Assembly: GCF_023156505.1 (NCBI RefSeq)
Contig: NZ_JALNMJ010000019.1
Coordinates: 1 to 64,000, forward strand
Length of the DNA: 64,000 nt
Reading direction: 5' to 3'
From: Roseibium sediminicola
Lineage (GTDB): Bacteria; Pseudomonadota; Alphaproteobacteria; Rhizobiales; Stappiaceae
Notes under the pieces: model-generated
Databases searched by the model: none
What the model saw: only the letters and a program-made list of their open reading frames with translations
Told to the model about the DNA's origin: nothing
Shown here: positions 1-64,000 of the stretch, piece after piece
How the letters are laid out: each line of letters begins with the position of its first letter
Position numbering within the stretch: the stretch's first letter is position 1
Position numbers and translations under genes: made by a program

Positions 1-101
1 ATCAGCGGCGCCAAAATCGCCCATTCCGGGTCCATCAAATCGGTTGGATAACGCAGATGGTCCCGGTTATGCTGTCGGCGAGTGATATCATCCCAGGGCA
101 T
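1..101 (-). CDS. IS5-family-type transposase, N-terminus only (runs off left edge)
   Basis: Reading leftwards from an ATG at 101 gives MPWDDITRRQHNRDHLRYPT followed by DLMDPEWAILAPL and then the window edge. The RYPTDLMDPEWAILAPL segment is the conserved start of the N-terminal domain of many IS5-group DDE transposases in alphaproteobacteria. GGAGGA lies about 4 nt before the ATG; an in-frame ATG at 113 is an alternative start. The IS end should lie between 114 and about 178, but I cannot fix it without the other end. Whether the transposase is intact cannot be judged from 33 codons. Confidence 0.7.
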   Translation of the reverse strand, partial: MPWDDITRRQHNRDHLRYPTDLMDPEWAILAPL

Positions 102-174
102 TCGATCCTCCATCTTCTAGACTAAGACGGTTGAATCACAACCCTTTGATATCACTCAACTACTTTTAAATCGG

Positions 175-283
175 GCTCTAAAGCATTTCAAGAATTGCTT
201 GAAACAAGCATTGCCGACTTTTGCGTTCAAGGCAGAGCCGAGAGGCAGCTAAAGTCGGCTCAGACTTTTCTCGAAATGCTATA
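175..283. repeat. 109-bp dispersed palindromic repeat, copy 1
   Basis: This stretch matches 32994-33102 in the same orientation with about 10 mismatches over 109 bp. The ends are imperfect inverted repeats (AAGCATTTCAAG near the left, CTCGAAATGCT near the right) and an inner dyad GCCGACTTT/AAAGTCGGC is present. It is non-coding and abuts the IS5-type end. It behaves like a small non-autonomous intergenic element. I see nothing codable between 284 and 433. Confidence 0.7.
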
Positions 284-433
284 ACCCGCCATTCGTTGAG
301 AAAGTGAGCAATGGCCGCTTTGGGCCGAAAACTACCACAGGTATTGCCCCAAAGAATGTCGACATAGGTGAGCGGGCCACCAGAAACTGGCCTTCTCCTC
401 ACCGCCCTTTCCGGACGTCCCAGGCCCCCTCCC

Positions 434-1237
434 CTACTGCGCCGTCCAGCCCCCATCCACCGGGATTGTCACCCCCGTCACGTTATGGGCCATCGGATTG
501 CACAGCCACAGCGCCAACGCGCCGATTTCCGACGGGTCGCTTGTCCGCAGCGAGGGCTGTTTTTCCTTCAGCAGATCCGCAATCCCCTTGTCACGGTCGC
601 CGTCGAACAGCGCGGCGCGAGCCTCCACCTGGGGTTCGATGATGGCGGTTTCCGTCCAGCCAGGGGCGATACAGTTGACCGTGATGCCGCCGGAGGCCTT
701 GGAGCCCTCTGCGGCATATTCCAGCGCCGCGACCTTGCTCATGCCGACGACACCGAATTTGGAGGCGACATAGGGCGCCTTGTTGATCGAGGCCACGAGC
801 CCGTGCACCGAGGCGATGTTGATCACCCGGCCGAAGCCTTTTTCCGCCATTTTGGGCAGGGTCAGGCGCATGGTGTGGAAAACGCCGGAGAGATTGACGC
901 CGATGATCGCGTCCCAGGTGGCGGCGTCCGCCTCCCTGAAACTGACGGTTTTCTGGATGCCGGCATTGTTGACCAGGATATCCGCGCCGCCCCAGGCCTC
1001 GACCTCGGCCATCATGCGTTCCACCGCCGCGACGTCGCGCATGTCGGCGTCGAAAAACTTGGCCTCCGGCGCACCGGCTTCCCGGACCTCGGCGACGGCC
1101 GCCTCGGCCTCCTCAGGGGTGGCGAGGCCGTGAACGGCGATGCGGGCGCCCGCTTCCCCCAGAGCTTTGGCGACGGCGAGACCGATGCCCTGGACCGAGC
1201 CGGTGACAAGTGCCGTTTTGCCTTTGAGATCGCTCAT
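434..1237 (-). CDS. bdhA: 3-hydroxybutyrate dehydrogenase (SDR family)
   Basis: This 267-residue short-chain dehydrogenase probably interconverts (R)-3-hydroxybutyrate and acetoacetate with NAD in the cytoplasm. The cofactor loop TGSVQGIGLA is near residue 12, NNAG near 92, the catalytic serine lies in INIASVHG, and the YVASK Tyr/Lys pair follows. The C-terminus IPVDGGWTAQ is typical of 3-hydroxybutyrate dehydrogenases. The ATG at 1237 overlaps the stop of the upstream ligase gene by 4 nt, and GGAGGAACC lies just before it, so this start is preferred over longer in-frame extensions. It is the second gene of a two-gene unit with the acyl-CoA ligase, pointing to short-chain hydroxyacid or polyhydroxybutyrate use. 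The exact substrate is inferred from family resemblance. Confidence 0.85.
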   Translation of the reverse strand: MSDLKGKTALVTGSVQGIGLAVAKALGEAGARIAVHGLATPEEAEAAVAEVREAGAPEAKFFDADMRDVAAVERMMAEVEAWGGADILVNNAGIQKTVSFREADAATWDAIIGVNLSGVFHTMRLTLPKMAEKGFGRVINIASVHGLVASINKAPYVASKFGVVGMSKVAALEYAAEGSKASGGITVNCIAPGWTETAIIEPQVEARAALFDGDRDKGIADLLKEKQPSLRTSDPSEIGALALWLCNPMAHNVTGVTIPVDGGWTAQ

Positions 1238-2763
1238 GCCGGTTCCTCCTCGTGGATGTCCTTGCGCAGCTCCGTCTTCAGGATCTTGCCGTAATTGTTC
1301 TTCGGCAGATCCTTGACGAAACGGTAGATCTTGGGCCGCTTGAAGCGGGCGATGTTGTCGAGGCAGAGCGCGTTCAGCGCCGCTTCCGTGACGCTCTGCC
1401 CCGGATGGCAGGCGATAAAGGCAACGACCACCTCGCCCCATTCGGCGTCCGGCTTGCCGATTACGGCAGATTCGTGCACGGCGGGATGGGCCAGCAGCAC
1501 CTCCTCGACCTCGCGCGGATAGATGTTGGAGCCGCCGGAAATGATCACGTCCTTGGAGCGGTCCTGCAGGGTGACATAACCGTCCTCGTCCATCCGGCCC
1601 ATGTCGCCGGTCCAGAGCCAGCCGTTCTTGAGCGTCGCGGCGGTGGCATCCGGGTTGCGCCAATAGCCGGCCATCACCGTCGGACCCTCGACGACGATCT
1701 CGCCGACCGCGCCGCGCGGCAGCTCCGCGCCAGCGTCATCGACAATCGCCACCCGCACCACCGACTGGGCGGTGCCGACGGAATTCAGCCGCTCGCGCCA
1801 GCGCCTGTGGCTGCGATCCGCGACCTCGTGGCGGGCGAGCGCCGTGATGCCCATCGGGCATTCGCCCTGGCCGTAGATCTGGACAAAGCGCGCGCCCATC
1901 ACCTCGACGGCTTCGAGAATATCGGCCTCATACATCGGCCCGCCGGCATAGACGATGGTGCGGAGCCCCTTGCCGGTTCCCCCGCCCGCCTTGGCGGCAT
2001 CGACCAGGCGGCGCACCATGGTCGGCGCGGCGAACATGGAGATCGAGCCGATCAGCGGGGCGATAGAGAGGATTTCCTCCGCGTCGAAGCCGCCGCTTCT
2101 CGGCACCACGTGGCGCGCGCCCTTGATCACATGCATGAAATTATAGAGCCCGGCGCCATGGCTCATCGGCGCGGCATAAAGCGCGGCGTCCTGCGGTTTG
2201 ACGTCGTCGACATCGGCAAAATAGGTCAGCGCCATCGAGGCAAGATTGCCGCAGGTCAGCATCACGCCCTTGGGTTTGCCCGTCGTGCCGGAGGTGTAGA
2301 ACAGCCAGGCAAGATCCTCGCCCTTGAGGGGCACGGGGCTCCCAAGCGGTGCGGTCAGGCGCATGGCGTCGAATTCGGCGCTTTCCAGCAAGACCAGAAC
2401 GACGCTGTCGGGCAGGAGCGGTGCCAGCGCGGCGGCGGACTTGTCATCTGAGAAGACGAAGGATGCACCGGAATTTTCCAACATCCAGACGGCTTCCCGT
2501 TCATGCAGCTTGGCATTGATCGGCACGGCCGCGGCGCCCGCCCACCAAACGCCGTAAAGCGCCTCCAGATAGCGGGTGGAATTGCCGGCAAAGAGCGCCA
2601 CCCGATCGCCTTTCGCAACGCCGTGGCCCTTCAGCGCGGCGGCAATCGCCGCGGCGCTTTTGGCAAATTCGGCATAGGTGGCGCGGCGCTCGGTGCCCTC
2701 CAATAGCGCCGGCGCCTCTGGCGTTCTGGACGCGGTCCTTGTAAGCCATTCGGCCGGGTTCAT
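1234..2763 (-). CDS. AMP-forming acyl-CoA synthetase / fatty-acid-CoA ligase
   Basis: This 509-residue ANL-superfamily enzyme would activate a carboxylic acid to its CoA thioester through an acyl-adenylate. The AMP-binding P-loop YTSGTTGKPKGV, the IYGQGE and WTGDMG motifs, and a C-terminal GGSNIYPREVEEVL segment followed by the late Lys in LPKNNYGKI are all visible, in family order and at normal length. The ATG at 2763 has GGAGGA 4 nt upstream; a further in-frame start at 2778 is less likely. It is the first gene of the unit with bdhA (ATGA overlap). A malonyl-, short- or medium-chain substrate is possible; the sequence does not settle it. No membrane segments or signal peptide are seen. Confidence 0.85.
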   Translation of the reverse strand: MNPAEWLTRTASRTPEAPALLEGTERRATYAEFAKSAAAIAAALKGHGVAKGDRVALFAGNSTRYLEALYGVWWAGAAAVPINAKLHEREAVWMLENSGASFVFSDDKSAAALAPLLPDSVVLVLLESAEFDAMRLTAPLGSPVPLKGEDLAWLFYTSGTTGKPKGVMLTCGNLASMALTYFADVDDVKPQDAALYAAPMSHGAGLYNFMHVIKGARHVVPRSGGFDAEEILSIAPLIGSISMFAAPTMVRRLVDAAKAGGGTGKGLRTIVYAGGPMYEADILEAVEVMGARFVQIYGQGECPMGITALARHEVADRSHRRWRERLNSVGTAQSVVRVAIVDDAGAELPRGAVGEIVVEGPTVMAGYWRNPDATAATLKNGWLWTGDMGRMDEDGYVTLQDRSKDVIISGGSNIYPREVEEVLLAHPAVHESAVIGKPDAEWGEVVVAFIACHPGQSVTEAALNALCLDNIARFKRPKIYRFVKDLPKNNYGKILKTELRKDIHEEEPA

Positions 2764-2812
2764 GTCTTCCTCCCACACGGCGGTTCCGGGCGAGCCGGGA
2801 CCTTACAAAAGC

Positions 2813-2958
2813 CTCATCCTGGGGAGCAGTCAGAAGCCCTGCCCCGCTCAGGCCGCGCGTTCCGGACAGACGGCCCGAGACCTTACGCACATGAGGACCT
2901 CGCACGCTGCTGCCGCGGGCAAGGCACGGAATACGGGCGAACGGCTCCCCAGGATGAG
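2813..2958. repeat. Intergenic inverted-repeat element with 15-bp ends
   Basis: CTCATCCTGGGGAGC (2813-2827) is exactly mirrored by GCTCCCCAGGATGAG (2944-2958) around about 115 bp of GC-rich non-coding DNA. It sits between the divergently transcribed acyl-CoA ligase and PAS-LuxR genes. The arm resembles the TCATCCTGAGGAGG arm of the element at 22354-22479, so both may belong to one family. Confidence 0.7.
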
Positions 2959-3070
2959 AGGGGTGCGGCGATGCAAGGTTTCCCGCCCTTTAACCCGCGC
3001 AAGCCTCCTCCAGGCCGCCTCGGGCGCAGTCGCGCGCACAACCGATCTCTTTGGATCAATCCCCTTTTGG

Positions 3071-3094
3071 CTGTTTTCAGTATATTGAAAACAG
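3071..3094. promoter_or_regulatory. 24-bp palindrome in front of the PAS-LuxR gene, candidate operator
   Basis: The arms CTGTTTTCA and TGAAAACAG are perfectly complementary around a 6-bp AT-rich spacer (GTATAT). It lies about 78 bp upstream of the ATG of the PAS-LuxR gene, in an otherwise GC-rich gap. The size and symmetry fit a dimeric helix-turn-helix regulator. Autoregulation by the adjacent LuxR-type protein is an inference. Confidence 0.55.
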
Positions 3095-3171
3095 GGACCG
3101 ATCTGCGCCCATTCAGATACTATCCCGGACCTTGGCCGGGATATTCCGGCAAAACACGTAACGGAAACAAA

Positions 3172-3717
3172 ATGGACGACCTCGCCGCGCTGGCCTTCGA
3201 CAATGCCCCCATCGGGCTGGCCTTCACCGAAAACCGGGATATCAGGCGCTGCAATCCGCGGCTTGCGGAGATGTTCGGTTTCTCCGAGGAGGCGCTGACC
3301 GGCGCGTCGCTGTCGATGCTTTACCCGTCTTCGGAAGAGTTCCAGCGCATCGGCCGGATCGGCCAGGAAATCATGCGCGGCGTCGGCCGCTACCGTGACG
3401 AGCGCATCATGCGCCGCAAATGCGGCGAGTTGTTCTGGTGCCGGGTGCGCGGCCAGTCGCTCGACCCCGAAGCGCCCTTTGCCCGGGCGGTGTGGAGCTT
3501 TGCCGACATTTCCGAGGACCGGCCGCTCGCCGAGATGAGCCTGCGCGAAAGGCAGGTGGCCAAGCTGCTTGCCGAAGGCAATACCACCAAGGAAATCGCG
3601 CGGCTCCTGGATCTGTCGCCGCGCACGGTCGAGGTCCACCGGGCGCGCTTGATGAAAAAATTCAGCGCCCGCAACAGCCTGGAACTGATCGCCCATATTG
3701 CGGGCATCCCTCTTTAG
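3172..3717 (+). CDS. PAS-LuxR transcriptional regulator
   Basis: This 181-residue cytoplasmic regulator has one N-terminal PAS domain (about 1-110, with [18 protein letters not shown] and a [11 protein letters not shown] strand) joined to a C-terminal LuxR/FixJ-type helix-turn-helix (about 118-175: [14 protein letters not shown], then [20 protein letters not shown]). There is no receiver domain, so the PAS is the likely sensor. The ATG at 3172 is preferred because the PAS begins immediately after it; upstream in-frame sequence is not domain-like, and the ribosome site is weak (GGAAA). The next gene, a Cds1-like enzyme, starts 38 nt downstream on the same strand, so this is its probable regulator. 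The ligand is unknown. Confidence 0.8.
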
Positions 3718-3755
3718 GGCCACTCTTCCTGAAAAGAGGATTCCGGGAGAGACAG

Positions 3756-4796
3756 ATGGACAAATGGGTGCAGGGCGCGATCGCCAAAATCAACGCGGAC
3801 GCGCACCGATCCGCCGACACGCATCTGTTCAAGCTGCACGGCATCGAGACGGGTGGTGTCGACATCTATCTGAAGGACGAGAGCACCCATCCGACCGGCA
3901 GTTTGAAACACCGGCTCGCCCGTTCGCTGTTTCTCTATGCGCTGTGCAACGGCAAGATCCGCGAAGGCACGCCGGTGATCGAGGCGTCCTCGGGCAGCAC
4001 GGCGGTGTCGGAAGCCTATTTTGCCCAGATGATCGGCGTTCCCTTCATTGCCGTGGTGCCGCAATCGACCGCGTTGAGCAAGATCGAGCTGATCCGGCTT
4101 TATGGCGGCGAACCGCATTATGTCGGCTCCGCGCCGGAAATGCATGACGCCGCCGAGGCGCTGGCGGCCGAGATGAACGGTCATTTCATGGACCAGTTCA
4201 CCTATGCGGAGCGGGCGACCGACTGGCGCGGCAACAACAATATCGCCGAAAGCATCTTCGAGCAGATGGCCTTTGAGCCGCATCCGGTCCCCAGGATGCT
4301 GGTGATGAGCGCGGGCACCGGCGGCACCTCGGCAACGCTCGGCCGCTTCATCCGCTATCGCGGCCACGACACGGAGCTGACCGTGGTCGATCCGGAAAAT
4401 TCGGTCTTCTACGACGCCTTCAAGACCGGCGACCGAACCCTTACCGCAAATTGCTCCAGCCGCATCGAGGGCATCGGCCGGCCGGAAGTGGAACATTCCT
4501 TCCTGCCGGATGTCATCGACCGGATGATCAAGGTGCCGGACGCAGCCAGCGTCGCCACCATGCTGTTTCTGGAAAAGCTGGTCGGCCGCAAGGCCGGCCC
4601 CTCCACGGGCACCAACCTGTGGGGCACACTCAAGATCGCCCGGGAAATGATCGAACGCGGCGAGACAGGCTCGATCGTCACGGTGATGTGCGACAGCGGC
4701 CAGCGCTATCTCGACACCTATTACAATCCGGACTGGGTCACCGCCAAATTCGGCGATCTTTGGGCCTTTTCGCGGGAGCTGGAGGGCTGGGTCTAG
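3756..4796 (+). CDS. cds1: Cds1-type PLP-dependent L-cysteine desulfhydrase-like protein
   Basis: This 346-residue fold-type II PLP enzyme resembles the cysteine synthase family but has the Cds1 signature known from mycobacteria: [19 protein letters not shown] with the likely Schiff-base lysine, [38 protein letters not shown] for the phosphate, [10 protein letters not shown] and [10 protein letters not shown]. Family members of this length release sulfide from cysteine, giving pyruvate and ammonia. GGGAGAG lies 7 nt before the ATG at 3756. It probably forms a unit with the PAS-LuxR gene. A biosynthetic cysteine synthase role is less likely because the family motifs match Cds1 more closely. 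The assignment is made from memory of the family. Confidence 0.8.
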
Positions 4797-4844
4797 CAAG
4801 CCGTTTTCAAGCAGCCCCATACTCAATCTCAGGCCTTGCGGCTT

Positions 4845-5004
4845 GCGCCCCTCTCCCTCCTTGCGGGGGAGATGTCCGGGAACCGGACAGAGGGGGGGTG
4901 AAACGGTTGCCCCCAATTCTGAAACGCTGCATGATTTCGATAGGTTGATACCCCCCTCTGTCTCCTGGCGGAGACATCTCCCCCCCAAGGAGGGAGAAGG
5001 GCGC
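4845..5004. repeat. 160-bp inverted-repeat intergenic element
   Basis: A 55-bp arm at 4845-4899 (GCGCCCCTCTCCCTCC...) is mirrored with few mismatches at 4950-5004 (...GGAGGGAGAAGGGCGC), around a 50-bp centre that itself repeats GGTTG motifs. It resembles intergenic mosaic repeats common in Rhizobiales genomes. The rest of the gap to 5241 is non-coding; 5059-5105 holds another repeat-like piece (TGTCATCCCGGCC ... GAGCCGGGACC) with dyad character. Confidence 0.75.
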
Positions 5005-5241
5005 AAGATCTGCCGTATGCACCTCCTCGCCAAAGCTGTGTCAAAGACGTCCCCCTCGGTGTCATCCCGGCCAAGCGCAGCGCGAGCCGGGACCCACTCG
5101 CCGACCCGCTTGCCAAAGCATTTGGGTGTCCTCGAAGGTGCCTTCACTCCAGCTCTCTGCAAACGAGTAGGCCCCGGGTCTCCCTTCGTTCGCCTGGGGC
5201 GACACCGATAGGTGTGGCTTGGCTGAAAGATACGATTGTCC

Positions 5242-5718
5242 CTAGCCGTTCAGCAGCAGCCAGATCTCGCGGCCTTCCAGGCCCATCAGCGCGCAATAGA
5301 CGCCGGGGCCGATGAGATAGGAGGTGGCGGTGAAGCTGCCGCCCGACAGTTCCACCCCGGCAATGGCGGTGCCGCAATCGGCGCGGCGGGTCAGCGGGTC
5401 GATAGGGTCGTCCTCGGGCGTTCCGCCGACAATTGCGACCAGCCGCCGTCCGTCCTCGGCCGAAAACAGCACCCCGCCGCCGTCAGCGCGCATGAAGCGG
5501 CACGGCGGCTCCACACGGAGCGGTACGGAGCCGGTGTCCTGTTCCTTGCTGAAATCAAGATGGCAGGTGCCTTCCCGGGCGGCCAGCGTCAACCGGAAGC
5601 CGTCAATTTCGATCCTTGCCTCCGCCTGGCTGCGCTCAGGACTGTCCGATGGCAGAAGATAGACAAGGGCGGCCGCCATCAGGAGGGCCGGGACCGCCAA
5701 GAGCACGACATGTTTCAT
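5242..5718 (-). CDS. Membrane-anchored or exported protein, candidate immunity protein for the Tae4-like amidase
   Basis: This 158-residue protein of unknown family begins with a basic-hydrophobic segment (about residues 2-21, MKHVVLLAVP onward), so it is either a signal peptide or a single anchor facing the periplasm. There is no lipobox. The rest is a soluble, acidic, probably beta-rich domain with four cysteines (in GTCHLDF, PPCRF, RADCGTA, VYCALMG), consistent with an oxidising compartment. Its ATG overlaps the stop of the Tae4-like gene (shared ATGA), giving the effector-then-immunity order expected of such pairs. I do not recognise it as a known Tai4 protein, so the immunity role rests on position and topology. 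Confidence 0.6.
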   Translation of the reverse strand: MKHVVLLAVPALLMAAALVYLLPSDSPERSQAEARIEIDGFRLTLAAREGTCHLDFSKEQDTGSVPLRVEPPCRFMRADGGGVLFSAEDGRRLVAIVGGTPEDDPIDPLTRRADCGTAIAGVELSGGSFTATSYLIGPGVYCALMGLEGREIWLLLNG

Positions 5719-6527
5719 AATTGCCAGAACACCACACGTTCCGATCTCTGGAAATAGTTGGGATCGCCCTTGCGCACGATCTTGCCGTTCCAGAGGTCGA
5801 TGTGGTCGCCCTGATTGCCTGTTCCCCAGAAGTTGATGAAGGCGGCAATGCCGAGCTTGTTGGCGAAATCGGCGCTGGTGACGGACGTGTGGGTCACCGG
5901 CGTGCCGAGCCTGGTGGTCTGGCTTTGCAGCCAGGCGATCAACTCCTCGACCCGCAGCACATGCTCCCTCCCGTGGCCGTGCCAGCAGTGGGCGCCGTTG
6001 AAACCCGACAGGGAGACGCTGGACCGTTCCAGCGTCAGTCCCATGCGGATGGCGCATTGATTGTCGTAGTTGGACTTTCCCCCGGTCTGGCAGGGATCGT
6101 TGTTGCCCCGGGTGGTTGGGTGGTTCGCCCACAGGGTCTCGAACAGCAGGTGAATGCAGCGGATCTTGAAGGTCACGGTGAAGGTCGCCGTGGTGCTGTC
6201 TTCCGTGACGGTGACGGTGTGCGTGAAGGTCTTCTCACGGAAACTGTGCTTGGGCACCGTGAAGGTAAAGGTGCTGCTGCCTACATCATTGATGAACGCG
6301 TCGCGCTCGGTGATCGTGATCAGGACATTCTGGGTGGCGCCGGCGGCGGTCGGCGACTTTGTATCGTTCAGCAGGATCCAGCGGATCGGCGGTGTCCAGG
6401 TCTTGCCCTTGGCCAGCTTGAAGTCCTTCTGGGCGACGCTTCCGTTTACCTTGAAACTGGCCCGGATGTCATCGCCGATGTCGCCACCGGTGTAGGCTAT
6501 GCTGACAACTTCTATTCTGAGGGTCAT
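5715..6527 (-). CDS. Tae4-like peptidoglycan amidase with an N-terminal beta-rich domain
   Basis: This 270-residue protein has a C-terminal half (about 123-270) matching type VI amidase effector 4 enzymes, which cut the gamma-D-glutamyl-mDAP bond of peptidoglycan. Visible landmarks are NNDPC (near 142), catalytic Cys158 in NQCAIRMG, HCWHGHGREHVLRVEEL with a conserved basic patch, GIAAFINFWG, then His242 and Asp244 in GDHIDLWNG and the terminal YFQRSERVVFWQL. The first 122 residues are a Thr-rich, strand-rich domain with acidic residues (GGDIGDD, TERDAF) that suggests a C2-like sandwich; such an extension is not part of classical Tae4. No signal peptide is seen. The ATG at 6527 has GGGAG 7 nt upstream; an in-frame start at 6575 is possible. 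No T6SS genes are in the window. Confidence 0.75.
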   Translation of the reverse strand: MTLRIEVVSIAYTGGDIGDDIRASFKVNGSVAQKDFKLAKGKTWTPPIRWILLNDTKSPTAAGATQNVLITITERDAFINDVGSSTFTFTVPKHSFREKTFTHTVTVTEDSTTATFTVTFKIRCIHLLFETLWANHPTTRGNNDPCQTGGKSNYDNQCAIRMGLTLERSSVSLSGFNGAHCWHGHGREHVLRVEELIAWLQSQTTRLGTPVTHTSVTSADFANKLGIAAFINFWGTGNQGDHIDLWNGKIVRKGDPNYFQRSERVVFWQL

Positions 6528-6717
6528 GACATCGCTCCCGGATACTCGAATGGAGACGTACGCAGTCTTCGGCACAAGGCGATGGGCGGCACCTGAGCCG
6601 CCGGACTTTTCTTGATGTAGCGGAAATCATGACACAGCCAACCGGAAACCCGCAAGGGTTGCCAAAGCTGAAAGCGCTCGAAAAAGATGCTGACGAAGTC
6701 TTGACCCGGTCCGCGCT

Positions 6718-8250
6718 TCAGCTCGCTGCCCGCATGCGGAAGGTCTTGTAGGTCAGGACGTTGGAGCCGCTCTTCTTGGCCTGATACATGGCCTGGTCGG
6801 CGCATTTGATCAGGTCGGCGGCGGTGTCGGCGTCATCGGGGAAATAGGAAATCCCGATGCTGACGGTGATCGCAATCGTGTTGCCCTGGATCTCTGTCGG
6901 TTTGGAAATCTCGCGATAGATGCGCCCCGCGCAGCTCAGGACATCGTCCTCGCCGCAATAATCGCCGATGATGACGGCAAATTCGTCGCCGCCGATCCGG
7001 GTGACGATGTCGCCGTCGCGGGTGCATTTCTTGATGGTTTCGGCCACGGATTTCAAAAGGGCATCGCCCACCGGGTGACCGTGGCTGTCATTGACCGGCT
7101 TGAACGTGTTGAGATCCAGCATCATCAGCGCGAATTTGCGTTTGTCCCGCCTGGCGATGCGGACATTTTCCTCAAGGCTCTCGCTGAAATGGGCCCGGTT
7201 GGACAGACCGGTCAGATAATCGGTCATGGCCAGACGCCGGACCTCTTCCTCGGTCTGTTTCAGCTGGGTGATGTCCGCATGGGTGCCCGACATCCGGAGC
7301 GGCTTGCCGTCCTTGGTCCACTCGACCACCCTGCCCCGGTCGAGCACCCAGATCCAGCGGCCGTCCTTGTGGCGCATGCGGATTTCGCAATCGTAGGCTT
7401 CCTTGCGGCCCTCGAACACTTCCTGCAGCTTCTGCTGAGACCGCTTGACGTCATCCGGATGCGCCAGGCTCTCCCAGGTTTTCGTGCTTGTCGGGGAAAG
7501 CTCGGCCAGGGAGTAGCCGATGATCTCGGCCCAGCGCTCGTTGTAGATTGCATCGCCGGTCTGGACGTTCCACTCCCAGGTGCCGACATTGGTTCCGAAA
7601 ATGATCTCGCGCAGGCGCTGTTCTGAGGAGCGCAGCTGCCGGTGCGCTGCGTTCCGCTCCAGGAGCATCAGGGTCAAGGCCACCAGCGATAGGCCAAGCG
7701 TGATCACCAGTGCCAGCATCCAGCGGTTCATGGCCTGGTTGGCGGAGGCAAGTTCCGCGCTCTTCAAATCGACCATCTCCTCGAGACGGTTCTTGTAGTG
7801 CCACAGCTCCTCCTTGCGCTCGCTGTCGGCGGAAATGTCGTGAATGATCGACATCAGCGCCGTCCTGCCGAGATAGTCGACCGGTGTGGAATGCACCTCC
7901 ACGGTCTTCACCGATCCATCGGCCAGTCTGTGCCTGAAAATGAAGAAGTTCCGGTTTTCCGATTTCGCCAGTTGGCGCTCCGCCAGCACCTGTTCCGGCG
8001 TCAGCTGGTTGATGTCCTGGATCGCCATGCCGCGGAACGTCGCCCAGTCATAACCGTAAAAGGCCTGCGCCGCCTTGTTGGCGTCGAGAATGGCGCCCGT
8101 ATCCGGGTCGACAAGAAGAATGGTGGCGCTGTGATTTGAGACGGCTTGCTCATAGAGCAGGCGTTGCTGTGCGGAAGCTGGCCCCGCCAACAGAAATACA
8201 CAATAAAATATTGTCAGTTTTGACAGTATTTTAACGAGATTCATCAACAC
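6718..8250 (-). CDS. Membrane PAS-PAS-GGDEF diguanylate cyclase
   Basis: This 510-residue signalling enzyme would make cyclic di-GMP from GTP. It starts with a signal-like hydrophobic segment (about 5-28, ending ASA), then a PAS domain (about 36-145), a coiled stretch, a transmembrane helix (about 176-196), a second PAS with PAC motif (about 212-335) and a GGDEF domain (about 345-500). The active site RIGGDEFAVI is intact, and the inhibitory I-site RDGD sits exactly five residues before GGDEF, so product inhibition is likely. If the first hydrophobic segment is cleaved or inserted as an anchor, PAS 1 lies outside the cytoplasm and could sense a periplasmic signal. It is monocistronic. The MLMN start at 8250 is chosen because the hydrophobic segment follows at once. 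Confidence 0.85.
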   Translation of the reverse strand: MLMNLVKILSKLTIFYCVFLLAGPASAQQRLLYEQAVSNHSATILLVDPDTGAILDANKAAQAFYGYDWATFRGMAIQDINQLTPEQVLAERQLAKSENRNFFIFRHRLADGSVKTVEVHSTPVDYLGRTALMSIIHDISADSERKEELWHYKNRLEEMVDLKSAELASANQAMNRWMLALVITLGLSLVALTLMLLERNAAHRQLRSSEQRLREIIFGTNVGTWEWNVQTGDAIYNERWAEIIGYSLAELSPTSTKTWESLAHPDDVKRSQQKLQEVFEGRKEAYDCEIRMRHKDGRWIWVLDRGRVVEWTKDGKPLRMSGTHADITQLKQTEEEVRRLAMTDYLTGLSNRAHFSESLEENVRIARRDKRKFALMMLDLNTFKPVNDSHGHPVGDALLKSVAETIKKCTRDGDIVTRIGGDEFAVIIGDYCGEDDVLSCAGRIYREISKPTEIQGNTIAITVSIGISYFPDDADTAADLIKCADQAMYQAKKSGSNVLTYKTFRMRAAS

Positions 8251-8422
8251 ACACGCCTTTTGCCATCAGTAAAAGTCCATCTGATTAAATTTTCAAAAAC
8301 AAATCGGCGAAATCCTACGCTTATAAATTGCTGAAGCCACTTGGCACCCGTGCCAACAAACGGCAGCCACCTGCCCTGATGCCGTCCCAATGAGGCGCTA
8401 TGCGATGGCTCAGGAGGACGAC

Positions 8423-9046
8423 ATGGACCGACGCAGTTTTCTATTTGGAACCGGCCTTGTGGCGGCATCGCTCCCGTTGGTCCGGGCCGCCTCTGCCGAG
8501 AAGGTCTGGCAAACACCGCAGCCCTGGGCGGAGAAACTGATCAGCGCGGCGGAGAGCCAGATCGGCGTCACCCTGATCTACGATCCCGCCTATACCGGCC
8601 TCGGCTTTCCGAACGGCGATGTGCCGCGGGAACGTGGAGTGTGCACGGATGTGATCGTTCGCGCCTACCGGGACGCCTTCGGTTTCGACCTGCAAAGGGA
8701 AGTCAATGCCGACATGAAGGCGCATTTTTCCCGCTATCCGAAAATCTGGGGCCTGAAAGGGCCGGACCGCAACATCGATCACCGGCGCGTGCCCAACCTG
8801 CAGACCTTCTTCGAGCGCCGAAACGCGGCCCTGCCCGTCAGCGACCGTGCGGGCGATTATGTGCCGGGCGATCTGGTCTCGCAGATGCTGCCCGGCAACC
8901 TGCCCCATATCGCCATCGTCACCCACCGGCGCTCCGCCGACGGCGAGCGGCCGATGCTGGTGCACAATATCGGCGCCGGCACGCGGCTCGAGGACCGTCT
9001 GTTCGATTTCAAGATCACCAGCCACTACCGGTTCCAGCCAGCCTGA
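8423..9046 (+). CDS. Exported DUF1287 protein
   Basis: This 207-residue protein starts with a Tat-like signal (DRRSFLFGTGLVAASL, probable cleavage after ASA near residue 25) and continues into a DUF1287 domain. Visible family features include SQIGVTLIYDPAY, the GVCTDVIVRAYRDAFGFDLQ segment with a conserved Cys and Asp, DRNIDHRRVPNLQTFF, and a PHIAIVTHR strand. The fold is thought to be NlpC/P60-like (Cys-His hydrolase), so a periplasmic amidase or peptidase is possible, but no member's reaction is known to me with confidence. The ATG at 8423 has GGAGG 7 nt upstream, preferred over an in-frame ATG at 8390. It is transcribed alone. Confidence 0.8.
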   Translation: MDRRSFLFGTGLVAASLPLVRAASAEKVWQTPQPWAEKLISAAESQIGVTLIYDPAYTGLGFPNGDVPRERGVCTDVIVRAYRDAFGFDLQREVNADMKAHFSRYPKIWGLKGPDRNIDHRRVPNLQTFFERRNAALPVSDRAGDYVPGDLVSQMLPGNLPHIAIVTHRRSADGERPMLVHNIGAGTRLEDRLFDFKITSHYRFQPA

Positions 9047-9051
9047 CGGGT

Positions 9052-9321
9052 TAGAGCGTTTCACGGTTAGATTGAAGCCTTCTGCCGAGGTCGGTTTGGT
9101 TCAAGGCCAAGGGCTTTGTCGAAGGCCGTGCTGGCTGCACGGTCGAGACAAAGACCGACGGCATTGGACCAAACCGGCCCGGCCCTTCGGGTTCACGTCC
9201 GGCGGACGTCTGCTTTGTCGTGCCACTCACCCATAGCCCCGCTATGGGTTTCACGACCCTCCGCGCATTCGTCTCGCCGGACGACAAACGGAACGCTTCA
9301 ATCTAACCGTGAAACGCTCTA
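9052..9321. repeat. 270-bp MITE-like element with perfect 27-bp terminal inverted repeats
   Basis: TAGAGCGTTTCACGGTTAGA at the left end (27-bp arm 9052-9078) is perfectly complementary to the right arm 9295-9321. No open frame inside has coding character; the interior has further weak dyads (GGTCGGTTTGG and CCAAACCGGCC). The terminus TTAGAGC is shared with the element at 32699-33000, indicating one superfamily with different inner arms. It lies between the convergent DUF1287 and protease genes, 5 nt past the DUF1287 stop. Confidence 0.85.
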
Positions 9322-9329
9322 GCAGCTGT

Positions 9330-10061
9330 TCAGTCCGCGGTCAGCGTCAGCAGAATGTCGGCAAACCAGGCGCAATTGAGACCGAGTGCTTCGTCCAGCA
9401 CCATGTCGCGCGTGCCAACGTCAAGACGCGCGGAATGCACCCCAAGCAGTTTCCAGGGAAGGTCTCCCGGCAAGCCCTCCAGTTCGCGCGCCCTCAGGAC
9501 CACCGGCGCTCCGCTGGTGCCCCGATGGGTCCGCGCGTCGGTCAGGAAGTATCCCAGGCCCTGGAACCGGAAACCGAAGGACGAGGCAACCACGGCATGC
9601 CGGACGACCGGCATGTGGTGCAGCGTGTCATGAAAGCCGAGCGGGAAGCCCACAACCAGGATCGAACTGCCGATCTCGACGTGATCCTTCGGGTCGCACA
9701 GGTGCTGCGGGCTGAAGGCCCGGTAGGTGATCGTCTCCGGCAAAACGGAGCGGTCGATCTCGATCAACGCGACATCGATTTCGCCCGCGGCATCCGTTCC
9801 CTGCCGCCACAGGCTTTCGCCGTTCTGGTAAAGCGGAATGGACAGGTTCACCGCTGCCGCCAGATTGTCCGGGTCGCTGTGCAGCTCGATCTCGATCCGG
9901 TCCGGATAATGCTGGCTTGCCGTGTCGATCATCACGTGCCGGCTGGTCACCAGAAACAGGCGCTCGTCGCGCTCGAAGAAGAAGCTGCTGGCCGTGGTCA
10001 GCAGGTTCTGTCCCTGGAACGTTGAAATGCGCGGCGACGTCAAAAGGACAGGATCGATCAT
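9330..10061 (-). CDS. Trypsin-like serine peptidase domain protein
   Basis: This 243-residue protein has a chymotrypsin-fold catalytic triad: His in LVTSRHVM (near 42), Asp in EIDVALIEID (near 95) and Ser in HRGTSGAPVV (near 187), with the GxS-G nucleophile loop. It lacks a signal peptide and PDZ domains, so it is not a DegP-type protease; stand-alone proteins like this are usually annotated as trypsin-like peptidases and several act in bacterial signalling or stress response. It stands alone between a repeat element and a 214-bp gap (10062-10275), which contains only a short dyad (TCGCAAATCCTGGTTGCGA). Substrate unknown. Confidence 0.75.
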   Translation of the reverse strand: MIDPVLLTSPRISTFQGQNLLTTASSFFFERDERLFLVTSRHVMIDTASQHYPDRIEIELHSDPDNLAAAVNLSIPLYQNGESLWRQGTDAAGEIDVALIEIDRSVLPETITYRAFSPQHLCDPKDHVEIGSSILVVGFPLGFHDTLHHMPVVRHAVVASSFGFRFQGLGYFLTDARTHRGTSGAPVVLRARELEGLPGDLPWKLLGVHSARLDVGTRDMVLDEALGLNCAWFADILLTLTAD

Positions 10062-10275
10062 CGACCCGCCCCGCTCATCGCCCGCGACAGGTCTGCTCGA
10101 CAGAAACCGGACCCAAACTGTGCCAATCCATTCTCCCTTTCAGTCGCAAATCCTGGTTGCGACGAACGCCAGGGCCAGGACCCTAGAATGAAATGCACGG
10201 GCGGACCAGCCGTTCCGGAGCTATTGCGTAAAAGTGAGGCAGACCGGTTCGGAACCGCAGCCGCTCCGCATTGTG

Positions 10276-11460
10276 TCAGTGCAGCGGCAGTGTCCGGTGA
10301 TGGGTCGGCCGGGCCGGGTCGAAGAAGTGGCTCATCGGGCCCTCGTCCTCGAACAGGACCGCCCAGCGCCGCATGGCGTCCGGGTCGAGTTCAACCCCGA
10401 GACCCGGTCCTTCCGGCACGCGGACGACGTCGTTGATCTGCCGGAACGGTCCGCCGCGGATGACATCGCCGATCTGCCAGCGGAACAGCGATTGCGAGGC
10501 CTCCGAGATCAGCGGGGTCGCCGCCGAGACATGCAGGTAAGCGGCGGTCATGATGCCGAGATCGTTGGAATAACACCAGAATCCCTTGCCCATCACCTCG
10601 CAGGCGGCGATGAATTTCAGGCTTCTGGAGATCCCGCCAAGGGCGGCGAAATTGCAGACAAAATTGTCCGGCGCGCCCAGCGCGACGGCCCGTTTCAGGT
10701 CCGGCACATGGGTCGAGAACGGTATCAGGCTGTGCTGGCGCAGGGCCGCCATTTCCTCGAAGGTGGCGACTGGGTCCTCGTAGTTGCGGATGTTGAAGGG
10801 CTCCAGTTCCCTGAGCAGCCAGCGCGCCGTCGTCAGCGAATATTGCATGTTGCTGTCGAGCTTGATCTGGGCCTTCTCGCCCAGCGCCTCGCGCAGCATC
10901 CGGACCGTCCGGATTTCAAGCTCCGGATCGCCCTGGATCAGTTTGCCCTCGAAGATGCTGGATCCGTGCTCGTCGCGCATCCTCAGGCAATAGTCTCGGA
11001 TCGCCTCCGGGCACATTTCCCCGCCGGCGCCCTTATGCTCCGGCCGGAACGAAAAATACTCGGAGAACCTGATATCCTTGCGCACGGCGCCGCCGAGCAG
11101 CTTGTAGAGCGGCAGGTTAAAGACCTTGCCCTTGATGTCCCAGAGCGCCAGTTCTACCGCACCGAAGGCGACCGAGGCCGCGCCCTCGCCCGTATTGGCG
11201 GTGATCTGCCAGGGCGGTACGCAACGCGCCTCGCAATCGGCCAGGTCCAGCGGATCCGCGCCGATCAGTGCCGGAGCAATCTCGGCCTTGATAACCTCGC
11301 CGAAATGATACCAGGGCGCCTCGCCGAGGCCGACGACACCTTCATCGGTTTCCACCTCGACGATCGACTTGGAGGCGCCCGGATAAAGCCCACCGGTCCA
11401 CCAGAACGGCGCATCGAACGGCACGTTGACATGGGTCACGCGGATATTGGTGATTTTCAT
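10276..11460 (-). CDS. Enolase-superfamily (mandelate racemase/glucarate dehydratase-like) enzyme
   Basis: This 394-residue protein has an N-terminal capping domain (about 1-130) and a C-terminal barrel (about 140-380). Metal-ligand strands are recognisable: KLDSNMQY (Asp), NYEDP (Glu), and a third segment PFSTHVPDL. The base-bearing segment reads FEGKLIQG. Overall it resembles glucarate dehydratases, but the region aligned by eye to their SNNHFDIS catalytic loop reads YSNDLGI, so the His of the usual His-Asp dyad seems absent and the reaction may differ. It starts 8 nt after the stop of the MttB-like gene, so the two are cotranscribed; a shared role in breaking down a methylated amine or betaine is inferred only from this. 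Confidence 0.75.
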   Translation of the reverse strand: MKITNIRVTHVNVPFDAPFWWTGGLYPGASKSIVEVETDEGVVGLGEAPWYHFGEVIKAEIAPALIGADPLDLADCEARCVPPWQITANTGEGAASVAFGAVELALWDIKGKVFNLPLYKLLGGAVRKDIRFSEYFSFRPEHKGAGGEMCPEAIRDYCLRMRDEHGSSIFEGKLIQGDPELEIRTVRMLREALGEKAQIKLDSNMQYSLTTARWLLRELEPFNIRNYEDPVATFEEMAALRQHSLIPFSTHVPDLKRAVALGAPDNFVCNFAALGGISRSLKFIAACEVMGKGFWCYSNDLGIMTAAYLHVSAATPLISEASQSLFRWQIGDVIRGGPFRQINDVVRVPEGPGLGVELDPDAMRRWAVLFEDEGPMSHFFDPARPTHHRTLPLH

Positions 11461-11468
11461 ATTGAGCC

Positions 11469-13046
11469 TCAGTACCAGCGGTCTTCCATGGAGGATTTTC
11501 TGGTGGCCACAAAATCCGCCAGCTGCTCGGCAAGGCCGGTCTCCAGCGGCGGTGCCTCATAAGCGGCAAGCGTCTCCTTCCAGGCCTTGTTGGCGCGCGT
11601 TGCCGCATCGACCGAACCGTTTTCCTCCCAGGTCTCGAACGGCGTGTTGTCGGCGGCGGCCGCGTCGAAAAACGCGGTCTCGTAATTGCGCAAGGTATGC
11701 TCACAGCCGAAGAAATGATTGCCGGGTCCGACTTCCCTGAATGCGTCGAGCGCCAGCGTGTTGTCATCGACGACGACACTGCCGAGATAGGTGTGCAGCG
11801 CACCGCAGAAATCCGCGTCCATCATGAATTTTTCATAGGACATCGACAGCAGGCCATCGAGGAAACCGGCGGAATGCAGGATGAAATTGGCGCCGCAATG
11901 GATCGCCGAGAGCATCGACATGGTGCCCTCGTTCATCGCCTGTGCGTCCGGCAGCTTCGACGTGGTGAAATTGCCGGCGCAGCGCAGCGGCAGTCCTGCC
12001 CTTCGGGCCAGCTGACCGACCACCAGCGAGCCTGCCGCCGGTTCCGGCGTGCCGAAGGTCGGCGAGCCGGAGCGCAGGCTCATAGAGGACAGGAAATTGC
12101 CGTAGATCACCGGCGCGCCGGGCCGCACCAGCTGGGTCAGGGCGCAGCCCGCCAGCGTTTCCGCATGGGCCTGGGCGATCGCGCCGGCCGTCGTTACCGG
12201 CCCCATGGCGCCGCCCAGAATGAATGGCACCAGCACATTGCCCTGGTTGGCCGCCGCATAGGCGCGCAGGACACTGGTCATGGTTCCGTCCCAGACCAGC
12301 GGCGAATTGACATTGAGATTGCCCATGATGACGCAGTTGTTTTCGACATACTCCGAGCCGAACACTATCCGGGCCATCTCGATGGAATCTTCCGCCCGCT
12401 CCCGCGCGGTCACCGAGCCCAGGAACGGCCGGTCCGACAAGGTGACATGGGCGAGAACCATGTCGAGATGGCGCTTGTTGACCGGCACATCGACCGGCTC
12501 GCAGATCGTGCCGCCTGAATGATGCAGCCAGGGCGAGGACTGGGCCAGCTTGATGAAGTTGCGGAAGTCCTCGATGGTTCCGTAGCGCCGCCCCTCGTCG
12601 AGATCCATCACGAACGGACTGCCATAGGCGGGCGCGAAGACCACGTTGTCGCCGCCGATCTCGACGCTGTTGGCGGGATTGCGCGCATGCTGGGTGAAGC
12701 GTCTTGGCGCCGTTTTCAAAAGCTCGGGGATCAGGCCCTTGGGAAACCGGACCCGGACGCCGTCCAGCTCCGCGCCCGCCCCTTTCCAGAGCGCCAGGCA
12801 TTCCGGATCGTCGCGGAACTCGATGCCGATCTCGGCAAGCAGCGTTTCCGCCGTTGCCTCAATGCGCACGAGGCTTTCCTCGGAAAGGATGTTGTGGGGC
12901 GGCAGCTGCCGCACGATATAGGGAATGCCGACCGGCGCGACGCTCACTGAACGCTTGGCCCGGCGTCCGGCACGTCCACCGCTGCGCCCGCCCCGCGCCG
13001 CCTCGTTCACCTCTTCCCGGCTGGCAACATCTGAAACCGCGGCCAT
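11469..13046 (-). CDS. MttB-family (non-pyrrolysine) methyltransferase
   Basis: This 525-residue protein belongs to the trimethylamine methyltransferase family (COG5598). Visible landmarks are HNILSEESLVRIEATAETLL, the GSPFVMDLDEGRRYGT segment, LGGAMGPVTTAGAIAQAHAE, PGAPVIYGNF and GANFILHSAGFLDG. It is read through without an in-frame amber codon, so it is the non-pyrrolysine branch, whose studied members demethylate quaternary amines such as glycine betaine and pass the methyl to a corrinoid protein. A basic Gly/Arg-rich N-terminus (about 18-32) precedes the domain. No corrinoid protein or reactivator gene is beside it, so the acceptor must lie elsewhere or the chemistry differs. It is the first gene of a unit with the enolase-like enzyme and is divergent from a LysR gene. 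Confidence 0.8.
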   Translation of the reverse strand: MAAVSDVASREEVNEAARGGRSGGRAGRRAKRSVSVAPVGIPYIVRQLPPHNILSEESLVRIEATAETLLAEIGIEFRDDPECLALWKGAGAELDGVRVRFPKGLIPELLKTAPRRFTQHARNPANSVEIGGDNVVFAPAYGSPFVMDLDEGRRYGTIEDFRNFIKLAQSSPWLHHSGGTICEPVDVPVNKRHLDMVLAHVTLSDRPFLGSVTARERAEDSIEMARIVFGSEYVENNCVIMGNLNVNSPLVWDGTMTSVLRAYAAANQGNVLVPFILGGAMGPVTTAGAIAQAHAETLAGCALTQLVRPGAPVIYGNFLSSMSLRSGSPTFGTPEPAAGSLVVGQLARRAGLPLRCAGNFTTSKLPDAQAMNEGTMSMLSAIHCGANFILHSAGFLDGLLSMSYEKFMMDADFCGALHTYLGSVVVDDNTLALDAFREVGPGNHFFGCEHTLRNYETAFFDAAAADNTPFETWEENGSVDAATRANKAWKETLAAYEAPPLETGLAEQLADFVATRKSSMEDRWY

Positions 13047-13141
13047 AACATCCTCCCAGAAGCATATCTTGAATTGATGCTAGACGTGCGTTTTCGCTTT
13101 GTGACGCTTGAAAATTGTCATGCTTCACATAAGATTTGTTC

Positions 13142-14113
13142 ATGACAAACCTGCGCAGACTGCTGCCGTCTTTCCGGGGCCTGATCGCTTTCGAAGCCGC
13201 CGGACGCCTCGGTTCCTTTACCCGGGCCGGCGAGGAACTGGGCATGACCCAGTCCGCCGTCTCCTATTCGATCAAGGCTCTGGAAGAAGAAGTCGGCCAG
13301 CCGCTGTTCCAGCGCGGCCACCGGGAGGTCCGCCTGACGAGCGCCGGCGACCGGCTGCACGCGGAAGTGACGCGCGGGCTCTACCTCCTGGCCGACGGCG
13401 TCAACGCGGTCCGGACAAAGCCGGCGGACGATGTCGTCACCGTTTCGGTCTCCACCGCCTTCGCCACCTTGTGGATCGCCCCGCGCCTGCAGCTGCTGCG
13501 CACGGATCTGGCCGATATCGAGCTGCGCCTGCACACCGCAGACCGTGATCTGGATATTGTTGCCGAGAACATCCCGCTTGGCATCAGGGGCGGCCGGCCG
13601 AAGGACTGGCCTGGCTATGCCTGCGACCGCTTCGACACGGAGGAGATCATCGCCGTCGCCTCCCCTGCCTACTTGCAAAAACACGGCACACCCGAAAAGC
13701 CCCGGGACCTGCTCGACCATCACCTTGCCCATCTCGACGAACCATATCGCTATGCCGCGACCTGGAAGGACTGGCTGCGTTCGGCCGGTGTTGCCGGTGC
13801 CGACAAGGTACGCGGCTCACGCGCCAATGAATATGTCGCCGTGGTCCAGATGGCCCTCGACGGCGACGCCATCGCCCTCGGCTGGCGCCATCTGGTCGAG
13901 GCCTTCATCGACAATGGCCGCTTGCAAAAGGTCACCGGCCACACCTTCCGGACCGGCAACGGCTATTACGTCGTCTGGCCAAAGGACAGGGACCTGGACG
14001 ACAATTCCCGCGCCGTGCGCGACTGGATCCTGAGGCAGAGGGCGGCGGAGCAGACAGACAGCGGTTTCAAACAACTGAATGTGCTCCAAGGTGGTTCAGG
14101 AAATTTGCGGTAG
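13142..14113 (+). CDS. LysR-family (GcvA-like) transcriptional regulator
   Basis: This 323-residue regulator has an N-terminal winged helix (about 5-65: LPSFRGLIAFEAAGRLGSFT, ELGMTQSAVSYSIKALEE, PLFQRGHREVRLT) and a C-terminal substrate-binding fold (about 95-300). The GcvA-type look comes from the LP.F..L..FEA..R opening. The ATG at 13142 is used; a TTG two codons earlier also opens the frame. It is divergent from the MttB/enolase operon across 95 bp (13047-13141), the classic arrangement for a LysR activator of that operon. Inducer unknown. Confidence 0.85.
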   Translation: MTNLRRLLPSFRGLIAFEAAGRLGSFTRAGEELGMTQSAVSYSIKALEEEVGQPLFQRGHREVRLTSAGDRLHAEVTRGLYLLADGVNAVRTKPADDVVTVSVSTAFATLWIAPRLQLLRTDLADIELRLHTADRDLDIVAENIPLGIRGGRPKDWPGYACDRFDTEEIIAVASPAYLQKHGTPEKPRDLLDHHLAHLDEPYRYAATWKDWLRSAGVAGADKVRGSRANEYVAVVQMALDGDAIALGWRHLVEAFIDNGRLQKVTGHTFRTGNGYYVVWPKDRDLDDNSRAVRDWILRQRAAEQTDSGFKQLNVLQGGSGNLR

Positions 14114-14154
14114 TCACAATCGGTCTGGTTTTCCGACGCGCTTTCCTCTCTCCG

Positions 14155-14294
14155 GGTCATCCTCGACTTGATCGGGGATCCATTCGTTTCCAGAGTTTTT
14201 GTTGGTTTGCGATGCGTTGTGAAGGCCTGCTCACTGTCCCGAGCTACCACTTGCGGGGAAGTGGATTGGGTCCCCGATCAAGTCGGGGATGACC
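14155..14294. repeat. 140-bp intergenic inverted-repeat element with 28-bp ends
   Basis: GGTCATCCTCGACTTGATCG at 14155 onward (arm to 14182) is mirrored with two mismatches by the arm 14267-14294. It fills the space between two convergent LysR genes, and the right arm ends at the base before the stop codon of the minus-strand LysR gene. It may double as a bidirectional transcription barrier. No coding frame inside is credible. Confidence 0.75.
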
Positions 14295-15233
14295 TCAGTG
14301 TGTGGGGCATAGCTCCGGCACCCGTGCCGCTGCCCACTCACCTGTGTCGCGCAGGCCGATGATCACTTCCTTGAGGAGATCCCGGACAGCCGCCTGTGCC
14401 CTGGGCACCGGCCGGCCAGCGCGGGACACCAGGTGGGCGCCGCGCCACAGGCCGGGCGCGGCGATGTGGCTGACGGTGAGCGTGCCCGAGGCAACCTCCT
14501 CCTCCGCCGCGTAGAACGGCAGGATCGACGGACCGAAACCGGCGGCGACCAGGCGCTTGATGTTGTTGAAGGAGTCGATTTCCATGGCGATCTCGGGCGC
14601 GAAACCCAGCCCCTGACAGGTTTGGTCGATCAGAACCCGCAGGCCATGGGCGCTGCTGGGCAGGACCATCGGTTCGCCTTTTAATGCTGCCAGATCAAGC
14701 GTCTCCGGTGGTGCGCTGCCGCCCGGCCACAGAACCACCAGTTCTTCCTCCAGCAGCAGGTCCGACAGGATATTCGGGTCACGGGACCGGCTGTAGAGCA
14801 CGGCAAGGTCGATCTTGCCCTCAGACAGCCACTCGCCGATGAAACCGCTCATCGCCTCGGTGATGTTGAGCGTGATCCGCGGATAACGCTCACGCGCCGC
14901 CAGGATCAGCGGCAGCGACACCATGGCGCTGATCGTGCCCGGAAACCCGAGCCGAACGATGCCGGACGGATCGCTCTCCAGGTTGCGGATGTCGTCCTCG
15001 GTGCGCGCCAGATCGTCGAGAATGCCGCGTGCACGGCGCAAGAGCAGCTCGCCCGCCTCTGTCGGCCGGACACCGGATCGGCCGCGCAGGAGCAACCGCG
15101 TTCCGAGCTGCTCCTCCATCGTCTTCACATGCAGCGACAAGGCCGGCTGGGCCACATGAAGCCGCTCGGCTGCCCGGGTGAGCGAACCCTGCTCGACGAT
15201 TTCGAGGAAATAGCGCAGTTGCCTGATGTCCAT
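14295..15233 (-). CDS. LysR-family transcriptional regulator of the adjacent CoA operon
   Basis: This 312-residue regulator has a standard LysR helix-turn-helix (MDIRQLRYFLEIVEQGSLTR, then ERLHVAQPALSLHVKTMEEQ and LLLRGRSGVRPT) and an effector domain (about 90-295) with GFPGTISAMVSLPLI and the PMVLPSSAHGLR strand. The ATG at 15233 is chosen because MDIRQLRYF is the usual LysR start; a longer frame to 15314 would add residues with no domain match and would cross the operator-like dyads. It is divergent from the acyl-CoA dehydrogenase operon 126 bp away and is its probable activator. Confidence 0.85.
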   Translation of the reverse strand: MDIRQLRYFLEIVEQGSLTRAAERLHVAQPALSLHVKTMEEQLGTRLLLRGRSGVRPTEAGELLLRRARGILDDLARTEDDIRNLESDPSGIVRLGFPGTISAMVSLPLILAARERYPRITLNITEAMSGFIGEWLSEGKIDLAVLYSRSRDPNILSDLLLEEELVVLWPGGSAPPETLDLAALKGEPMVLPSSAHGLRVLIDQTCQGLGFAPEIAMEIDSFNNIKRLVAAGFGPSILPFYAAEEEVASGTLTVSHIAAPGLWRGAHLVSRAGRPVPRAQAAVRDLLKEVIIGLRDTGEWAAARVPELCPTH

Positions 15234-15260
15234 GTGAGCCTCTGGAGCGAAATCCCATTT

Positions 15261-15302
15261 CCATATAATTTCGGTATGGCAAATATCCAAAACATATATT
15301 TG
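15261..15302. promoter_or_regulatory. Two adjacent dyads, candidate LysR operator
   Basis: CCATATAATTTCGGTATGG (15261-15279) is a T-N11-A type LysR box with CCAT/ATGG arms. Immediately next to it lies CAAATAT-N9-ATATTTG (15280-15302) with perfect 7-bp arms. Both are in the AT-rich gap between the divergent LysR gene and the acyl-CoA dehydrogenase operon, as expected for recognition and activation half-sites. Function is inferred. Confidence 0.6.
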
Positions 15303-15359
15303 TTTAATGCCCACACCGGGGCTTAACTGCGCTCATTCCGGTTCCAGCAAGAAGCCACC

Positions 15360-16520
15360 ATGACCGCCCAGCCAGACACGTATCAGGACATCCGCGACGG
15401 CATCCGGGCCCTTTGCGCCCAGTTTCCCGCCGACTATCACCGCAAGATCGACGAGGCCCGAGCCTATCCGGAAGACTTCGTCTCCGCCCTCACCCGGGAA
15501 GGCTGGATGGCCGCGCTGATCCCGGAAGCCTATGGCGGCTCGGGTCTCGGCCTGACCGAGGCCTCGGTGATCATGGAGGAAATCAACCGGGCCGGCGGCA
15601 ATTCCGGCGCCTGCCATGGCCAGATGTACAACATGACCACCCTGGTCCGGCACGGCTCCGAGGCGCAGCGCGGGAAATACCTGCCGAAGATCGCCGCCGG
15701 AGACTTGCGCCTGCAGTCGATGGGCGTGACCGAGCCGACCACCGGCACGGACACCACCAAGATCAAGACCACGGCGGTGAAGAAGGATGGCCGCTATGTG
15801 ATCAACGGCCAGAAGGTCTGGATCAGCCGGGTGCAGCATTCCGACCTGATGATCCTGCTGGCCCGCACCACGCCGCTGAAGGACGTTCAGAAGAAATCCG
15901 AAGGCCTGTCGATCTTTCTAGTCGACATCAAGCAAGCCATGCAGTCCGGCATGGAGGTGCGGCCGATCCCCAACATGGTCAATCACGAGACCAACGAACT
16001 CTTCTTCGACAATCTGGAGATCCCGGAGGAGAACCTGATCGGCGAGGAAGGCAAGGGTTTCAAATATATCCTCACTGGGCTCAATGCCGAGCGCACCCTG
16101 ATCGCCGCCGAATGCATTGGCGACGGCTACTGGTTCACCGACAAGGTCACGAATTACGTGCGCGAACGCGAGGTCTTCGGCCGCCCGATCGGCCAGAACC
16201 AGGGGGTGCAGTTCCCGATTGCCGAGGCTTTTATCGAGATCGAGGCCGCCAACCTGATGCGCTACAAGGCCTGCGCGCTTTATGACACTGGCGCGCCTTG
16301 CGGCACGGAGGCCAACATGGCCAAGTACCTGGCGGCCAAGGCCAGCTGGGAGGCCGCCAATGCCTGCCTGCAGTTCCATGGCGGTTTCGGCTTTGCCGCC
16401 GAATACGACATCGAGCGCAAGTTCCGCGAGACACGGCTCTACCAGGTCGCGCCGATCTCGACCAATCTGATCCTCTCCTATGTCGCCGAGCATGTGCTCG
16501 GCCTGCCGAGGTCGTTCTGA
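15360..16520 (+). CDS. Acyl-CoA dehydrogenase
   Basis: This 386-residue FAD enzyme would oxidise an acyl-CoA to its 2-enoyl form and pass electrons to ETF. Domain order is normal: helical N-terminus, the beta domain with SMGVTEPTTGTDT and KVWISRVQHSDL, and the helical C-terminus with QFHGGFGFAAEYDIERKFRE. The position that holds the catalytic Glu in medium-chain enzymes (EGT) reads API here, while Glu244 in LNAERTLI sits where isovaleryl-CoA and long-chain dehydrogenases keep their base, so a branched substrate is plausible. It starts the operon; the next gene overlaps by one base (TGATG). Methylsuccinyl-CoA is an attractive substrate given the neighbours, but is only inferred. Confidence 0.85.
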   Translation: MTAQPDTYQDIRDGIRALCAQFPADYHRKIDEARAYPEDFVSALTREGWMAALIPEAYGGSGLGLTEASVIMEEINRAGGNSGACHGQMYNMTTLVRHGSEAQRGKYLPKIAAGDLRLQSMGVTEPTTGTDTTKIKTTAVKKDGRYVINGQKVWISRVQHSDLMILLARTTPLKDVQKKSEGLSIFLVDIKQAMQSGMEVRPIPNMVNHETNELFFDNLEIPEENLIGEEGKGFKYILTGLNAERTLIAAECIGDGYWFTDKVTNYVREREVFGRPIGQNQGVQFPIAEAFIEIEAANLMRYKACALYDTGAPCGTEANMAKYLAAKASWEAANACLQFHGGFGFAAEYDIERKFRETRLYQVAPISTNLILSYVAEHVLGLPRSF

Positions 16521-17617
16521 TGGTGCTGCCCCTTGAAGGCCTGAAGGTCGTTGCAGTTGAACAGGCGGTTGCCGCTCCCTTCGCCTCCTCGCGCCTTGCC
16601 GATGCCGGCGCGCAGGTGACCAAGATCGAACGGCCCGAGGGCGATTTCGCCCGCGGCTATGACGATGTCGCGAAAGGCCAGTCGAGCTATTTCGTCTGGC
16701 TCAATCGGGGAAAGGACAGCATCACGCTGGATCTCACCTCGGACCGGGGTAAGGCAGCGCTCGGCGACCTGATCGCCGAGGCCGACGTCCTGATCCAGAA
16801 CCTGAAGCCCGGCGCCCTTGGCCGGCTCGGTTTCGATCCCGAGAAGCTTGCCGAAAAGCACCCGCGCCTGATCACCTGTTCCATCAGCGGCTTCGGCGAG
16901 AGCGGCCCGATGGCGGACCGCAAGGCCTATGACCTGCTGATCCAGGCCGAAACCGGCCTCTGCTCGATCACCGGCGGGCCGAACGAACCGTCCCGGGTCG
17001 GCATTTCGGTGGTCGACATCGCCACCGGCGCCACCGCCTATTCCGCGATCCTGGAAGCCCTGATCCAGCGCGGCATCACCGGCAGGGGCGCACAGATCTC
17101 GATCTCCATGTTCGATGTGCTCGCAGACTGGCTGACCGTGCCGCTGCTCAACCATGAGGGCGGGCACACGCCGAAACGCATCGGCCTCGCCCACCCGTCG
17201 ATTTCGCCCTATGGCGTCTTCACCGCCAAGGACGGCACGCCGATCCTGATCTCCATCCAGAGCGACCGGGAGTGGCGTGTGCTTTGCAGCGACTTCATCG
17301 GCCGGCCGGAGCTTGGCACCGATCCGCGCTTTGCCACCAATGTCGCCCGCGTTACCAACCGGGCGGAAACCGACGGCACCGTTGCCGAGGCCTTTGCGCG
17401 GCTGGACGCAGCAAATGCGATCGAGCGCTTGAGCGAAGCCGGCATCGCGCTGGCCACCGTCAACGACATGGCAGGCCTGTCGGCCCATCCGCATCTGCGA
17501 CGGGTCACGGTCGACAGTCCGAACGGCAAGGTTTCCTTTCCCGCCCCGGCGGCGATCTTCAAGGACGCACCCCGTTCCTACGGCCCGATCCCGGCCCTGA
17601 ACCCGTTGGAGAGCTGA
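16520..17617 (+). CDS. Class III CoA transferase (CaiB/BaiF family)
   Basis: This 365-residue enzyme would move CoA between carboxylic acids. The N-terminal PLEGLKVVAVEQAVAAPFAS, the LNRGKDSITLDL segment, the probable catalytic Asp138 in KAYDLLIQAE, GRGAQISISMFD and the closing domain (about 205-330) match the family at normal length. The ATG overlaps the dehydrogenase stop by one base. In the context of a MaoC-type hydratase and a CitE-type lyase it resembles the mesaconate/itaconate CoA-transferases or the mesaconyl-CoA C1-C4 CoA transferase. The specific acid cannot be read from sequence. Confidence 0.85.
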   Translation: MVLPLEGLKVVAVEQAVAAPFASSRLADAGAQVTKIERPEGDFARGYDDVAKGQSSYFVWLNRGKDSITLDLTSDRGKAALGDLIAEADVLIQNLKPGALGRLGFDPEKLAEKHPRLITCSISGFGESGPMADRKAYDLLIQAETGLCSITGGPNEPSRVGISVVDIATGATAYSAILEALIQRGITGRGAQISISMFDVLADWLTVPLLNHEGGHTPKRIGLAHPSISPYGVFTAKDGTPILISIQSDREWRVLCSDFIGRPELGTDPRFATNVARVTNRAETDGTVAEAFARLDAANAIERLSEAGIALATVNDMAGLSAHPHLRRVTVDSPNGKVSFPAPAAIFKDAPRSYGPIPALNPLES

Positions 17618-17618
17618 C

Positions 17619-18464
17619 ATGAGCCTTGATATCGATCATCTGCGCGGCTGGATCGGGCGCGAGGACAGCGCCTCTGAAGTCTTGAGCCCCGCCCTCATCC
17701 GCCAGTTCAACGCCACTTTCGACCGGAGCTCCGGCGAGACCCCTGGAGACGTCGCTCCGCTGCTGGTCCATTTCTGCCTGGCTCAACCCACCGTCCCGAC
17801 CACCGAGCTCGGCCCGGACGGCCATGCCGCCCGAGGCGGTTTCCTGCCGCCTGTGCCCCTGCCCCGGCGCATGTGGGCAGGTGGTGCCTTTTCGTTTTAC
17901 GGCGATATCCTGATCGGCGACGAAGTCACGCGGCGGTCGGTGGTGAAGGACGTGGTTCTGAAGACCGGCCGCACCGGCCCGCTCTGTTTTGTCACCGTGG
18001 AACACGAGGTCACGGCCAATGGACGGCCCGTGCTCACCGAGCGCCAGGACATCGTCTACCGGGAGGCCCCGGCAAAAGGCCAGTCTCCCGCGAAGCCAGC
18101 CGCCGATCCTGCACCTCTTGGGGAGAAATCCACGCAGATCACGCCATCCGCCGCCTATCTCTTCCGCTATTCCGCCATGACCTTCAACGGACACCGCATC
18201 CACTATGACAAGGACTATGTCCGTGACGTCGAAGGCTATCCCGGCCTGATCGTCCATGGCCCGCTTCAGGCCACCCTGCTCTGCCAGTTCGCCGCCGACC
18301 TGAAGGGCACACGCCCGGCGACGTTCTCTTTCCGCAGCATCGGCACGATTTTCGACACGAATGACTTCACCATCAATGCCGTGGAGGCTGAAGACGGCGG
18401 CCTGCGCCTCTGGACAGCGCAAGCTGGCGGCCCCACCGCAATGGAGGCGAGCGCTTCATGGTAG
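17619..18464 (+). CDS. MaoC/HTD2-type hydratase, candidate mesaconyl-C4-CoA hydratase
   Basis: This 281-residue protein has the two-domain hot-dog layout of HTD2-type hydroxyacyl dehydratases: an N-terminal FAS1-like dehydratase domain (about 1-150, with PPVPLPRRMWAGGAFSFYG and GDEVTRRSVVKDV) and a C-terminal MaoC-like half (about 160-275, with FNGHRIHYDKDY and GYPGLIVHGPLQATLL, which carries the catalytic Asp/His region). Enzymes of this shape in such clusters hydrate mesaconyl-C4-CoA to (S)-citramalyl-CoA. Its ATG is one base after the CoA transferase stop and it overlaps the lyase gene by 7 nt. Assignment to this reaction is by family resemblance and context. Confidence 0.75.
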   Translation: MSLDIDHLRGWIGREDSASEVLSPALIRQFNATFDRSSGETPGDVAPLLVHFCLAQPTVPTTELGPDGHAARGGFLPPVPLPRRMWAGGAFSFYGDILIGDEVTRRSVVKDVVLKTGRTGPLCFVTVEHEVTANGRPVLTERQDIVYREAPAKGQSPAKPAADPAPLGEKSTQITPSAAYLFRYSAMTFNGHRIHYDKDYVRDVEGYPGLIVHGPLQATLLCQFAADLKGTRPATFSFRSIGTIFDTNDFTINAVEAEDGGLRLWTAQAGGPTAMEASASW

Positions 18465-19258
18465 GTTCACTGCAAGCCCCCCTCTTCGTCCCGGCCGACC
18501 GGCCAGAGCGCTTCGCCAAGGCGGCGGCAAGCGATGCGGACGCCATCATTCTCGATCTGGAGGACGCGGTCCCGGCAACAGAGAAAGACAGCGCCCGGGC
18601 GAACCTCGTGACAGACTTCACCGACAACCCGGTGATCGTCCGGATCAACGCGGTCGGCACGGCCTTTCACGACGCGGATATCGAGGCCCTGAAGCGGCTC
18701 GGCGTCGCCGCGGTCATGGTGCCCAAGGCGGAGGCGACGGCGGATATTGCGCTGCTCTGGTCGGCTCTCGATGGCGAGGTGCCGGTCATCGCCCTGATCG
18801 AAAGCGCAATTGGCCTTGCCAACGCCCGCACCCTTGCCTCTCTGGAAGGTGTTGTGCGCCTTGCGTTCGGTTCGATCGACTATTGCGCCGATCTCGGCTG
18901 TGCCCATGAACGCGAGGTGCTGCTGCCGGTTCGCACGGAACTGGTGCTGGCCTCGAAACTCGCAGGCATTGCTGCTCCCATTGACGGTGTCACCGCGAAC
19001 CTGAGCGATCCGGACCAGACCTTTTCGGACACGGTCCACGCAAAGGATCTCGGCATGACGGGCAAACTCTGCATTCACCCGAAACAGGTCGCCGAGGTAC
19101 GGCGTGCCTTTGCCCCGAGTGAAACCGAAGTCGAATGGGCCCGGCGTGTCCTGGCCAGCGGCGATGGCGCGGTCAGTATTGACGGCGCCATGGTCGATGA
19201 ACCTGTGCGCATGCGGGCCCGGGCCATCCTGGCGACCTTACCGGAGAAAACCGCATGA
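18458..19258 (+). CDS. CitE-like CoA-ester lyase, candidate citramalyl-CoA lyase
   Basis: This 266-residue HpcH/HpaI-superfamily barrel has LQAPLFVPADRPERFAKA, AIILDLEDAVPATEK (metal-binding Glu/Asp), VMVPKAE, VIALIESAIGLANA and KLCIHPKQV. Stand-alone CitE-like enzymes split citramalyl-CoA to acetyl-CoA and pyruvate or malyl-CoA to acetyl-CoA and glyoxylate; the hydratase next door favours citramalyl-CoA. It overlaps the gene before it by 7 nt and the one after by 4 nt, so translation is coupled. Length is normal for the single-subunit type rather than the citrate lyase beta subunit, and no citrate lyase partners are present. Confidence 0.85.
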   Translation: MVGSLQAPLFVPADRPERFAKAAASDADAIILDLEDAVPATEKDSARANLVTDFTDNPVIVRINAVGTAFHDADIEALKRLGVAAVMVPKAEATADIALLWSALDGEVPVIALIESAIGLANARTLASLEGVVRLAFGSIDYCADLGCAHEREVLLPVRTELVLASKLAGIAAPIDGVTANLSDPDQTFSDTVHAKDLGMTGKLCIHPKQVAEVRRAFAPSETEVEWARRVLASGDGAVSIDGAMVDEPVRMRARAILATLPEKTA

Positions 19259-19995
19259 GCCCGCCGCAGATTGTCCTGATACCCGGCCTGATGAACGATG
19301 CCGATCTCTGGCGCGACCAGGTCTCCGGGCTGAAAGACATCGCGAAGCCGCGCGTCGCCGACATCACGAAGGGCAACACTCTCGCCGTGCTTGCCGAGAT
19401 GGTGCTGGCGACCAGTGCCGACACATTTGCCCTTGCCGGATTTTCCCTTGGCGGCCTTGTCGCCCAGGAAGTGATGCGCCGGGCGCCGGAACGGATCACC
19501 CATCTGGCGCTGCTCGACACCACCATGCTGCCGGATACACCGGAGCGCGCGGCCGAGCGGGAAGCCCTGGTTGCCCAGGCGAAGAAGCCCGGCCGCTTTC
19601 ACGGCTTCGGCCGCAAGCTGGCAAGGTCTTACCTCTCGCCGGTCAACCAGTCCAATGAAGACCTGATCGGCCGCGTGCGCGCCATGACCGAGCGGCTCGG
19701 TCCCGAGGTGTTCATCCGCCAGACCCGGATCGAGCGCCCCGACAGCCGCGCCTCGCTGACCCGGATCCCCTGCCCCACGCTGGTCCTGTGCGGCCGCCAC
19801 GATGTCTTGACGCCGCCCTCGCTGCACGAGGACATGGCACGGCGCATTCCGGGCGCCGAACTGGTCATTCTTGAGGAGAGCGGCCACCTGACGCCGATCG
19901 AGGAACCGGACAAGGTGACGGCAAGTCTGCGGGCGCTCCTGAGGCGTGGGACCGAGCCCAACGCTCGAATTGCCGAAGCGTCATCAGAAACTTGA
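19255..19995 (+). CDS. Alpha/beta hydrolase
   Basis: This 246-residue cytoplasmic hydrolase has the opening IVLIPGLMNDADLW (oxyanion region), the nucleophile elbow GFSLGG (Ser near 66), an acidic residue in LVLCGRHDVLTPP and the catalytic His in EESGHLTPIEEP. It is the last gene of the CoA operon (ATGA overlap with the lyase), so a CoA thioesterase or lactonase-like clean-up role is possible. No specific substrate can be named. A 79-bp gap without features separates it from the convergent chrA gene. Confidence 0.8.
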   Translation: MSPPQIVLIPGLMNDADLWRDQVSGLKDIAKPRVADITKGNTLAVLAEMVLATSADTFALAGFSLGGLVAQEVMRRAPERITHLALLDTTMLPDTPERAAEREALVAQAKKPGRFHGFGRKLARSYLSPVNQSNEDLIGRVRAMTERLGPEVFIRQTRIERPDSRASLTRIPCPTLVLCGRHDVLTPPSLHEDMARRIPGAELVILEESGHLTPIEEPDKVTASLRALLRRGTEPNARIAEASSET

Positions 19996-20074
19996 ACGCT
20001 TTCCTTGAATCAGTTTGCGACACACTTGAATCAGAAACTGAGCTCGGGTCGTGGCAGACTCTGCTGCGGCCGCC

Positions 20075-21391
20075 CTAAATCAGCGACAGCAACACCCCGC
20101 CCAGTGCGGACACCAGCAGCACCCAGATCAGCCCGACATGGAAGCGCAGCAGCAACACGCCGCAGAGCGCCGCCAGCACGGGCACGCGCCAGTCGAGGCT
20201 GGCAAGATCCGGCAGCCACAGGGTCAGCCAGCCCCAACGTTCGGCCGAGACATCCGTGAAGAAGACGTGCAGGGCGAACCAGACCGACAGGTTGAGCACC
20301 ACGCCGACCACCGCGGCGATGATCGCGTTGAGAGCCGATTTCAGCCGGGGTTGGGCGGAGATCCACTCGATGTAGGGTGCGCCGGCGAAGATCCAGAGGA
20401 AACAGGGCGCAAAGGTCGCCCAGAGTGCGACCAGGCCACCGGCAAAACCGAGGACCAGGCCTCCTTCATTGGCGGCAGCCAGAAAGCCGACGAATTGCGT
20501 CACCAGGATCAATGGCCCTGGCGTGGTTTCTGCCAGGCCGAGACCGTCCATCATTTCACCCGCGCCGAGCCAGCCATGGATGGTGACGACATCCTGGGCC
20601 ATATAGGCGAGCACCGCATAGGCCCCGCCGAAGGTGACGACCGCGAGCTTGGAAAAGAACCAGCCGAGATCACTCAGGATGGGAAGGCCCGTTGCAGCTT
20701 CCAGAACCGCGAGCGGGCCGAGCCAGACGACGAGCCAGACAGCAATCGTCCGAAAGGTCCCGCCGAGGGAAACGCCGACCGAGACCGGTACGGCCACCTC
20801 CCTGTGCGGCGGACTGACCGCGGCCCCGTAGAGCCCCGCCACCAGCACGATCAGCGGAAAGGGCAACACGAGGAAGAAGATTCCGACAAAGGCGAGCCCC
20901 GCAATCACCCACTGCCGCCGCTCGTTAAGCGCCCGTTTGGAGAGGCGCAGGAGCGCCTCCAGCACCACGATCAGGACGGCGGCCTTGATGCCCAGGAACA
21001 GCTGGCTGATCAGCGGCACGTTGCCGTATAGCGCATAGATCGTCGCCAGGGCGAAGATCGCGAGCGCCCCCGGCACCAGGAACAACAGACCAGCCAGAAG
21101 ACCACCGGTGACGCCGCGCAGCTTCCAGCCGCAATAGGTCGCCAGCTGCATCGCTTCCGGGCCCGGCAGCAGCATGCAGAAGCCGAGCGCGTTGACATAG
21201 CTCTTTTCAGACAGCCAGCCAGTTTCGTCGACAAGCTTGCGGTGCATCAGCGCGATCTGCGCCGCCGGTCCGCCAAAGGACAGAAGGCCGATGCCGCCAA
21301 AAACAGAAAAAATCCGCCCCCAGGAAGCATCCTGCCCACCGGACGGCGTGGCCCCGGACATCTCCGGAGCCGTTTTTTGATGTGCACTCAC
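20075..21391 (-). CDS. chrA: Chromate transporter ChrA
   Basis: This 438-residue inner-membrane protein has the duplicated ChrA layout: the first half carries GLLSFGGPAAQIALMH and GFCMLLPGPEAMQLATYCGW, and the second carries KLAVVTFGGAYAVLAYM and ETTPGPLILVTQFVGF, each followed by several hydrophobic helices. Such transporters expel chromate, probably coupled to proton entry. It has a GTG start just three bases after the stop of the rhodanese-ChrB-like gene, so the pair is cotranscribed and coupled. Long-chain (two-domain) type, full length. Confidence 0.92.
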   Translation of the reverse strand: MSAHQKTAPEMSGATPSGGQDASWGRIFSVFGGIGLLSFGGPAAQIALMHRKLVDETGWLSEKSYVNALGFCMLLPGPEAMQLATYCGWKLRGVTGGLLAGLLFLVPGALAIFALATIYALYGNVPLISQLFLGIKAAVLIVVLEALLRLSKRALNERRQWVIAGLAFVGIFFLVLPFPLIVLVAGLYGAAVSPPHREVAVPVSVGVSLGGTFRTIAVWLVVWLGPLAVLEAATGLPILSDLGWFFSKLAVVTFGGAYAVLAYMAQDVVTIHGWLGAGEMMDGLGLAETTPGPLILVTQFVGFLAAANEGGLVLGFAGGLVALWATFAPCFLWIFAGAPYIEWISAQPRLKSALNAIIAAVVGVVLNLSVWFALHVFFTDVSAERWGWLTLWLPDLASLDWRVPVLAALCGVLLLRFHVGLIWVLLVSALGGVLLSLI

Positions 21392-21394
21392 GGA

Positions 21395-22213
21395 TCAGCC
21401 CTTCCTGCTCGCGGCCGGCCAGTCATGGCCTTCCTCTACCGCATCGCGGGCCCATCGGTAAAAGGCATCGTAGAGCGCCATTCCCGCCTCGAGCTGTTTG
21501 AGGTCGTCCTTATACATGCGCGACAGGCCGAGGGATGCCGCCAGCAGGCCCGCGGCTTCGGGCGCAAGGTCATGCCGGTTGGTGTCGGCACCGCGCACAA
21601 TGGTCGCAAGGCGTTTGAGCGGCTCGGTTTCAAGGCCGAATTCCGTGACCATGGTGTCGAAGCTGCAAAGCTCCCCGCGGTGGCTCCAGAAAACACCCTC
21701 GACATCGAACGGCGTTGCGTCGAAGCGTTCGGCGACGCCGGCGACTTCCGAAGGCGAGACAAAGAGAAACCGGGCACCAGGGTCGACAAAGCGCCGGATC
21801 AGCCAGGGGCAGGCGATCCGGTCGATCTTCGGCCGGTGCCGGGTCACCCAGACGGTCTGACCCTGCGCATTGCGGTCCGGGAGACTGGCGGCCGGTACCC
21901 TGGGCAAGTCCGCCTCAGCCCAAGCGGTCGTGCCACCTTCCAGGACTTCCGCCTCGATACCCGCGGCGCGCAGACTGGCCGCGGCACCTTCGCTCAGCTT
22001 CAGCCCCTTCCAGCAGACGGCAACCACCTTGCGGCCGGCAAGCTTTGGCGCCAGCACGTCGATCCCGTCGAACGGATGACGAAAGGCGGAAGGAATGAAC
22101 CAGGGATCAGCGTCGAAATCCTCGTCGATGCGCACATCGACTAGAACCGGCATATCCGGCAGGCCTATCAGGCGGCTGAGCTGGGAAACGGTGATGGTGT
22201 TCGGAGACGGCAT
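21395..22213 (-). CDS. Rhodanese domain fused to ChrB C-terminal domain
   Basis: This 272-residue protein has an N-terminal rhodanese-like domain (about 1-110) whose active-site loop reads VAVCWKGLKLSEG with the Cys present, and a C-terminal ChrB-type domain (about 118-265) with WVTRHRPKIDRIACPWLIRRF and FDVEGVFWSHRGELCSFDTM. ChrB-type proteins are tied to chromate resistance and regulation. The ATG at 22213 has GGGAGGA about 8 nt upstream and is preferred over an in-frame start at 22306. It is the first gene of the chrB-chrA unit. The fused rhodanese suggests a sulfur or thiol link that I cannot define. Confidence 0.8.
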   Translation of the reverse strand: MPSPNTITVSQLSRLIGLPDMPVLVDVRIDEDFDADPWFIPSAFRHPFDGIDVLAPKLAGRKVVAVCWKGLKLSEGAAASLRAAGIEAEVLEGGTTAWAEADLPRVPAASLPDRNAQGQTVWVTRHRPKIDRIACPWLIRRFVDPGARFLFVSPSEVAGVAERFDATPFDVEGVFWSHRGELCSFDTMVTEFGLETEPLKRLATIVRGADTNRHDLAPEAAGLLAASLGLSRMYKDDLKQLEAGMALYDAFYRWARDAVEEGHDWPAASRKG

Positions 22214-22353
22214 GGCGCGTCCTCCCGTCAATTGGGGTTTCAGGACGCGAAACTTCAGCTGACGCCTCACGGGGTGTTCGCATGCCCCATGGATTTTAAG
22301 TGCCAAATCGGCGGTTTTCTGTCAAGCGCAGAGAAGTAAGCCGCCCCACCACA

Positions 22354-22479
22354 CAGCGTCATCCTGAGGAGGACCGCCAGGTCCGTCTCGAAGGATGGGC
22401 CCCATGTCAGGGAGTGTTTTCAAGGAGCTTGCCGCCCGTCCTTCGAGACGGGCCTCCGGCCCTCCTCAGGATGACGCTG
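22354..22479. repeat. 126-bp intergenic inverted-repeat element
   Basis: A 45-bp arm CAGCGTCATCCTGAGGAGGA... (22354-22398) is mirrored by CC..TCCTTCGAGACGG...TCAGGATGACGCTG (22436-22479) with a few mismatches. One arm recurs as a degenerate single copy at 49167-49211. It lies between the divergent-side ends of chrB-like and cckA genes. Nothing coding is visible in 22214-22587. Confidence 0.75.
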
Positions 22480-22520
22480 ATTTTTGAAGCAACCTCTGCC
22501 GAACATCAGCCTTTTGCAAC

Positions 22521-22562
22521 CATTCCGGACAAGTGCAGCTGCGCTGCAGACCGTCCGGAATG
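22521..22562. terminator. Long hairpin just past cckA
   Basis: CATTCCGGAC (22521-22530) pairs with GTCCGGAATG (22553-22562), with a second inner dyad GTGCAGC/GCTGCAG. It starts 26 nt past the cckA stop on the minus strand. There is no strong T-run, so it could be a terminator-like hairpin or another small palindromic repeat. Confidence 0.4.
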
Positions 22563-22587
22563 ACTAGCCTGGAGCCCGCCGGACGCC

Positions 22588-25140
22588 TTACCCGTTCAGG
22601 ACATCCTTCACGGTCGTCGCCAGCTGTTTCAGCGTGAACGGTTTGGGCAGGAAGAAGAACTGTTCGCCTTCGGGCAGGTTTTCCTCGAACGCGTCTTCCG
22701 CGTAGCCGGAGACGAAGATGATCTTCAGGTCCGGGCGGGTCTTGCGCAATTCGACCAGGAGCGTCGGTCCGTCCATTTCGGGCATGACCACGTCGGAAAC
22801 CACCAGATCGACTTCGCCGTCGGTCTCCTCCATCACCTCCAGCGCCTCCATGCCGGAACCCGCCTCGTAGACGGTGTAGCCGCGCGAGGCGAGCGCACGG
22901 GCGGCAAAGGCACGCACGGCTTCCTCGTCCTCGACCAGCAGGATCGAGGCGGAGCCGGTGAGATCTGCGACCTTTTCCGGCTCGACCTCTTTCGGCTCCT
23001 TCTTCTTCTCCTCGACCACCAGCGGGATGTGCCGCGGCAGGAACAGGCGGAAGATGGTGCCGAGATCGACCTCGGAGGTGCAGAAGATGAAACCGCCGGT
23101 CTGTTTGACGATGCCATAGACCGTGGACAGGCCAAGGCCCGTTCCCTTGCCGACTTCCTTGGTGGAGAAGAACGGATCGAAGATCTTCTCCATGATGTCG
23201 GGCGGCATGCCGTGGCCGGTGTCCTCGACCTCGACAAGCGTGTATTCGCCCGGCGGCATGCCGCGGGTGTTGTCGAACTGGGTGCTTTCGGCCTCGGTGA
23301 CGTTGCGTGTGCGGATGGTCAGACGGCCGCCGTCGGACATGGCGTCGCCCGCGTTGACCGCCAGGTTGACGATCACCTGCTCCAGCTGGTTGAGATCGGC
23401 CATGACCGGCCACAGGTCGCGGCCGTGGATCACCTTCAGCTCCACCTTCTCGCCGAGCAGGCGGTCGAGCAGGATGGAAAGATCCGCCAGAACGTCGTTC
23501 AGTTCGAGCTGCTGCGGACGCAAGGTCTGGCGGCGCGAGAATGCCAGCAGCTGCCGCACCAGGCCCGCGGCCCGGTTGGCGTTCTGCTTGATGTTCATGA
23601 TGTCCTGGAAGGACGGATCGGTGGGCCGGTGGCTGGCAAGCAGCAGATCGGAGAAGCCGATGATCGCGGTCAGGACGTTGTTGAAGTCGTGGGCAACGCC
23701 GCCGGCGAGCTGGCCGATGGCCTGCATTTTCTGGCTCTGGGCGAACTGTGCTTCGAGCGCGCGCTGCTGGGTGGTTTCCAGCGCATAGACGATGGCCGCC
23801 TCGCCGTCGCCCTCGCCTTCCTGGACGGCGGAGACGTAGAAGGTTGCCGAGCGCGGATCGTTGCCCTCGACCAGCGGAATGTCGATCGGCATGATCTCGC
23901 CGATGCCTTTGGCGGCGGCCCGCAGGGATTTCGACAGTTCCTCGCGCCCGCTTTCGGCCACATAGGCTTCGAGCTTGGGCGATTCATCGTCCGTGTCGAC
24001 CGCGCCGAACAGTTTCAGGAACGGTGCGTTTGTCCGGAGCACCCTGCCCTCTTTGTCGAGCGAGGCAATCGCGATCGGCGTGTTGTTGAAGAAGCGCGCG
24101 AAACGGACTTCGGCAGCGCGCAGGGCCTCTGAGGCTTCCTCGCCACGGGAGCGGTTGAGCACCAGCGTGCGGCTGTCGCCGGGCTGTCCGTTCTCGCCGA
24201 AGGGCACCCGGTGCAGCAGGCGGACCGGCAGGCCGCGGCCGTTTCGGGTAACGAAGTCCAGATCGAAGGTTTCGCTCTTGACCTCGCCGGCCTGGCCTTT
24301 CAGTGACCGGATCAGCTCGGTGCCGTCGCCGCGCACGATGCTGGAAAGATCGAGGTCGCCGGCATCGAACTGGGCCAGATCATAGCCCAGCCAGTCGGCC
24401 AGCGTCGCATTCAGATAGACGATGCGGCCTTCGGCATCGCAAGAGAAGAAGCCCGCGGGAGCATGATCGAGGAAATTGATGACCCGCTGCAGCTCCTGGA
24501 AGGAGTTTTCCTGCTCGGCCCGGTCACGGGTGATGTCGGCCAGTTGCCAGACCGCCATCGGCTTGCCGCCGCCACGGTCCTTGGAGACCTGCAGCGGCCG
24601 GATCGACACCCGGTACCAGCGCGCGGTGCCGTCCGCCCGGCCAAGCGGGAACGGCATGCGGATTTCTTCCTGGGCACGGCGGCCGTCGCGCATGGCCTGG
24701 GACAGACGGAAAATAGCGTCGGTCGCGTCGGGATCGGAAGAGAATACCCGTTCGACCACGCGGATGTCGGATGCGGACTCGGCACCGGTCAGATCCGCAT
24801 AGGCCTTGTTGGCATAGACGAGACGTCCATCGAGATCGGTGATCAGCGCACCGTCCTCAAGCGTGTCGAGAAAAGCGGAGGCGAGCGGATTGGCTTCGCC
24901 CGGTTTGGCTGACAGGCGCAAAAAGCCGATGGCGCCGGCGAACAGGCAGAACACGCCGACCACGGCCAGAATCCCGAGCAGCGCAAGGATGAACGGCTGC
25001 GCAACGTCCCGGTCCATTACCGCGAACGCAGCCGCTGCGCCGACAAGCAGCAGCGCCAGGCCAATCAGCAGGCCGATATTTCCGGATCGCTCCGGCCGGC
25101 TGATCATCGGCCCGCTCGGCGATCCGTCCATGTCATTCAT
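22588..25140 (-). CDS. cckA: Hybrid sensor histidine kinase CckA
   Basis: This 850-residue protein is the cell-cycle kinase that feeds phosphate to CtrA through ChpT. It has two N-terminal membrane helices (about 20-42 and 50-73), PAS-like domains (about 85-210, 215-340, 345-455), a dimerisation/phosphoacceptor helix with [19 protein letters not shown], an HATPase domain ([48 protein letters not shown]) and a C-terminal receiver ([11 protein letters not shown], acceptor Asp in [22 protein letters not shown]). A Glu/Lys-rich linker separates the ATPase and receiver. GGGAG lies 9 nt before the ATG. It sits 152 bp downstream of flhB on the same strand, next to a flagellar cluster carrying CtrA-type boxes. 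Confidence 0.92.
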
Positions 25141-25292
25141 CCGTCCATACTCCCGGGCCCGATTCGCCTTTGAACGGGCCGTACATAAGCATTCTGTGCT
25201 TAATAGCCGATTTCAACTGATATGCGACCGTGTCCTGTTGAAATTCACCTGTTTGACCCGGCTGCGCCCCAAGGAACCCTTGCCGGCCAACC

Positions 25293-26372
25293 TCAGTTCG
25301 ACCGCCAGGCGGCCCGCTTGCGCATGCGGAAGACGAAGCCGATCACCTCGGCAACCGCCTTATAGTGCTCTTCCGGCACTTCCTGGTCGATATCGACCGT
25401 TGCGTAGAGCGCGCGGGCAAGCGGCGGGTTCTCGATCACCGGAACCTCGTGTTCCTTGGCGATCTCGCGCATTTTCAAGGCAACCGCATCCGTTCCCTTG
25501 GCAAGGCACAACGGTGCCCCCATGCCCTCTTCATATTTGAGGGCAACCGCATAGTGGGTCGGGTTGGTGACCACAACGGTCGCCTGCGGCACCGCCGCCA
25601 TCATGCGCCTGCGCGATCTCTCCATGCGCAGCTGGCGGATCTTGCCCTTGATCTGCGGATCACCTTCCGTCTGCTTGAATTCTTCCTTGATCTCGCGCAG
25701 CGACATCTTCTGTTTGTTCCACCACTTGTTCTTCTGGTAGATGAAGTCGGCGCCGGCAACGACCGTCATCACGGCCAGGATCGCGGCAAGGCATTGCAGG
25801 ATCAGGACCCGCGCTTCCTGCAGGATAACATTGGCATCTGCAAAGATAATGATTTCCGCTTCGTCCCGATGCGGCCACATCACGGCAACCATGACCGCCC
25901 CGACGATCATGATTTTCGCCATGCCCTTGGCGAAATTCACCAGGCTGTCCGCCGAAAACAACCGCTTGAACCCGGACGCCGGCGATATCTTCGAAAATTT
26001 CGGCTTGATCGTTTCGGCCGTCAGCAGGGGCTGATGCTGCACCAGATTGCCCGCGACCGCCATGACGACCAGCGCCAGCAGCGGCACGGCAACGATCAGG
26101 GCAACCGACTGCCCCGTGTCCCGCCACAGGGCCCTCAAGGCATAGCCGTCGACGGGCATCTGGTGCGCATGTTCCAGATAGCCCTTCATCAGGTCGGCGA
26201 GTGCAACCGCAGCTCCCGGCGCCAGCAGAGCGATCATCAGCGTCGCCCCGGCCAATGTGAACCAGGTGCTGACTTCCTGCGATTTCGGTACGTCCCCCTT
26301 GTCATGCGCTTCTTTCAAGCGCTTTTGCGTGGGGTCCTCAGTTTTCTCCGAATCGTCGGTATCGTCGGCCAT
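25293..26372 (-). CDS. flhB: Flagellar export protein FlhB
   Basis: This 359-residue inner-membrane component of the flagellar type III export gate has the acidic opening DDSEKTEDPTQKRLKEAHDKG, four hydrophobic helices (about 35-55, 85-110, 145-165, 185-210) and a cytoplasmic C-domain with the self-cleavage site NPTHYAVALKY (near 268), which controls the switch from rod/hook to filament substrates. Length is normal. It is the last gene of the flgB-flgC-fliE-fliQ-fliR-flhB run, 9 nt after fliR. Confidence 0.95.
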   Translation of the reverse strand: MADDTDDSEKTEDPTQKRLKEAHDKGDVPKSQEVSTWFTLAGATLMIALLAPGAAVALADLMKGYLEHAHQMPVDGYALRALWRDTGQSVALIVAVPLLALVVMAVAGNLVQHQPLLTAETIKPKFSKISPASGFKRLFSADSLVNFAKGMAKIMIVGAVMVAVMWPHRDEAEIIIFADANVILQEARVLILQCLAAILAVMTVVAGADFIYQKNKWWNKQKMSLREIKEEFKQTEGDPQIKGKIRQLRMERSRRRMMAAVPQATVVVTNPTHYAVALKYEEGMGAPLCLAKGTDAVALKMREIAKEHEVPVIENPPLARALYATVDIDQEVPEEHYKAVAEVIGFVFRMRKRAAWRSN

Positions 26373-26381
26373 TGTGACGGA

Positions 26382-27155
26382 TCACCCCACAATGAACTTG
26401 CCGAGCGAGTCCTGGAAATGTTCGAGATAGAACATCATCAGAGTCGTCAGCAGGGCCAGGAGAAGAAAAAACCCGATCGCGATGTTCACGGGCATGGCGA
26501 TAAAGAAGATCTGCATCTGCGGCATAAGCTTGTTGAGCAGGCCCAGACCGAAATAGAAGACCAGACCAACAACCAGGAACGGCGCGCTCATCCGGGTTGC
26601 AATCGTAAAGACATGCGCGACCGTTTCCGTGGCGTATTGGGAAAAGTCGCCGACAGGCAGCACCAGCCCGGGCGGGAACATGGCGAAACTGTCATGCAAG
26701 GCGGCAATCACGAGGTAGTGTGTATCGGTCACAAACACCAGGGTGATGCCGAGGATGGATAGAAAGTTGCCATAAAGCGCGCCCTGCTGGCCGCCATTGG
26801 CAAAATCTGTTCCGAGCGCGAAGGCAAGGCCGGACTGGTTGGCCATGATCACGCCAGCGATCTGCAGAACCGTGGTGATCATCTTGGCGCACAGGCCGAC
26901 GCCGAAGCCGATGGCCATCTCGCCGAACAGCAGCATGATCAGCCGTGTCGTGTTCTCCGTCAGCCCCGCCGGGTAGTAGGGCGCACCGACCGGGTAAAGC
27001 ACCAGGGTCAGTGCCAGGGCGATGGTCAGCCGGAAACGGGTCGGGATGGAGCTCTCGCCAAGCGCCGGCATCAGCATGATCATCGTGCCGAGCCGCGCAA
27101 ACATGAGCATGAATGCGGCGGCGACATCGGGCAGAAAATCAAGCTGGATGGTCAT
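26382..27155 (-). CDS. fliR: Flagellar export protein FliR
   Basis: This 257-residue polytopic membrane protein is part of the export gate with FliP and FliQ. It contains the family segments FARLGTMIMLMPALGESSIPTRFRL, FGEMAIGFGVGL and IFFIAMPVNIAIGFFLLL, and about six hydrophobic helices. It starts 13 nt after fliQ and is followed closely by flhB, the usual order. Confidence 0.95.
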   Translation of the reverse strand: MTIQLDFLPDVAAAFMLMFARLGTMIMLMPALGESSIPTRFRLTIALALTLVLYPVGAPYYPAGLTENTTRLIMLLFGEMAIGFGVGLCAKMITTVLQIAGVIMANQSGLAFALGTDFANGGQQGALYGNFLSILGITLVFVTDTHYLVIAALHDSFAMFPPGLVLPVGDFSQYATETVAHVFTIATRMSAPFLVVGLVFYFGLGLLNKLMPQMQIFFIAMPVNIAIGFFLLLALLTTLMMFYLEHFQDSLGKFIVG

Positions 27156-27168
27156 GTGGCGGACAACC

Positions 27169-27435
27169 CTAACCGGAGGTCAGGATCATTTCGCTGATCC
27201 GCCCCATAAAGGTCTCGAGCATGCTGCTCATGAAGGGAAGAGTGATCAGGATTGTCACGAAAATCGCCAGGATCTTCGGTACGAACACCAGCGTCATTTC
27301 CTGGATCTGGGTCAGCGCCTGGAACAGCGCGATCACGATACCGACAAGCAGCCCCACAATCATGATCGGCGCCGCCACCAGGATCATGGTCCAGACGGCC
27401 TCGCGGGCCAGATCAAGCACTTCTCCACCGGTCAT
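27169..27435 (-). CDS. fliQ: Flagellar export protein FliQ
   Basis: This 88-residue protein has the two-helix FliQ pattern: AVWTMILVAAPIMIVGLLVG followed by QIQEMTLVFVPKILAIFVTI. It is a small export-gate subunit. It lies between fliE and fliR with short spacers (24 and 13 nt). Confidence 0.95.
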   Translation of the reverse strand: MTGGEVLDLAREAVWTMILVAAPIMIVGLLVGIVIALFQALTQIQEMTLVFVPKILAIFVTILITLPFMSSMLETFMGRISEMILTSG

Positions 27436-27459
27436 GACCGCGCCCCTAAAATCCGCCGA

Positions 27460-27774
27460 TCAGATCGGCATCCTCATGATTTCTTCATAGGCGGAGATGA
27501 CCCGGTCGCGCACTGCCACCATGGTTTCCAGGGCCACCTCGGTTTCCGCGATCGCGGTAACCACATCGACGACGTCGGCCTTGCCTTCGATCAGGCCGAC
27601 CGCCTTGTTGTCTGCCTCGCGTCCCTTGTCGACGACGGTGCCGACGGCCTCCTGGACCATCTTGCCGAAATCGACCGCTTCCGCTTGCGGGGTGGTGTCC
27701 TGCATGGCCCGGGCCTGCTGCTGCAGCTTGGCCGCCATCTGATAGGCATTGTTGGCAATCGATGCTGTGGTCAT
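27460..27774 (-). CDS. fliE: Flagellar hook-basal body complex protein FliE
   Basis: This 104-residue protein links the MS ring/export gate to the rod. The C-terminal half shows the family pattern: DVVDVVTAIAETEVALETMV followed by VRDRVISAYEEIMRMPI. The N-terminus is Ala/Gln-rich, as usual. It follows flgC by 31 nt in the operon. Confidence 0.92.
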   Translation of the reverse strand: MTTASIANNAYQMAAKLQQQARAMQDTTPQAEAVDFGKMVQEAVGTVVDKGREADNKAVGLIEGKADVVDVVTAIAETEVALETMVAVRDRVISAYEEIMRMPI

Positions 27775-27805
27775 GACTCCGGCTCCCTAGTCGGTTTTGG
27801 CGGCG

Positions 27806-28216
27806 TTACGCGCGCAGGATATCGATGGTCCGCTGCAGCATCTTGCGGGTGGTATCGATGACGTTCAGATTGGCTTCGTAAGACCGCTGCGCCTCGCGCA
27901 TGTCGGTGGTTTCGACCAGCGTGTTGACGTTGGGCTGCAACACGTAGCCCTTTTCGTCGGCGGCCGGGTGGCCGGGCATATGCACGGATTTGAAGTCGGT
28001 CGTGTCCTCGGCGATCCTGCCGAGCTCGACCATGTTCGCCTTCATTTCCTTGTCGAAATGCGACTCGAACGTCGGGATCTTGCGGCGGTAGGGCTCCTCG
28101 TCCGGCGTCCTGGCCGTCGAGTTTGCGTTGGCGATGTTCTCGGCGATCACGCGCATGCGCCCGTTCTGCGCCTTCAACCCGCTTGCGGAGATGAACAGGG
28201 ATTTGATCAGGTCCAT
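27806..28216 (-). CDS. flgC: Proximal rod protein FlgC
   Basis: This 136-residue rod subunit has the N-terminal signature LFISASGLKAQNGRMRVIAENIANANS and the C-terminal helix YEANLNVIDTTRKMLQRTID. It is normal length and follows flgB by 32 nt. The protein is exported by the flagellar type III system, so no signal peptide is expected. Confidence 0.95.
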   Translation of the reverse strand: MDLIKSLFISASGLKAQNGRMRVIAENIANANSTARTPDEEPYRRKIPTFESHFDKEMKANMVELGRIAEDTTDFKSVHMPGHPAADEKGYVLQPNVNTLVETTDMREAQRSYEANLNVIDTTRKMLQRTIDILRA

Positions 28217-28248
28217 AATCTCAGTCCTTTACCTGTCGCCGGTAACGA

Positions 28249-28653
28249 TCAGACGGTCTTGGCCAGGGCCGTCCGGATCAGGCCGAGCCCCTTGGTGTAG
28301 AGTGTTGTCGCGGCCTGATAGTCCATCTGGTTCTCGGTGATTTTCATCATCTGCTCTTCCAGAACGACGCTGTTGCCGCTGGGCGTGATCTCGAACGTGT
28401 CGTGCTCTTCCACCTTGGCGGCGCCCTGCCCCGAGATCGTCGCGGCGATATGCCCGGACGCGGTCGTCGAGGTCGACAAACCGAATGCTTGCCGGCCAAT
28501 GTGATCCTGGAACGAATATTCCTTGACGTCGCGCGCCTGGTATCCGGGCGTGTCCGCATTGGCGATGTTTTCCGCCAGCACGCCCTGGCGGGTCTGATGC
28601 CATTGCATCTTCGACTTGAGCGCCTGGAACAGGGGCAGATCCGTCACGGCCAT
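28249..28653 (-). CDS. flgB: Proximal rod protein FlgB
   Basis: This 134-residue rod subunit has LFQALKSKMQWHQTRQGVLA followed by ENIANADTPGYQARD, and a C-terminal NQMDYQAATTLYTKGLGLI helix. The ATG at 28653 (MAVTDLPLF) has GGTGA upstream and matches usual FlgB starts; an ATG four codons earlier at 28665 has no ribosome site of its own. It is the first gene of the operon, downstream of a CtrA-type box and two GGCAA-N3-TTGCC dyads. Confidence 0.93.
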   Translation of the reverse strand: MAVTDLPLFQALKSKMQWHQTRQGVLAENIANADTPGYQARDVKEYSFQDHIGRQAFGLSTSTTASGHIAATISGQGAAKVEEHDTFEITPSGNSVVLEEQMMKITENQMDYQAATTLYTKGLGLIRTALAKTV

Positions 28654-28679
28654 CTGATTCACCATTCGTTAACCAACTC

Positions 28680-28692
28680 GGCAATGATTGCC
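28680..28692. promoter_or_regulatory. GGCAA-N3-TTGCC dyad, FlbD-type site, in flgB leader
   Basis: The sequence GGCAATGATTGCC lies 27 bp before the flgB ATG, close enough to act as a repressor site. The same dyad occurs at 28810-28822, 40687-40699 and 50419-50431, all in flagellar regulatory gaps. It resembles, from memory, the ftr elements bound by FlbD in Caulobacter. Confidence 0.55.
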
Positions 28693-28702
28693 GCCCCAAT
28701 GG

Positions 28703-28717
28703 TTAACGAATGGTTAA
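28703..28717. promoter_or_regulatory. CtrA box (TTAA-N7-TTAA) upstream of flgB
   Basis: TTAA CGAATGG TTAA is a perfect full CtrA-type site, 50 bp upstream of the flgB ATG at 28653. CckA, the kinase feeding CtrA, is encoded at the far end of the same strand run. The site supports direct CtrA control of the flgB-flhB operon. Confidence 0.7.
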
Positions 28718-28809
28718 CGCCGCTTCGCCGCGGCGGGCGCAAACCCTTCAAAACCGGTGGAAGAAGCAACATTCCTTTGCATTTCGCAAAAAGAGCATGG
28801 CCTCCGGCG

Positions 28810-28822
28810 GGCAAAATTTGCC
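28810..28822. promoter_or_regulatory. GGCAA-N3-TTGCC dyad, FlbD-type site, between flgB and fliO
   Basis: GGCAAAATTTGCC is a perfect 6+1+6 palindrome, in the 407-bp divergent gap between flgB and fliO, about 157 bp from the flgB start and 250 bp from the fliO start. It could serve either gene. Apart from these sites I see no gene in 28666-29072. Confidence 0.55.
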
Positions 28823-29072
28823 TGCTTCTGTTAACTTTGATCCCTAGTGAGATTCGAACCGGAACGGCAAGAAACGGATGCAACGTTTCGGGAGGCGCAA
28901 GAGCCTCCTCCATCCGGAAAGACAAGACATCCAAGCAGCTTGGGGCTGGCGGTCCAAATTGGCATACGGGCCGGATTTACTGGGGATAAAGGCGTGCTTC
29001 CCCAATTGAGGCAAGAAACCGGAGTAACCGGAATTCGCAATCACACCGCAGGCGGGGCGGCACGAGGGTAAG

Positions 29073-30650
29073 ATGTACAATTGGATTGAAACGACATTCA
29101 ACGTCAGCGGTGGCGTCACACAGGCAATAGCGGTCATCCTGGCTCTCGCTGTTGTGCTGGTGCTGTTTGCCCTGTTCATATTCATTTTGAAGCGCCTGAT
29201 GGGCGGACAGGCAACGCAGAACCGCAACCGGCAGCCGCGCATCGCGGTGATGGACAGCGCCAGCATCGACACCAGGCGCCGCCTCGTCCTGATCCGCAGG
29301 GACAATATCGAGCATCTTCTCCTGATCGGCGGACCGACCGACGTGGTCGTGGAACCGAACATCATTCGAAACACGCCACTGACGCAGCAACGGCCCGGCC
29401 AGGGCCATGGCCTTGCCGGACAGGTGCCGCTCAGGGGGCCTGTGGCCCCGGGACCGGACATTCCCCCGCGCCCGGACGATCTTGTCGCTCAAAGCGAGGT
29501 TCCACCACCGCCTGCCATGCAGGCAAGACCTCCCGCAGCCACCTCGTCGCACGCCCCCGCGGCGCCAATCTCCGTTCAAAGTCCCGCGCCTGTGTCTCTC
29601 CCGAACACCGCCGCTTCGGCCGAGCCGGCGCCGCAGCGGCCTGTCAGCGTGCCCCCCAAGCCAACGCCCTCCCCGGCGCCGGTCAAATCCCCAGCGCCCG
29701 TGACGGAAACGGGGGGCGGCCTCAATCGCGCAGCGGATCTGCTGCGGGCGGCGACCCAGAACGGATTCAACAGAGGCGGTTCAAAACCGGCAGTACCGGG
29801 CGCCCTGTCTTCGGAGACTGCCCCGGCCGAACCGGAAGCCGCAGGCCAATCCGCACCGGAGGTTCGGCCTGTCCCCAAACCGGCCGACGCAGCCGGTTCG
29901 GCCGCGGATGGCAAAACGGGCTCTGCCTTGAAATCCCTGACGCGCCCTTTCAGCCCCCGGGACCGGCCCTCCTATGGCAACCACTCGATTACGCCGCCGG
30001 CTTCCGGCCCCGCCGCAAGGGCCAAGACAGCGCTGTTGAAGCCACTTGAGGCAGCGCGCGGGCAAGACAAGGTCGAGCCGGTTTTGACAGCGACCGCTTC
30101 CCAAATCACGGAAACGGCGCCTCCTGTCGCTGCCCCGCCGGCGCTCTCAGCGCCGGACGAAGACGACGCGGCGGCACAGGCGCAGACACAAGCCTCGGCC
30201 CCTCAGGACAAGCCTGAAATCAAGCATCAGTCCGACGTCAAAGAAGCCACCTCTGAAAAGGCACCCTCCGAGGCCGCCGAGGCTCCGGCAGCAACCGGCG
30301 AGACGGCGACGACGGCAGAGCCCGACATTGCGCTCGACATGAGCGATCTGCTGGAAGACGTGCCCGCCCCAGCCCAGCCTCCGCAGACCGAGCTCCCGAA
30401 GTCCGCCCCCCCGAAGTCCGGCGAAGACAACGCTTTGGAAGCTTCGACGGCGGCGACCGATCAGGAGCAGTCGCAATCCGGCGAAGCAGCAAAAACCGCA
30501 CCCGATGCGGACCATGACAAACCTGCCGCCAACCTGGTGGCCACAACGGTGAAGCCCGCCCCCCGGCCAAGCGGCGGTCTTGGAGATAAAAACCCGATCG
30601 AGGAAGAGATGGCCAAGATCCTTGACGAGCTGGGCGGACAACCGAATTGA
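29073..30650 (+). CDS. fliO: FliO-like protein with very long low-complexity tail
   Basis: This 525-residue protein has a membrane helix near its start (about 16-42, AVILALAVVLVLFALFIFIL) followed by a short cytoplasmic domain (RNRQPRIAVMDSASIDTRRR, LVLIRRDNIEHLLLIGGPTD) typical of FliO, the assembly factor for the FliP export pore. Residues about 110 to 500 are Pro/Ala/Glu-rich low-complexity sequence, far longer than in a usual FliO of 100-200 residues. It ends with a conserved-looking PIEEEMAKILDELGGQ. GAGGG precedes the ATG. fliP overlaps its stop. Confidence 0.8.
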   Translation: MYNWIETTFNVSGGVTQAIAVILALAVVLVLFALFIFILKRLMGGQATQNRNRQPRIAVMDSASIDTRRRLVLIRRDNIEHLLLIGGPTDVVVEPNIIRNTPLTQQRPGQGHGLAGQVPLRGPVAPGPDIPPRPDDLVAQSEVPPPPAMQARPPAATSSHAPAAPISVQSPAPVSLPNTAASAEPAPQRPVSVPPKPTPSPAPVKSPAPVTETGGGLNRAADLLRAATQNGFNRGGSKPAVPGALSSETAPAEPEAAGQSAPEVRPVPKPADAAGSAADGKTGSALKSLTRPFSPRDRPSYGNHSITPPASGPAARAKTALLKPLEAARGQDKVEPVLTATASQITETAPPVAAPPALSAPDEDDAAAQAQTQASAPQDKPEIKHQSDVKEATSEKAPSEAAEAPAATGETATTAEPDIALDMSDLLEDVPAPAQPPQTELPKSAPPKSGEDNALEASTAATDQEQSQSGEAAKTAPDADHDKPAANLVATTVKPAPRPSGGLGDKNPIEEEMAKILDELGGQPN

Positions 30651-31417
30651 TTAACGAGGCCCGTCCCACATCAAGGTCCGGCAAAGGCTGGGTTCTGGCC
30701 GCCCTGACAGGCCTCCTCCTTGCCATGCTGGCCGGACCGGCGTTTGCGCAGGAAATCTCGGTCGGATTTGGCGACGACGCCAGCCTGACGGAGCGGGCCG
30801 TCCAGATCGTTATTCTTTTGACGGTCCTGTCGCTGGCGCCGTCGATCCTGATCATGGTGACCAGCTTCACGCGGATCGTTGTGGTGCTTTCATTGCTGCG
30901 CTCGGCGATCGGCTTGCAGACGGCGCCCCCGAACATGGTGATGGTCAGCCTGGCGCTGTTTCTGTCGGCCTTCATCATGATGCCGACACTGCAGACGGCC
31001 TACGACGAAGGCGTCCAGCCGCTTGTCGACGGCAACATCGAAATTGAACAGGCCTATGAACGGGTGTCGGATCCGTTCAGGACGTTCATGCTGTCCCAGG
31101 TGCGGGAAAAGGACCTGGCGCTGTTTCAGGAGCTGTCCGGCCGGGACGCCCCGGAGGGTCCGGAAGACCTTTCGATGGCCACCCTTGTGCCGGCTTTCAT
31201 GATTTCGGAATTGCGGCGCGCCTTCGAGATCGGCTTTCTGCTCTATCTGCCTTTCCTGATCATCGATCTGGTGATCGCCTCGGTGCTGATGTCCATGGGC
31301 ATGATGATGCTGCCTCCGGTGGTGATCTCGCTTCCCTTCAAGCTGATCTTCTTCGTTCTGGTCGACGGCTGGAACCTGGTCGCGGGGTCTCTGGTCAAGA
31401 GTTTCGGCGGCGGTTGA
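30647..31417 (+). CDS. fliP: Flagellar export protein FliP
   Basis: This 256-residue export-gate protein starts with a cleavable-looking signal (about 14-35, ending AFA) and has the family segments LSLAPSILIMVTSFTRIVVV, PNMVMVSLALFLSAFIMMP, FMISELRRAFEIGFLLYLPF and LPPVVISLPFKLIFFVLVDG. It appears to start at a TTG (30647) that overlaps the fliO stop (TTGA); no ATG or GTG upstream of the signal peptide is in frame, so translation is probably coupled to fliO. Confidence 0.93.
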   Translation: MINEARPTSRSGKGWVLAALTGLLLAMLAGPAFAQEISVGFGDDASLTERAVQIVILLTVLSLAPSILIMVTSFTRIVVVLSLLRSAIGLQTAPPNMVMVSLALFLSAFIMMPTLQTAYDEGVQPLVDGNIEIEQAYERVSDPFRTFMLSQVREKDLALFQELSGRDAPEGPEDLSMATLVPAFMISELRRAFEIGFLLYLPFLIIDLVIASVLMSMGMMMLPPVVISLPFKLIFFVLVDGWNLVAGSLVKSFGGG

Positions 31418-31470
31418 CACTTCTGGCGCGGCCGGGGGCCCGTTGAAAGTCCTTGTGGAGGGAGACAACA

Positions 31471-31563
31471 ATGCATACGCTCTTTCTACAAGGTGGACGA
31501 AATCTGCCCTCCACCATGACGGAAACCCAAATCCTCACGGCCTTCAAAGTAGAAGAAAATTAA
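31471..31563 (+). CDS. Possible 30-codon small ORF
   Basis: An ATG at 31471 with a strong ribosome site (GGAGGG, 8 nt upstream) opens 30 codons beginning MHTLFLQGGRNLPST and ending FKVEEN. It lies alone in the 184-bp gap between fliP and the DUF2336 gene. No family is recognised. It could be a real microprotein or a leader peptide for the gene 39 nt downstream. Confidence 0.3.
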   Translation: MHTLFLQGGRNLPSTMTETQILTAFKVEEN

Positions 31564-31601
31564 GATCGAACTGTAATTATTGGCGAATCTACGCGTGAGA
31601 A

Positions 31602-32702
31602 TTGTTTCCCCGAATTAATAGCGACAGGTCCGTGTTAAGAGATCAACTTGAACAACTCGCCAGGATCAAGGAGCCCGAGGCAAGATCGAAGCTCATCCGA
31701 ACCCTCGTCGGTGAATATGCACGGTCCGAGGACCACGATCCGAGCGAGATGGAACGGGAACTGTTTTCGCGCATTGTTCTGTCGGTCTTCGATCAGCTGG
31801 ACCGGGCAGCGCGTTACGAGCTGGTTGTCCGCCTTGCCAAGACCGACCGGATCATCTCTGACCTCGCCGACCGGCTGGCACAGGAAGATTATGACCTGTC
31901 AGAACCTGTGATCGAGTCCTCGCCGATGATCAGCCAGGACGCCCTGATCAGGATTGCCAAGAACGGCGGCAACGACAAGCGCCTGTCAGTGGCGCGGCGC
32001 GCGGACCTGAGCGAGGAAATCACGGATACGATGATTGCGCGCGCCAGCCGCGATGTCGTCCATGCCTTGCTCGACAATCTGGAAGCGCCCTTCTCGGTCA
32101 AGGGAACACTTGCGCTGCTGATCTTCGCCAACACGGAAGCAGCGGTGCTTGCAGGCATCGCCCGGCGCGCTATGGCGGACGAGGAATTCCTGGAAACCCA
32201 GATGTATGTTCTGGAAACCAACTGTCCGCTGATCCCCGCACCGCTCAAGAAGGCCCTGGAAGCCGGCGACCTGGAAAGGCTCGCCAAGTCGATCGACCAG
32301 ATGCAGCGCGACGGCGACATCGAACTGGACGGCGTCCACTATTCACGCCACGAGGCCAGCATCCAGATCGCCAATGGCGAATTGTCCTTCGACGCGATCC
32401 TGCGCACGCTGTTCGAACAGGAACGTATCGACGCCGCCATCTGGCTGATCAGCCGCAAGATCAATCTTGCTGATGAGGTTGTCTCCGACACGCTCAAGTC
32501 CGACGCCGACGGCGCGATCATGCGGTTGATGCTGCAGACCGGCATTCACGAAAAGACCTATCGCGATTTCCTGAAAGCCCGCTGCGAATGGCTCGACCGG
32601 AGCACCCGCTCGATCCCAGAGCTGGTCATGCGCTACAAGGCCGAACTGAAAAAGCCGCGTAGAACCGCGGTGCCTGCCGAACAGCAAAAAATCGCCAATT
32701 AG
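31602..32702 (+). CDS. DUF2336 protein
   Basis: This protein of up to 366 residues is almost wholly alpha-helical and matches the DUF2336 family, cytoplasmic proteins of alphaproteobacteria with no established reaction. Helix-repeat-like segments such as RSKLIRTLVGEYARSEDHDP, LIRIAKNGGNDKRLSVARRA and RTLFEQERIDAAIWLISRKI suggest a HEAT/ARM-like scaffold. No ATG is near the start: the frame opens at a TTG (31602) or a GTG (31632, MLRDQLEQLARIKE); the GTG start fits the domain better. It sits between fliP and the AMIN/TPR gene inside the flagellar locus. Its TAG stop falls within the terminal repeat of the element at 32699. Confidence 0.75.
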   Translation: MFPRINSDRSVLRDQLEQLARIKEPEARSKLIRTLVGEYARSEDHDPSEMERELFSRIVLSVFDQLDRAARYELVVRLAKTDRIISDLADRLAQEDYDLSEPVIESSPMISQDALIRIAKNGGNDKRLSVARRADLSEEITDTMIARASRDVVHALLDNLEAPFSVKGTLALLIFANTEAAVLAGIARRAMADEEFLETQMYVLETNCPLIPAPLKKALEAGDLERLAKSIDQMQRDGDIELDGVHYSRHEASIQIANGELSFDAILRTLFEQERIDAAIWLISRKINLADEVVSDTLKSDADGAIMRLMLQTGIHEKTYRDFLKARCEWLDRSTRSIPELVMRYKAELKKPRRTAVPAEQQKIAN

Positions 32703-33000
32703 AGCATGTCGCGTTTATTTGGGTTCATTTGACCGAGACAATTTTGGTCACCGGCGAGGCGGTTTGCGCGCCGTGGTGTCACCCACCACAAGCGCAAGCC
32801 AACAACGCAGGTGGCCAAAATTGTCCGGCCCATTCGAGTACCAAAGCCAGGAAAGTCGAACTTTTCCGAGTGGTGCGAAACAGCCCATCGTCAGCGTTGC
32901 GCCGCTTGCCCGATGCACCGCATCGCGCTGCGCGACGCGCCTTGCCGAGTGAACCGTTTCGCGCCATCAAATGAACCCAAATAAACGCGACATGCTCTAA
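32699..33000. repeat. 302-bp MITE-like element with perfect 34-bp terminal inverted repeats
   Basis: TTAGAGCATGTCGCGTTTAT at the left (34-bp arm 32699-32732) is perfectly complementary to the right arm 32967-33000. The interior has weak dyads but no credible gene. The TTAGAGC terminus is shared with the element at 9052. It directly follows, and supplies the stop codon of, the DUF2336 gene, and it directly abuts the 109-bp repeat copy 2. Together they fill the whole gap to 33112. Confidence 0.88.
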
Positions 33001-33102
33001 AGCGTTTCGAGAATTGTTTGAACCAAACTTTGCCGACTTTTGCGTTCGAGGCAGAGCCGAGAGGCAGTTAAAGTCGGCTCATACTTTTCTCGAAAAGCTA
33101 TA
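32994..33102. repeat. 109-bp dispersed palindromic repeat, copy 2
   Basis: Second copy of the repeat at 175-283, about 90% identical by hand count, same orientation. Its first seven bases (GCTCTAA) coincide with the end of the 302-bp element, so the two elements are nested or share a terminus. It ends 10 bp before the stop of the minus-strand AMIN/TPR gene. Confidence 0.7.
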
Positions 33103-33112
33103 GAACTGGGCG

Positions 33113-36100
33113 TCAGCCGGCGACTTCCGGACCAGGCGCTGCAGCGGACTGATCCGGACTGCGGTCCGGTGACATGTACTGCCGGCGGTATTCCTGCAGG
33201 AAGGTCTCCAGGGAGTCGGTATCTGCCAACCGGTTGGCCACTTCCAGAAACTCCACACCCTGTGCCTCCACCGGCCGCGTGACGACCTCAAAGGCAAGCG
33301 CTTCCGAGCTGTCGGCCATCTTGGTCATGTATTTGGTTTTCAGGCGCTGCAGGCTGAGCTGATCGCCAGCCAGCGAATAGGCGATGGCAGCGCGCAGGAT
33401 GTCCCGCCTCTCCAGATCCTCCAGCGGGATATTGTCGGACCAGCGCGATCCGTGCATGGCCTCCAGCTGCTCACCCGCATCACGCCAGCTTTCAGCTGCC
33501 CAGAACGTATCGGCCCGGAGCCGGTCGACATCCGACCCGCGCATGTTACGGACCAGTTCCAAGGCCAGATCAGGCCGCCCGCTTTCGGTCAGGGCCCGGG
33601 CTTCAACGATGTTGCGCTGACGCTCGAGGGTCGACGGCAGGCTCGCCTGCCGGGTCCGGTTCAGCACCCTCAGGGCTTCCTCCGCCTTGCGGTCCATGAG
33701 ATAGATCGCCGCCAGATCGGCTGCGATCTGCGCGCGCGCCGCGCCTTTGAGCCGGTTGTCGACCTGGTGGCGCAGCAACTCCGTTGCCTGGTCGAGCAGA
33801 TCGACCTCGACCAGCCGCTTCGCCAGCAGCCGCACCATCTCGTCGCCCTGGCGGCCGATCGGCGTCATTTCCCGGAAATCGTAATAAAGGGCCAGCGCCT
33901 TGACCGGCGGCATCTCGTCAGCCTTGCCATCCAGGAACAGGGAATTGAACAGGCCGTTCATCTCTTCCTGCAGCAGCCGGGTAGTGTCGGAATCGGGTTC
34001 GGCCTGCACCGCCGACTTCATCGCTTCGAAGGCTTCCCGGTAATGACCGCGTTCCGCGTTGAGCTGAGCCAGGAAACGAAGCGTCTTCAGTTCGATTTCG
34101 TCGCCGCGCCAGGACGTTGCCAAACCGGCCAGCAGGTCGAGTGTCTCATCGACAGTGAGTTCGCCATCCCGGTAGCGGATCCGAAGCGCCCGGTATTCTG
34201 CTTCCGCGGCCCGTGGCCGGTCATCCGAGCGGGTCACCAGATCGAACACGGCCAGCGCCTCCTGGGAGCGTCCGGAGGCATCCGCGACACGCCCGCGCAG
34301 GATATCGTAACGCGCGGCCTGGGTTCGGGTCACTTCGGCGGGCTCGATCTCGGCGAGGACACTGTTGGCGACACCGAAATCATTGACCTCGACCATTGCC
34401 TGGGCCGCCGCCAGCTTGAATTCGGTCTGGATCGCAGGCGGGTAATTGCCGACCACCGCCCGGCCGCGCGGCATGGCAATGCGCGCGGAAGTCCAGTTGC
34501 CCAGCTTCACGTCGACAATGGTCTGCCAGACGGCAGCATCCGGGCTGTTCTTGAGATCCGGACGGTTCAGATGAGCAAAGGCCTCGTCGGGCCGGTCGGC
34601 CATGGTCTGGGCCGCGCCCATCATAAGGTTGAAGTTGCTGTCCTCCGCGAGCGCGGGCTCTTCTTCCAGCGCCAGTTTCATCAGCCCCAGCGCTTCCTGG
34701 GCGAACTGATGGGCAAGATAGAACCGCGCCAGTGCCATCAATGGCTTGCGGCGGCGGCCCTCAGGTGCCTTTGACAGCTTGTTCTGCAGTTCCAGAAGCC
34801 GAGACCGGTAGGCCCCCGGCCCTTCGGTACTGAGCGAAACAAACTCGACGTAACCGCTCTCTTCCGGATCGACGATGTTGTTGAGGGCACCGGTGCCGCC
34901 GCGCAGATAATTGTTCGACAGCGCCAGCCCGCCTTCCTTCTCGATGATCACGTCATCGCCAAGGATCTTCATCTTGACGCCGTCGGACTTCGATACGATG
35001 GCGATGCCCTGCGCCGAACTCAGGGCGTCAAGGTCAACGAAAGTCTGCGGCTTCAACAGGCCGCGTGGCGGTCCGAAGCCGGTCACGAGGGAAATGGCAT
35101 CGCCGACAAACGGGTCGGTGACCTGGCGGATGTTCTGAGGATCCTGGTAAAGCACGCGGAGCACGGACCCGCCGTCACCGCGCACGTTGCGTTCAAGCTG
35201 CAGCGGCCTGGAAGGTTCCAGGATCAGGTCGCCAATCACCAGGGACCAGGCGTTGCCGTCGACGCCAACCGTGGCCAGAACCGGATCGTTCATGTCGAGG
35301 CGCAGGATTTGATAATCGTCGAATTGCTGGACTTCAATGGTCTCCGCGGTTTCCGCCAGTGCCGACACCATGCCCCGCGTGTCGATGGTCGCATCGGTAT
35401 CGAACACCAGCCAGATGCTGTCATTACGCCGGAAGACGGCACTGGAAACCGGCTCGGAGAATGGAAACACGACCCGCACGGTGTTGCCGATCCGCCGCGC
35501 TTCGGCGGAAACGAAGTTGCGCACCTCCGCCGCGAAGCTTGCCGGCGGTTTTTCCGGGGACGGCGGCATCTTGTCCACATCGTTTCCGCCAGTGGCGCGC
35601 CAGACCTCCGGCTCCGCCTTGGGCTGGTCCGGCAGCTTGATTCCGGCCGGCACGTCGCTTCCGCCAAGCGATTGCGAATTCTGGACCTGGACCGGCTCTG
35701 CCTGATAAGGCGCATTCGGCTGGGCACCGCGATTGAGGGATTCCGTGGGCTCCAGGGTTGGAATTCCGTTGTTCTCCGGTGCGGCAACCTCCTGCGGTTC
35801 CTCGATCGACTGCTGGGACAGATCGAGCATCGGCGCCTCGCGCACGATCTCCTCCGTCTCGGGCATCGGCTCCCCGAGCGTCATCGCGCCGGGCTCGGCT
35901 TGGGCAACGACAATTTCCGCCTGAGCCGGCTCGCCCCGGGCAGGCGGTGCGCTGGCGGCGGTTACCGTGCCAACCGGCGGGATGGTCGCCGTGGTCAATC
36001 CGTCTTCGCCAGCCGTTCCACCGGCCGGCGACGGCGTCACGGCTGCGACGACCTCGGGGGCGGGAAGCGTTTCGACCGCCGGGGCGGTCGTCGTCTCGTC

Positions 36101-37438
36101 TGGGCCGGCGGCGGCGATATCGGTCGTGTCGTCGGAGGGCGCACCCTCCTGATCTCCACCGGGCGGCGGTCCCGCCGCCACCAGCACCGGCTTTGGCCTT
36201 GGCGCCATGGCGATGCGGGATTCAACTTGCTCGACGGCTCTTCCGGCTTCGGGATGAGGATCACGTGGCATAGCCGCCTGCTGCTGCCCTTCCGGGCGCG
36301 CGGGCACAACAGCCGGTGCCTGGGCCCCGTCGTTGCCGGTGCCGTCGCCAATCGGCATCACCGTATAGGCCGGAGATTCATCTGCCGTCGATTCCTTCAG
36401 AACACCGCCACTTGCCGTGGTGGTCGCCCCCGCCGGCGGCAGGCCGCGCGGGTTCTTGACTTCTCGCGTGTCCCGCAATCCCTGCGCGGAGATCATGTCC
36501 TTGCGGTTCTCGTTGTCCTCGACCGACAGTTCCTTGTTGATCAGTGCATTGGCCGGATCGTTGACTTCCATGTTTTCCGGCGTCACGTCGATGACATAGG
36601 TCTGCTCCTCGCGGAACGCCCTGATGTCGACGGACGGCTCGACACGCATCAGGAATTTCAGCTTGCCCTGGTCCAGAAACGAGGTCGCGTCGATGACGCC
36701 CTGGGGCAGATGCGCCCGCAAATGGGCAATGTCGAGCTGCGCCGGATGGTTGAAGGTGACCTTGATGATGTCGTTTTCGCGGACAAACGCGGTATCGAAC
36801 TTGATCGACCAGTCGAACACCAGTCGGGTGAATGTCGGATGCTCGCCGACATGAAGCGTGACTTCCGGGCCTTCCTGGGCCTTCAGCCGGGCCTGTTCCA
36901 GCGCCCGGACCTTGCGCATGGCTTCCTCGGCGCGCTTGGCAAGATCGCGCACGACGTCGTCGGGCAGACCGGGAGGCAGGCCTTGCCAGGACATAGGCAG
37001 GATGTCGACAAACAGCTTCTCGCCGGCTTCGAGCGTGTTGATCTGGTACTGGTTCTTCAGCGCGAACCGTATGGCGCTGCCGTCCGGATCGCGCCGGGCG
37101 ATGGTGACATAGTCGCCGAGATCGAGCGGCACGTCATCGACATTGATGTCGATCGGCTCCTCGAAGGAAATTCTGAGCACGCCGCCGGTGATGACCGCGT
37201 CGTAGATCGGCAATAAGGTGCGGTCCTTGAAGGTCAGCACGATGCGGCCGTAGCCTTCTTCTTCCGACACATTCAGCTCGACCGGTTCGAGCGGTTGGCT
37301 GCGCGCCTGCGTGGCGCCGAAGAGCATGAGACAGCCCAGCATCAGCCAGACAGAGGCGGCCAGCCGCAACAGCCCGTGCGGACCGCCGGCTGAGGCGGTG
37401 CGGCAGCTGTTTGAAGATGTCAGGAATGGCCCTGGCAA
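33113..37438 (-). CDS. Large periplasmic AMIN-like/TPR protein of the flagellar locus
   Basis: This 1441-residue protein has a signal segment (about 22-45, LLRLAASVWLMLGCLMLFGA, cleavage near ARSQ). Two N-terminal AMIN-like beta domains follow (about 50-150 and 190-300, each with a YGRIVLTF or FTRLVFDW strand and a closing VDILP/VIDVTP strand), then a long Pro/Ala/Glu-rich linker (about 310-630), a third similar beta domain (about 645-770, GNTVRVVFPFSEP), and a helical TPR-like C-terminal half (about 870-1415). It precedes no gene of its own operon but follows motE across 93 bp. In Sinorhizobium MotE is the chaperone of the periplasmic motility protein MotC; this protein could fill that role, but no direct resemblance to MotC was established. 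Confidence 0.65.
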   Translation of the reverse strand: MPGPFLTSSNSCRTASAGGPHGLLRLAASVWLMLGCLMLFGATQARSQPLEPVELNVSEEEGYGRIVLTFKDRTLLPIYDAVITGGVLRISFEEPIDINVDDVPLDLGDYVTIARRDPDGSAIRFALKNQYQINTLEAGEKLFVDILPMSWQGLPPGLPDDVVRDLAKRAEEAMRKVRALEQARLKAQEGPEVTLHVGEHPTFTRLVFDWSIKFDTAFVRENDIIKVTFNHPAQLDIAHLRAHLPQGVIDATSFLDQGKLKFLMRVEPSVDIRAFREEQTYVIDVTPENMEVNDPANALINKELSVEDNENRKDMISAQGLRDTREVKNPRGLPPAGATTTASGGVLKESTADESPAYTVMPIGDGTGNDGAQAPAVVPARPEGQQQAAMPRDPHPEAGRAVEQVESRIAMAPRPKPVLVAAGPPPGGDQEGAPSDDTTDIAAAGPDETTTAPAVETLPAPEVVAAVTPSPAGGTAGEDGLTTATIPPVGTVTAASAPPARGEPAQAEIVVAQAEPGAMTLGEPMPETEEIVREAPMLDLSQQSIEEPQEVAAPENNGIPTLEPTESLNRGAQPNAPYQAEPVQVQNSQSLGGSDVPAGIKLPDQPKAEPEVWRATGGNDVDKMPPSPEKPPASFAAEVRNFVSAEARRIGNTVRVVFPFSEPVSSAVFRRNDSIWLVFDTDATIDTRGMVSALAETAETIEVQQFDDYQILRLDMNDPVLATVGVDGNAWSLVIGDLILEPSRPLQLERNVRGDGGSVLRVLYQDPQNIRQVTDPFVGDAISLVTGFGPPRGLLKPQTFVDLDALSSAQGIAIVSKSDGVKMKILGDDVIIEKEGGLALSNNYLRGGTGALNNIVDPEESGYVEFVSLSTEGPGAYRSRLLELQNKLSKAPEGRRRKPLMALARFYLAHQFAQEALGLMKLALEEEPALAEDSNFNLMMGAAQTMADRPDEAFAHLNRPDLKNSPDAAVWQTIVDVKLGNWTSARIAMPRGRAVVGNYPPAIQTEFKLAAAQAMVEVNDFGVANSVLAEIEPAEVTRTQAARYDILRGRVADASGRSQEALAVFDLVTRSDDRPRAAEAEYRALRIRYRDGELTVDETLDLLAGLATSWRGDEIELKTLRFLAQLNAERGHYREAFEAMKSAVQAEPDSDTTRLLQEEMNGLFNSLFLDGKADEMPPVKALALYYDFREMTPIGRQGDEMVRLLAKRLVEVDLLDQATELLRHQVDNRLKGAARAQIAADLAAIYLMDRKAEEALRVLNRTRQASLPSTLERQRNIVEARALTESGRPDLALELVRNMRGSDVDRLRADTFWAAESWRDAGEQLEAMHGSRWSDNIPLEDLERRDILRAAIAYSLAGDQLSLQRLKTKYMTKMADSSEALAFEVVTRPVEAQGVEFLEVANRLADTDSLETFLQEYRRQYMSPDRSPDQSAAAPGPEVAG

Positions 37439-37531
37439 AGTAATCTGTCCTCGGATGACGCCAACACTCTAGTTTTAGTCAGGTCTTCTTAACGTGCCCT
37501 TACGCGATCGCCGGAAATCCGCCTGTTCCTG

Positions 37532-38284
37532 TCAGTTCGACGGGATTTTCGGCAGTTGGTCCTGAGCCGGCGCCTGTGCGCGCGCCTGGACGGGCTGCGC
37601 CGGCGGTTCCATGGGGGCGGAGGCATTGCTGGCGATGGCAACGGTCAGCCGCTCGGCCGCTTCCGGATGCATCTTGGCCAGAATATCCGCCATCTTCCGG
37701 GGCTTCATCTGGCGCACCACCTTCATCAGGATCGGCAGGCTGAGCCGGTCGAAAATCCTGGCGGCGTCCTTCGGCTTCATGTTCTCATACATGGTCACCA
37801 GGCCCGCGATCTCGTTTTCTTCCTGTTTCTTCTTTTCCTCGACCGCCGCTTCGATCCGCTCCTCAAGCTTCTTCAGCTCGTCAACGCGCTTTTGAATCCG
37901 TTCCTCGGTGGCCTGCAGCAGTTTTTCCCGAAGATCCAGCTGTCCTTCCTGCTGTTGCAGCGATTCACGCCGCTTGCCCAGGCTTTCGAGCACCGCGCGT
38001 TCGGCGGCCGAGCCGCCGATTTCCAGACTGTCCGGGAGCACAGGTTGTTCGGGGAGATCGCCCGGCGGTGGCGGCGGCGGCGCCATCGCCGCCCCGTCGC
38101 CTGCGCCGTCCGCCATCTCGGGCAGCTCCATTGTCTGCTGATCGCCGCCCGGGGGGGTCTCCTGCGCAACCGCGCCATTGATGGAAAACTCGCCCGTCTG
38201 CGGCCCGAGCGTCAGCGCGAGCAGCTTCAGGGCGAGCAGCGCGCTCGCTGAAATTCCAAGCAATGGCAGCAGTCTCAAATTCAT
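37532..38284 (-). CDS. motE: MotE-like periplasmic chaperone (MgtE-N-like domain)
   Basis: This 250-residue protein has an N-terminal hydrophobic signal or anchor (about 8-28), a Pro-rich stretch (PPPPPPGDLPEQPVLPD), a long charged coiled coil (about 90-150, LQATEERIQKRVDELKKLEE) and a C-terminal helical domain of the MgtE-N/FliG-M type (about 160-215: MKPKDAARIFDRLSLPILMK, VVRQMKPRKMADILAKMHPE). Family members with this layout are MotE proteins, reported in Sinorhizobium to help fold MotC. It shares an ATGA overlap with the DUF6468 gene upstream, placing it in the fliL-fliM-DUF6468-motE operon. Confidence 0.8.
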   Translation of the reverse strand: MNLRLLPLLGISASALLALKLLALTLGPQTGEFSINGAVAQETPPGGDQQTMELPEMADGAGDGAAMAPPPPPPGDLPEQPVLPDSLEIGGSAAERAVLESLGKRRESLQQQEGQLDLREKLLQATEERIQKRVDELKKLEERIEAAVEEKKKQEENEIAGLVTMYENMKPKDAARIFDRLSLPILMKVVRQMKPRKMADILAKMHPEAAERLTVAIASNASAPMEPPAQPVQARAQAPAQDQLPKIPSN

Positions 38285-38835
38285 GCAGCGGCACCATTCC
38301 GTTTACGGAATTGTTCAAGTCGCGCAGTCGCCTCCGCGGCGGCACTGCGAATGTCCGACGTCCGGCTGCTGCGCCGGCGCTCCGGCTCGACAGCAGGGGC
38401 TGGCGCGTAATCATCCGCCATAGGCGCATGATATTGCGGTTCCAGCGAAGGCTGAGGCGCATAGCTCTCTGCCCTGGGCGCCGGCTCCCGATGTGCCGAG
38501 GCAGCCCTGGCGGCGTCGGCAATCTGGGAGATCTTGCTAAAGACTTTCTCACCTTCGCCCAGTTGGCCAGCAAGGGTGTGAGACATGGTTTCCGCTTGCT
38601 TAAGACGAAGGCCCAAAGTTTTATCAGCTTCCGCCGCCGTGGTCTTCAGGCCCAGGATCGCGCGCTCGGCGATCTCGGTCGCCGTCATCAGCTCCGAAAT
38701 GGTGGCCCGCAGGACTTCCTCGTCGGCGCGCAGGCGCTGCAGCCGGCGGTTCAGCGTCCAGCAATAGCCGATCGTGATCAGCAGCAACACGGCCACCAGT
38801 CCCTCAATGATCATTCCGAGTGGCAAGGTGCTCAT
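38281..38835 (-). CDS. DUF6468 membrane-anchored protein of the flagellar operon
   Basis: This 184-residue protein has one N-terminal membrane helix (about 7-27, GMIIEGLVAVLLLITIGYCW) followed by a helical domain (NRRLQRLRADEEVLRATISE to about 110) and a Pro/Ala-rich C-tail. It matches the DUF6468 family found in alphaproteobacterial flagellar clusters; no biochemical role is known to me. It overlaps both fliM and motE by 4 nt (ATGA at each side), so all are translated as a coupled set. Confidence 0.75.
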   Translation of the reverse strand: MSTLPLGMIIEGLVAVLLLITIGYCWTLNRRLQRLRADEEVLRATISELMTATEIAERAILGLKTTAAEADKTLGLRLKQAETMSHTLAGQLGEGEKVFSKISQIADAARAASAHREPAPRAESYAPQPSLEPQYHAPMADDYAPAPAVEPERRRSSRTSDIRSAAAEATARLEQFRKRNGAAA

Positions 38836-40070
38836 TGGTCCCCCATTTCGCTTTGCATGGCGCGCTCGAAAGCGGCCAGCGTCATTTTCGGCTTACGCAA
38901 ATTCTTTGCGACACGGATGGCAATGGAATCCTCCACTTTCCCGAGCGTTCCCTCGGTCAGCGGAATGTTTCCGCACTTGATCATCACCGGGTCCGTTGGC
39001 GCCTTGTCGAAGACAAGTGTCTGGCCGACATCCAGGCTCAGCACCCGCCCGAGCGGAAGATAAGTCTCGTAAAGCACGGCATCGATGTCGACTTCGGCCG
39101 CATGGATCTCGGTTGCCAAGTGGCCTTCCCAGACCGGGTCGCGGCCGAATTTCTCGCCCATGAACATCTGCAGCAGCAGATCCCGGATCGGCTCCAGCGT
39201 CGCATAGGGCACCATGATCTCGACCGAGCCGCCGCGGTCTTCCATGTCGATGCGCAGCTCGACGAGGATGGCAGCGTTGGCAGGGCGGGAGATCGCCGCA
39301 AAACGCGGGTTGGTCTCGAGACGTTCCAGATTGAAATGGACCGGTGACAGCGGCGCGAAGGCGTGTTCGGCGTCCTGCAGGATCAACGCCACCATCTGTT
39401 GTACCAGACCGGTCTCGATGGTGGTGTAGGGACGCCCCTCGACGCGCACGGCCGAGGTGCCGCGGCCGCCGCCGAGCAGCACATCGATGATCGAATAGAT
39501 CAGGCTGGATTCCACGGTGATCAGGCCGAACCCGTCCCATTCCTCGGCCTTGAAGACCCCGAGAATGGCCGGCAGCGGAATCGAGTTCAGATAGTCGCCA
39601 AAACGTACGGAGCTGATGGAATCCAGCGACACTTCGACGTTGTCGGAAGTAAAATTGCGCAAGGAGGTCGTCGTCAGCCGCACCAGGCGGTCGAAGACGA
39701 TTTCCAGCATCGGCAGGCGCTCGTAGGAGACCATTGCCGAGTTGATCAGTGCGCGGATGCCGCTCTGGTCGCCGGCGATCGTATCCTCGATATTGAAGCC
39801 GAGGAGGTTGTCGATTTCCTCCTGGTTCAGAACACGGTCGGCGCCGCGGGTGGCGTTTTCCAGATCGGGCTCGCTGTCGTCGATCATGGCCGCCCACTGG
39901 GCCGCCATATCGTCGGAACTGCCGGCGCCCTGCTCCTCTAGGGCAGCACCCCAGGCCGCGGCGAGATCCTCGTCGTCGTCGCCGCCCGCGCCTTGCTCCG
40001 CGAGGGCCGCCCCCCACGCATCGGCCATGTCCTCTTCGGACAGATCGTCATCGTCGTCGATGTCAGCCAT
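38832..40070 (-). CDS. fliM: Flagellar motor switch protein FliM with repeat-containing N-terminal extension
   Basis: This 412-residue C-ring protein has the LNQEEIDNLLGF element (near 83), the middle CheC-like domain (about 100-290: ALINSAMVSYERLPMLEIVF, LRNFTSDNVEVSLDSI, LLGGGRGTSAVR) and a C-terminal SpoA domain (about 320-400). The first 80 residues are an acidic extension with three repeats spaced about 20 residues apart, centred on W19, W40 and W59 (EDMADAWGAALAEQGAG, EDLAAAWGAALEEQGAG, DDMAAQWAAMIDD). In ordinary FliM the CheY-binding EIDALL-type element is at the very N-terminus, so the extension is unusual. fliL is 8 nt upstream; fliN is not adjacent. Confidence 0.93.
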   Translation of the reverse strand: MADIDDDDDLSEEDMADAWGAALAEQGAGGDDDEDLAAAWGAALEEQGAGSSDDMAAQWAAMIDDSEPDLENATRGADRVLNQEEIDNLLGFNIEDTIAGDQSGIRALINSAMVSYERLPMLEIVFDRLVRLTTTSLRNFTSDNVEVSLDSISSVRFGDYLNSIPLPAILGVFKAEEWDGFGLITVESSLIYSIIDVLLGGGRGTSAVRVEGRPYTTIETGLVQQMVALILQDAEHAFAPLSPVHFNLERLETNPRFAAISRPANAAILVELRIDMEDRGGSVEIMVPYATLEPIRDLLLQMFMGEKFGRDPVWEGHLATEIHAAEVDIDAVLYETYLPLGRVLSLDVGQTLVFDKAPTDPVMIKCGNIPLTEGTLGKVEDSIAIRVAKNLRKPKMTLAAFERAMQSEMGDQ

Positions 40071-40078
40071 TCAATCCC

Positions 40079-40588
40079 TCACTGCACAAGGATTTCCTTG
40101 AACAGGACCCCTTCAACCTTTGCCGGATAGACCGACAGATTGATCCGCCTGAGCAATTCTTCCTTCAGACGGAACAGACCGGCGGACCCTTCCAGGTCCG
40201 CGGGGCGCAATTCTCGCAAGTAGATCTGGAACGCATCCAGGATCCGCGGCAGATACGGCTGGATCTGGTCGATCATCGCGCGGTTCTCGACTTCCAGCGC
40301 GATCCTGACCTTGAGATAGGTGGTCCGCCCGTCCGTCGCCAAATTCACCGTCATTTCCGGCAGATCGTAAAAGACCACCGGTTTCTGCACGACCTGCGGC
40401 ACCTCTGTCTCTCCCGGCGCCGGCATGGGAATGCTGTCGCCCATCAGAAAGAAATAGTAACCGGCGCCACCGATCACGAGCAGCAGCACCAGCCCGATAC
40501 CGCCAAACAGGAAAAGCTTCTTTTTGCCGCCACCGGCGGCGGCTCCTTCGTCGCCATCATCGTCGGCTGCGGCGTTTTCGTCTGTCAT
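40079..40588 (-). CDS. fliL: Flagellar basal body-associated protein FliL
   Basis: This 169-residue protein has an acidic cytoplasmic N-terminus, one membrane helix (about 24-46, LFLFGGIGLVLLLVIGGAGY) and a periplasmic domain with FYDLPEMTVNLATDGRTTYLK and EELLRRINLSVYPAKVEGVLF. FliL stabilises the stator-motor interface. The ATG at 40588 has GGAG about 7 nt upstream and is preferred over an in-frame start at 40627. It leads the fliL-fliM-DUF6468-motE unit, divergent from flgF. Confidence 0.92.
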   Translation of the reverse strand: MTDENAAADDDGDEGAAAGGGKKKLFLFGGIGLVLLLVIGGAGYYFFLMGDSIPMPAPGETEVPQVVQKPVVFYDLPEMTVNLATDGRTTYLKVRIALEVENRAMIDQIQPYLPRILDAFQIYLRELRPADLEGSAGLFRLKEELLRRINLSVYPAKVEGVLFKEILVQ

Positions 40589-40641
40589 TCCGCACTCCGC
40601 TACCAGCCAGGCGCTCGCGCGCGCCATTTATTACTAAAGAG

Positions 40642-40674
40642 TTAATGGTTAACGAATGGTTACCGGACCATTAA
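40642..40674. promoter_or_regulatory. Cluster of CtrA half-sites with 11-bp phasing, fliL promoter region
   Basis: TTAA (40649-40652), TTAC (40660-40663) and TTAA (40671-40674) are each separated by exactly 7 bp, making two overlapping CtrA-type sites, with one more TTAA at 40642. They lie 54-86 bp upstream of the fliL ATG in the divergent gap with flgF. The middle half-site deviates by one base from the consensus. Confidence 0.6.
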
Positions 40675-40686
40675 CGCGAGTCACCG

Positions 40687-40699
40687 GGCAAAAATTGCC
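40687..40699. promoter_or_regulatory. GGCAA-N3-TTGCC dyad, FlbD-type site, between fliL and flgF
   Basis: GGCAAAAATTGCC sits just beside the CtrA cluster and about 90 bp upstream of the sigma-54-like element that faces flgF, a spacing that fits an enhancer-bound activator. Confidence 0.55.
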
Positions 40700-40783
40700 A
40701 AGTGGTTAACTTCTGCCGGAATCTCTTGCCGCATGCACCCTGGCGTTTGGATTTTTACCCAGATTTCCCAAGGATTTAAAAAC

Positions 40784-40799
40784 TGGCACGGCACGTGCA
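40784..40799 (+). promoter_or_regulatory. Sigma-54-like promoter upstream of flgF
   Basis: TGGCAC-N5-GTGCA matches the sigma-54 -24/-12 pattern (TGGCAC-N5-TTGCA) except one base, 73 bp upstream of the flgF ATG. A second, similar element lies before flgI. Confidence 0.5.
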
Positions 40800-40871
40800 T
40801 TAACCTTAACGAGCCGGCAGGTCTGGGGAGACCGGCGGGTTCATCGGGGAGCATGAAGGGAACCGTTCACC

Positions 40872-41612
40872 ATGGAGAACGCGCAATTAATCGCCTTGTC
40901 ACGGCAGACCGCCTTGCGGAATCAGCTGAATGTGGTCGCAAACAACATGGCGAACATCAATACGTCCGGCTTCAAGTCGCAGAACCTGCTGTTTGAAGAA
41001 TACCTGATGCCGATCGCCGAGGCGACCGAATTCGAGACGCAGGACGAAACCCTGTCCTATGTGCTGGACTACAAGACGCACACGGATTTCGACAATGGCA
41101 GCTTCAAGCTGACCGGCAACGACCTGGACCTCGCCCTTGAAGGTGACGGTTTTTTTGTCGTTCAGCTGGGAGACGGCACCGAAGCCTACACACGCAACGG
41201 AGCCTTTCACCTGGATTCGACAGGCCAACTGGTTACGTCGGAAGGGCGCCCGGTTCTGACCAACGCCGGTCCGCTGACCTTCACCCGCGAAGACGGCTTG
41301 ATCGAAATAGCCGAAGACGGAACCATCTCGACCCAATTGGGTGTGCGCGGCCAGGTTCGTGTTGTCACCTTTGAGGACAACCAGGCGCTCCAGAAGATCG
41401 GCGAGACCCTTTACCAGGGCGAGAACGCCGGATTTCCCGACCGGGTTCGCGTGGTTCAAGGTGCTCTGGAGCAGTCCAATGTCGACGGCATCTATGAAGT
41501 CACCCGGCTGATTGAAATCACACGCACTTATGAATCCGTCGCCAAATTCCTGAAGGACGCGGACGAGCTGCGCCAGCAGGCGATCTCGACGCTCGGCCGG
41601 TTCCAGGCCTAA
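40872..41612 (+). CDS. flgF: Proximal rod protein FlgF
   Basis: This 246-residue rod subunit has the N-terminal LSRQTALRNQLNVVANNMAN followed by INTSGFKSQNLLFEEY, the central GDGFFVVQLGDGTEAYTRNG strand, and the C-terminal IEITRTYESVAKFLKDADEL helix. It is the first gene of flgF-flgG-flgA-flgH, and shares the gap with fliL. Confidence 0.94.
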   Translation: MENAQLIALSRQTALRNQLNVVANNMANINTSGFKSQNLLFEEYLMPIAEATEFETQDETLSYVLDYKTHTDFDNGSFKLTGNDLDLALEGDGFFVVQLGDGTEAYTRNGAFHLDSTGQLVTSEGRPVLTNAGPLTFTREDGLIEIAEDGTISTQLGVRGQVRVVTFEDNQALQKIGETLYQGENAGFPDRVRVVQGALEQSNVDGIYEVTRLIEITRTYESVAKFLKDADELRQQAISTLGRFQA

Positions 41613-41633
41613 TCGGCACGAGGAGAAACAGAC

Positions 41634-42416
41634 ATGAAAGCACTCCACATTGCCGCGACGGGCATGAAAGCCCAGGAATTGAACGTCGAAGTCATTTCCA
41701 ACAACGTCGCCAACATGCGCACAACGGGCTTCAAGAAGCAGCGCGCCGACTTTCAGGACCTGCTTTACCAGAACCTCCGGCGCATGGGCACGGAAACCTC
41801 CGACACCGGCACCATCGTCCCGACCGGCATCCAGATCGGCTCGGGCGTGAAGCTCGCCTCGACCACCCGGATCATGTCGCAGGGCTCACTGGAACAGACC
41901 GGCAAGGCCCTGGACGTGGCTGTCCGCGGCGAAGGCTTCTTCCAGATCGACCTGCCCGACGGCACCACCGGCTACACCCGCGACGGTTCGTTCGAACGCG
42001 ACGCCGACGGCCAGCTGGTGACCGTTGACGGCTATACTGTCAATCCCGGTATCACCATTCCGGAGACCACCCAGGACATCACCATATCCAACACGGGTGT
42101 CGTTCAGGGCGTCGACCAGGCCGGCAACACCGTGCAGCTCGGCCAGGTGCAGCTTGCCCGCTTCGTCAACAAGGCGGGCCTTGAGGCGATCGGCGACAAC
42201 CTGTTCCTGGAAACGGATGCCAGCGGCCAGGCCGAGACAGGCAATCCTGGAGACAACGGCTTCGGCTCTGTGCAGCAGTATTTCCTCGAAATGGCCAATG
42301 TCGACGCGGTGACGGAAATCGCCGACCTGATCTCGGCACAGCGCGCCTACGAGATGAATTCGAAGATCATCCAGGCCGCCGACGAGATGTACTCAACCAC
42401 CACAAACCTCCGCTAG
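41634..42416 (+). CDS. flgG: Distal rod protein FlgG
   Basis: This 260-residue rod protein has MKALHIAATGMKAQELNVEV, NNVANMRTTGFKKQRADFQD, VRGEGFFQIDLPDGTTGYTR and the C-terminal EIADLISAQRAYEMNSKIIQ. All are standard for FlgG at normal length. GAGGAG-type ribosome site (GAGGAGAAACAGAC) precedes the ATG; 21 nt after flgF. Confidence 0.95.
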   Translation: MKALHIAATGMKAQELNVEVISNNVANMRTTGFKKQRADFQDLLYQNLRRMGTETSDTGTIVPTGIQIGSGVKLASTTRIMSQGSLEQTGKALDVAVRGEGFFQIDLPDGTTGYTRDGSFERDADGQLVTVDGYTVNPGITIPETTQDITISNTGVVQGVDQAGNTVQLGQVQLARFVNKAGLEAIGDNLFLETDASGQAETGNPGDNGFGSVQQYFLEMANVDAVTEIADLISAQRAYEMNSKIIQAADEMYSTTTNLR

Positions 42417-42433
42417 GACGGGAAGGCATTAGG

Positions 42434-43417
42434 ATGATGAAACAGCTGCTCAAAGCCGCCTTCGGCCTGCTGCTGATAGGCCTCGCCACCGCCCCCTCCC
42501 GGGCTGAGGAGCGTCCGGTTCTGCGCTCGCAGGTCATGACCCTCTCGGATATCGTCACGGTTGGCGATTTCTACACCAATGCGGGCCGGTTCGCCGCCAA
42601 GCCGCTGTTCCGCTCTCCGGACATGGGCACCTCGGGCAATGTTCCGGCCAGCGACGTCGCGGAGCGCGCACGCGCCGCTGGACTGGAAACAGCCGGAACC
42701 GATGGCCTCAGAACCGTCGTTGTCTATCGCGGCGCGACCAAGCTCAACCGGGACCAGCTGGCCGGACTGGTGCGCAAGTCCCTGGAAGAGCGCAATGCCG
42801 GCCTGAATGCCGACAAGCTCGACATCCGCCTGCTGCAGGCTCCGGACCAGGTCCTGGCGGATCCCAAGGTGAGTGATCCCATCCGGATCGACCGGGTCGA
42901 GTGGTCCCAGACCAGCGGCCACTTCACGCTTCATGCGACCGTCGCAGTCGAATTCGGCACAGACCGGCTGATCCTGTCGGGCATTGCCACGGAAATGATC
43001 GATGTGGTCACTCTGGCGCAGCCAGTCCGGCGCGGAGACATCGTCAAGGAAGAGGATCTGGACATGCTCCGAATCGCACGCAACAAGGTGCCCGCCGGCG
43101 CCCTGACAGACCTCGATGACATTGTCGGCAAGCAGGCCCGGATCAATGTCCGCGCCAACGCACCGCTGTCGCGCCGCGACTTCCAGCGGCCCGTGCTGAT
43201 CGAGCGCGGAGAAAAGATCACGGTCACCTTCATCATGCCGGGCATGAAGCTCACGTCCCGTGCCCAGGCCATGGATGACGGCGCCAAGGGCGATGTCATC
43301 GACGTCATGAACCTTACCTCCCGGCGCATCGTCCCGGCGATTGTCACCTCCCGCGGCCAAGTACGCGTTCACGCCGCCAATCCTATTGTCGCAAGCTTGA
43401 ACAGCGAGACCCAATAA
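42434..43417 (+). CDS. flgA: Flagellar P-ring assembly chaperone FlgA
   Basis: This 327-residue exported protein begins with a Sec signal (about 1-24, ending PSRA) and carries a C-terminal SAF/ChapFlgA domain (about 190-325: VVTLAQPVRRGDIVKEEDLD, KQARINVRANAPLSRRDFQR, DVIDVMNLTSRRIVPAIVTS). It helps FlgI form the P ring in the periplasm. It starts 17 nt after flgG (two tandem ATGs) and its stop overlaps the flgH ATG by one base. Confidence 0.92.
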   Translation: MMKQLLKAAFGLLLIGLATAPSRAEERPVLRSQVMTLSDIVTVGDFYTNAGRFAAKPLFRSPDMGTSGNVPASDVAERARAAGLETAGTDGLRTVVVYRGATKLNRDQLAGLVRKSLEERNAGLNADKLDIRLLQAPDQVLADPKVSDPIRIDRVEWSQTSGHFTLHATVAVEFGTDRLILSGIATEMIDVVTLAQPVRRGDIVKEEDLDMLRIARNKVPAGALTDLDDIVGKQARINVRANAPLSRRDFQRPVLIERGEKITVTFIMPGMKLTSRAQAMDDGAKGDVIDVMNLTSRRIVPAIVTSRGQVRVHAANPIVASLNSETQ

Positions 43418-44166
43418 TGCTGAGCACATTCCCCAGACAGCTTCTGGCGAGCATAGCGCTTTCCGCCCTTGCCGCCGGATGCGGCACCGCCGACAAACTG
43501 GCCAATGTCGGCCAGCAACCCGCCCTGAACGCCATTCAGGACCCGACCACGACACCCGGGTACCGGCCGGTGCAAATGCCGATGCCGGAACCGGTGCAGG
43601 CCCACTACAACCCGAATTCCCTGTGGCAGTCGGGTAGCCGAGCCTTCTTCAAGGACCAGCGCGCCAGCCAGGTCGGCGACATCCTGACCGTGGTGGTCAC
43701 CATCGACGATGAGGCAGAATTCGAAAACGATACCGAACGCAGCCGGTCCGACACCAGCTCGGCCGGTGTCGGCGGTGCCCTCGGCACGGCCATCGACACC
43801 ATCTTCATGCCTGCGAGCACGGCGGCCAGCGACCTTGCCAACGTCAACAGCAGTTCCAATTTCGAAGGCTCCGGCAAGGTCGACCGCACCGAGACCCTGC
43901 AGACCACCGTCGCGGCCGTCGTTACCCAGGTCCTCCCCAATGGCAACCTCGTCATCGAGGGCCGTCAGGAAATCCGGGTAAACTTCGAGGTCCGCGAGCT
44001 GATCGTCGCCGGTATCGTACGGCCTGAGGACATCACCGCCAACAACCGCATCGCCAGCGAACAGATTGCCGAAGCGCGCATCGGTTACGGCGGCCGCGGC
44101 CAGATCACCGATGTCCAGCAACCCCGGGTCGGCAACCAGGTCCTCGATATCCTGCTGCCGTTCTGA
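43417..44166 (+). CDS. flgH: Flagellar L-ring lipoprotein FlgH
   Basis: This 249-residue outer-membrane lipoprotein has a signal with lipobox LAAGC (Cys near 23), LWQSGSRAFFKDQRASQVGD, ILTVVVTIDDEAEFEN, GNLVIEGRQEIRVNFEVREL and the C-terminal GRGQITDVQQPRVGNQVLDI. It forms the L ring. It ends the flgF-flgH operon and is followed by a hairpin. Confidence 0.95.
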   Translation: MLSTFPRQLLASIALSALAAGCGTADKLANVGQQPALNAIQDPTTTPGYRPVQMPMPEPVQAHYNPNSLWQSGSRAFFKDQRASQVGDILTVVVTIDDEAEFENDTERSRSDTSSAGVGGALGTAIDTIFMPASTAASDLANVNSSSNFEGSGKVDRTETLQTTVAAVVTQVLPNGNLVIEGRQEIRVNFEVRELIVAGIVRPEDITANNRIASEQIAEARIGYGGRGQITDVQQPRVGNQVLDILLPF

Positions 44167-44237
44167 TCCCAATAAATACAGTCCCCCGGCCCGAAACCGG
44201 CAACGTGTTCTAGAAGCGTTGCCGGCCACGGCTGACG

Positions 44238-44275
44238 ACGGGCACGGCATCTCGCTCCCCGAGTGCCGTGCCCGT
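44238..44275 (+). terminator. Hairpin after flgH
   Basis: ACGGGCACGGCA (44238-44249) pairs perfectly with TGCCGTGCCCGT (44264-44275), followed by TCTCGTTTTC. It is 72 nt after the flgH stop. The T-run is weak, so efficiency is uncertain. Confidence 0.55.
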
Positions 44276-44304
44276 TCTCGTTTTCAAGTCCGGGCAATCC
44301 GGGG

Positions 44305-44572
44305 TAATACCAACCTCAATAGATAGGAACCGATCTGATGGCTTTGATCCGGTTTGGCCGGCAAGGCGCGTTGCGCAGGACGGCCTGGTTGGCCGTTCAA
44401 GCAGCGCAACGCTGTCCGGCGGGCCGGAGCAGGCCACCGAAGGCCGTGTTTGGGGACTGTTCAGCCACGTCGCAGGTATTGACCGATAAACCATATCGCC
44501 CTGCAACCTGCTCCTTGCCGAACAGTCCCCAAACGCGGTCAGATCGGGTCCTATCTAATGAGGTTGGTATAA
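44305..44572. repeat. 268-bp MITE-like element with 34-bp terminal and 15-bp internal inverted repeats
   Basis: TAATACCAACCTCAATAGAT at the left (34-bp arm 44305-44338) is mirrored by 44539-44572 with about three mismatches. A second, perfect inner dyad pairs GTTTGGGGACTGTTC (44448-44462) with GAACAGTCCCCAAAC (44520-44534). The ends differ from the TTAGAGC elements, so this is another family. No credible gene lies inside. It sits between the end of the flgF-flgH operon and the quinone reductase gene, marking the left edge of the non-flagellar island. Confidence 0.85.
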
Positions 44573-44602
44573 TACCGGTGCAGACCCCGGAGACCATTGC
44601 TT

Positions 44603-45364
44603 GTGACCACCACCCTGATCGTTCTCGCCCACCCTGCCCCGACCTCTTTCAACGCCGCCTGGGCGCGCGCGTCGGAAGAAGCCTGTCGCGCTTTCGGCGA
44701 CACAGTGCTGATGTCCGACCTGTATGACCTCGGCTTCGATCCTGCCGAGCGAGCCGTGCATTACCCGCAAGGTGTGGCGACCGATCCATTTGATGTGCTG
44801 AAAACCCAGCAGGCTGCCTCCGAGACCAGCGCGCTGCCGCAGCCGGTCCTAAACGAGGTCGACAAGATCCGCGCGGCGGACCGGATCATTCTGCATTTTC
44901 CGCTGTGGTGGTTCGCGCCGCCGGCGATGCTGAAAGGCTGGTGCGAGCGGGTGCTGGTGAATGGCGGCCTGCACGACACCGACAACCGCTTCGACACGGG
45001 CCTGTTTCGCGGCAAATCCGTTCTGTTTTGCGTGACGACGGGCTCAAAAGCCGCCGAAAGCGCCCATAACGGCAAGGAAGGCGACGTTCAGATGCTGCTC
45101 TGGCCGCTCGCTTACACCTTCCGCTATCTCGGCTTCGATGTGCTGCGTCCCCACGTCGTCCACGGTGTGCACGGCTACCACAAGGGGGCCGCCAGGGACG
45201 CGCTTCAAGAGCGCTTGCGCGGCGCGCTGATGGACCAGCGGGAGCTGCTGGAGAACTACGCCGCCCTGCCCCGGCTCACCTTCAATGCGGACGACGAGTT
45301 CGAAGGCGGGCAACTGCGCAACGGGGCTCCCGTCCACTCGCTTTTCATTCGGCAGGATCCCTGA
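44603..45364 (+). CDS. NAD(P)H dehydrogenase (quinone)-like flavodoxin-fold protein
   Basis: This 253-residue protein has a flavodoxin-like fold of the NQO1/KefF/MdaB type: LIVLAHPAPTSFNAAW (FMN/FAD phosphate loop), ADRIILHFPLWWFAPPAMLK with the hydrophobic flavin-side strand, GWCERVLVNG, and LFCVTTGSKAAE. It would reduce quinones or related electrophiles with two electrons using NAD(P)H. The start is a GTG at 44603 or a TTG at 44597; GGAG at 44589 serves either. It lies 30 bp downstream of the MITE-like element, which may supply or displace its promoter. Confidence 0.75.
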   Translation: MTTTLIVLAHPAPTSFNAAWARASEEACRAFGDTVLMSDLYDLGFDPAERAVHYPQGVATDPFDVLKTQQAASETSALPQPVLNEVDKIRAADRIILHFPLWWFAPPAMLKGWCERVLVNGGLHDTDNRFDTGLFRGKSVLFCVTTGSKAAESAHNGKEGDVQMLLWPLAYTFRYLGFDVLRPHVVHGVHGYHKGAARDALQERLRGALMDQRELLENYAALPRLTFNADDEFEGGQLRNGAPVHSLFIRQDP

Positions 45365-45490
45365 CCGGATAGGGACGCCCCTGGCGGGAACCGCAGAAGT
45401 CCCGCCCTGCCAATTCCGTCTCGCCAGGATGACGCCAACCGGACTTCAGCTAAGATGCCCTTGGGTTACTTGCGAGTTGGTGAGGTCTCC

Positions 45491-45791
45491 ATGCGCTTGT
45501 TTTTCGCATCTCTCCTTTCAGCCGTTTTTTATGTCCGCTCCCGCCTGGAGCGCCAGCTGCGGCAACGGTCCGGGTGGGTTTGAAGCCTGGAAACAAGCCT
45601 TTATTGCCAATTCCTCCCGTTATGGCCTCAAGGAGCGCGTGGTCAGACAGGCACTGCAGAATGTCGGCTACAGCCGAAAGGTCGTCCGTCTCGACCGCAA
45701 CCAGAAATCCATCAAGCTGAGCTTCGAGCAGTTCCATGCAAAGCGGGTCAACAACGCGATGATCAAGCGCGGCCAGAAGCTCGGCAACTGA
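45491..45791 (+). pseudogene. Remnant of a lytic murein transglycosylase gene (frameshifted and truncated)
   Basis: An ATG at 45491 opens a signal peptide (MRLFFASLLSAVF) that runs out of frame at a six-T tract (45525-45530). With five Ts the frame would continue as MSAPAWSASCGNGPGGFEAW into the N-terminal region of MltB-like lytic transglycosylases, including VGYSRKVVRLDRNQKSIKLS and FEQFHAKRVNNAMIKRGQKL. A stop follows at once, so the catalytic domain (about 300 residues) is missing. Two independent lesions indicate a decayed gene; a sequencing slip could explain the first but not the second. 45365-45490 and 45792-46011 hold no other gene. Confidence 0.7.
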
Positions 45792-46011
45792 CCGGCAACA
45801 GCCTACCAAACCCGAGCAATCAATGTCGAACCGGCACGGACCGCGGCGCACGAAATATAGTCATTTTTCCCGATTTTCAGGTAGAATAGACGCATTCTGT
45901 GCACTTTCGCCGAATGCGACCTATCCGGCCATCTATCCGGACGGGACCAACGGGGAGAACAACACCTGTTGGCTGTGAGCGCCCAACGGCTCACCAACGG
46001 AGGCTGCTCGA

Positions 46012-46908
46012 GTGCATATATTTCATGGACGGAAATCCGCGGCAATGGCAGCCGCGATCGCGTTTGTAAGCGCCGTCACCGCGACAGCTCACGCCTTGGC
46101 GCAGGATCAGGGCCTGCACAACAGCACCAAGATGTTCTCTGCGCCCGCCGATCTCAGCTGGAAACACTGGAACGATCCGCTTGAGCTGGAGCGGACATGG
46201 CAAGCGGCCATCGTTCGGGTTCCAACCGCGGCAGGACAGTCCAGACAGGTAACAACCGAGGACCTGCAGAAGCAAACAACGGGGATCGACCGGAAACTGC
46301 CGACTGTCATTTACCTGCACGGCTGCAGCGGATTCTGGCCGGGCACTCATGAACGGATCAGGTTCTTTGCGGACAACGGCTTCCTTGTCATCGCGCCGGC
46401 CAGTCTGGCCCGGGAGGTCTATCCGCGGTCCTGCAATGTGGAAACCCGCGAGGGCGGGTTGTTTCGCGGCACCATGACACTCAGACGCAACGATGCCGGA
46501 CATGCCATCGAACAGGCACGGCAGATCTCGATTGTCGACGATGAGAACATCGTTTTGATCGGTTTCAGCGAGGGCGCGATGACTACCACATCGTTCGAGC
46601 CGCAAAACGAGCGGCAACGGGTCAAGGCCAGGGTCGCGGAAGGCTGGACATGCCACACGCCCTGGCAAGAAGACAAAGGCGTCAACGCGCGCGAGGATGA
46701 ACCGGTTTTGACTCTGGTCGGTGAACGGGACCCCTGGTATCAAAATCAATGGACAAGCGGCAATTGCGCGCCATTCCTGAACCCGGACAACGGCAGCAGA
46801 TCCATCGTGTATGGCGACGACACCATCGCGGACAAACACGGTTTGCTGGAGTTCAAATCCGTCCAGGAGGATGTTCTCGCCTTCCTCAGGGAAAACCTGG
46901 ATTTCTGA
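46012..46908 (+). CDS. Exported dienelactone-hydrolase-like alpha/beta hydrolase
   Basis: This 298-residue protein has a Sec signal (about 8-30, ending AHALA) and an alpha/beta hydrolase fold: LPTVIYLHGCSGFWPG (oxyanion strand), LVIAPASLAREVYPRSC, nucleophile elbow GFSEGA (Ser near 185), an acid in TLVGERDPWY and a late His in DKHGLLEF. Cysteines are paired as in periplasmic proteins. It starts at a GTG at 46012 preceded by GGAGG at the correct distance. Substrate unknown; it stands alone between the transglycosylase remnant and cpdB. Confidence 0.75.
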   Translation: MHIFHGRKSAAMAAAIAFVSAVTATAHALAQDQGLHNSTKMFSAPADLSWKHWNDPLELERTWQAAIVRVPTAAGQSRQVTTEDLQKQTTGIDRKLPTVIYLHGCSGFWPGTHERIRFFADNGFLVIAPASLAREVYPRSCNVETREGGLFRGTMTLRRNDAGHAIEQARQISIVDDENIVLIGFSEGAMTTTSFEPQNERQRVKARVAEGWTCHTPWQEDKGVNAREDEPVLTLVGERDPWYQNQWTSGNCAPFLNPDNGSRSIVYGDDTIADKHGLLEFKSVQEDVLAFLRENLDF

Positions 46909-47062
46909 CGGCAGACTTTTCAGAACGCTGTGGCCACCTCCACCAGATGCACCGTAACGCCTTGACAAAAATGACAGTTAAGGCAGCCTGATCCGTCACA
47001 CGGTTGTAACCTGGGCGTCGCAAAACCCGCTGACGGCCGTGCGGCCGAACAGGAGCTTATTC

Positions 47063-49045
<1,983 letters not shown>

Positions 49046-49061
49046 ACGCGGAAGCAGGTGT

Positions 49062-49098
49062 ATTCTGGGAGCCGTTTTCGTTGAACGGCTCCCAGAAT
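49062..49098 (+). terminator. Perfect 15-bp hairpin after cpdB
   Basis: ATTCTGGGAGCCGTT (49062-49076) pairs exactly with AACGGCTCCCAGAAT (49084-49098), 17 nt after the cpdB stop. It lacks a T-run but the stem is strong. Further on, 49167-49211 is a lone arm of the repeat family seen at 22354-22479. Confidence 0.55.
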
Positions 49099-49235
49099 CA
49101 AACCGCAACTTGAAGCAGCGTGAACGCGCTTTCTTGACTGACCGGCCGCTTGTTCGAACGTGTGGCCGATCCTTCGAGACGGACCTGACAGTCCTCCTCA
49201 AAATGAGCTTGTTTTTAGAGCAGCGATAACAATGA

Positions 49236-49269
49236 CATAAAAAAACCTTCCCACAGGGGGGAAGGTTTT
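49236..49269 (-). terminator. Intrinsic terminator of dksA
   Basis: AAAACCTTCCC (49242-49252) pairs with GGGAAGGTTTT (49259-49269); on the minus strand the stem is followed by a run of seven Ts. It lies about 52 nt past the dksA stop. Confidence 0.8.
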
Positions 49270-49320
49270 GAAAGTCATTCGGATCCGCCTGTTGCCGGCG
49301 GATCGGCCGTTTTCTGGAAA

Positions 49321-49737
49321 TCAGTCGTCGCGATAAACCTTTTCCCGGCGCTCATGCGCTTCCTGGGCTTCGATCGACAAGGTCGCGATCGGCCGTGCCT
49401 CAAGGCGCCGCAGGGAAATGGGTTCCCCGGTTTCTTCGCAATAGCCGTAGCTGCCGTCTGCGATCCGTTCCAAAGCATCGTCAATCTTTGAAATCAGCTT
49501 GCGTTGACGGTCCCTGGCCCGCAGCTCGATGGAGCGGTCGGTTTCAGAGGACGCCCGGTCGGCGAAATCGGGGTGGTTCTGGCTTTCCTCCTGAAGGTTG
49601 GTAAGCGTTTCCTTGCTCTCCTTCAGGATCTCTTCTTTCCATGCAAGCAGCTTGTTTCGAAAATATTCACGCTGCCTGTCATTCATGAACGGCTCGTCTT
49701 CCGAGGGTCGATATTCAGACTCAATTTCAACCGTCAT
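49321..49737 (-). CDS. dksA: RNA polymerase-binding transcription factor DksA, zinc-cysteine-poor type
   Basis: This 138-residue protein binds the RNA polymerase secondary channel and works with ppGpp. The long coiled coil (about 17-90, REYFRNKLLAWKEEILKESK) contains the DFADRASSETDRSIELRARD tip, and the globular end follows. Where Escherichia coli DksA has four zinc cysteines, this one reads GYCEETGEPISLRRLEARP and LSIEAQEAH, leaving a single Cys, as in other alphaproteobacterial DksA. The ATG at 49737 has CGGAGC upstream, preferred over an in-frame start at 49806. A terminator follows. It lies between cpdB and fliX, inside the flagellar region. Confidence 0.92.
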   Translation of the reverse strand: MTVEIESEYRPSEDEPFMNDRQREYFRNKLLAWKEEILKESKETLTNLQEESQNHPDFADRASSETDRSIELRARDRQRKLISKIDDALERIADGSYGYCEETGEPISLRRLEARPIATLSIEAQEAHERREKVYRDD

Positions 49738-49902
49738 CGATAGCTCCGGATTACCGTTATGCCGGGCGCAATATATAGCCGCTTCCCTCTGCCTACAACG
49801 GTTCATTTGCAGAAAATGGCATCAAGGAAAGTTTATATCTTTCAATCCGTTGCGTAACTTTTAGACAGTTTTGCGGCAAAGTTTAACCGTTTGGCCCGCC
49901 GC

Positions 49903-50322
49903 TCAGTCGGGGAATCGGCCAAGCTTGGCAAGCTCGACTTTCACACGCAATTCAATCTCTTCCAGCACCGAATCAATTTTCGGATCGCCGCTTTCGAGTC
50001 GTTTCGAAACCTGACGGGCAAGCAACTCCAGCCGGTCCTCGGAGACCTGGCCCGCCAGCAGATCGGTGCGCACGGTTTCCAAAGTGTCCAGCAGGGAATG
50101 GCCATGCCTGGCAGCGCGCGAGCGGCGTTCCGCCCGTTCGTCCACTTCCTGGAGCGCCAGCAGGGCATCCATGCCCTGGATCGCCGATCCACCAGCCGTC
50201 TGCGACGAGGACACAACCTCGCTCCCGAAGTCGGGAGCAAAGGACTCCGAACTCGAGCTTTTGCCTTTCTTGGCACTTTTGCCCTGAACGCCGGTGATGG
50301 GTTTATTGCCAGTGATGCGCAT
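49903..50322 (-). CDS. fliX: Flagellar assembly regulator FliX
   Basis: This 139-residue protein starts MRITGNKPITGVQGKSAKKG and has the helical FliX core (MDALLALQEVDERAERRSRA, HGHSLLDTLETVRTDLLAGQ, and LELLARQVSKRL). In Caulobacter FliX links basal-body assembly to the sigma-54 activator FlbD. It is divergent from flgI across 313 bp that contains a GGCAA-N3-TTGCC dyad and a sigma-54-like element. The ATG at 50322 matches usual FliX starts. flbD is not in the window. Confidence 0.88.
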   Translation of the reverse strand: MRITGNKPITGVQGKSAKKGKSSSSESFAPDFGSEVVSSSQTAGGSAIQGMDALLALQEVDERAERRSRAARHGHSLLDTLETVRTDLLAGQVSEDRLELLARQVSKRLESGDPKIDSVLEEIELRVKVELAKLGRFPD

Positions 50323-50418
50323 GTTCGATCTTCCAATGGTCCGACCGCAATCCTGGCGCAAACCACCGGATCACCTGTCAGAATCTGCCGAGAAGGGTAA
50401 ATGAGTCCTTATGAAGGA

Positions 50419-50431
50419 GGCAACATTTGCC
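50419..50431. promoter_or_regulatory. GGCAA-N3-TTGCC dyad, FlbD-type site, between fliX and flgI
   Basis: GGCAACATTTGCC lies 123 bp upstream of the sigma-54-like element that faces flgI and 97 bp upstream of the fliX ATG. It fits an enhancer site for an FlbD-like activator. Confidence 0.55.
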
Positions 50432-50553
50432 GGGTAGCAAACACAAAACTTTAACCCCGCCCAACGGTTTTGCGTGGATATGCTCGCCATCCTACCAGAA
50501 ATAGGCCCAGAATCCCGTCACTTTGCGGAAAAGACCCGGTGCACCTCTGAAAG

Positions 50554-50569
50554 TGGCACGGCTCTCGCA
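50554..50569 (+). promoter_or_regulatory. Sigma-54-like promoter upstream of flgI
   Basis: TGGCAC-N5-TCGCA differs from the -24/-12 consensus (TGGCAC-N5-TTGCA) by one base. It is 67 bp upstream of the flgI ATG at 50636, a normal distance. Confidence 0.55.
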
Positions 50570-50635
50570 TTACGCAAGTCGACTTAGTACGCCGGTCCAT
50601 GCGCCGGTTCCTTGAATGGCAGGCCAGAAGTAGTA

Positions 50636-51778
50636 ATGCGACATTTAGGCGACACGATCTTCGAGACCTTTGGACGGTTCGTCCTGGCAACCGCACTTTG
50701 CCTGTTCGGCGCGGTTGCCATTCTAACACCGGCGGAAGCGGCTTCGCGCATCAAGGACATCGCGGATTTTGAAGGCATTCGTGAAAACCAGCTGATCGGC
50801 TACGGCCTGGTCGTTGGCCTGAACGGCACCGGCGACAGCCTCAACAACTCCCCCTTCACCCAGCAGAGCCTCCAGGCCATGCTGGAACGGCTCGGCGTCA
50901 ATACCCGGAACGTCGACCTCAACACCAACACGGTGGCGGCGGTCATGGTCACGGCCAACCTGCCGCCCTTCTCCACACAGGGCACGCGCATTGACGTCAA
51001 TGTCAGCGCGCTCGGCGACGCGGACTCGCTTCAGGGCGGCACTTTGCTGGTCACGCCTCTGGTCGGCGCGGATGGTGAAGTCTACGCAATCGCTCAAGGC
51101 TCGGTCGCGATCGGCGGCTTTTCCGCCCAGGCGGACGCGGCCTCCGTGGTGCGCGGCGTGCCGACGGCGGGCCGTATCGCCAATGGCGGTCTGGTGGAAC
51201 GCGAGCTGGATTTCAAGCTCGCCTCGCTGACCACCCTGCGGCTCGCCCTGCGCAATCCGGATCTGACCACTGCCCGCCGGGTCGCATTGTCCATCAACGA
51301 ACTAATCGGCATGCCGACCGCCGAACCGCTGGATCCGGCAACCGTTCAGCTGAACCTGCCGCAGCAATATGACGGCAACATTGTCGACCTTCTGACCGAC
51401 ATCGAGCAGCTGATCGTCGAACCAGACCTCGCCGCCCGCATCGTGATCGACGAGAATTCCGGCATTATCGTGATGGGTCAGGACGTGAAGGTGTCCATGG
51501 TCGCCGTTGCCCAGGGCAATCTGACCGTGACCATCGCGGAAACGCCGCAAGTGTCCCAGCCCCTGCCCTTTGCGAATGGCGAGACAACTGTCGTGCCCCG
51601 TTCGGAAGTGTCGGTGGATGACAATGGAACGAAACTGGCAATTGTCCCGGAAACCGTTACCTTGAAACAGCTTGTCGACGGGTTGAACGCCCTGGGAATC
51701 GGCCCGCGCGACATGATTTCCATCCTGCAGGCCATCAAGGCCAGTGGCGCCCTGCAAGCCGAGATCGAGGTGCTGTGA
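50636..51778 (+). CDS. flgI: Flagellar P-ring protein FlgI
   Basis: This 380-residue periplasmic ring protein has a Sec signal (about 12-36, ending PAEA), SRIKDIADFEGIRENQLIGY, GLVVGLNGTGDSLNNSPFTQ, LPPFSTQGTRIDVNVSALGD, SLQGGTLLVTPLVGADGEVY and the C-terminal LVDGLNALGIGPRDMISILQ. All are standard. The ATG at 50636 is used; a TTG eight codons upstream is also in frame. The stop overlaps the next gene. Confidence 0.95.
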   Translation: MRHLGDTIFETFGRFVLATALCLFGAVAILTPAEAASRIKDIADFEGIRENQLIGYGLVVGLNGTGDSLNNSPFTQQSLQAMLERLGVNTRNVDLNTNTVAAVMVTANLPPFSTQGTRIDVNVSALGDADSLQGGTLLVTPLVGADGEVYAIAQGSVAIGGFSAQADAASVVRGVPTAGRIANGGLVERELDFKLASLTTLRLALRNPDLTTARRVALSINELIGMPTAEPLDPATVQLNLPQQYDGNIVDLLTDIEQLIVEPDLAARIVIDENSGIIVMGQDVKVSMVAVAQGNLTVTIAETPQVSQPLPFANGETTVVPRSEVSVDDNGTKLAIVPETVTLKQLVDGLNALGIGPRDMISILQAIKASGALQAEIEVL

Positions 51779-52101
51779 TGCTTGACCTGATTTCACCTCA
51801 AACGGCACCGGCGACAGCCCGGCCGACACCCCAGGATGCTCTGCGCGGCCTCGACGCAACCAACAAGACCGCGGTCCGTGCAGCTGCCGAGGAATTTGAA
51901 GCGGTGTTCCTGAACAACATGCTCCAGAACATGTTCACCGGCCTTGAGAACGGTGGCGCCTGGGGCGGCGGCACCGGGTCCGACGCCTGGCAGAGCCTTT
52001 TGATCGACGAATATGCACGCACCATTGCCGACAGCGGCGGCATCGGCCTTGCCGACAGCGTGGAACGTGAACTGCTCGCATTGCAGGAGGGCGCAAGATG
52101 A
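51778..52101 (+). CDS. flgJ: Rod-binding protein (FlgJ N-terminal domain only)
   Basis: This 107-residue protein has the FlgJ N-domain pattern AAEEFEAVFLNNMLQNMFTG, SDAWQSLLIDEYARTIADSG and GIGLADSVERELLALQEG. The muramidase half found in enteric FlgJ is absent, as usual in alphaproteobacteria, so cell-wall cutting for rod passage must come from another enzyme. The ATG overlaps the flgI stop by one base. Confidence 0.88.
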   Translation: MLDLISPQTAPATARPTPQDALRGLDATNKTAVRAAAEEFEAVFLNNMLQNMFTGLENGGAWGGGTGSDAWQSLLIDEYARTIADSGGIGLADSVERELLALQEGAR

Positions 52102-52592
52102 CCGCACAACCGAACGCAACAGCCTTTCCGTTTTCACTGGAACGGCCAACCAGTCAGCAGGACGCTGAGAACTTCTGCTCCGCGCTCTCCGGCACCATGG
52201 AAGCTCTCTTGTCCGTCATCGAGATGGAGACGGATCTGGTGCGGGCCGGCAAACTCCGGGAAGCCGGTGAGCTGCAGGCGGATAAGGCCCGGCTGATCCA
52301 TGAATACACGCGCGGCATGATGACTGCGAAGGAACACGCGGTCGCGCTTGGCAACCTGGCGCCGGCCGCAACCCAGAACCTCCGGCGGCAGCACGGCGAA
52401 TTCCAGCCCGTTCTGCGCATCAACCTGGCGGTTCTTTCCACGGCGCGCGACGTTGCCAACAACATCGTCTCCACGGTGGCCAAGGTGGCCGGAGCCAAGA
52501 ACGCCACGGCGCCTACGACCTATGGCCGCAACGGCTCGGCACCGACCGGCCCGCAATCGGCACGGGGCATCGCGGTCAACCAGTCCCTTTAG
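52098..52592 (+). CDS. FlgN-like flagellar export chaperone
   Basis: This 164-residue helical protein has a long coiled domain (ENFCSALSGTMEALLSVIEM, TDLVRAGKLREAGELQADKA, LRINLAVLSTARDVANNIVS) consistent with the FlgN/FlgT-type chaperones that guard hook-filament junction proteins. It overlaps the rod-binding gene by 4 nt and closes the flgI operon. A FlgN role is likely from position and helix pattern, not from a sharp motif. Confidence 0.6.
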   Translation: MTAQPNATAFPFSLERPTSQQDAENFCSALSGTMEALLSVIEMETDLVRAGKLREAGELQADKARLIHEYTRGMMTAKEHAVALGNLAPAATQNLRRQHGEFQPVLRINLAVLSTARDVANNIVSTVAKVAGAKNATAPTTYGRNGSAPTGPQSARGIAVNQSL

Positions 52593-52627
52593 ACTGGTTA
52601 CTTCCTTCATTCAAATGCGAAGGTTAC

Positions 52628-52656
52628 AAGACACCGTCCTTTGGGCGGTGTCTTTC
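52628..52656 (+). terminator. Intrinsic terminator of the flgI operon
   Basis: AGACACCG (52629-52636) pairs with CGGTGTCT (52646-52653), followed by TTTCT. It starts 36 nt after the stop of the FlgN-like gene. The rest of 52593-52847 shows no gene. Confidence 0.75.
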
Positions 52657-52847
52657 TATGCCTCAGAAAAGCTATCAAGGTCTTCTAATATACAACGGAT
52701 TTCACCCTTGGCAACGAATCAGGAACGCGCGCAAGCGGATAGATCCGGACCCTTAAAATTCTAATCATTCCGTTAACAGAGGATTCATTCCCTTACGTTA
52801 TATTCGACGGTGCACGGGTATATGTGTTGATTAACCCGGAGGGAAAG

Positions 52848-53243
52848 ATGTTGGACACGGGACTGGCCCGGCCGCCATCGCCGACGTATACGGCGATCAC
52901 GCCGGCTACGCGGGCTCCGGAACGGAACGAGCCTTCCGCCAAGACGGATCTGCCGGCTGAAGAGACGGTGTCTCCGCCGACGGAAACCGAAAACAGCCAG
53001 AGGGCTGCGAACAACGAACGCGACCAGCGTTCGCTGCTGGAACGGTATACGCCGACCGTCGAGCGCCAGAATATCATCGATGAGGACAGCGAGAGCCTCG
53101 TCTACATTGCCACCAACACGGAAACCGGCAATGTCGTTCGGCAGATCCCGAGCGAAACCCTCTTGCGCCTGCGCGCCTACTCCAAGACCGTCGAAACCCA
53201 GCAGACCCAGGACAGCGCCCAGGCTTTCCAACGCGTCGTCTGA
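52848..53243 (+). CDS. flaG: FlaG-like flagellar protein
   Basis: This 131-residue protein has a disordered, Pro/Thr-rich N-terminus and a C-terminal FlaG-type domain (about 85-120): DEDSESLVYIATNTETGNVV followed by RQIPSETLLRLRAY. FlaG proteins influence filament length. The ATG at 52848 has GGAGG 5 nt upstream and is preferred over a GTG at 52824. It is the first gene of the filament block. Confidence 0.75.
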   Translation: MLDTGLARPPSPTYTAITPATRAPERNEPSAKTDLPAEETVSPPTETENSQRAANNERDQRSLLERYTPTVERQNIIDEDSESLVYIATNTETGNVVRQIPSETLLRLRAYSKTVETQQTQDSAQAFQRVV

Positions 53244-53734
53244 CCCCAACTCGGATACTTCACTGCGGATCGTTCGGTTCCGGCATCTACCCGCTTGTCT
53301 GCAAACTCGCTCCCCAGTATCAACGCCTACCTTGTTTGATCCTTTCGCCGGCCAACATTCCATCACCCATGGCTTCTGGAGCTGAGGGTTTCGCCTCCCC
53401 GCCCCCCCTACACAATCCACCGGTTAACAGTTTCGCTCTAAAAGGGGCTTCTGGCGCCCGATATTCGGTTTTTCAGCGCGGATCGCACCCGTCCAAACAT
53501 CGCTGTGATTTGCCGTCCGCCTGCTGCGAAAGCTTTCTCGCACCCCGCCAACCCCTTCATAAACAACACCTTCAACCGCAAACAGAAACATCATTATTTG
53601 CAAGGAGTTACCGGACGTTAAGGTTAATATCCGCTAACCTTGTTTCTTTAGAAATTGTTTTAGACAAGCGCGCATTAATGGCCGCCGGATCCAGGACGGA
53701 TCTGAGTATCTCGTATTCCTAGAAAGGAAACACT
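53244..53734. other. 490-bp leader in front of the first flagellin gene, no gene seen
   Basis: No credible coding frame. The last 130 bp are AT-rich and hold clustered CtrA-like half-sites: TTAC (53608), TTAA (53618), TTAA (53624) and a degenerate TTAA-N7-TAAC (53624-53638), but no perfect TTAA-N7-TTAA. AGAAAGGAAAC directly before the flagellin ATG gives a ribosome site. Confidence 0.5.
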
Positions 53735-55237
53735 ATGGCTGACATTACTCTGTCCAGCGCGGTTCGTTCGAACCTTAACACTCTCCAGCAAACCGCATCG
53801 TTCATGTCCGACGTCCAGAACAAACTGGCGACCGGTAAGAAAGTGAACTCTGCTCTGGACAACCCGAACAGCTTCTTCACGGCTTCTGGCCTGACCTCTC
53901 GTGCAAACGACCTGTCGACCCTTCTGGACGACATGGGCCAGTCGGTTCAGACGCTGAAAGCTGCTGATGAAGGTATTTCCAGCATCACCAAGCTGGTTGA
54001 GTCCGCCAAGGCAAAAGCAAATCAGGCCCTTCAGTCCCAGAGCCAGTACGAGCGCAAGCAGTTTGCGTCTCAGTACAATGAGCTTCTGACCCAGATCGAG
54101 GATCTGGCGAAAGACGCCGGCTACAAGGGCAAGAACCTGCTGGCCGGCGACGGCAACGACCTGACCACTATCTTCAACGAAGACTCCACGTCCAAGCTGA
54201 CGATCGACGCGGTCGACTACACCGACTCTTCCCTGTCCACCGGTCTGAACCTTTCGGATCTGGCTGAAGGTCAGGGCGCAACCACCTCCTTCACCCTCCA
54301 GGGCGGCAAGACGACCATCACGCTGACCGACGGCACCACGACGCTGAACTCCAGCTCATCGCTGTCTGATTCCAACGTGATCTCGACCACGACCACTCTG
54401 GAATTCGTTGACGCGATCGACAGCCCGAACGCCATCATCTCCGGTTCCGACACGGTGACCGCAGGTGCGACCGTTCAGGACCTGGTCGACAGCCTCAACA
54501 GCATCTCCGGTGTTCGCGCTGAGTTCGATGACACCAACGGTGAGCTGACCATCTACAGTGACCAGGATTTCCACATCTCTGACACTGTCGACACGCACTC
54601 CGCCGCTCTGTCCACCTTCGAAGTGGCTGCAACGGCTCTGGCTTCGACCGGCGCCCTGCTCTCCGACACCGGCTCCTTCGCGGTTGGCGACACGCTGACC
54701 CTGACGGACGGCAACGGCTTCGAACTGGGCTCGCTGGAAATCGAAGACGACACCTCCGTCGATGACCTGACGAACTTCGTCAACGACTTCCAGGGCGTCT
54801 CTGCATCCTTCAACGCTTCGTCCGGCCGTCTGGACATCACCTCTGAAGTCGATCTGTCGCTTACCAGTGACAACGCCGACTTCGCGAGCGATGCCTTCTC
54901 TGCCAACACGACCGGCGTTTCGCTCTCGGCAATCTCCGACAGTGGCTTCGCAACCGATTCCGACATCAACCGCGTGGTTGACCGTCTGAACACGGCGCTG
55001 AGTTCGCTCCGGACCCAGGCTTCCGAGTTCGGTACCAACCTCTCCATCGTGGAAAACCGTCAGGACTTCACCAAGAACCTGATCAACACGCTGGAAGAAG
55101 GTGCTGGCCTCCTGACCCTGGCCGATACCAACGAAGAAGGTGCAAACCTCCTGGCTCTGCAGACCCGTCAGAGCCTGGCGTCGACTTCGCTGTCCTTCGC
55201 AGCACAGGCAGACCAGAACGTTCTGCGTCTCTTCTAA
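53735..55237 (+). CDS. fliC1: Flagellin (first copy)
   Basis: This 500-residue filament protein has conserved N-terminal helices (ITLSSAVRSNLNTLQQTASF, KLATGKKVNSALDNPNSFFT, SRANDLSTLLDDMGQSVQTL) and C-terminal helices (NRVVDRLNTALSSLRTQASE, TLEEGAGLLTLADTNEEGAN, LLALQTRQSLASTSLSFAAQ), with a Ser/Thr/Asp-rich surface region in the middle (about 150-410). It is exported by the flagellar system. The middle is almost identical at DNA level to the second copy. Confidence 0.95.
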   Translation: MADITLSSAVRSNLNTLQQTASFMSDVQNKLATGKKVNSALDNPNSFFTASGLTSRANDLSTLLDDMGQSVQTLKAADEGISSITKLVESAKAKANQALQSQSQYERKQFASQYNELLTQIEDLAKDAGYKGKNLLAGDGNDLTTIFNEDSTSKLTIDAVDYTDSSLSTGLNLSDLAEGQGATTSFTLQGGKTTITLTDGTTTLNSSSSLSDSNVISTTTTLEFVDAIDSPNAIISGSDTVTAGATVQDLVDSLNSISGVRAEFDDTNGELTIYSDQDFHISDTVDTHSAALSTFEVAATALASTGALLSDTGSFAVGDTLTLTDGNGFELGSLEIEDDTSVDDLTNFVNDFQGVSASFNASSGRLDITSEVDLSLTSDNADFASDAFSANTTGVSLSAISDSGFATDSDINRVVDRLNTALSSLRTQASEFGTNLSIVENRQDFTKNLINTLEEGAGLLTLADTNEEGANLLALQTRQSLASTSLSFAAQADQNVLRLF

Positions 55238-55263
55238 GTCAGAAAGACTTCTCCAAAACAGGG

Positions 55264-55295
55264 AAAGCGGGCTTTGGCCCGCTTTTTCTTTTTCT
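55264..55295 (+). terminator. Terminator of the first flagellin gene
   Basis: AAAGCGGGC (55264-55272) pairs with GCCCGCTTT (55277-55285), followed by TTCTTTTTC. Strong intrinsic terminator 26 nt past the stop. The remainder of 55238-55792 has no gene. Confidence 0.85.
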
Positions 55296-55702
55296 GGGGC
55301 CGCGAACGCCTCGATTCGATTCCAGCATCGGTCCCGCCTGCTCCACAACACGCTCGTCCGTTTTCCTTGCGGTCAACGTGCTCAGGACTGCCTTGAAGAG
55401 AATTTCCGTATTTGCCCCGCGCCCCGGGCAGGCGACGCCCCTTCCCAAAACCGGCACGAACTTTTTTTGACCTTTTTGTTGTGTCGCAGGCCAATCGGGC
55501 CGGTCGGCGTTTCCAAAATGGCGGATTCCCGCGCACCGAAGCGAACCGCCTTGGCGCTAAAAAATTCCGGGGCCGGTTCCAGGGCGATTTTCACACTGTC
55601 ATTTCTTCGCCTTGGCAGGCGCAAACCCATCCCCTTTCCATCAGGATTCCTTGCGACCCCGCCACCGGCGTTAACGCTCTACTAACCCTAAATTTCAAGC
55701 GT

Positions 55703-55717
55703 TTAACCATTGATTAA
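55703..55717. promoter_or_regulatory. CtrA box (TTAA-N7-TTAA) upstream of the second flagellin gene
   Basis: TTAA CCATTGA TTAA is a perfect full site 76 bp before the flagellin ATG at 55793, with another GTTAAC three bases later. It is the second perfect CtrA-type box in the window. Confidence 0.65.
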
Positions 55718-55792
55718 GGTTAACAATCAATGATCCAAGGCAACCTGCTCAGGAAGAGCAGCTGAAATGTGACCCAGGAAAGGGATAGTCAG

Positions 55793-57295
55793 ATGCAGGA
55801 TATTACCCTGTCAGCTGCCGTGCGGCAGAACCTCCTCACGCTCCAGTCCACAGCCGATCTTATGTCCGGTGTCCAGAACAAGCTGGCGACCGGTCTTAAG
55901 GTGAACTCTGCGCTGGACAACCCGAACAGTTTCTTCACGGCCTCCGGTCTGAACTCCCGCGCCAATGACCTGTCCACTCTTCTGGACGACATGGGCCAGT
56001 CCCTGCAGACGATCAAGGCGGCCGACAAGGGCATCCAAACCATCACCGACCTGGTGGAAACCGCCAAGGCAAAAGCCAATCAGGCACTGCAGACCCAGAG
56101 CCAGTACGAGCGCAAGAAGTTTACCGAGCAGTACAATGACTTGCTCGAGCAAATCGAAGATGTCGCGAAGGACAGTTCCTACAAGGGCAAGAACCTGCTG
56201 GCCGGCGACGGCAACGACCTGACCACGATCTTCAACGAAGACTCCACGTCCAAACTGACGATTGAAGCGGTCGACTACACCGACACTGCGCTCTCCACCG
56301 GCCTGAACCTTTCGGCACTGGCGGAAGGCCAGGGCTCGACCACCTCCTTCACCCTCCAGGGCGGCAAGACGACCATCACGCTGACCGACGGCACCACGAC
56401 GCTGAACTCGGCGTCCTCGCTGTCAGAATCCAACGTGATCTCGACCACGACCACTCTGGAATTCGTTGACGCGATCGACAGCCCGAACGCCATCATCTCC
56501 GGTTCCGACACGGTGACCGCAGGTGCGACCGTTCAGGATCTGGTCGACAGCCTCAACAGCATCTCCGGTGTTCGCGCTGAGTTCGATGACACCAGCGGTG
56601 AGCTGACCATCTACAGTGACCAGGATTTCCACATCTCTGACACTGTCGACACGCACTCCGCCGCTCTGTCCACCTTCGAAGTGGCTGCAACGGCTCTGGC
56701 TTCGACCGGCGCCCTGCTCTCCGACACCGGCTCCTTCGCGGTTGGCGACACGCTGACTCTGACGGACGGCAACGGCTTCGAACTGGGCTCGCTGGAAATC
56801 GAAGACGACACCACCGTCGATGATCTGGAAAACTTCATTGACGACTTCAACGGCGTTGAAGCGACCTTCAATGCCTCGTCCGGCCGCCTGGACATTACCT
56901 CGGACGTGGATCTGTCGCTCACCAGTGATAACTCGGACTTTGCCAGCGACGCATTTACCGCGAACACCACTGGCGTGACCCTGTCCGCACTGTCCGACAG
57001 CGGTTTCGCGACAGACTCGGACATCAGCCGCGTGGTCGACCGCCTGAACACGGCTCTCAGCAACCTGAGATCCCAGGCTTCCGAATTCGGTACCAACCTG
57101 TCTACCGTTGAGATCCGTCAAGACTACACCAAGACGATGATCAATACTTTGCAGGAAGGTGCAGGTCTTTTGACCCTGGCCGATACCAACGAAGAAGGTG
57201 CAAATCTGCTGGCCCTGCAGACCCGTCAGCAGCTGGCATCGACATCCCTGTCCTTCGCCTCCCAGGCCGACCAGACAGTGCTATCCCTCTTCTAA
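55793..57295 (+). CDS. fliC2: Flagellin (second copy)
   Basis: This 500-residue flagellin is colinear with the first copy (constant offset of 2058 bp). N-terminal (ITLSAAVRQNLLTLQSTADL) and C-terminal (LLALQTRQQLASTSLSFASQ) helices are conserved but differ at many positions, while 56429-56812 differs from the first copy at only three bases. The ATG at 55793 is chosen because MQDITLS is the flagellin start; an upstream in-frame start at 55769 is unlikely. Confidence 0.95.
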   Translation: MQDITLSAAVRQNLLTLQSTADLMSGVQNKLATGLKVNSALDNPNSFFTASGLNSRANDLSTLLDDMGQSLQTIKAADKGIQTITDLVETAKAKANQALQTQSQYERKKFTEQYNDLLEQIEDVAKDSSYKGKNLLAGDGNDLTTIFNEDSTSKLTIEAVDYTDTALSTGLNLSALAEGQGSTTSFTLQGGKTTITLTDGTTTLNSASSLSESNVISTTTTLEFVDAIDSPNAIISGSDTVTAGATVQDLVDSLNSISGVRAEFDDTSGELTIYSDQDFHISDTVDTHSAALSTFEVAATALASTGALLSDTGSFAVGDTLTLTDGNGFELGSLEIEDDTTVDDLENFIDDFNGVEATFNASSGRLDITSDVDLSLTSDNSDFASDAFTANTTGVTLSALSDSGFATDSDISRVVDRLNTALSNLRSQASEFGTNLSTVEIRQDYTKTMINTLQEGAGLLTLADTNEEGANLLALQTRQQLASTSLSFASQADQTVLSLF

Positions 57296-57341
57296 TTCAA
57301 GCAGAATCAGTCAGACGATTGATTCTCCCGAGAAGACTTGC

Positions 57342-57376
57342 AAACGGCGGACCATCGGTTCGCCGTTTTCTTTTTG
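57342..57376 (+). terminator. Terminator of the second flagellin gene
   Basis: AAACGGCG (57342-57349) pairs with CGCCGTTT (57361-57368), followed by TCTTTTT. It lies 47 nt past the stop. The remaining gap to 57583 shows only scattered TTAA half-sites (57466, 57484) and no gene. Confidence 0.8.
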
Positions 57377-57583
57377 GTCGGGGACCGCCTTACAGATCGC
57401 TAGAATTTCCTGTTGTTTTTCAGTGCCTTAAAAGAAACCTTTTGGTAACTTTTATTTACGGTAAGTTAACAGATGCATCGGTGATTAACTTTCCATTTAG
57501 ATTTACGGCGAGGGTGCGGACTTAACTACAACGTCTTGCGATTTCCCTCGGCGGGTACTGAACAGGAAAAGCGGTGAAGTCTG

Positions 57584-59077
57584 ATGCCTGATATTGTTCT
57601 CTCCAGTGCTGTCCGGGACAATCTCCTGTCACTGAAGCAAACGGCGGATCTGCAGTCGATAACGCAGACGCGCTTGGCGACCGGTCTGAAAGTCAACACG
57701 GCGCTCGACAATCCGAACTCCTTCTTCACGGCGCAATCCCTGAACGACCGGGCGAGCGACCTCACCAACCTGCTCGACAATATGGGCCAGTCGGTCCAGA
57801 CCATCCGGGCGGCTGACAAGGGCATCACCTCGATCACCAAGCTGGTCGAATCAGCAAAGGCGATCGCCAACCAGGCCCTTCAGACCTCCAGTGAATACGA
57901 GCGCAAGCAGTTCACCAGCCAGTACAACGACCTGCTTGAGCAGATCGAGGACATGGCCCGGGACTCCAGCTACAAGGGCAAGAACCTTCTGGCAGGCGCA
58001 GGCAACGAACTGGAAGTCATCTTCAACGAGGACAGCACGTCCAACCTGACGGTCAATCCGGTCGATTTCACCGACACGACGCTGGACGACGGTCTCAATC
58101 TGGACGATCTTGACCCGGGCGGGACCGGCACCTCCGCATTCAACCTTTATGGCGGCACCACCACGCTGAGCCTTGGCGGCCTGCAGGCCTCTTCAAATCT
58201 GACCGATCTTGGCGACTGGGCCAACGGCGACATCGTTTCCGTGACCGATTCTTCCGGCACGACGAACTTCACCGTCGGAACAGACATCACCACTGTTCAG
58301 GACTATGTGGACGCGCTGAACGATCTGAGCGGCGTTCACGCGAGCTTCGACGAGGCGACGGATTCCATCACCATCACGTCCGGCCTGGACAACGCACTGT
58401 ATATTTCCAAGGACAACTCTGGTGGCGGCACGGCGACGGACGGTGGCGACACCGGCGGCACAACGTCAACGCTGACAGTGTCCGCGCTGAGCTCGACGGC
58501 GACACTGATCTCATCGGGCGGATTTCAGGCTGGCGACACGATCACCATAACGGACGGCAACGGCTTCGAACCGGCGTCGATTGAAATCGACGATGAAACA
58601 ACGGTTAGTGACCTGGTCACCTTCATCGACAACGTGAAGGGCCTTGATGCCACCTTTTCCGGTGGCAGCATATCGCTCATCGGCGAGGTCTCTTTCGACA
58701 TCTCCAGCAGCAATGCCGATTTCAATCGGATGACCCTGGGCAGCGGCTCGGGCACGGTGGCGTTGTCGGCGGCCGCTTCCGAGTTCAAGACCGACACGGA
58801 TATCGACCGGACGCTGCAGGCGATCAACGCGGCGCTGGACGAGCTCCGATCCGCGGCCCGCGCTATGGGCACCGCGCTGTCCACGGTTGAAATCCGCACG
58901 GATTTCACCCAGCACATGATCAACACGCTTGAAGTCGGCGCCGGCGAACTGACGATCGCCGACATGAATGAGGAAGGCGCCAACATGCTGGCTCTGCAGA
59001 CGCGCCAGCAGCTGTCGTCAACCGCTCTGTCGCTTGCAAACCAGGCGGACCAGAGCGTGTTGAGCCTGTTCGGTTAA
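57584..59077 (+). CDS. fliC3: Flagellin (third copy, diverged)
   Basis: This 497-residue flagellin keeps the N-terminal (LSSAVRDNLLSLKQTADLQS, RLATGLKVNTALDNPNSFFT) and C-terminal (LQAINAALDELRSAARAMGT, MLALQTRQQLSSTALSLANQ) filament helices, but its middle third differs strongly from the other two and contains a glycine-rich linker (SGGGTATDGGDTGGTTST). It may form a distinct filament section or be the major or minor subunit. GGTGAAG precedes the ATG. There is no clear terminator after it. Confidence 0.93.
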   Translation: MPDIVLSSAVRDNLLSLKQTADLQSITQTRLATGLKVNTALDNPNSFFTAQSLNDRASDLTNLLDNMGQSVQTIRAADKGITSITKLVESAKAIANQALQTSSEYERKQFTSQYNDLLEQIEDMARDSSYKGKNLLAGAGNELEVIFNEDSTSNLTVNPVDFTDTTLDDGLNLDDLDPGGTGTSAFNLYGGTTTLSLGGLQASSNLTDLGDWANGDIVSVTDSSGTTNFTVGTDITTVQDYVDALNDLSGVHASFDEATDSITITSGLDNALYISKDNSGGGTATDGGDTGGTTSTLTVSALSSTATLISSGGFQAGDTITITDGNGFEPASIEIDDETTVSDLVTFIDNVKGLDATFSGGSISLIGEVSFDISSSNADFNRMTLGSGSGTVALSAAASEFKTDTDIDRTLQAINAALDELRSAARAMGTALSTVEIRTDFTQHMINTLEVGAGELTIADMNEEGANMLALQTRQQLSSTALSLANQADQSVLSLFG

Positions 59078-59168
59078 CACCGGCGGCAATTATCATTAAG
59101 GTATCGCGAGTATGCGTTAACGCTTTCGTTAACGTTTCGCAGCGATACTCATGCGTGGAGGTCACGGA

Positions 59169-59666
59169 ATGGCGCTCAAGGTCGAGCTGAAACCGGGCGA
59201 ACGGATTATCATCGGGGACAGTGTTATCACCAATGATAATCAGCGCACCCGCCTGTTTATCGAAGGCCAGGCTCCCATTCTGAGAGAAAAGGACATTCTC
59301 ACGCCGGCCACGGCAGATACGCCTGCCAAACGTGTCTATCTGGCCGTGCAACTGATGTATCTGTCGACGGATATCGAAAGAATTCAGGAGAATTACTTCA
59401 TCCTCGTCAATGACATTGTGAAGGCTGCACCGAGTACGATCCCTTACGTTACCAGGATAAGTAACGCCATCCTAACCGGCGCCTTTTACAAAGCACTGAA
59501 AGAAGCACGTAAGCTCATTGAGTATGAAGGGACGCTGATCAGTCATGTACAAACAGGCAGCGCAGGCTTACCAGAAAACAGCCCAGGTGGCAGCGGTGTC
59601 GCCTCGGGAGCTGGAAGCGAATCTGCTGATGAAAGCCGCAGCGAAGCTGCAGTTGATCAAGGATGA
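59169..59666 (+). CDS. flbT: Flagellin translation regulator FlbT
   Basis: This 165-residue protein has the FlbT pattern MALKVELKPGERIIIGDSVI, RTRLFIEGQAPILREKDIL, PAKRVYLAVQLMYLSTDIER and ALKEARKLIEYEGTLI. FlbT binds flagellin mRNA and acts with FlaF to control flagellin synthesis. The ATG at 59169 matches the usual start. Residues 126-165 (Gly/Ser/Glu-rich) are encoded in DNA that also encodes the start of FlaF in another frame: a 122-nt overlap. Confidence 0.92.
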   Translation: MALKVELKPGERIIIGDSVITNDNQRTRLFIEGQAPILREKDILTPATADTPAKRVYLAVQLMYLSTDIERIQENYFILVNDIVKAAPSTIPYVTRISNAILTGAFYKALKEARKLIEYEGTLISHVQTGSAGLPENSPGGSGVASGAGSESADESRSEAAVDQG

Positions 59667-59931
59667 GTGGGAGGAATCTTCACTCGCCGAAAAAGACGAT
59701 GTGCTGGTCTATAACCGCAAGCTTTGGACGATCCTGGTAACCTCGGCGACAGACAAAGAAAGCGAATTGCCGCAGGATATCAAGAACAACATCGCCTCCT
59801 TGGGCATCTTCGTGTTCAAGCAGACCATGTCGATCATCACCTCGGATGACAGCAACAAGATTGACGTTCTCATCAGCATCAATCGCGCGATTGCCGAGGG
59901 TCTGAGATCCCAGCCGACGCAAGCCGAATAG
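59545..59931 (+). CDS. flaF: Flagellar biosynthesis regulator FlaF
   Basis: This 128-residue protein has the FlaF pattern: MYKQAAQAYQKTAQVAAVSP, RELEANLLMKAAAKLQLIKD, LVYNRKLWTILVTSATDKES, and NNIASLGIFVFKQTMSIIT. FlaF works with FlbT as a flagellin-level regulator and chaperone. It starts 122 nt before the flbT stop. A strong bidirectional terminator follows. Confidence 0.93.
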   Translation: MYKQAAQAYQKTAQVAAVSPRELEANLLMKAAAKLQLIKDEWEESSLAEKDDVLVYNRKLWTILVTSATDKESELPQDIKNNIASLGIFVFKQTMSIITSDDSNKIDVLISINRAIAEGLRSQPTQAE

Positions 59932-59954
59932 CAGCGGCGATCGATCAGAAATAG

Positions 59955-59986
59955 AAAAGGCCGGTGCTAATGCACCGGCCTTTCTT
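59955..59986. terminator. Bidirectional terminator between flaF and flgL
   Basis: AAAGGCCGGTGC (59956-59967) pairs perfectly with GCACCGGCCTTT (59972-59983) around a TAAT loop, with T-runs on either strand. It serves the convergent flaF and flgL genes. Confidence 0.88.
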
Positions 59987-60028
59987 TGTCGCCCCCAGGG
60001 CTATTTGTGGTTCTTTTCTCCTGGCCGG

Positions 60029-61564
60029 TCAGAGGTAATCGGACAGGGTCAGGTTGAAGACGATCGACGACGCCCGGTAAGACACCTCGATATTCGTCTG
60101 CAATTGCAGGATCTCGGCGGCAATCTGGTCCTGATCGATCCCTTCGATCTCGTCGATCGTGCCCTCATAGGTGTTTTTCATCTGGACGTGGCGGTCTTCC
60201 GTCAGGGACACGGTCCGATGTGTAATCGCAATATCCGTTGCGATGTCGACAATGCCCGATTGTTCGACACCAGGGGGATGCAGCGTCGATCTGAGATTGG
60301 CCGACAATGCGTTGTAATACTCCTCGTCGGTCTGGGTGCCGCCGGAGAAATCCGCCGCCACAAAGGCGGCCAGGGACTGAACAAGCTCACGAAGAGCTGT
60401 CTCGTTTGCGCGCACGCCGTAATTGACGGTCAGGTTGCCGTCGATCACGGCGTTCTTGTCATCGCGCGGGTCGGTGACGCTGTCATTGCGGCCCGTGTAC
60501 CATTCCACGGTCGTCGAGCCGCCGGCTGTCAGGGCGGTCGCCGTATCAAATGGCGGCCCGTCGATGCGTTGCGGTTCCTCGCCGCCAAAGGTGGTGAAAA
60601 ACTCTTCCGCCGCCCACTCATCCGAAACGGCGCGCAAGGTTGTCTGTGCCTGGTTTTCGATTTCCGCCTCGAGTGCGTCCCGCAGGTTCTGGGCGGTTTC
60701 TTCCAGATCCGCTCCGATCGCGAAAGTTCCCTCTTCTTCCCCGGTTGCCGAAGCCGTGAATTCGATCGTGATCGTCTCGGTGTGGTCCGGCGGCAGGGTC
60801 AGATCCAGAGATATCGTTTCGCCCAGTTCGGGTTGTCCGGTGAACTGGACGTCGAAACTGTCAGGGTCTGCCGCCAAAGGCCCCGTCACGGTGACATTGG
60901 TCAGTGTCGAGGTAACGGCCGAGATGTCGAAACCGAAATCGTGTGCACCGTCCTCGGAGATCGTGAAGGTCGAATCCGTCGGAATGGCGCCAGCATAGTT
61001 GGTCACAAGCGCGGACGTGTCCAAACGGCCGTTTTCATTTGTGCCCAGGTTGGCGGCGGCAAACTCGCTCAAATACGTGCGCAAGCCGTCCCGCCCGGTT
61101 GTCCCATCCAGAATGGCCTCCATCGTCGCGACCGGATCGTTGACGGCATCGGTGCCGCCAAACACATAATAGCCGGCAACTTCCGTGTTCAGGATGTTGA
61201 TGGCTTCGTTGAGGAGAAGCTCCGCGCGGGATTGGGTCTGTGTCTGGCCGTCATTCTGAAGGATGAAATCGTTGGTGTCGAGCGCGGACTTGGAATCCTG
61301 GCGGATATCCTCCAGCCGGTCGAGGGCCATCGTGCCCGTCTGCAGATGCAGATTGGAAATCGTGATGGTCTGTTGATAGGTCTCGATCATGCTGACCTTC
61401 TGGGTCAGCTGAATGTCGAGCAAACGCCGGTCGCCGACATCGCCATAGGTCGTTCCGACTTTGCCGCGGGCAAGCTGCGTGGTCTTTTGCGCCAGCGTGT
61501 CGTTGAGTTCTCCCAACTGTTGGATCAGATAGGTCCGTGAAGTGGTAACGGTCGAGACAGCCAT
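60029..61564 (-). CDS. flgL: Hook-filament junction protein FlgL
   Basis: This 511-residue junction protein has flagellin-like terminal helices (STVTTSRTYLIQQLGELNDT, LDIQLTQKVSMIETYQQTIT, NLHLQTGTMALDRLEDIRQD; C-terminal TIDEIEGIDQDQIAAEILQL, QTNIEVSYRASSIVFNLTLS) and an AGYYVFGGTDAVNDPV segment typical of FlgL. It is longer than enteric FlgL (about 320) because of the beta-rich middle. It follows flgK by 14 nt on the minus strand. Confidence 0.9.
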   Translation of the reverse strand: MAVSTVTTSRTYLIQQLGELNDTLAQKTTQLARGKVGTTYGDVGDRRLLDIQLTQKVSMIETYQQTITISNLHLQTGTMALDRLEDIRQDSKSALDTNDFILQNDGQTQTQSRAELLLNEAINILNTEVAGYYVFGGTDAVNDPVATMEAILDGTTGRDGLRTYLSEFAAANLGTNENGRLDTSALVTNYAGAIPTDSTFTISEDGAHDFGFDISAVTSTLTNVTVTGPLAADPDSFDVQFTGQPELGETISLDLTLPPDHTETITIEFTASATGEEEGTFAIGADLEETAQNLRDALEAEIENQAQTTLRAVSDEWAAEEFFTTFGGEEPQRIDGPPFDTATALTAGGSTTVEWYTGRNDSVTDPRDDKNAVIDGNLTVNYGVRANETALRELVQSLAAFVAADFSGGTQTDEEYYNALSANLRSTLHPPGVEQSGIVDIATDIAITHRTVSLTEDRHVQMKNTYEGTIDEIEGIDQDQIAAEILQLQTNIEVSYRASSIVFNLTLSDYL

Positions 61565-61578
61565 AACTCACCTATCCC

Positions 61579-63432
61579 CTATACGATGTTCAGAAGCTCG
61601 TCGAAGAGCTCCTTGATGGTCTGCATCACGCGCGCATTGGCCGCGTAGGCATTTTCCAGCTGCACCATGAAGGCGAGTTCGGTGTCGAGATCGACCGCGT
61701 AACTCTCTTCGTAGCGGATCGCCAGGTTCATGGTCAGGGCCTCTTTGGAATCAGCGTAGGTTGCCGCGTCCTCGGCCTGGTTTCCCTGGAAGGCCACGGT
61801 CTGGTTGACATAGTCGATAACGCTGCCTTGAAACGGCGTCGAGGAACTGCCGATACCGGCCCCCGGGTCGAAATAGATTGTCGAAGACGTCAGTGCTTCC
61901 GAAAGATATTGAGCGCGCGCCGGGTCGTTGGCGGTGTTGGCCGTCGGCGTGGTCTGGTAATTCACGAGAAGCGCGCTGTCCGCCAGAAGGTCCGGATTGA
62001 CGGCGATCGCGTTGGCATAGCCAACCCTTTGGCCGCCATCCTCCAGCGCATCGGAAAACAGCTCCGGCGCATCCCGGCTGTCAACGAAGATCGCCAGGCC
62101 AAGCCCCTGATCGGTGCTGCCTGTTACAGTGACATCCGCCGTCAGGCTCTCAATCGTGGTCGGCCCTGTGTTGTCGCCTAGGACACGCAGTTCATCGGAG
62201 CCGTTGTTGCTGACCTGCAGGCCCGTACCGCCAAGCGCCGCAATGATGTTTGTGATGATTGTTGCCGGCGTTCCACTTGAGATATCAATCCCGTAGACGG
62301 TGTCATTTGGATTAGCTGTCGCGGAATCAACCAGAGGCAGAAGGGTTGCGTCATCAACTCCGACCAGTGTCACCGTCTGGGCGACGCCGCCCGTGTCGGT
62401 ATATTCGACCGTAATGGTGTTGCCGGACTGCAGCGCAGAGACATCGAGATCGAAACCGTCGTCGAGGCCGACCGTTACCGCGGTGCTTTCGACGGTCACG
62501 TTGGAAAAGGCCAACGAGATTTCGGCAGCGATCGTATCCAGCTGTGTCTGGGCTTCGGTCAGAATATCGTCGCGCAGTTCCGCAGTCGCCACCATGGATC
62601 CCGACCGGGACCCGGCAATCAGATCATAGGTCGTGCCGCCGGGCGTCGTGACGGTCACCGAGTTACCGCTTTGCCCTGGCTGAAGCGAATGCGAAGACGA
62701 GAAGCTCAGGGTAGATGCCTGGTTGTCGGCGTAAAGCTGCTGTCCATCGGCAGTCTGAATGAACAGCGTGTCGTTCGAGCCCTTGGAGACATTGACGTCC
62801 AGGTAACCTGACAGCTGCTCGATCAGCCGATCGCGCTCGTCTTCCATATCCGCGGTTGAAACACCTGACTGCGTCGCGTCCCGGATCGCCTCGTCGATAT
62901 CTTCGATGCTGCTGAGCAAGCCATTCACGGTGTCGGTCTGGCTCGCCAGAAGGTCGTCGGCTTCCTGACGCAGGTCCGCAATCTGCTCGTAAGAAGCGTT
63001 GAGTTCACGGGCAAACGCATCGGCCACCGCCACCACATCGCTCTGCGCGGCGTAGTTGCCGGGATCGTTGACCAGAACGGCCAGACTGGACGCCAGCTCC
63101 CCTGCCAGTGAAGACAGGCTGCTCTTGTCGCCGATAGTGCCGAAAATATCATCGAGCCGGTCGGTGAATTCCGCGATTTGCTTGGCGTAGTTGGTGTCAG
63201 CCAGAGAATTGAAATAGTCCGCCTGGATCTGCTCATCCAGAATACGGCGAACCTCCGTCGCGTTCATGCCGGCAACGTTGCCCATGCCGTCGAAGTAGAC
63301 GTCGGCGGAGATTGTCTTCTTGGAATAGCCAGCCGTGTCAGCGTTGGCGATGTTGGTCGCGGTGACGTCCAACTGGCGCTGATTATAGGTGATTCCGAAA
63401 ACCGCTGTATTCAAGGCACTTGTCAGACCCAT
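61579..63432 (-). CDS. flgK: Hook-filament junction protein FlgK
   Basis: This 617-residue junction protein has the N-terminal SALNTAVFGITYNQRQLDVT, ATNIANADTAGYSKKTISAD pattern, a helical D0/D1 region, a beta-rich middle (about 270-480) and the C-terminal TELAFMVQLENAYAANARVM, QTIKELFDELLNIV. Order flgE-flgK-flgL on one strand is normal for the class. Confidence 0.93.
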   Translation of the reverse strand: MGLTSALNTAVFGITYNQRQLDVTATNIANADTAGYSKKTISADVYFDGMGNVAGMNATEVRRILDEQIQADYFNSLADTNYAKQIAEFTDRLDDIFGTIGDKSSLSSLAGELASSLAVLVNDPGNYAAQSDVVAVADAFARELNASYEQIADLRQEADDLLASQTDTVNGLLSSIEDIDEAIRDATQSGVSTADMEDERDRLIEQLSGYLDVNVSKGSNDTLFIQTADGQQLYADNQASTLSFSSSHSLQPGQSGNSVTVTTPGGTTYDLIAGSRSGSMVATAELRDDILTEAQTQLDTIAAEISLAFSNVTVESTAVTVGLDDGFDLDVSALQSGNTITVEYTDTGGVAQTVTLVGVDDATLLPLVDSATANPNDTVYGIDISSGTPATIITNIIAALGGTGLQVSNNGSDELRVLGDNTGPTTIESLTADVTVTGSTDQGLGLAIFVDSRDAPELFSDALEDGGQRVGYANAIAVNPDLLADSALLVNYQTTPTANTANDPARAQYLSEALTSSTIYFDPGAGIGSSSTPFQGSVIDYVNQTVAFQGNQAEDAATYADSKEALTMNLAIRYEESYAVDLDTELAFMVQLENAYAANARVMQTIKELFDELLNIV

Positions 63433-63502
63433 AGCGGCTTCTCCTTCCTGTTACGCGACTTGGCCGGGGACCGGCGGCGTTGTCCCGCCGGCCCCGAGCT
63501 CA

Positions 63503-64000
63503 TTACCGGATCATGTTCAGAGCATCGTCGAGCATCTGGTCCGCGGACGTAACGATCTTCGAGTTTGCCGAGTAGGCCTGCTGCGTGATGATCAGCTTGG
63601 AAAACTCGTCGGCGATATCCGCATTCGACAATTCCAGCTTGTTCGACAGGATCTGGCCACCACCGGACAGATCCGGATCCCCCGAGGACGCCGTTGCCGC
63701 GAACGCCGCTCCGTCGACACGCTGCAGGTTCTGCTCTGCCTCGAAGGTTGCCAGCGGAATTTGATAGACCGCACGCTGCTGGTTATTCGAGTAGCTTGCG
63801 ATCACCCGACCGGCATCGTCGACGGCAACGCCGGTCAGCTCACCGGCCGGATAGCCGTCCTGGTCCAGAGAGACGGAGCTTGCTGTCCCGTCCGGGTCGG
63901 AATACTGGGTCAGCGACCCGTTGGCGAAGGAGAATTCGACATTCGAGGCCGTCGTGCTGCCGACCGTCAGGGTCGCGATGTCGAACCCGTCGCTGGTGCC
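63503..64000 (-). CDS. flgE: Flagellar hook protein FlgE, C-terminal part (runs off right edge)
   Basis: The frame is open from the window edge to a TAA at 63503, giving 165 residues that include NVEFSFANGSLTQYSDPDGT, LDQDGYPAGELTGVAVDDAG and RVIASYSNNQQRAVYQIPLA, then LSNADIADEFSKLIITQQAY and SANSKIVTSADQMLDDALNM. These are standard FlgE C-terminal features. The N-terminus is outside the window. It lies 70 nt upstream of flgK. Confidence 0.92.
   Translation of the reverse strand, partial: GTSDGFDIATLTVGSTTASNVEFSFANGSLTQYSDPDGTASSVSLDQDGYPAGELTGVAVDDAGRVIASYSNNQQRAVYQIPLATFEAEQNLQRVDGAAFAATASSGDPDLSGGGQILSNKLELSNADIADEFSKLIITQQAYSANSKIVTSADQMLDDALNMIR

Follow-up and report, generated by a model that had tools for sequence, protein, structure and literature searches.

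A PAS-LuxR regulator, probably of a divergent acyl-CoA ligase operon, precedes a CdsH-like cysteine desulfhydrase gene in one Roseibium lineage

Cysteine desulfhydrases of the PLP type are known from several bacteria. Cds1 (Rv3684) of Mycobacterium tuberculosis converts cysteine to H2S and pyruvate; the start of rv3684 overlaps the stop of rv3683, and the accessible part of the source mentions no regulator of the kind considered here (PMC8389258). In Pantoea ananatis, the available portion of the report gives CcdA as the major L-cysteine desulfhydrase (PMC10821248). PAS-LuxR regulators have been treated almost entirely in Streptomyces and related actinomycetes, among the literature matches listed. 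According to the accessible part of one account, those of Streptomyces are pathway-local, mostly belong to antibiotic clusters and have a 16-bp site, CTVGGGAWWTCCCBAG (PMC9774167). The open literature searched yielded no functional description of the Alphaproteobacterial PAS-LuxR family discussed below, no joint account of Roseibium, LuxR and PAS domains, and none of cysteine desulfhydrase with LuxR and PAS domains. We report here on a locus of Roseibium sediminicola in which these two protein types are encoded side by side. To our knowledge, no account of such a regulator-enzyme pairing has been published.

The window, i.e. the whole stretch of 64,000 nucleotides that was analysed, comes from a genome of 6.3 Mb. 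A PAS-LuxR transcriptional regulator of 181 residues (3172-3717, plus strand; PF13426 and PF00196) is followed on the same strand, 38 nt from stop to start, by a CdsH/Cds1-like PLP cysteine desulfhydrase of 346 residues (3756-4796, plus strand; PF00291 and NF052478). An earlier note on this DNA had described these two genes, their spacing and a 24-bp palindrome in front of them correctly to the base. Absent from it was the operon divergent from the regulator, which comprises an AMP-dependent acyl-CoA ligase (1234-2763, minus strand) and a 3-hydroxybutyrate-dehydrogenase-like SDR oxidoreductase (434-1237, minus strand). The ligase carries PF00501 and PF13193, its closest solved relatives are fatty-acyl/feruloyl-CoA synthetases, and its top acyl-CoA ligase model scores 437 bits, below the cutoff of 476. 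The SDR was assigned from its conserved neighbourhood, from its closest solved relatives, which are D-3-hydroxybutyrate dehydrogenases (E 9.4e-67), and from the NCBIfam 3-hydroxybutyrate dehydrogenase model NF009093, at 248.7 bits just under the cutoff of 258. Elsewhere in the window, an inverted repeat 3' of the enzyme gene (4849-5000; 28-nt arms, 93% complementary, 96 nt apart) is possibly a dispersed element, and a perfect hairpin with 15-bp arms and a 7-nt loop lies at 49062-49098. Two adjoining minus-strand ORFs at 10276-13046 look like an enolase-superfamily enzyme and an MttB-type methyltransferase, their translations being judged by eye.

The placement of the downstream enzyme in the cysteine desulfhydrase family, already proposed in the earlier note, is borne out by its domain, its best model and its resemblance to CdsH. 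It has the PALP fold (PF00291, E 2.9e-49, 168 bits) and shares 66.5% identity, over 97% of the protein, with the product of a Salmonella gene annotated cdsH. Relatives from Pantoea are 63-67% identical, and CcdA of P. ananatis is presumably one of them. The best NCBIfam model, NF052478 'L-cysteine desulfhydrase Cds1', gives 539.9 bits. Because the equivalog cutoff of 600 is missed, the enzyme is filed as a CdsH-like relative and not as a Cds1 equivalog; only one of seven relatives tested reaches that cutoff (Yinghuangia, 624), while those of Yersinia (570) and Pantoea (535) miss it. K51 is found in 110 of 111 aligned sequences, the window's included, the exception being one gap, and both S79-G80-S81-T82 and G187-T188 occur in all 111. 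By the roles usual in the family, K51 is presumably the Schiff-base lysine and S79-G80-S81-T82 the substrate loop. The enzyme would be expected to convert L-cysteine to pyruvate, ammonia and H2S. An Lrp/AsnC gene lies no more than 600 nt away in 48 of the best 80 of at least 591 relatives (79 of the 80 are not labelled Roseibium), and in 47 cases it is upstream and divergent. Such a gene is found neither in the first 14 kb of the window nor in the stretches of related genomes examined.

On the regulator side, both a PAS domain (PF13426, E 2.9e-8) and a GerE/LuxR HTH (PF00196, E 1.6e-17) were recognized, and domain hits at E up to 0.1 included no receiver. The PAS domain is closest to the solved structure 3mqo (E 4.4e-29, residues 7-119). 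A haem or flavin sensor was considered and rejected, residues 1-118 containing no histidine and, by eye, no LOV motif. Two PAS cysteines are conserved, C27 in 28 and C90 in 29 of 32 aligned family members. They do not point to sulfide in particular, since they are shared by paralogues that sit beside peptide-transport genes. Seven such paralogous PAS-LuxR loci (L086-L092, with regulator starts near local positions 4660-5530) all adjoin genes of the peptide-ABC-transporter type, and four also have an M20 peptidase gene; the neighbours were identified by profile models at one locus and by sequence cluster at the others. Their leaders hold perfect ACCGT-N6-ACGGT and ACGGT-N6-ACCGT arrays in 7/7 cases, phased with a period of 11 and located between the start codon and a -10-like element. 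No match with fewer than 2 mismatches to the paralogue array was seen in 880 control windows. These arrays are a strong operator candidate for the paralogue family.

The conserved partner of the regulator is the ligase/SDR pair. All 13 Roseibium genomes that carry an orthologue of the regulator also have ligase and SDR side by side, directly next to the regulator in 12 and across ~5 kb from it in G017, the nearest relative. A supposed loss of the ligase in G017 proved wrong, a longer stretch showing it across that interval. Beyond the genus, regulators 65-69% identical to that of the window are divergent, according to the annotation, from genes for an acetyl-CoA acetyltransferase, an AMP-binding protein and a 3-hydroxybutyrate dehydrogenase/SDR in Ruegeria sp. 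TM1040 and Roseivivax sp. THAF40; in Leisingera the divergent neighbours are a thiolase-domain protein and an SDR. More distant relatives occur near ABC-transporter and CoA-pathway genes, and some near neither, as judged partly by annotation and partly by reading translations; in G157 (L174) a thiolase-like neighbour was read by eye. In view of these conserved neighbours, a role as a pathway-local one-component regulator in carboxylate/acyl-CoA metabolism is most likely for the protein, and the ligase operon is its probable main target.

Alignment of the regions 5' of the regulator revealed a shared block of 21 bp, its 3' end only a few bases away from the start codon. In the window this leader block, TTCCGGCAAAACACGTAACGG, lies between ligase and regulator at 3144-3164 (plus strand). 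A search of 45 Roseibium genomes with the pattern TTNCGKNNWWWNACSTAAYGG returned a single copy in every one of the 13 that carry a regulator orthologue (at least 70% identity, E up to 1e-60) and no copy in the other 32; the reversed control pattern gave two hits. The pattern was built from 12 of the 13 sites, the sole independent hit being that of G017, where the block stays at the ligase promoter and ~5 kb with a uxuA-like gene (L247, 1079-6107) separates it from the regulator. Outside Roseibium, the nearest matches before the regulator differ at 5 of 21 positions in Ruegeria, 7 in Roseivivax and 8 in Leisingera; of 1000 shuffles, 1, 15 and 61, respectively, do as well. Since the block overlaps the Shine-Dalgarno region, its conservation may derive partly from translation. 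Just 5' of it, a -10-like GATACT (3116-3121, plus strand) is conserved as GATAC[TA] in 13/13 orthologous regions; a sigma-70 scan of 2750-5250 returned no promoter. On this comparative evidence, GATACT is a putative promoter element and the leader block a candidate operator, which is a better one than the eye-catching palindrome. Two other identities of the block were rejected. It was judged by eye not to encode an N-terminal extension of the protein, because differences among orthologues would change amino acids, and because several of them have a GGAG-like motif after it. Nor is it the ACCGT-N6-ACGGT array of the paralogues, to which the 13 orthologues show 2-4 mismatches, mostly in the control range. 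A second palindrome with 8-bp arms, TATCCCGG-N7-CCGGGATA, lies at 3121-3143 (no strand); a version with 7-bp arms was read by eye in G017, and the remaining 11 orthologous regions yielded none with arms of at least 7 bp. The divergent intergenic region also contains an 18-nt inverted repeat (2813-2958; 94% complementary, 110 nt apart), and CTCATCCTGG pieces resembling it are seen in the G436 and G428 regions.

The association of the regulator with the desulfhydrase is more restricted. Among 45 Roseibium genomes, the regulator is found in 13, the enzyme (E up to 1e-100) in 17 and both in eight. A genome of the genus, G013, has an enzyme identical to that of Roseibium sp. MMSF_3412, in keeping with the genus name. 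The two genes are linked in seven of these eight, directly in four and with a symporter gene between them in three; G006 is the sole unlinked case. Its regulator orthologue (L063, 5703-6245) contains an in-frame stop, TAG. Direct adjacency, with 36-40 nt from stop to start, is seen in G000, G017, G428 and G436, a set made up of the window's genome and three others that share 85-92% enzyme identity with it. In G005, G433 and G010, an MFS metabolite/H+ symporter gene and ~630 bp lie between regulator and enzyme, which suggests a separate enzyme promoter there; the enzymes of G005 and G433 are identical, so these are hardly independent cases. At E 1e-80, 27 of the 45 genomes contain relatives of the symporter, which in 17 of the 27 are at least 62% identical. 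The seven linked enzymes form one clade in a tree (support 97/96), as do the four linked enzymes of another (99/95), pointing to a single origin after which the linkage was kept. In a regulator tree with four linked rows, the linked regulators were not resolved as one group. A search for clade-specific enzyme residues gave R114 and Q316 alone, neither unique to the linked seven. The maintained linkage argues for some use of the arrangement, but this trait is specific to one lineage and does not amount to a module conserved widely. The pairing put forward in the earlier note finds partial support in these Roseibium genomes; no PAS-LuxR match (E 1e-3, flanks of up to 6 kb a side, some shorter) stands beside any of the best 80 enzyme relatives, and none was seen at E 1e-2 at the enzyme loci of 13 further genomes of the class.

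Building on gene order, gene families and their conservation, we consider it fairly probable that this locus encodes a local regulator of an acyl-CoA pathway, to which a CdsH-like enzyme was added downstream in one lineage and with which it is probably co-transcribed in four genomes. The PAS-LuxR protein would act as a one-component local regulator of the divergent ligase/3-hydroxybutyrate-dehydrogenase-like operon, its PAS domain probably sensing a small molecule of the ligase/SDR pathway. It probably acts at the leader block, just 3' of the -10-like element, where it would repress its own gene and activate or derepress the ligase operon. A CdsH-type L-cysteine desulfhydrase would have become fixed downstream in one Roseibium lineage and, in 4 of 45 genomes, is likely co-transcribed with the regulator, so that cysteine degradation would follow the promoter of the regulator and not the usual DecR/Lrp control. 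Our confidence is slightly lowered by G018, which is among the 32 genomes without an orthologue as defined here and lacks the leader block while having a 54% identical regulator that adjoins a 58% identical ligase.

The palindrome itself (3071-3094, no strand), CTGTTTTCA-GTATAT-TGAAAACAG with perfect 9-bp arms, was characterized by repeat scan and ortholog comparison and appears genome-specific. When the 408-bp intergenic region was dinucleotide-shuffled 3000 times, 51 shuffles contained arms of 9 bp or longer separated by no more than 8; nine repeats of this kind lie in the whole window, against one to six in 12 shuffles. A chance origin at that very place (~2%) is thus unlikely, and for the window as a whole the palindrome is not exceptional. 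The genome has no further copy at up to 2 mismatches; the 44 other Roseibium genomes have none with 0-1 mismatch, and the matches in 13 of them all carry 2 mismatches and never lie at the regulator. Together with a comparison of the intergenic segment with its own genome, these searches led us to reject a dispersed element or a multi-site operator. Upstream of the orthologous regulators, the palindrome is missing from all 12 other Roseibium regions, the nearest relative included. The earlier note had seen in it the operator of the regulator, an idea that fails on this lack of conservation in orthologous loci, and it is probably not that operator. One could still imagine that a different regulator, specific to this lineage, uses it as a genuine operator to control the divergent ligase gene, given its position between divergent genes and its rarity by chance in this intergenic region; the sole copy in the genome and the lack of close copies in the genus speak against it, as does the aligned segment of G017 at the ligase promoter, where one arm survives in part and no palindrome is formed. 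We regard such a role as improbable. As for its origin, 8-bp direct repeats, ACCGATCT, at 3041-3048 and 3097-3104 flank the segment, and the alignment with G436 hinted at a possible small insertion between them, although the aligned region of G017 retains diverged homologous sequence at this segment.

Two further readings concern the gene pair. One takes up the sulfide-signalling idea of the earlier note: in a dedicated sulfide/cysteine module, the PAS domain would respond to sulfide, to cysteine or to the redox state, and cds1 would be under the control of the regulator by way of the palindrome. The linkage in seven of eight genomes with both genes, the intact pair in G017 despite its separation from the ligase, and the conservation of C27 and C90 speak for it, but the cysteines are common to the paralogues beside peptide-transport genes, the palindrome is missing in 12/12 other regions, and no PAS-LuxR hit accompanies the best 80 enzyme relatives in the flanks covered. 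Moreover, 5 of the 13 genomes have the regulator without an enzyme orthologue (E 1e-100), always with ligase and SDR. The conserved partner is the ligase/SDR operon in 13/13 Roseibium genomes, joined by a thiolase in Ruegeria and Roseivivax, and a dedicated sulfide-sensing module is very unlikely. Alternatively, the desulfhydrase may have been inserted by chance and be expressed from its own weak promoter or by read-through, the two genes being neighbours with no regulatory link. The single origin of the linked enzymes, the location elsewhere or absence of the enzyme in most of the genus, and the MFS gene with ~630 bp between the two in G005, G433 and G010 fit this proposal, which nevertheless leaves aside that the 36-40 nt spacing is kept between the window and three genomes whose enzymes have diverged to 85-92% identity, and that the pair held together through the rearrangement in G017. 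We find mere neighbourhood unlikely, if less so than the sulfide module, and retain a local acyl-CoA-pathway regulator with an added desulfhydrase as the preferred reading.

What the added enzyme might do is a more tentative matter. The desulfhydrase may have been rewired from Lrp/DecR to the PAS-LuxR regulator of an acyl-CoA/hydroxyacid pathway, which would couple the release of H2S and pyruvate from cysteine to the breakdown of a carboxylate, perhaps a sulfur-containing substrate; we offer this as a rather doubtful conjecture. In any case, the locus shows how an eye-catching palindrome can mislead: the better operator candidate here is a short leader block that each genome with the regulator carries once.

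Compared with described systems, the regulator resembles Streptomyces PAS-LuxR proteins such as PimM and PteF in having an N-terminal PAS domain, a C-terminal LuxR HTH and no receiver. The Streptomyces site occurs here at about chance level and was rejected: the window matches it at best with 5 mismatches, a level that 76 of 300 shuffles attain; among the 13 orthologous regions the range is 4-6, with G017 best at 4 (19 of 300); and the palindrome at 3071-3094 has 8. The closest structures, 3mqo and 3mqq, represent a LuxR-family PAS domain as a 120-residue chain of the PAS part only, whereas the protein of the window also has the HTH; judging from how they are listed, the papers that mention 3MQO deal with structure prediction. 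The enzyme has the model of Cds1 (Rv3684) as its best, yet stays under its cutoff, and it shares its PLP enzyme family with Salmonella CdsH, which is known together with YbaO/DecR. There, decR is divergent from cdsH, whereas the enzyme gene of the window has no adjoining Lrp/DecR gene and is preceded by a PAS-LuxR gene on its own strand. A cysteine desulfhydrase gene without its usual Lrp/DecR neighbour thus provides a small case of possible regulatory replacement.
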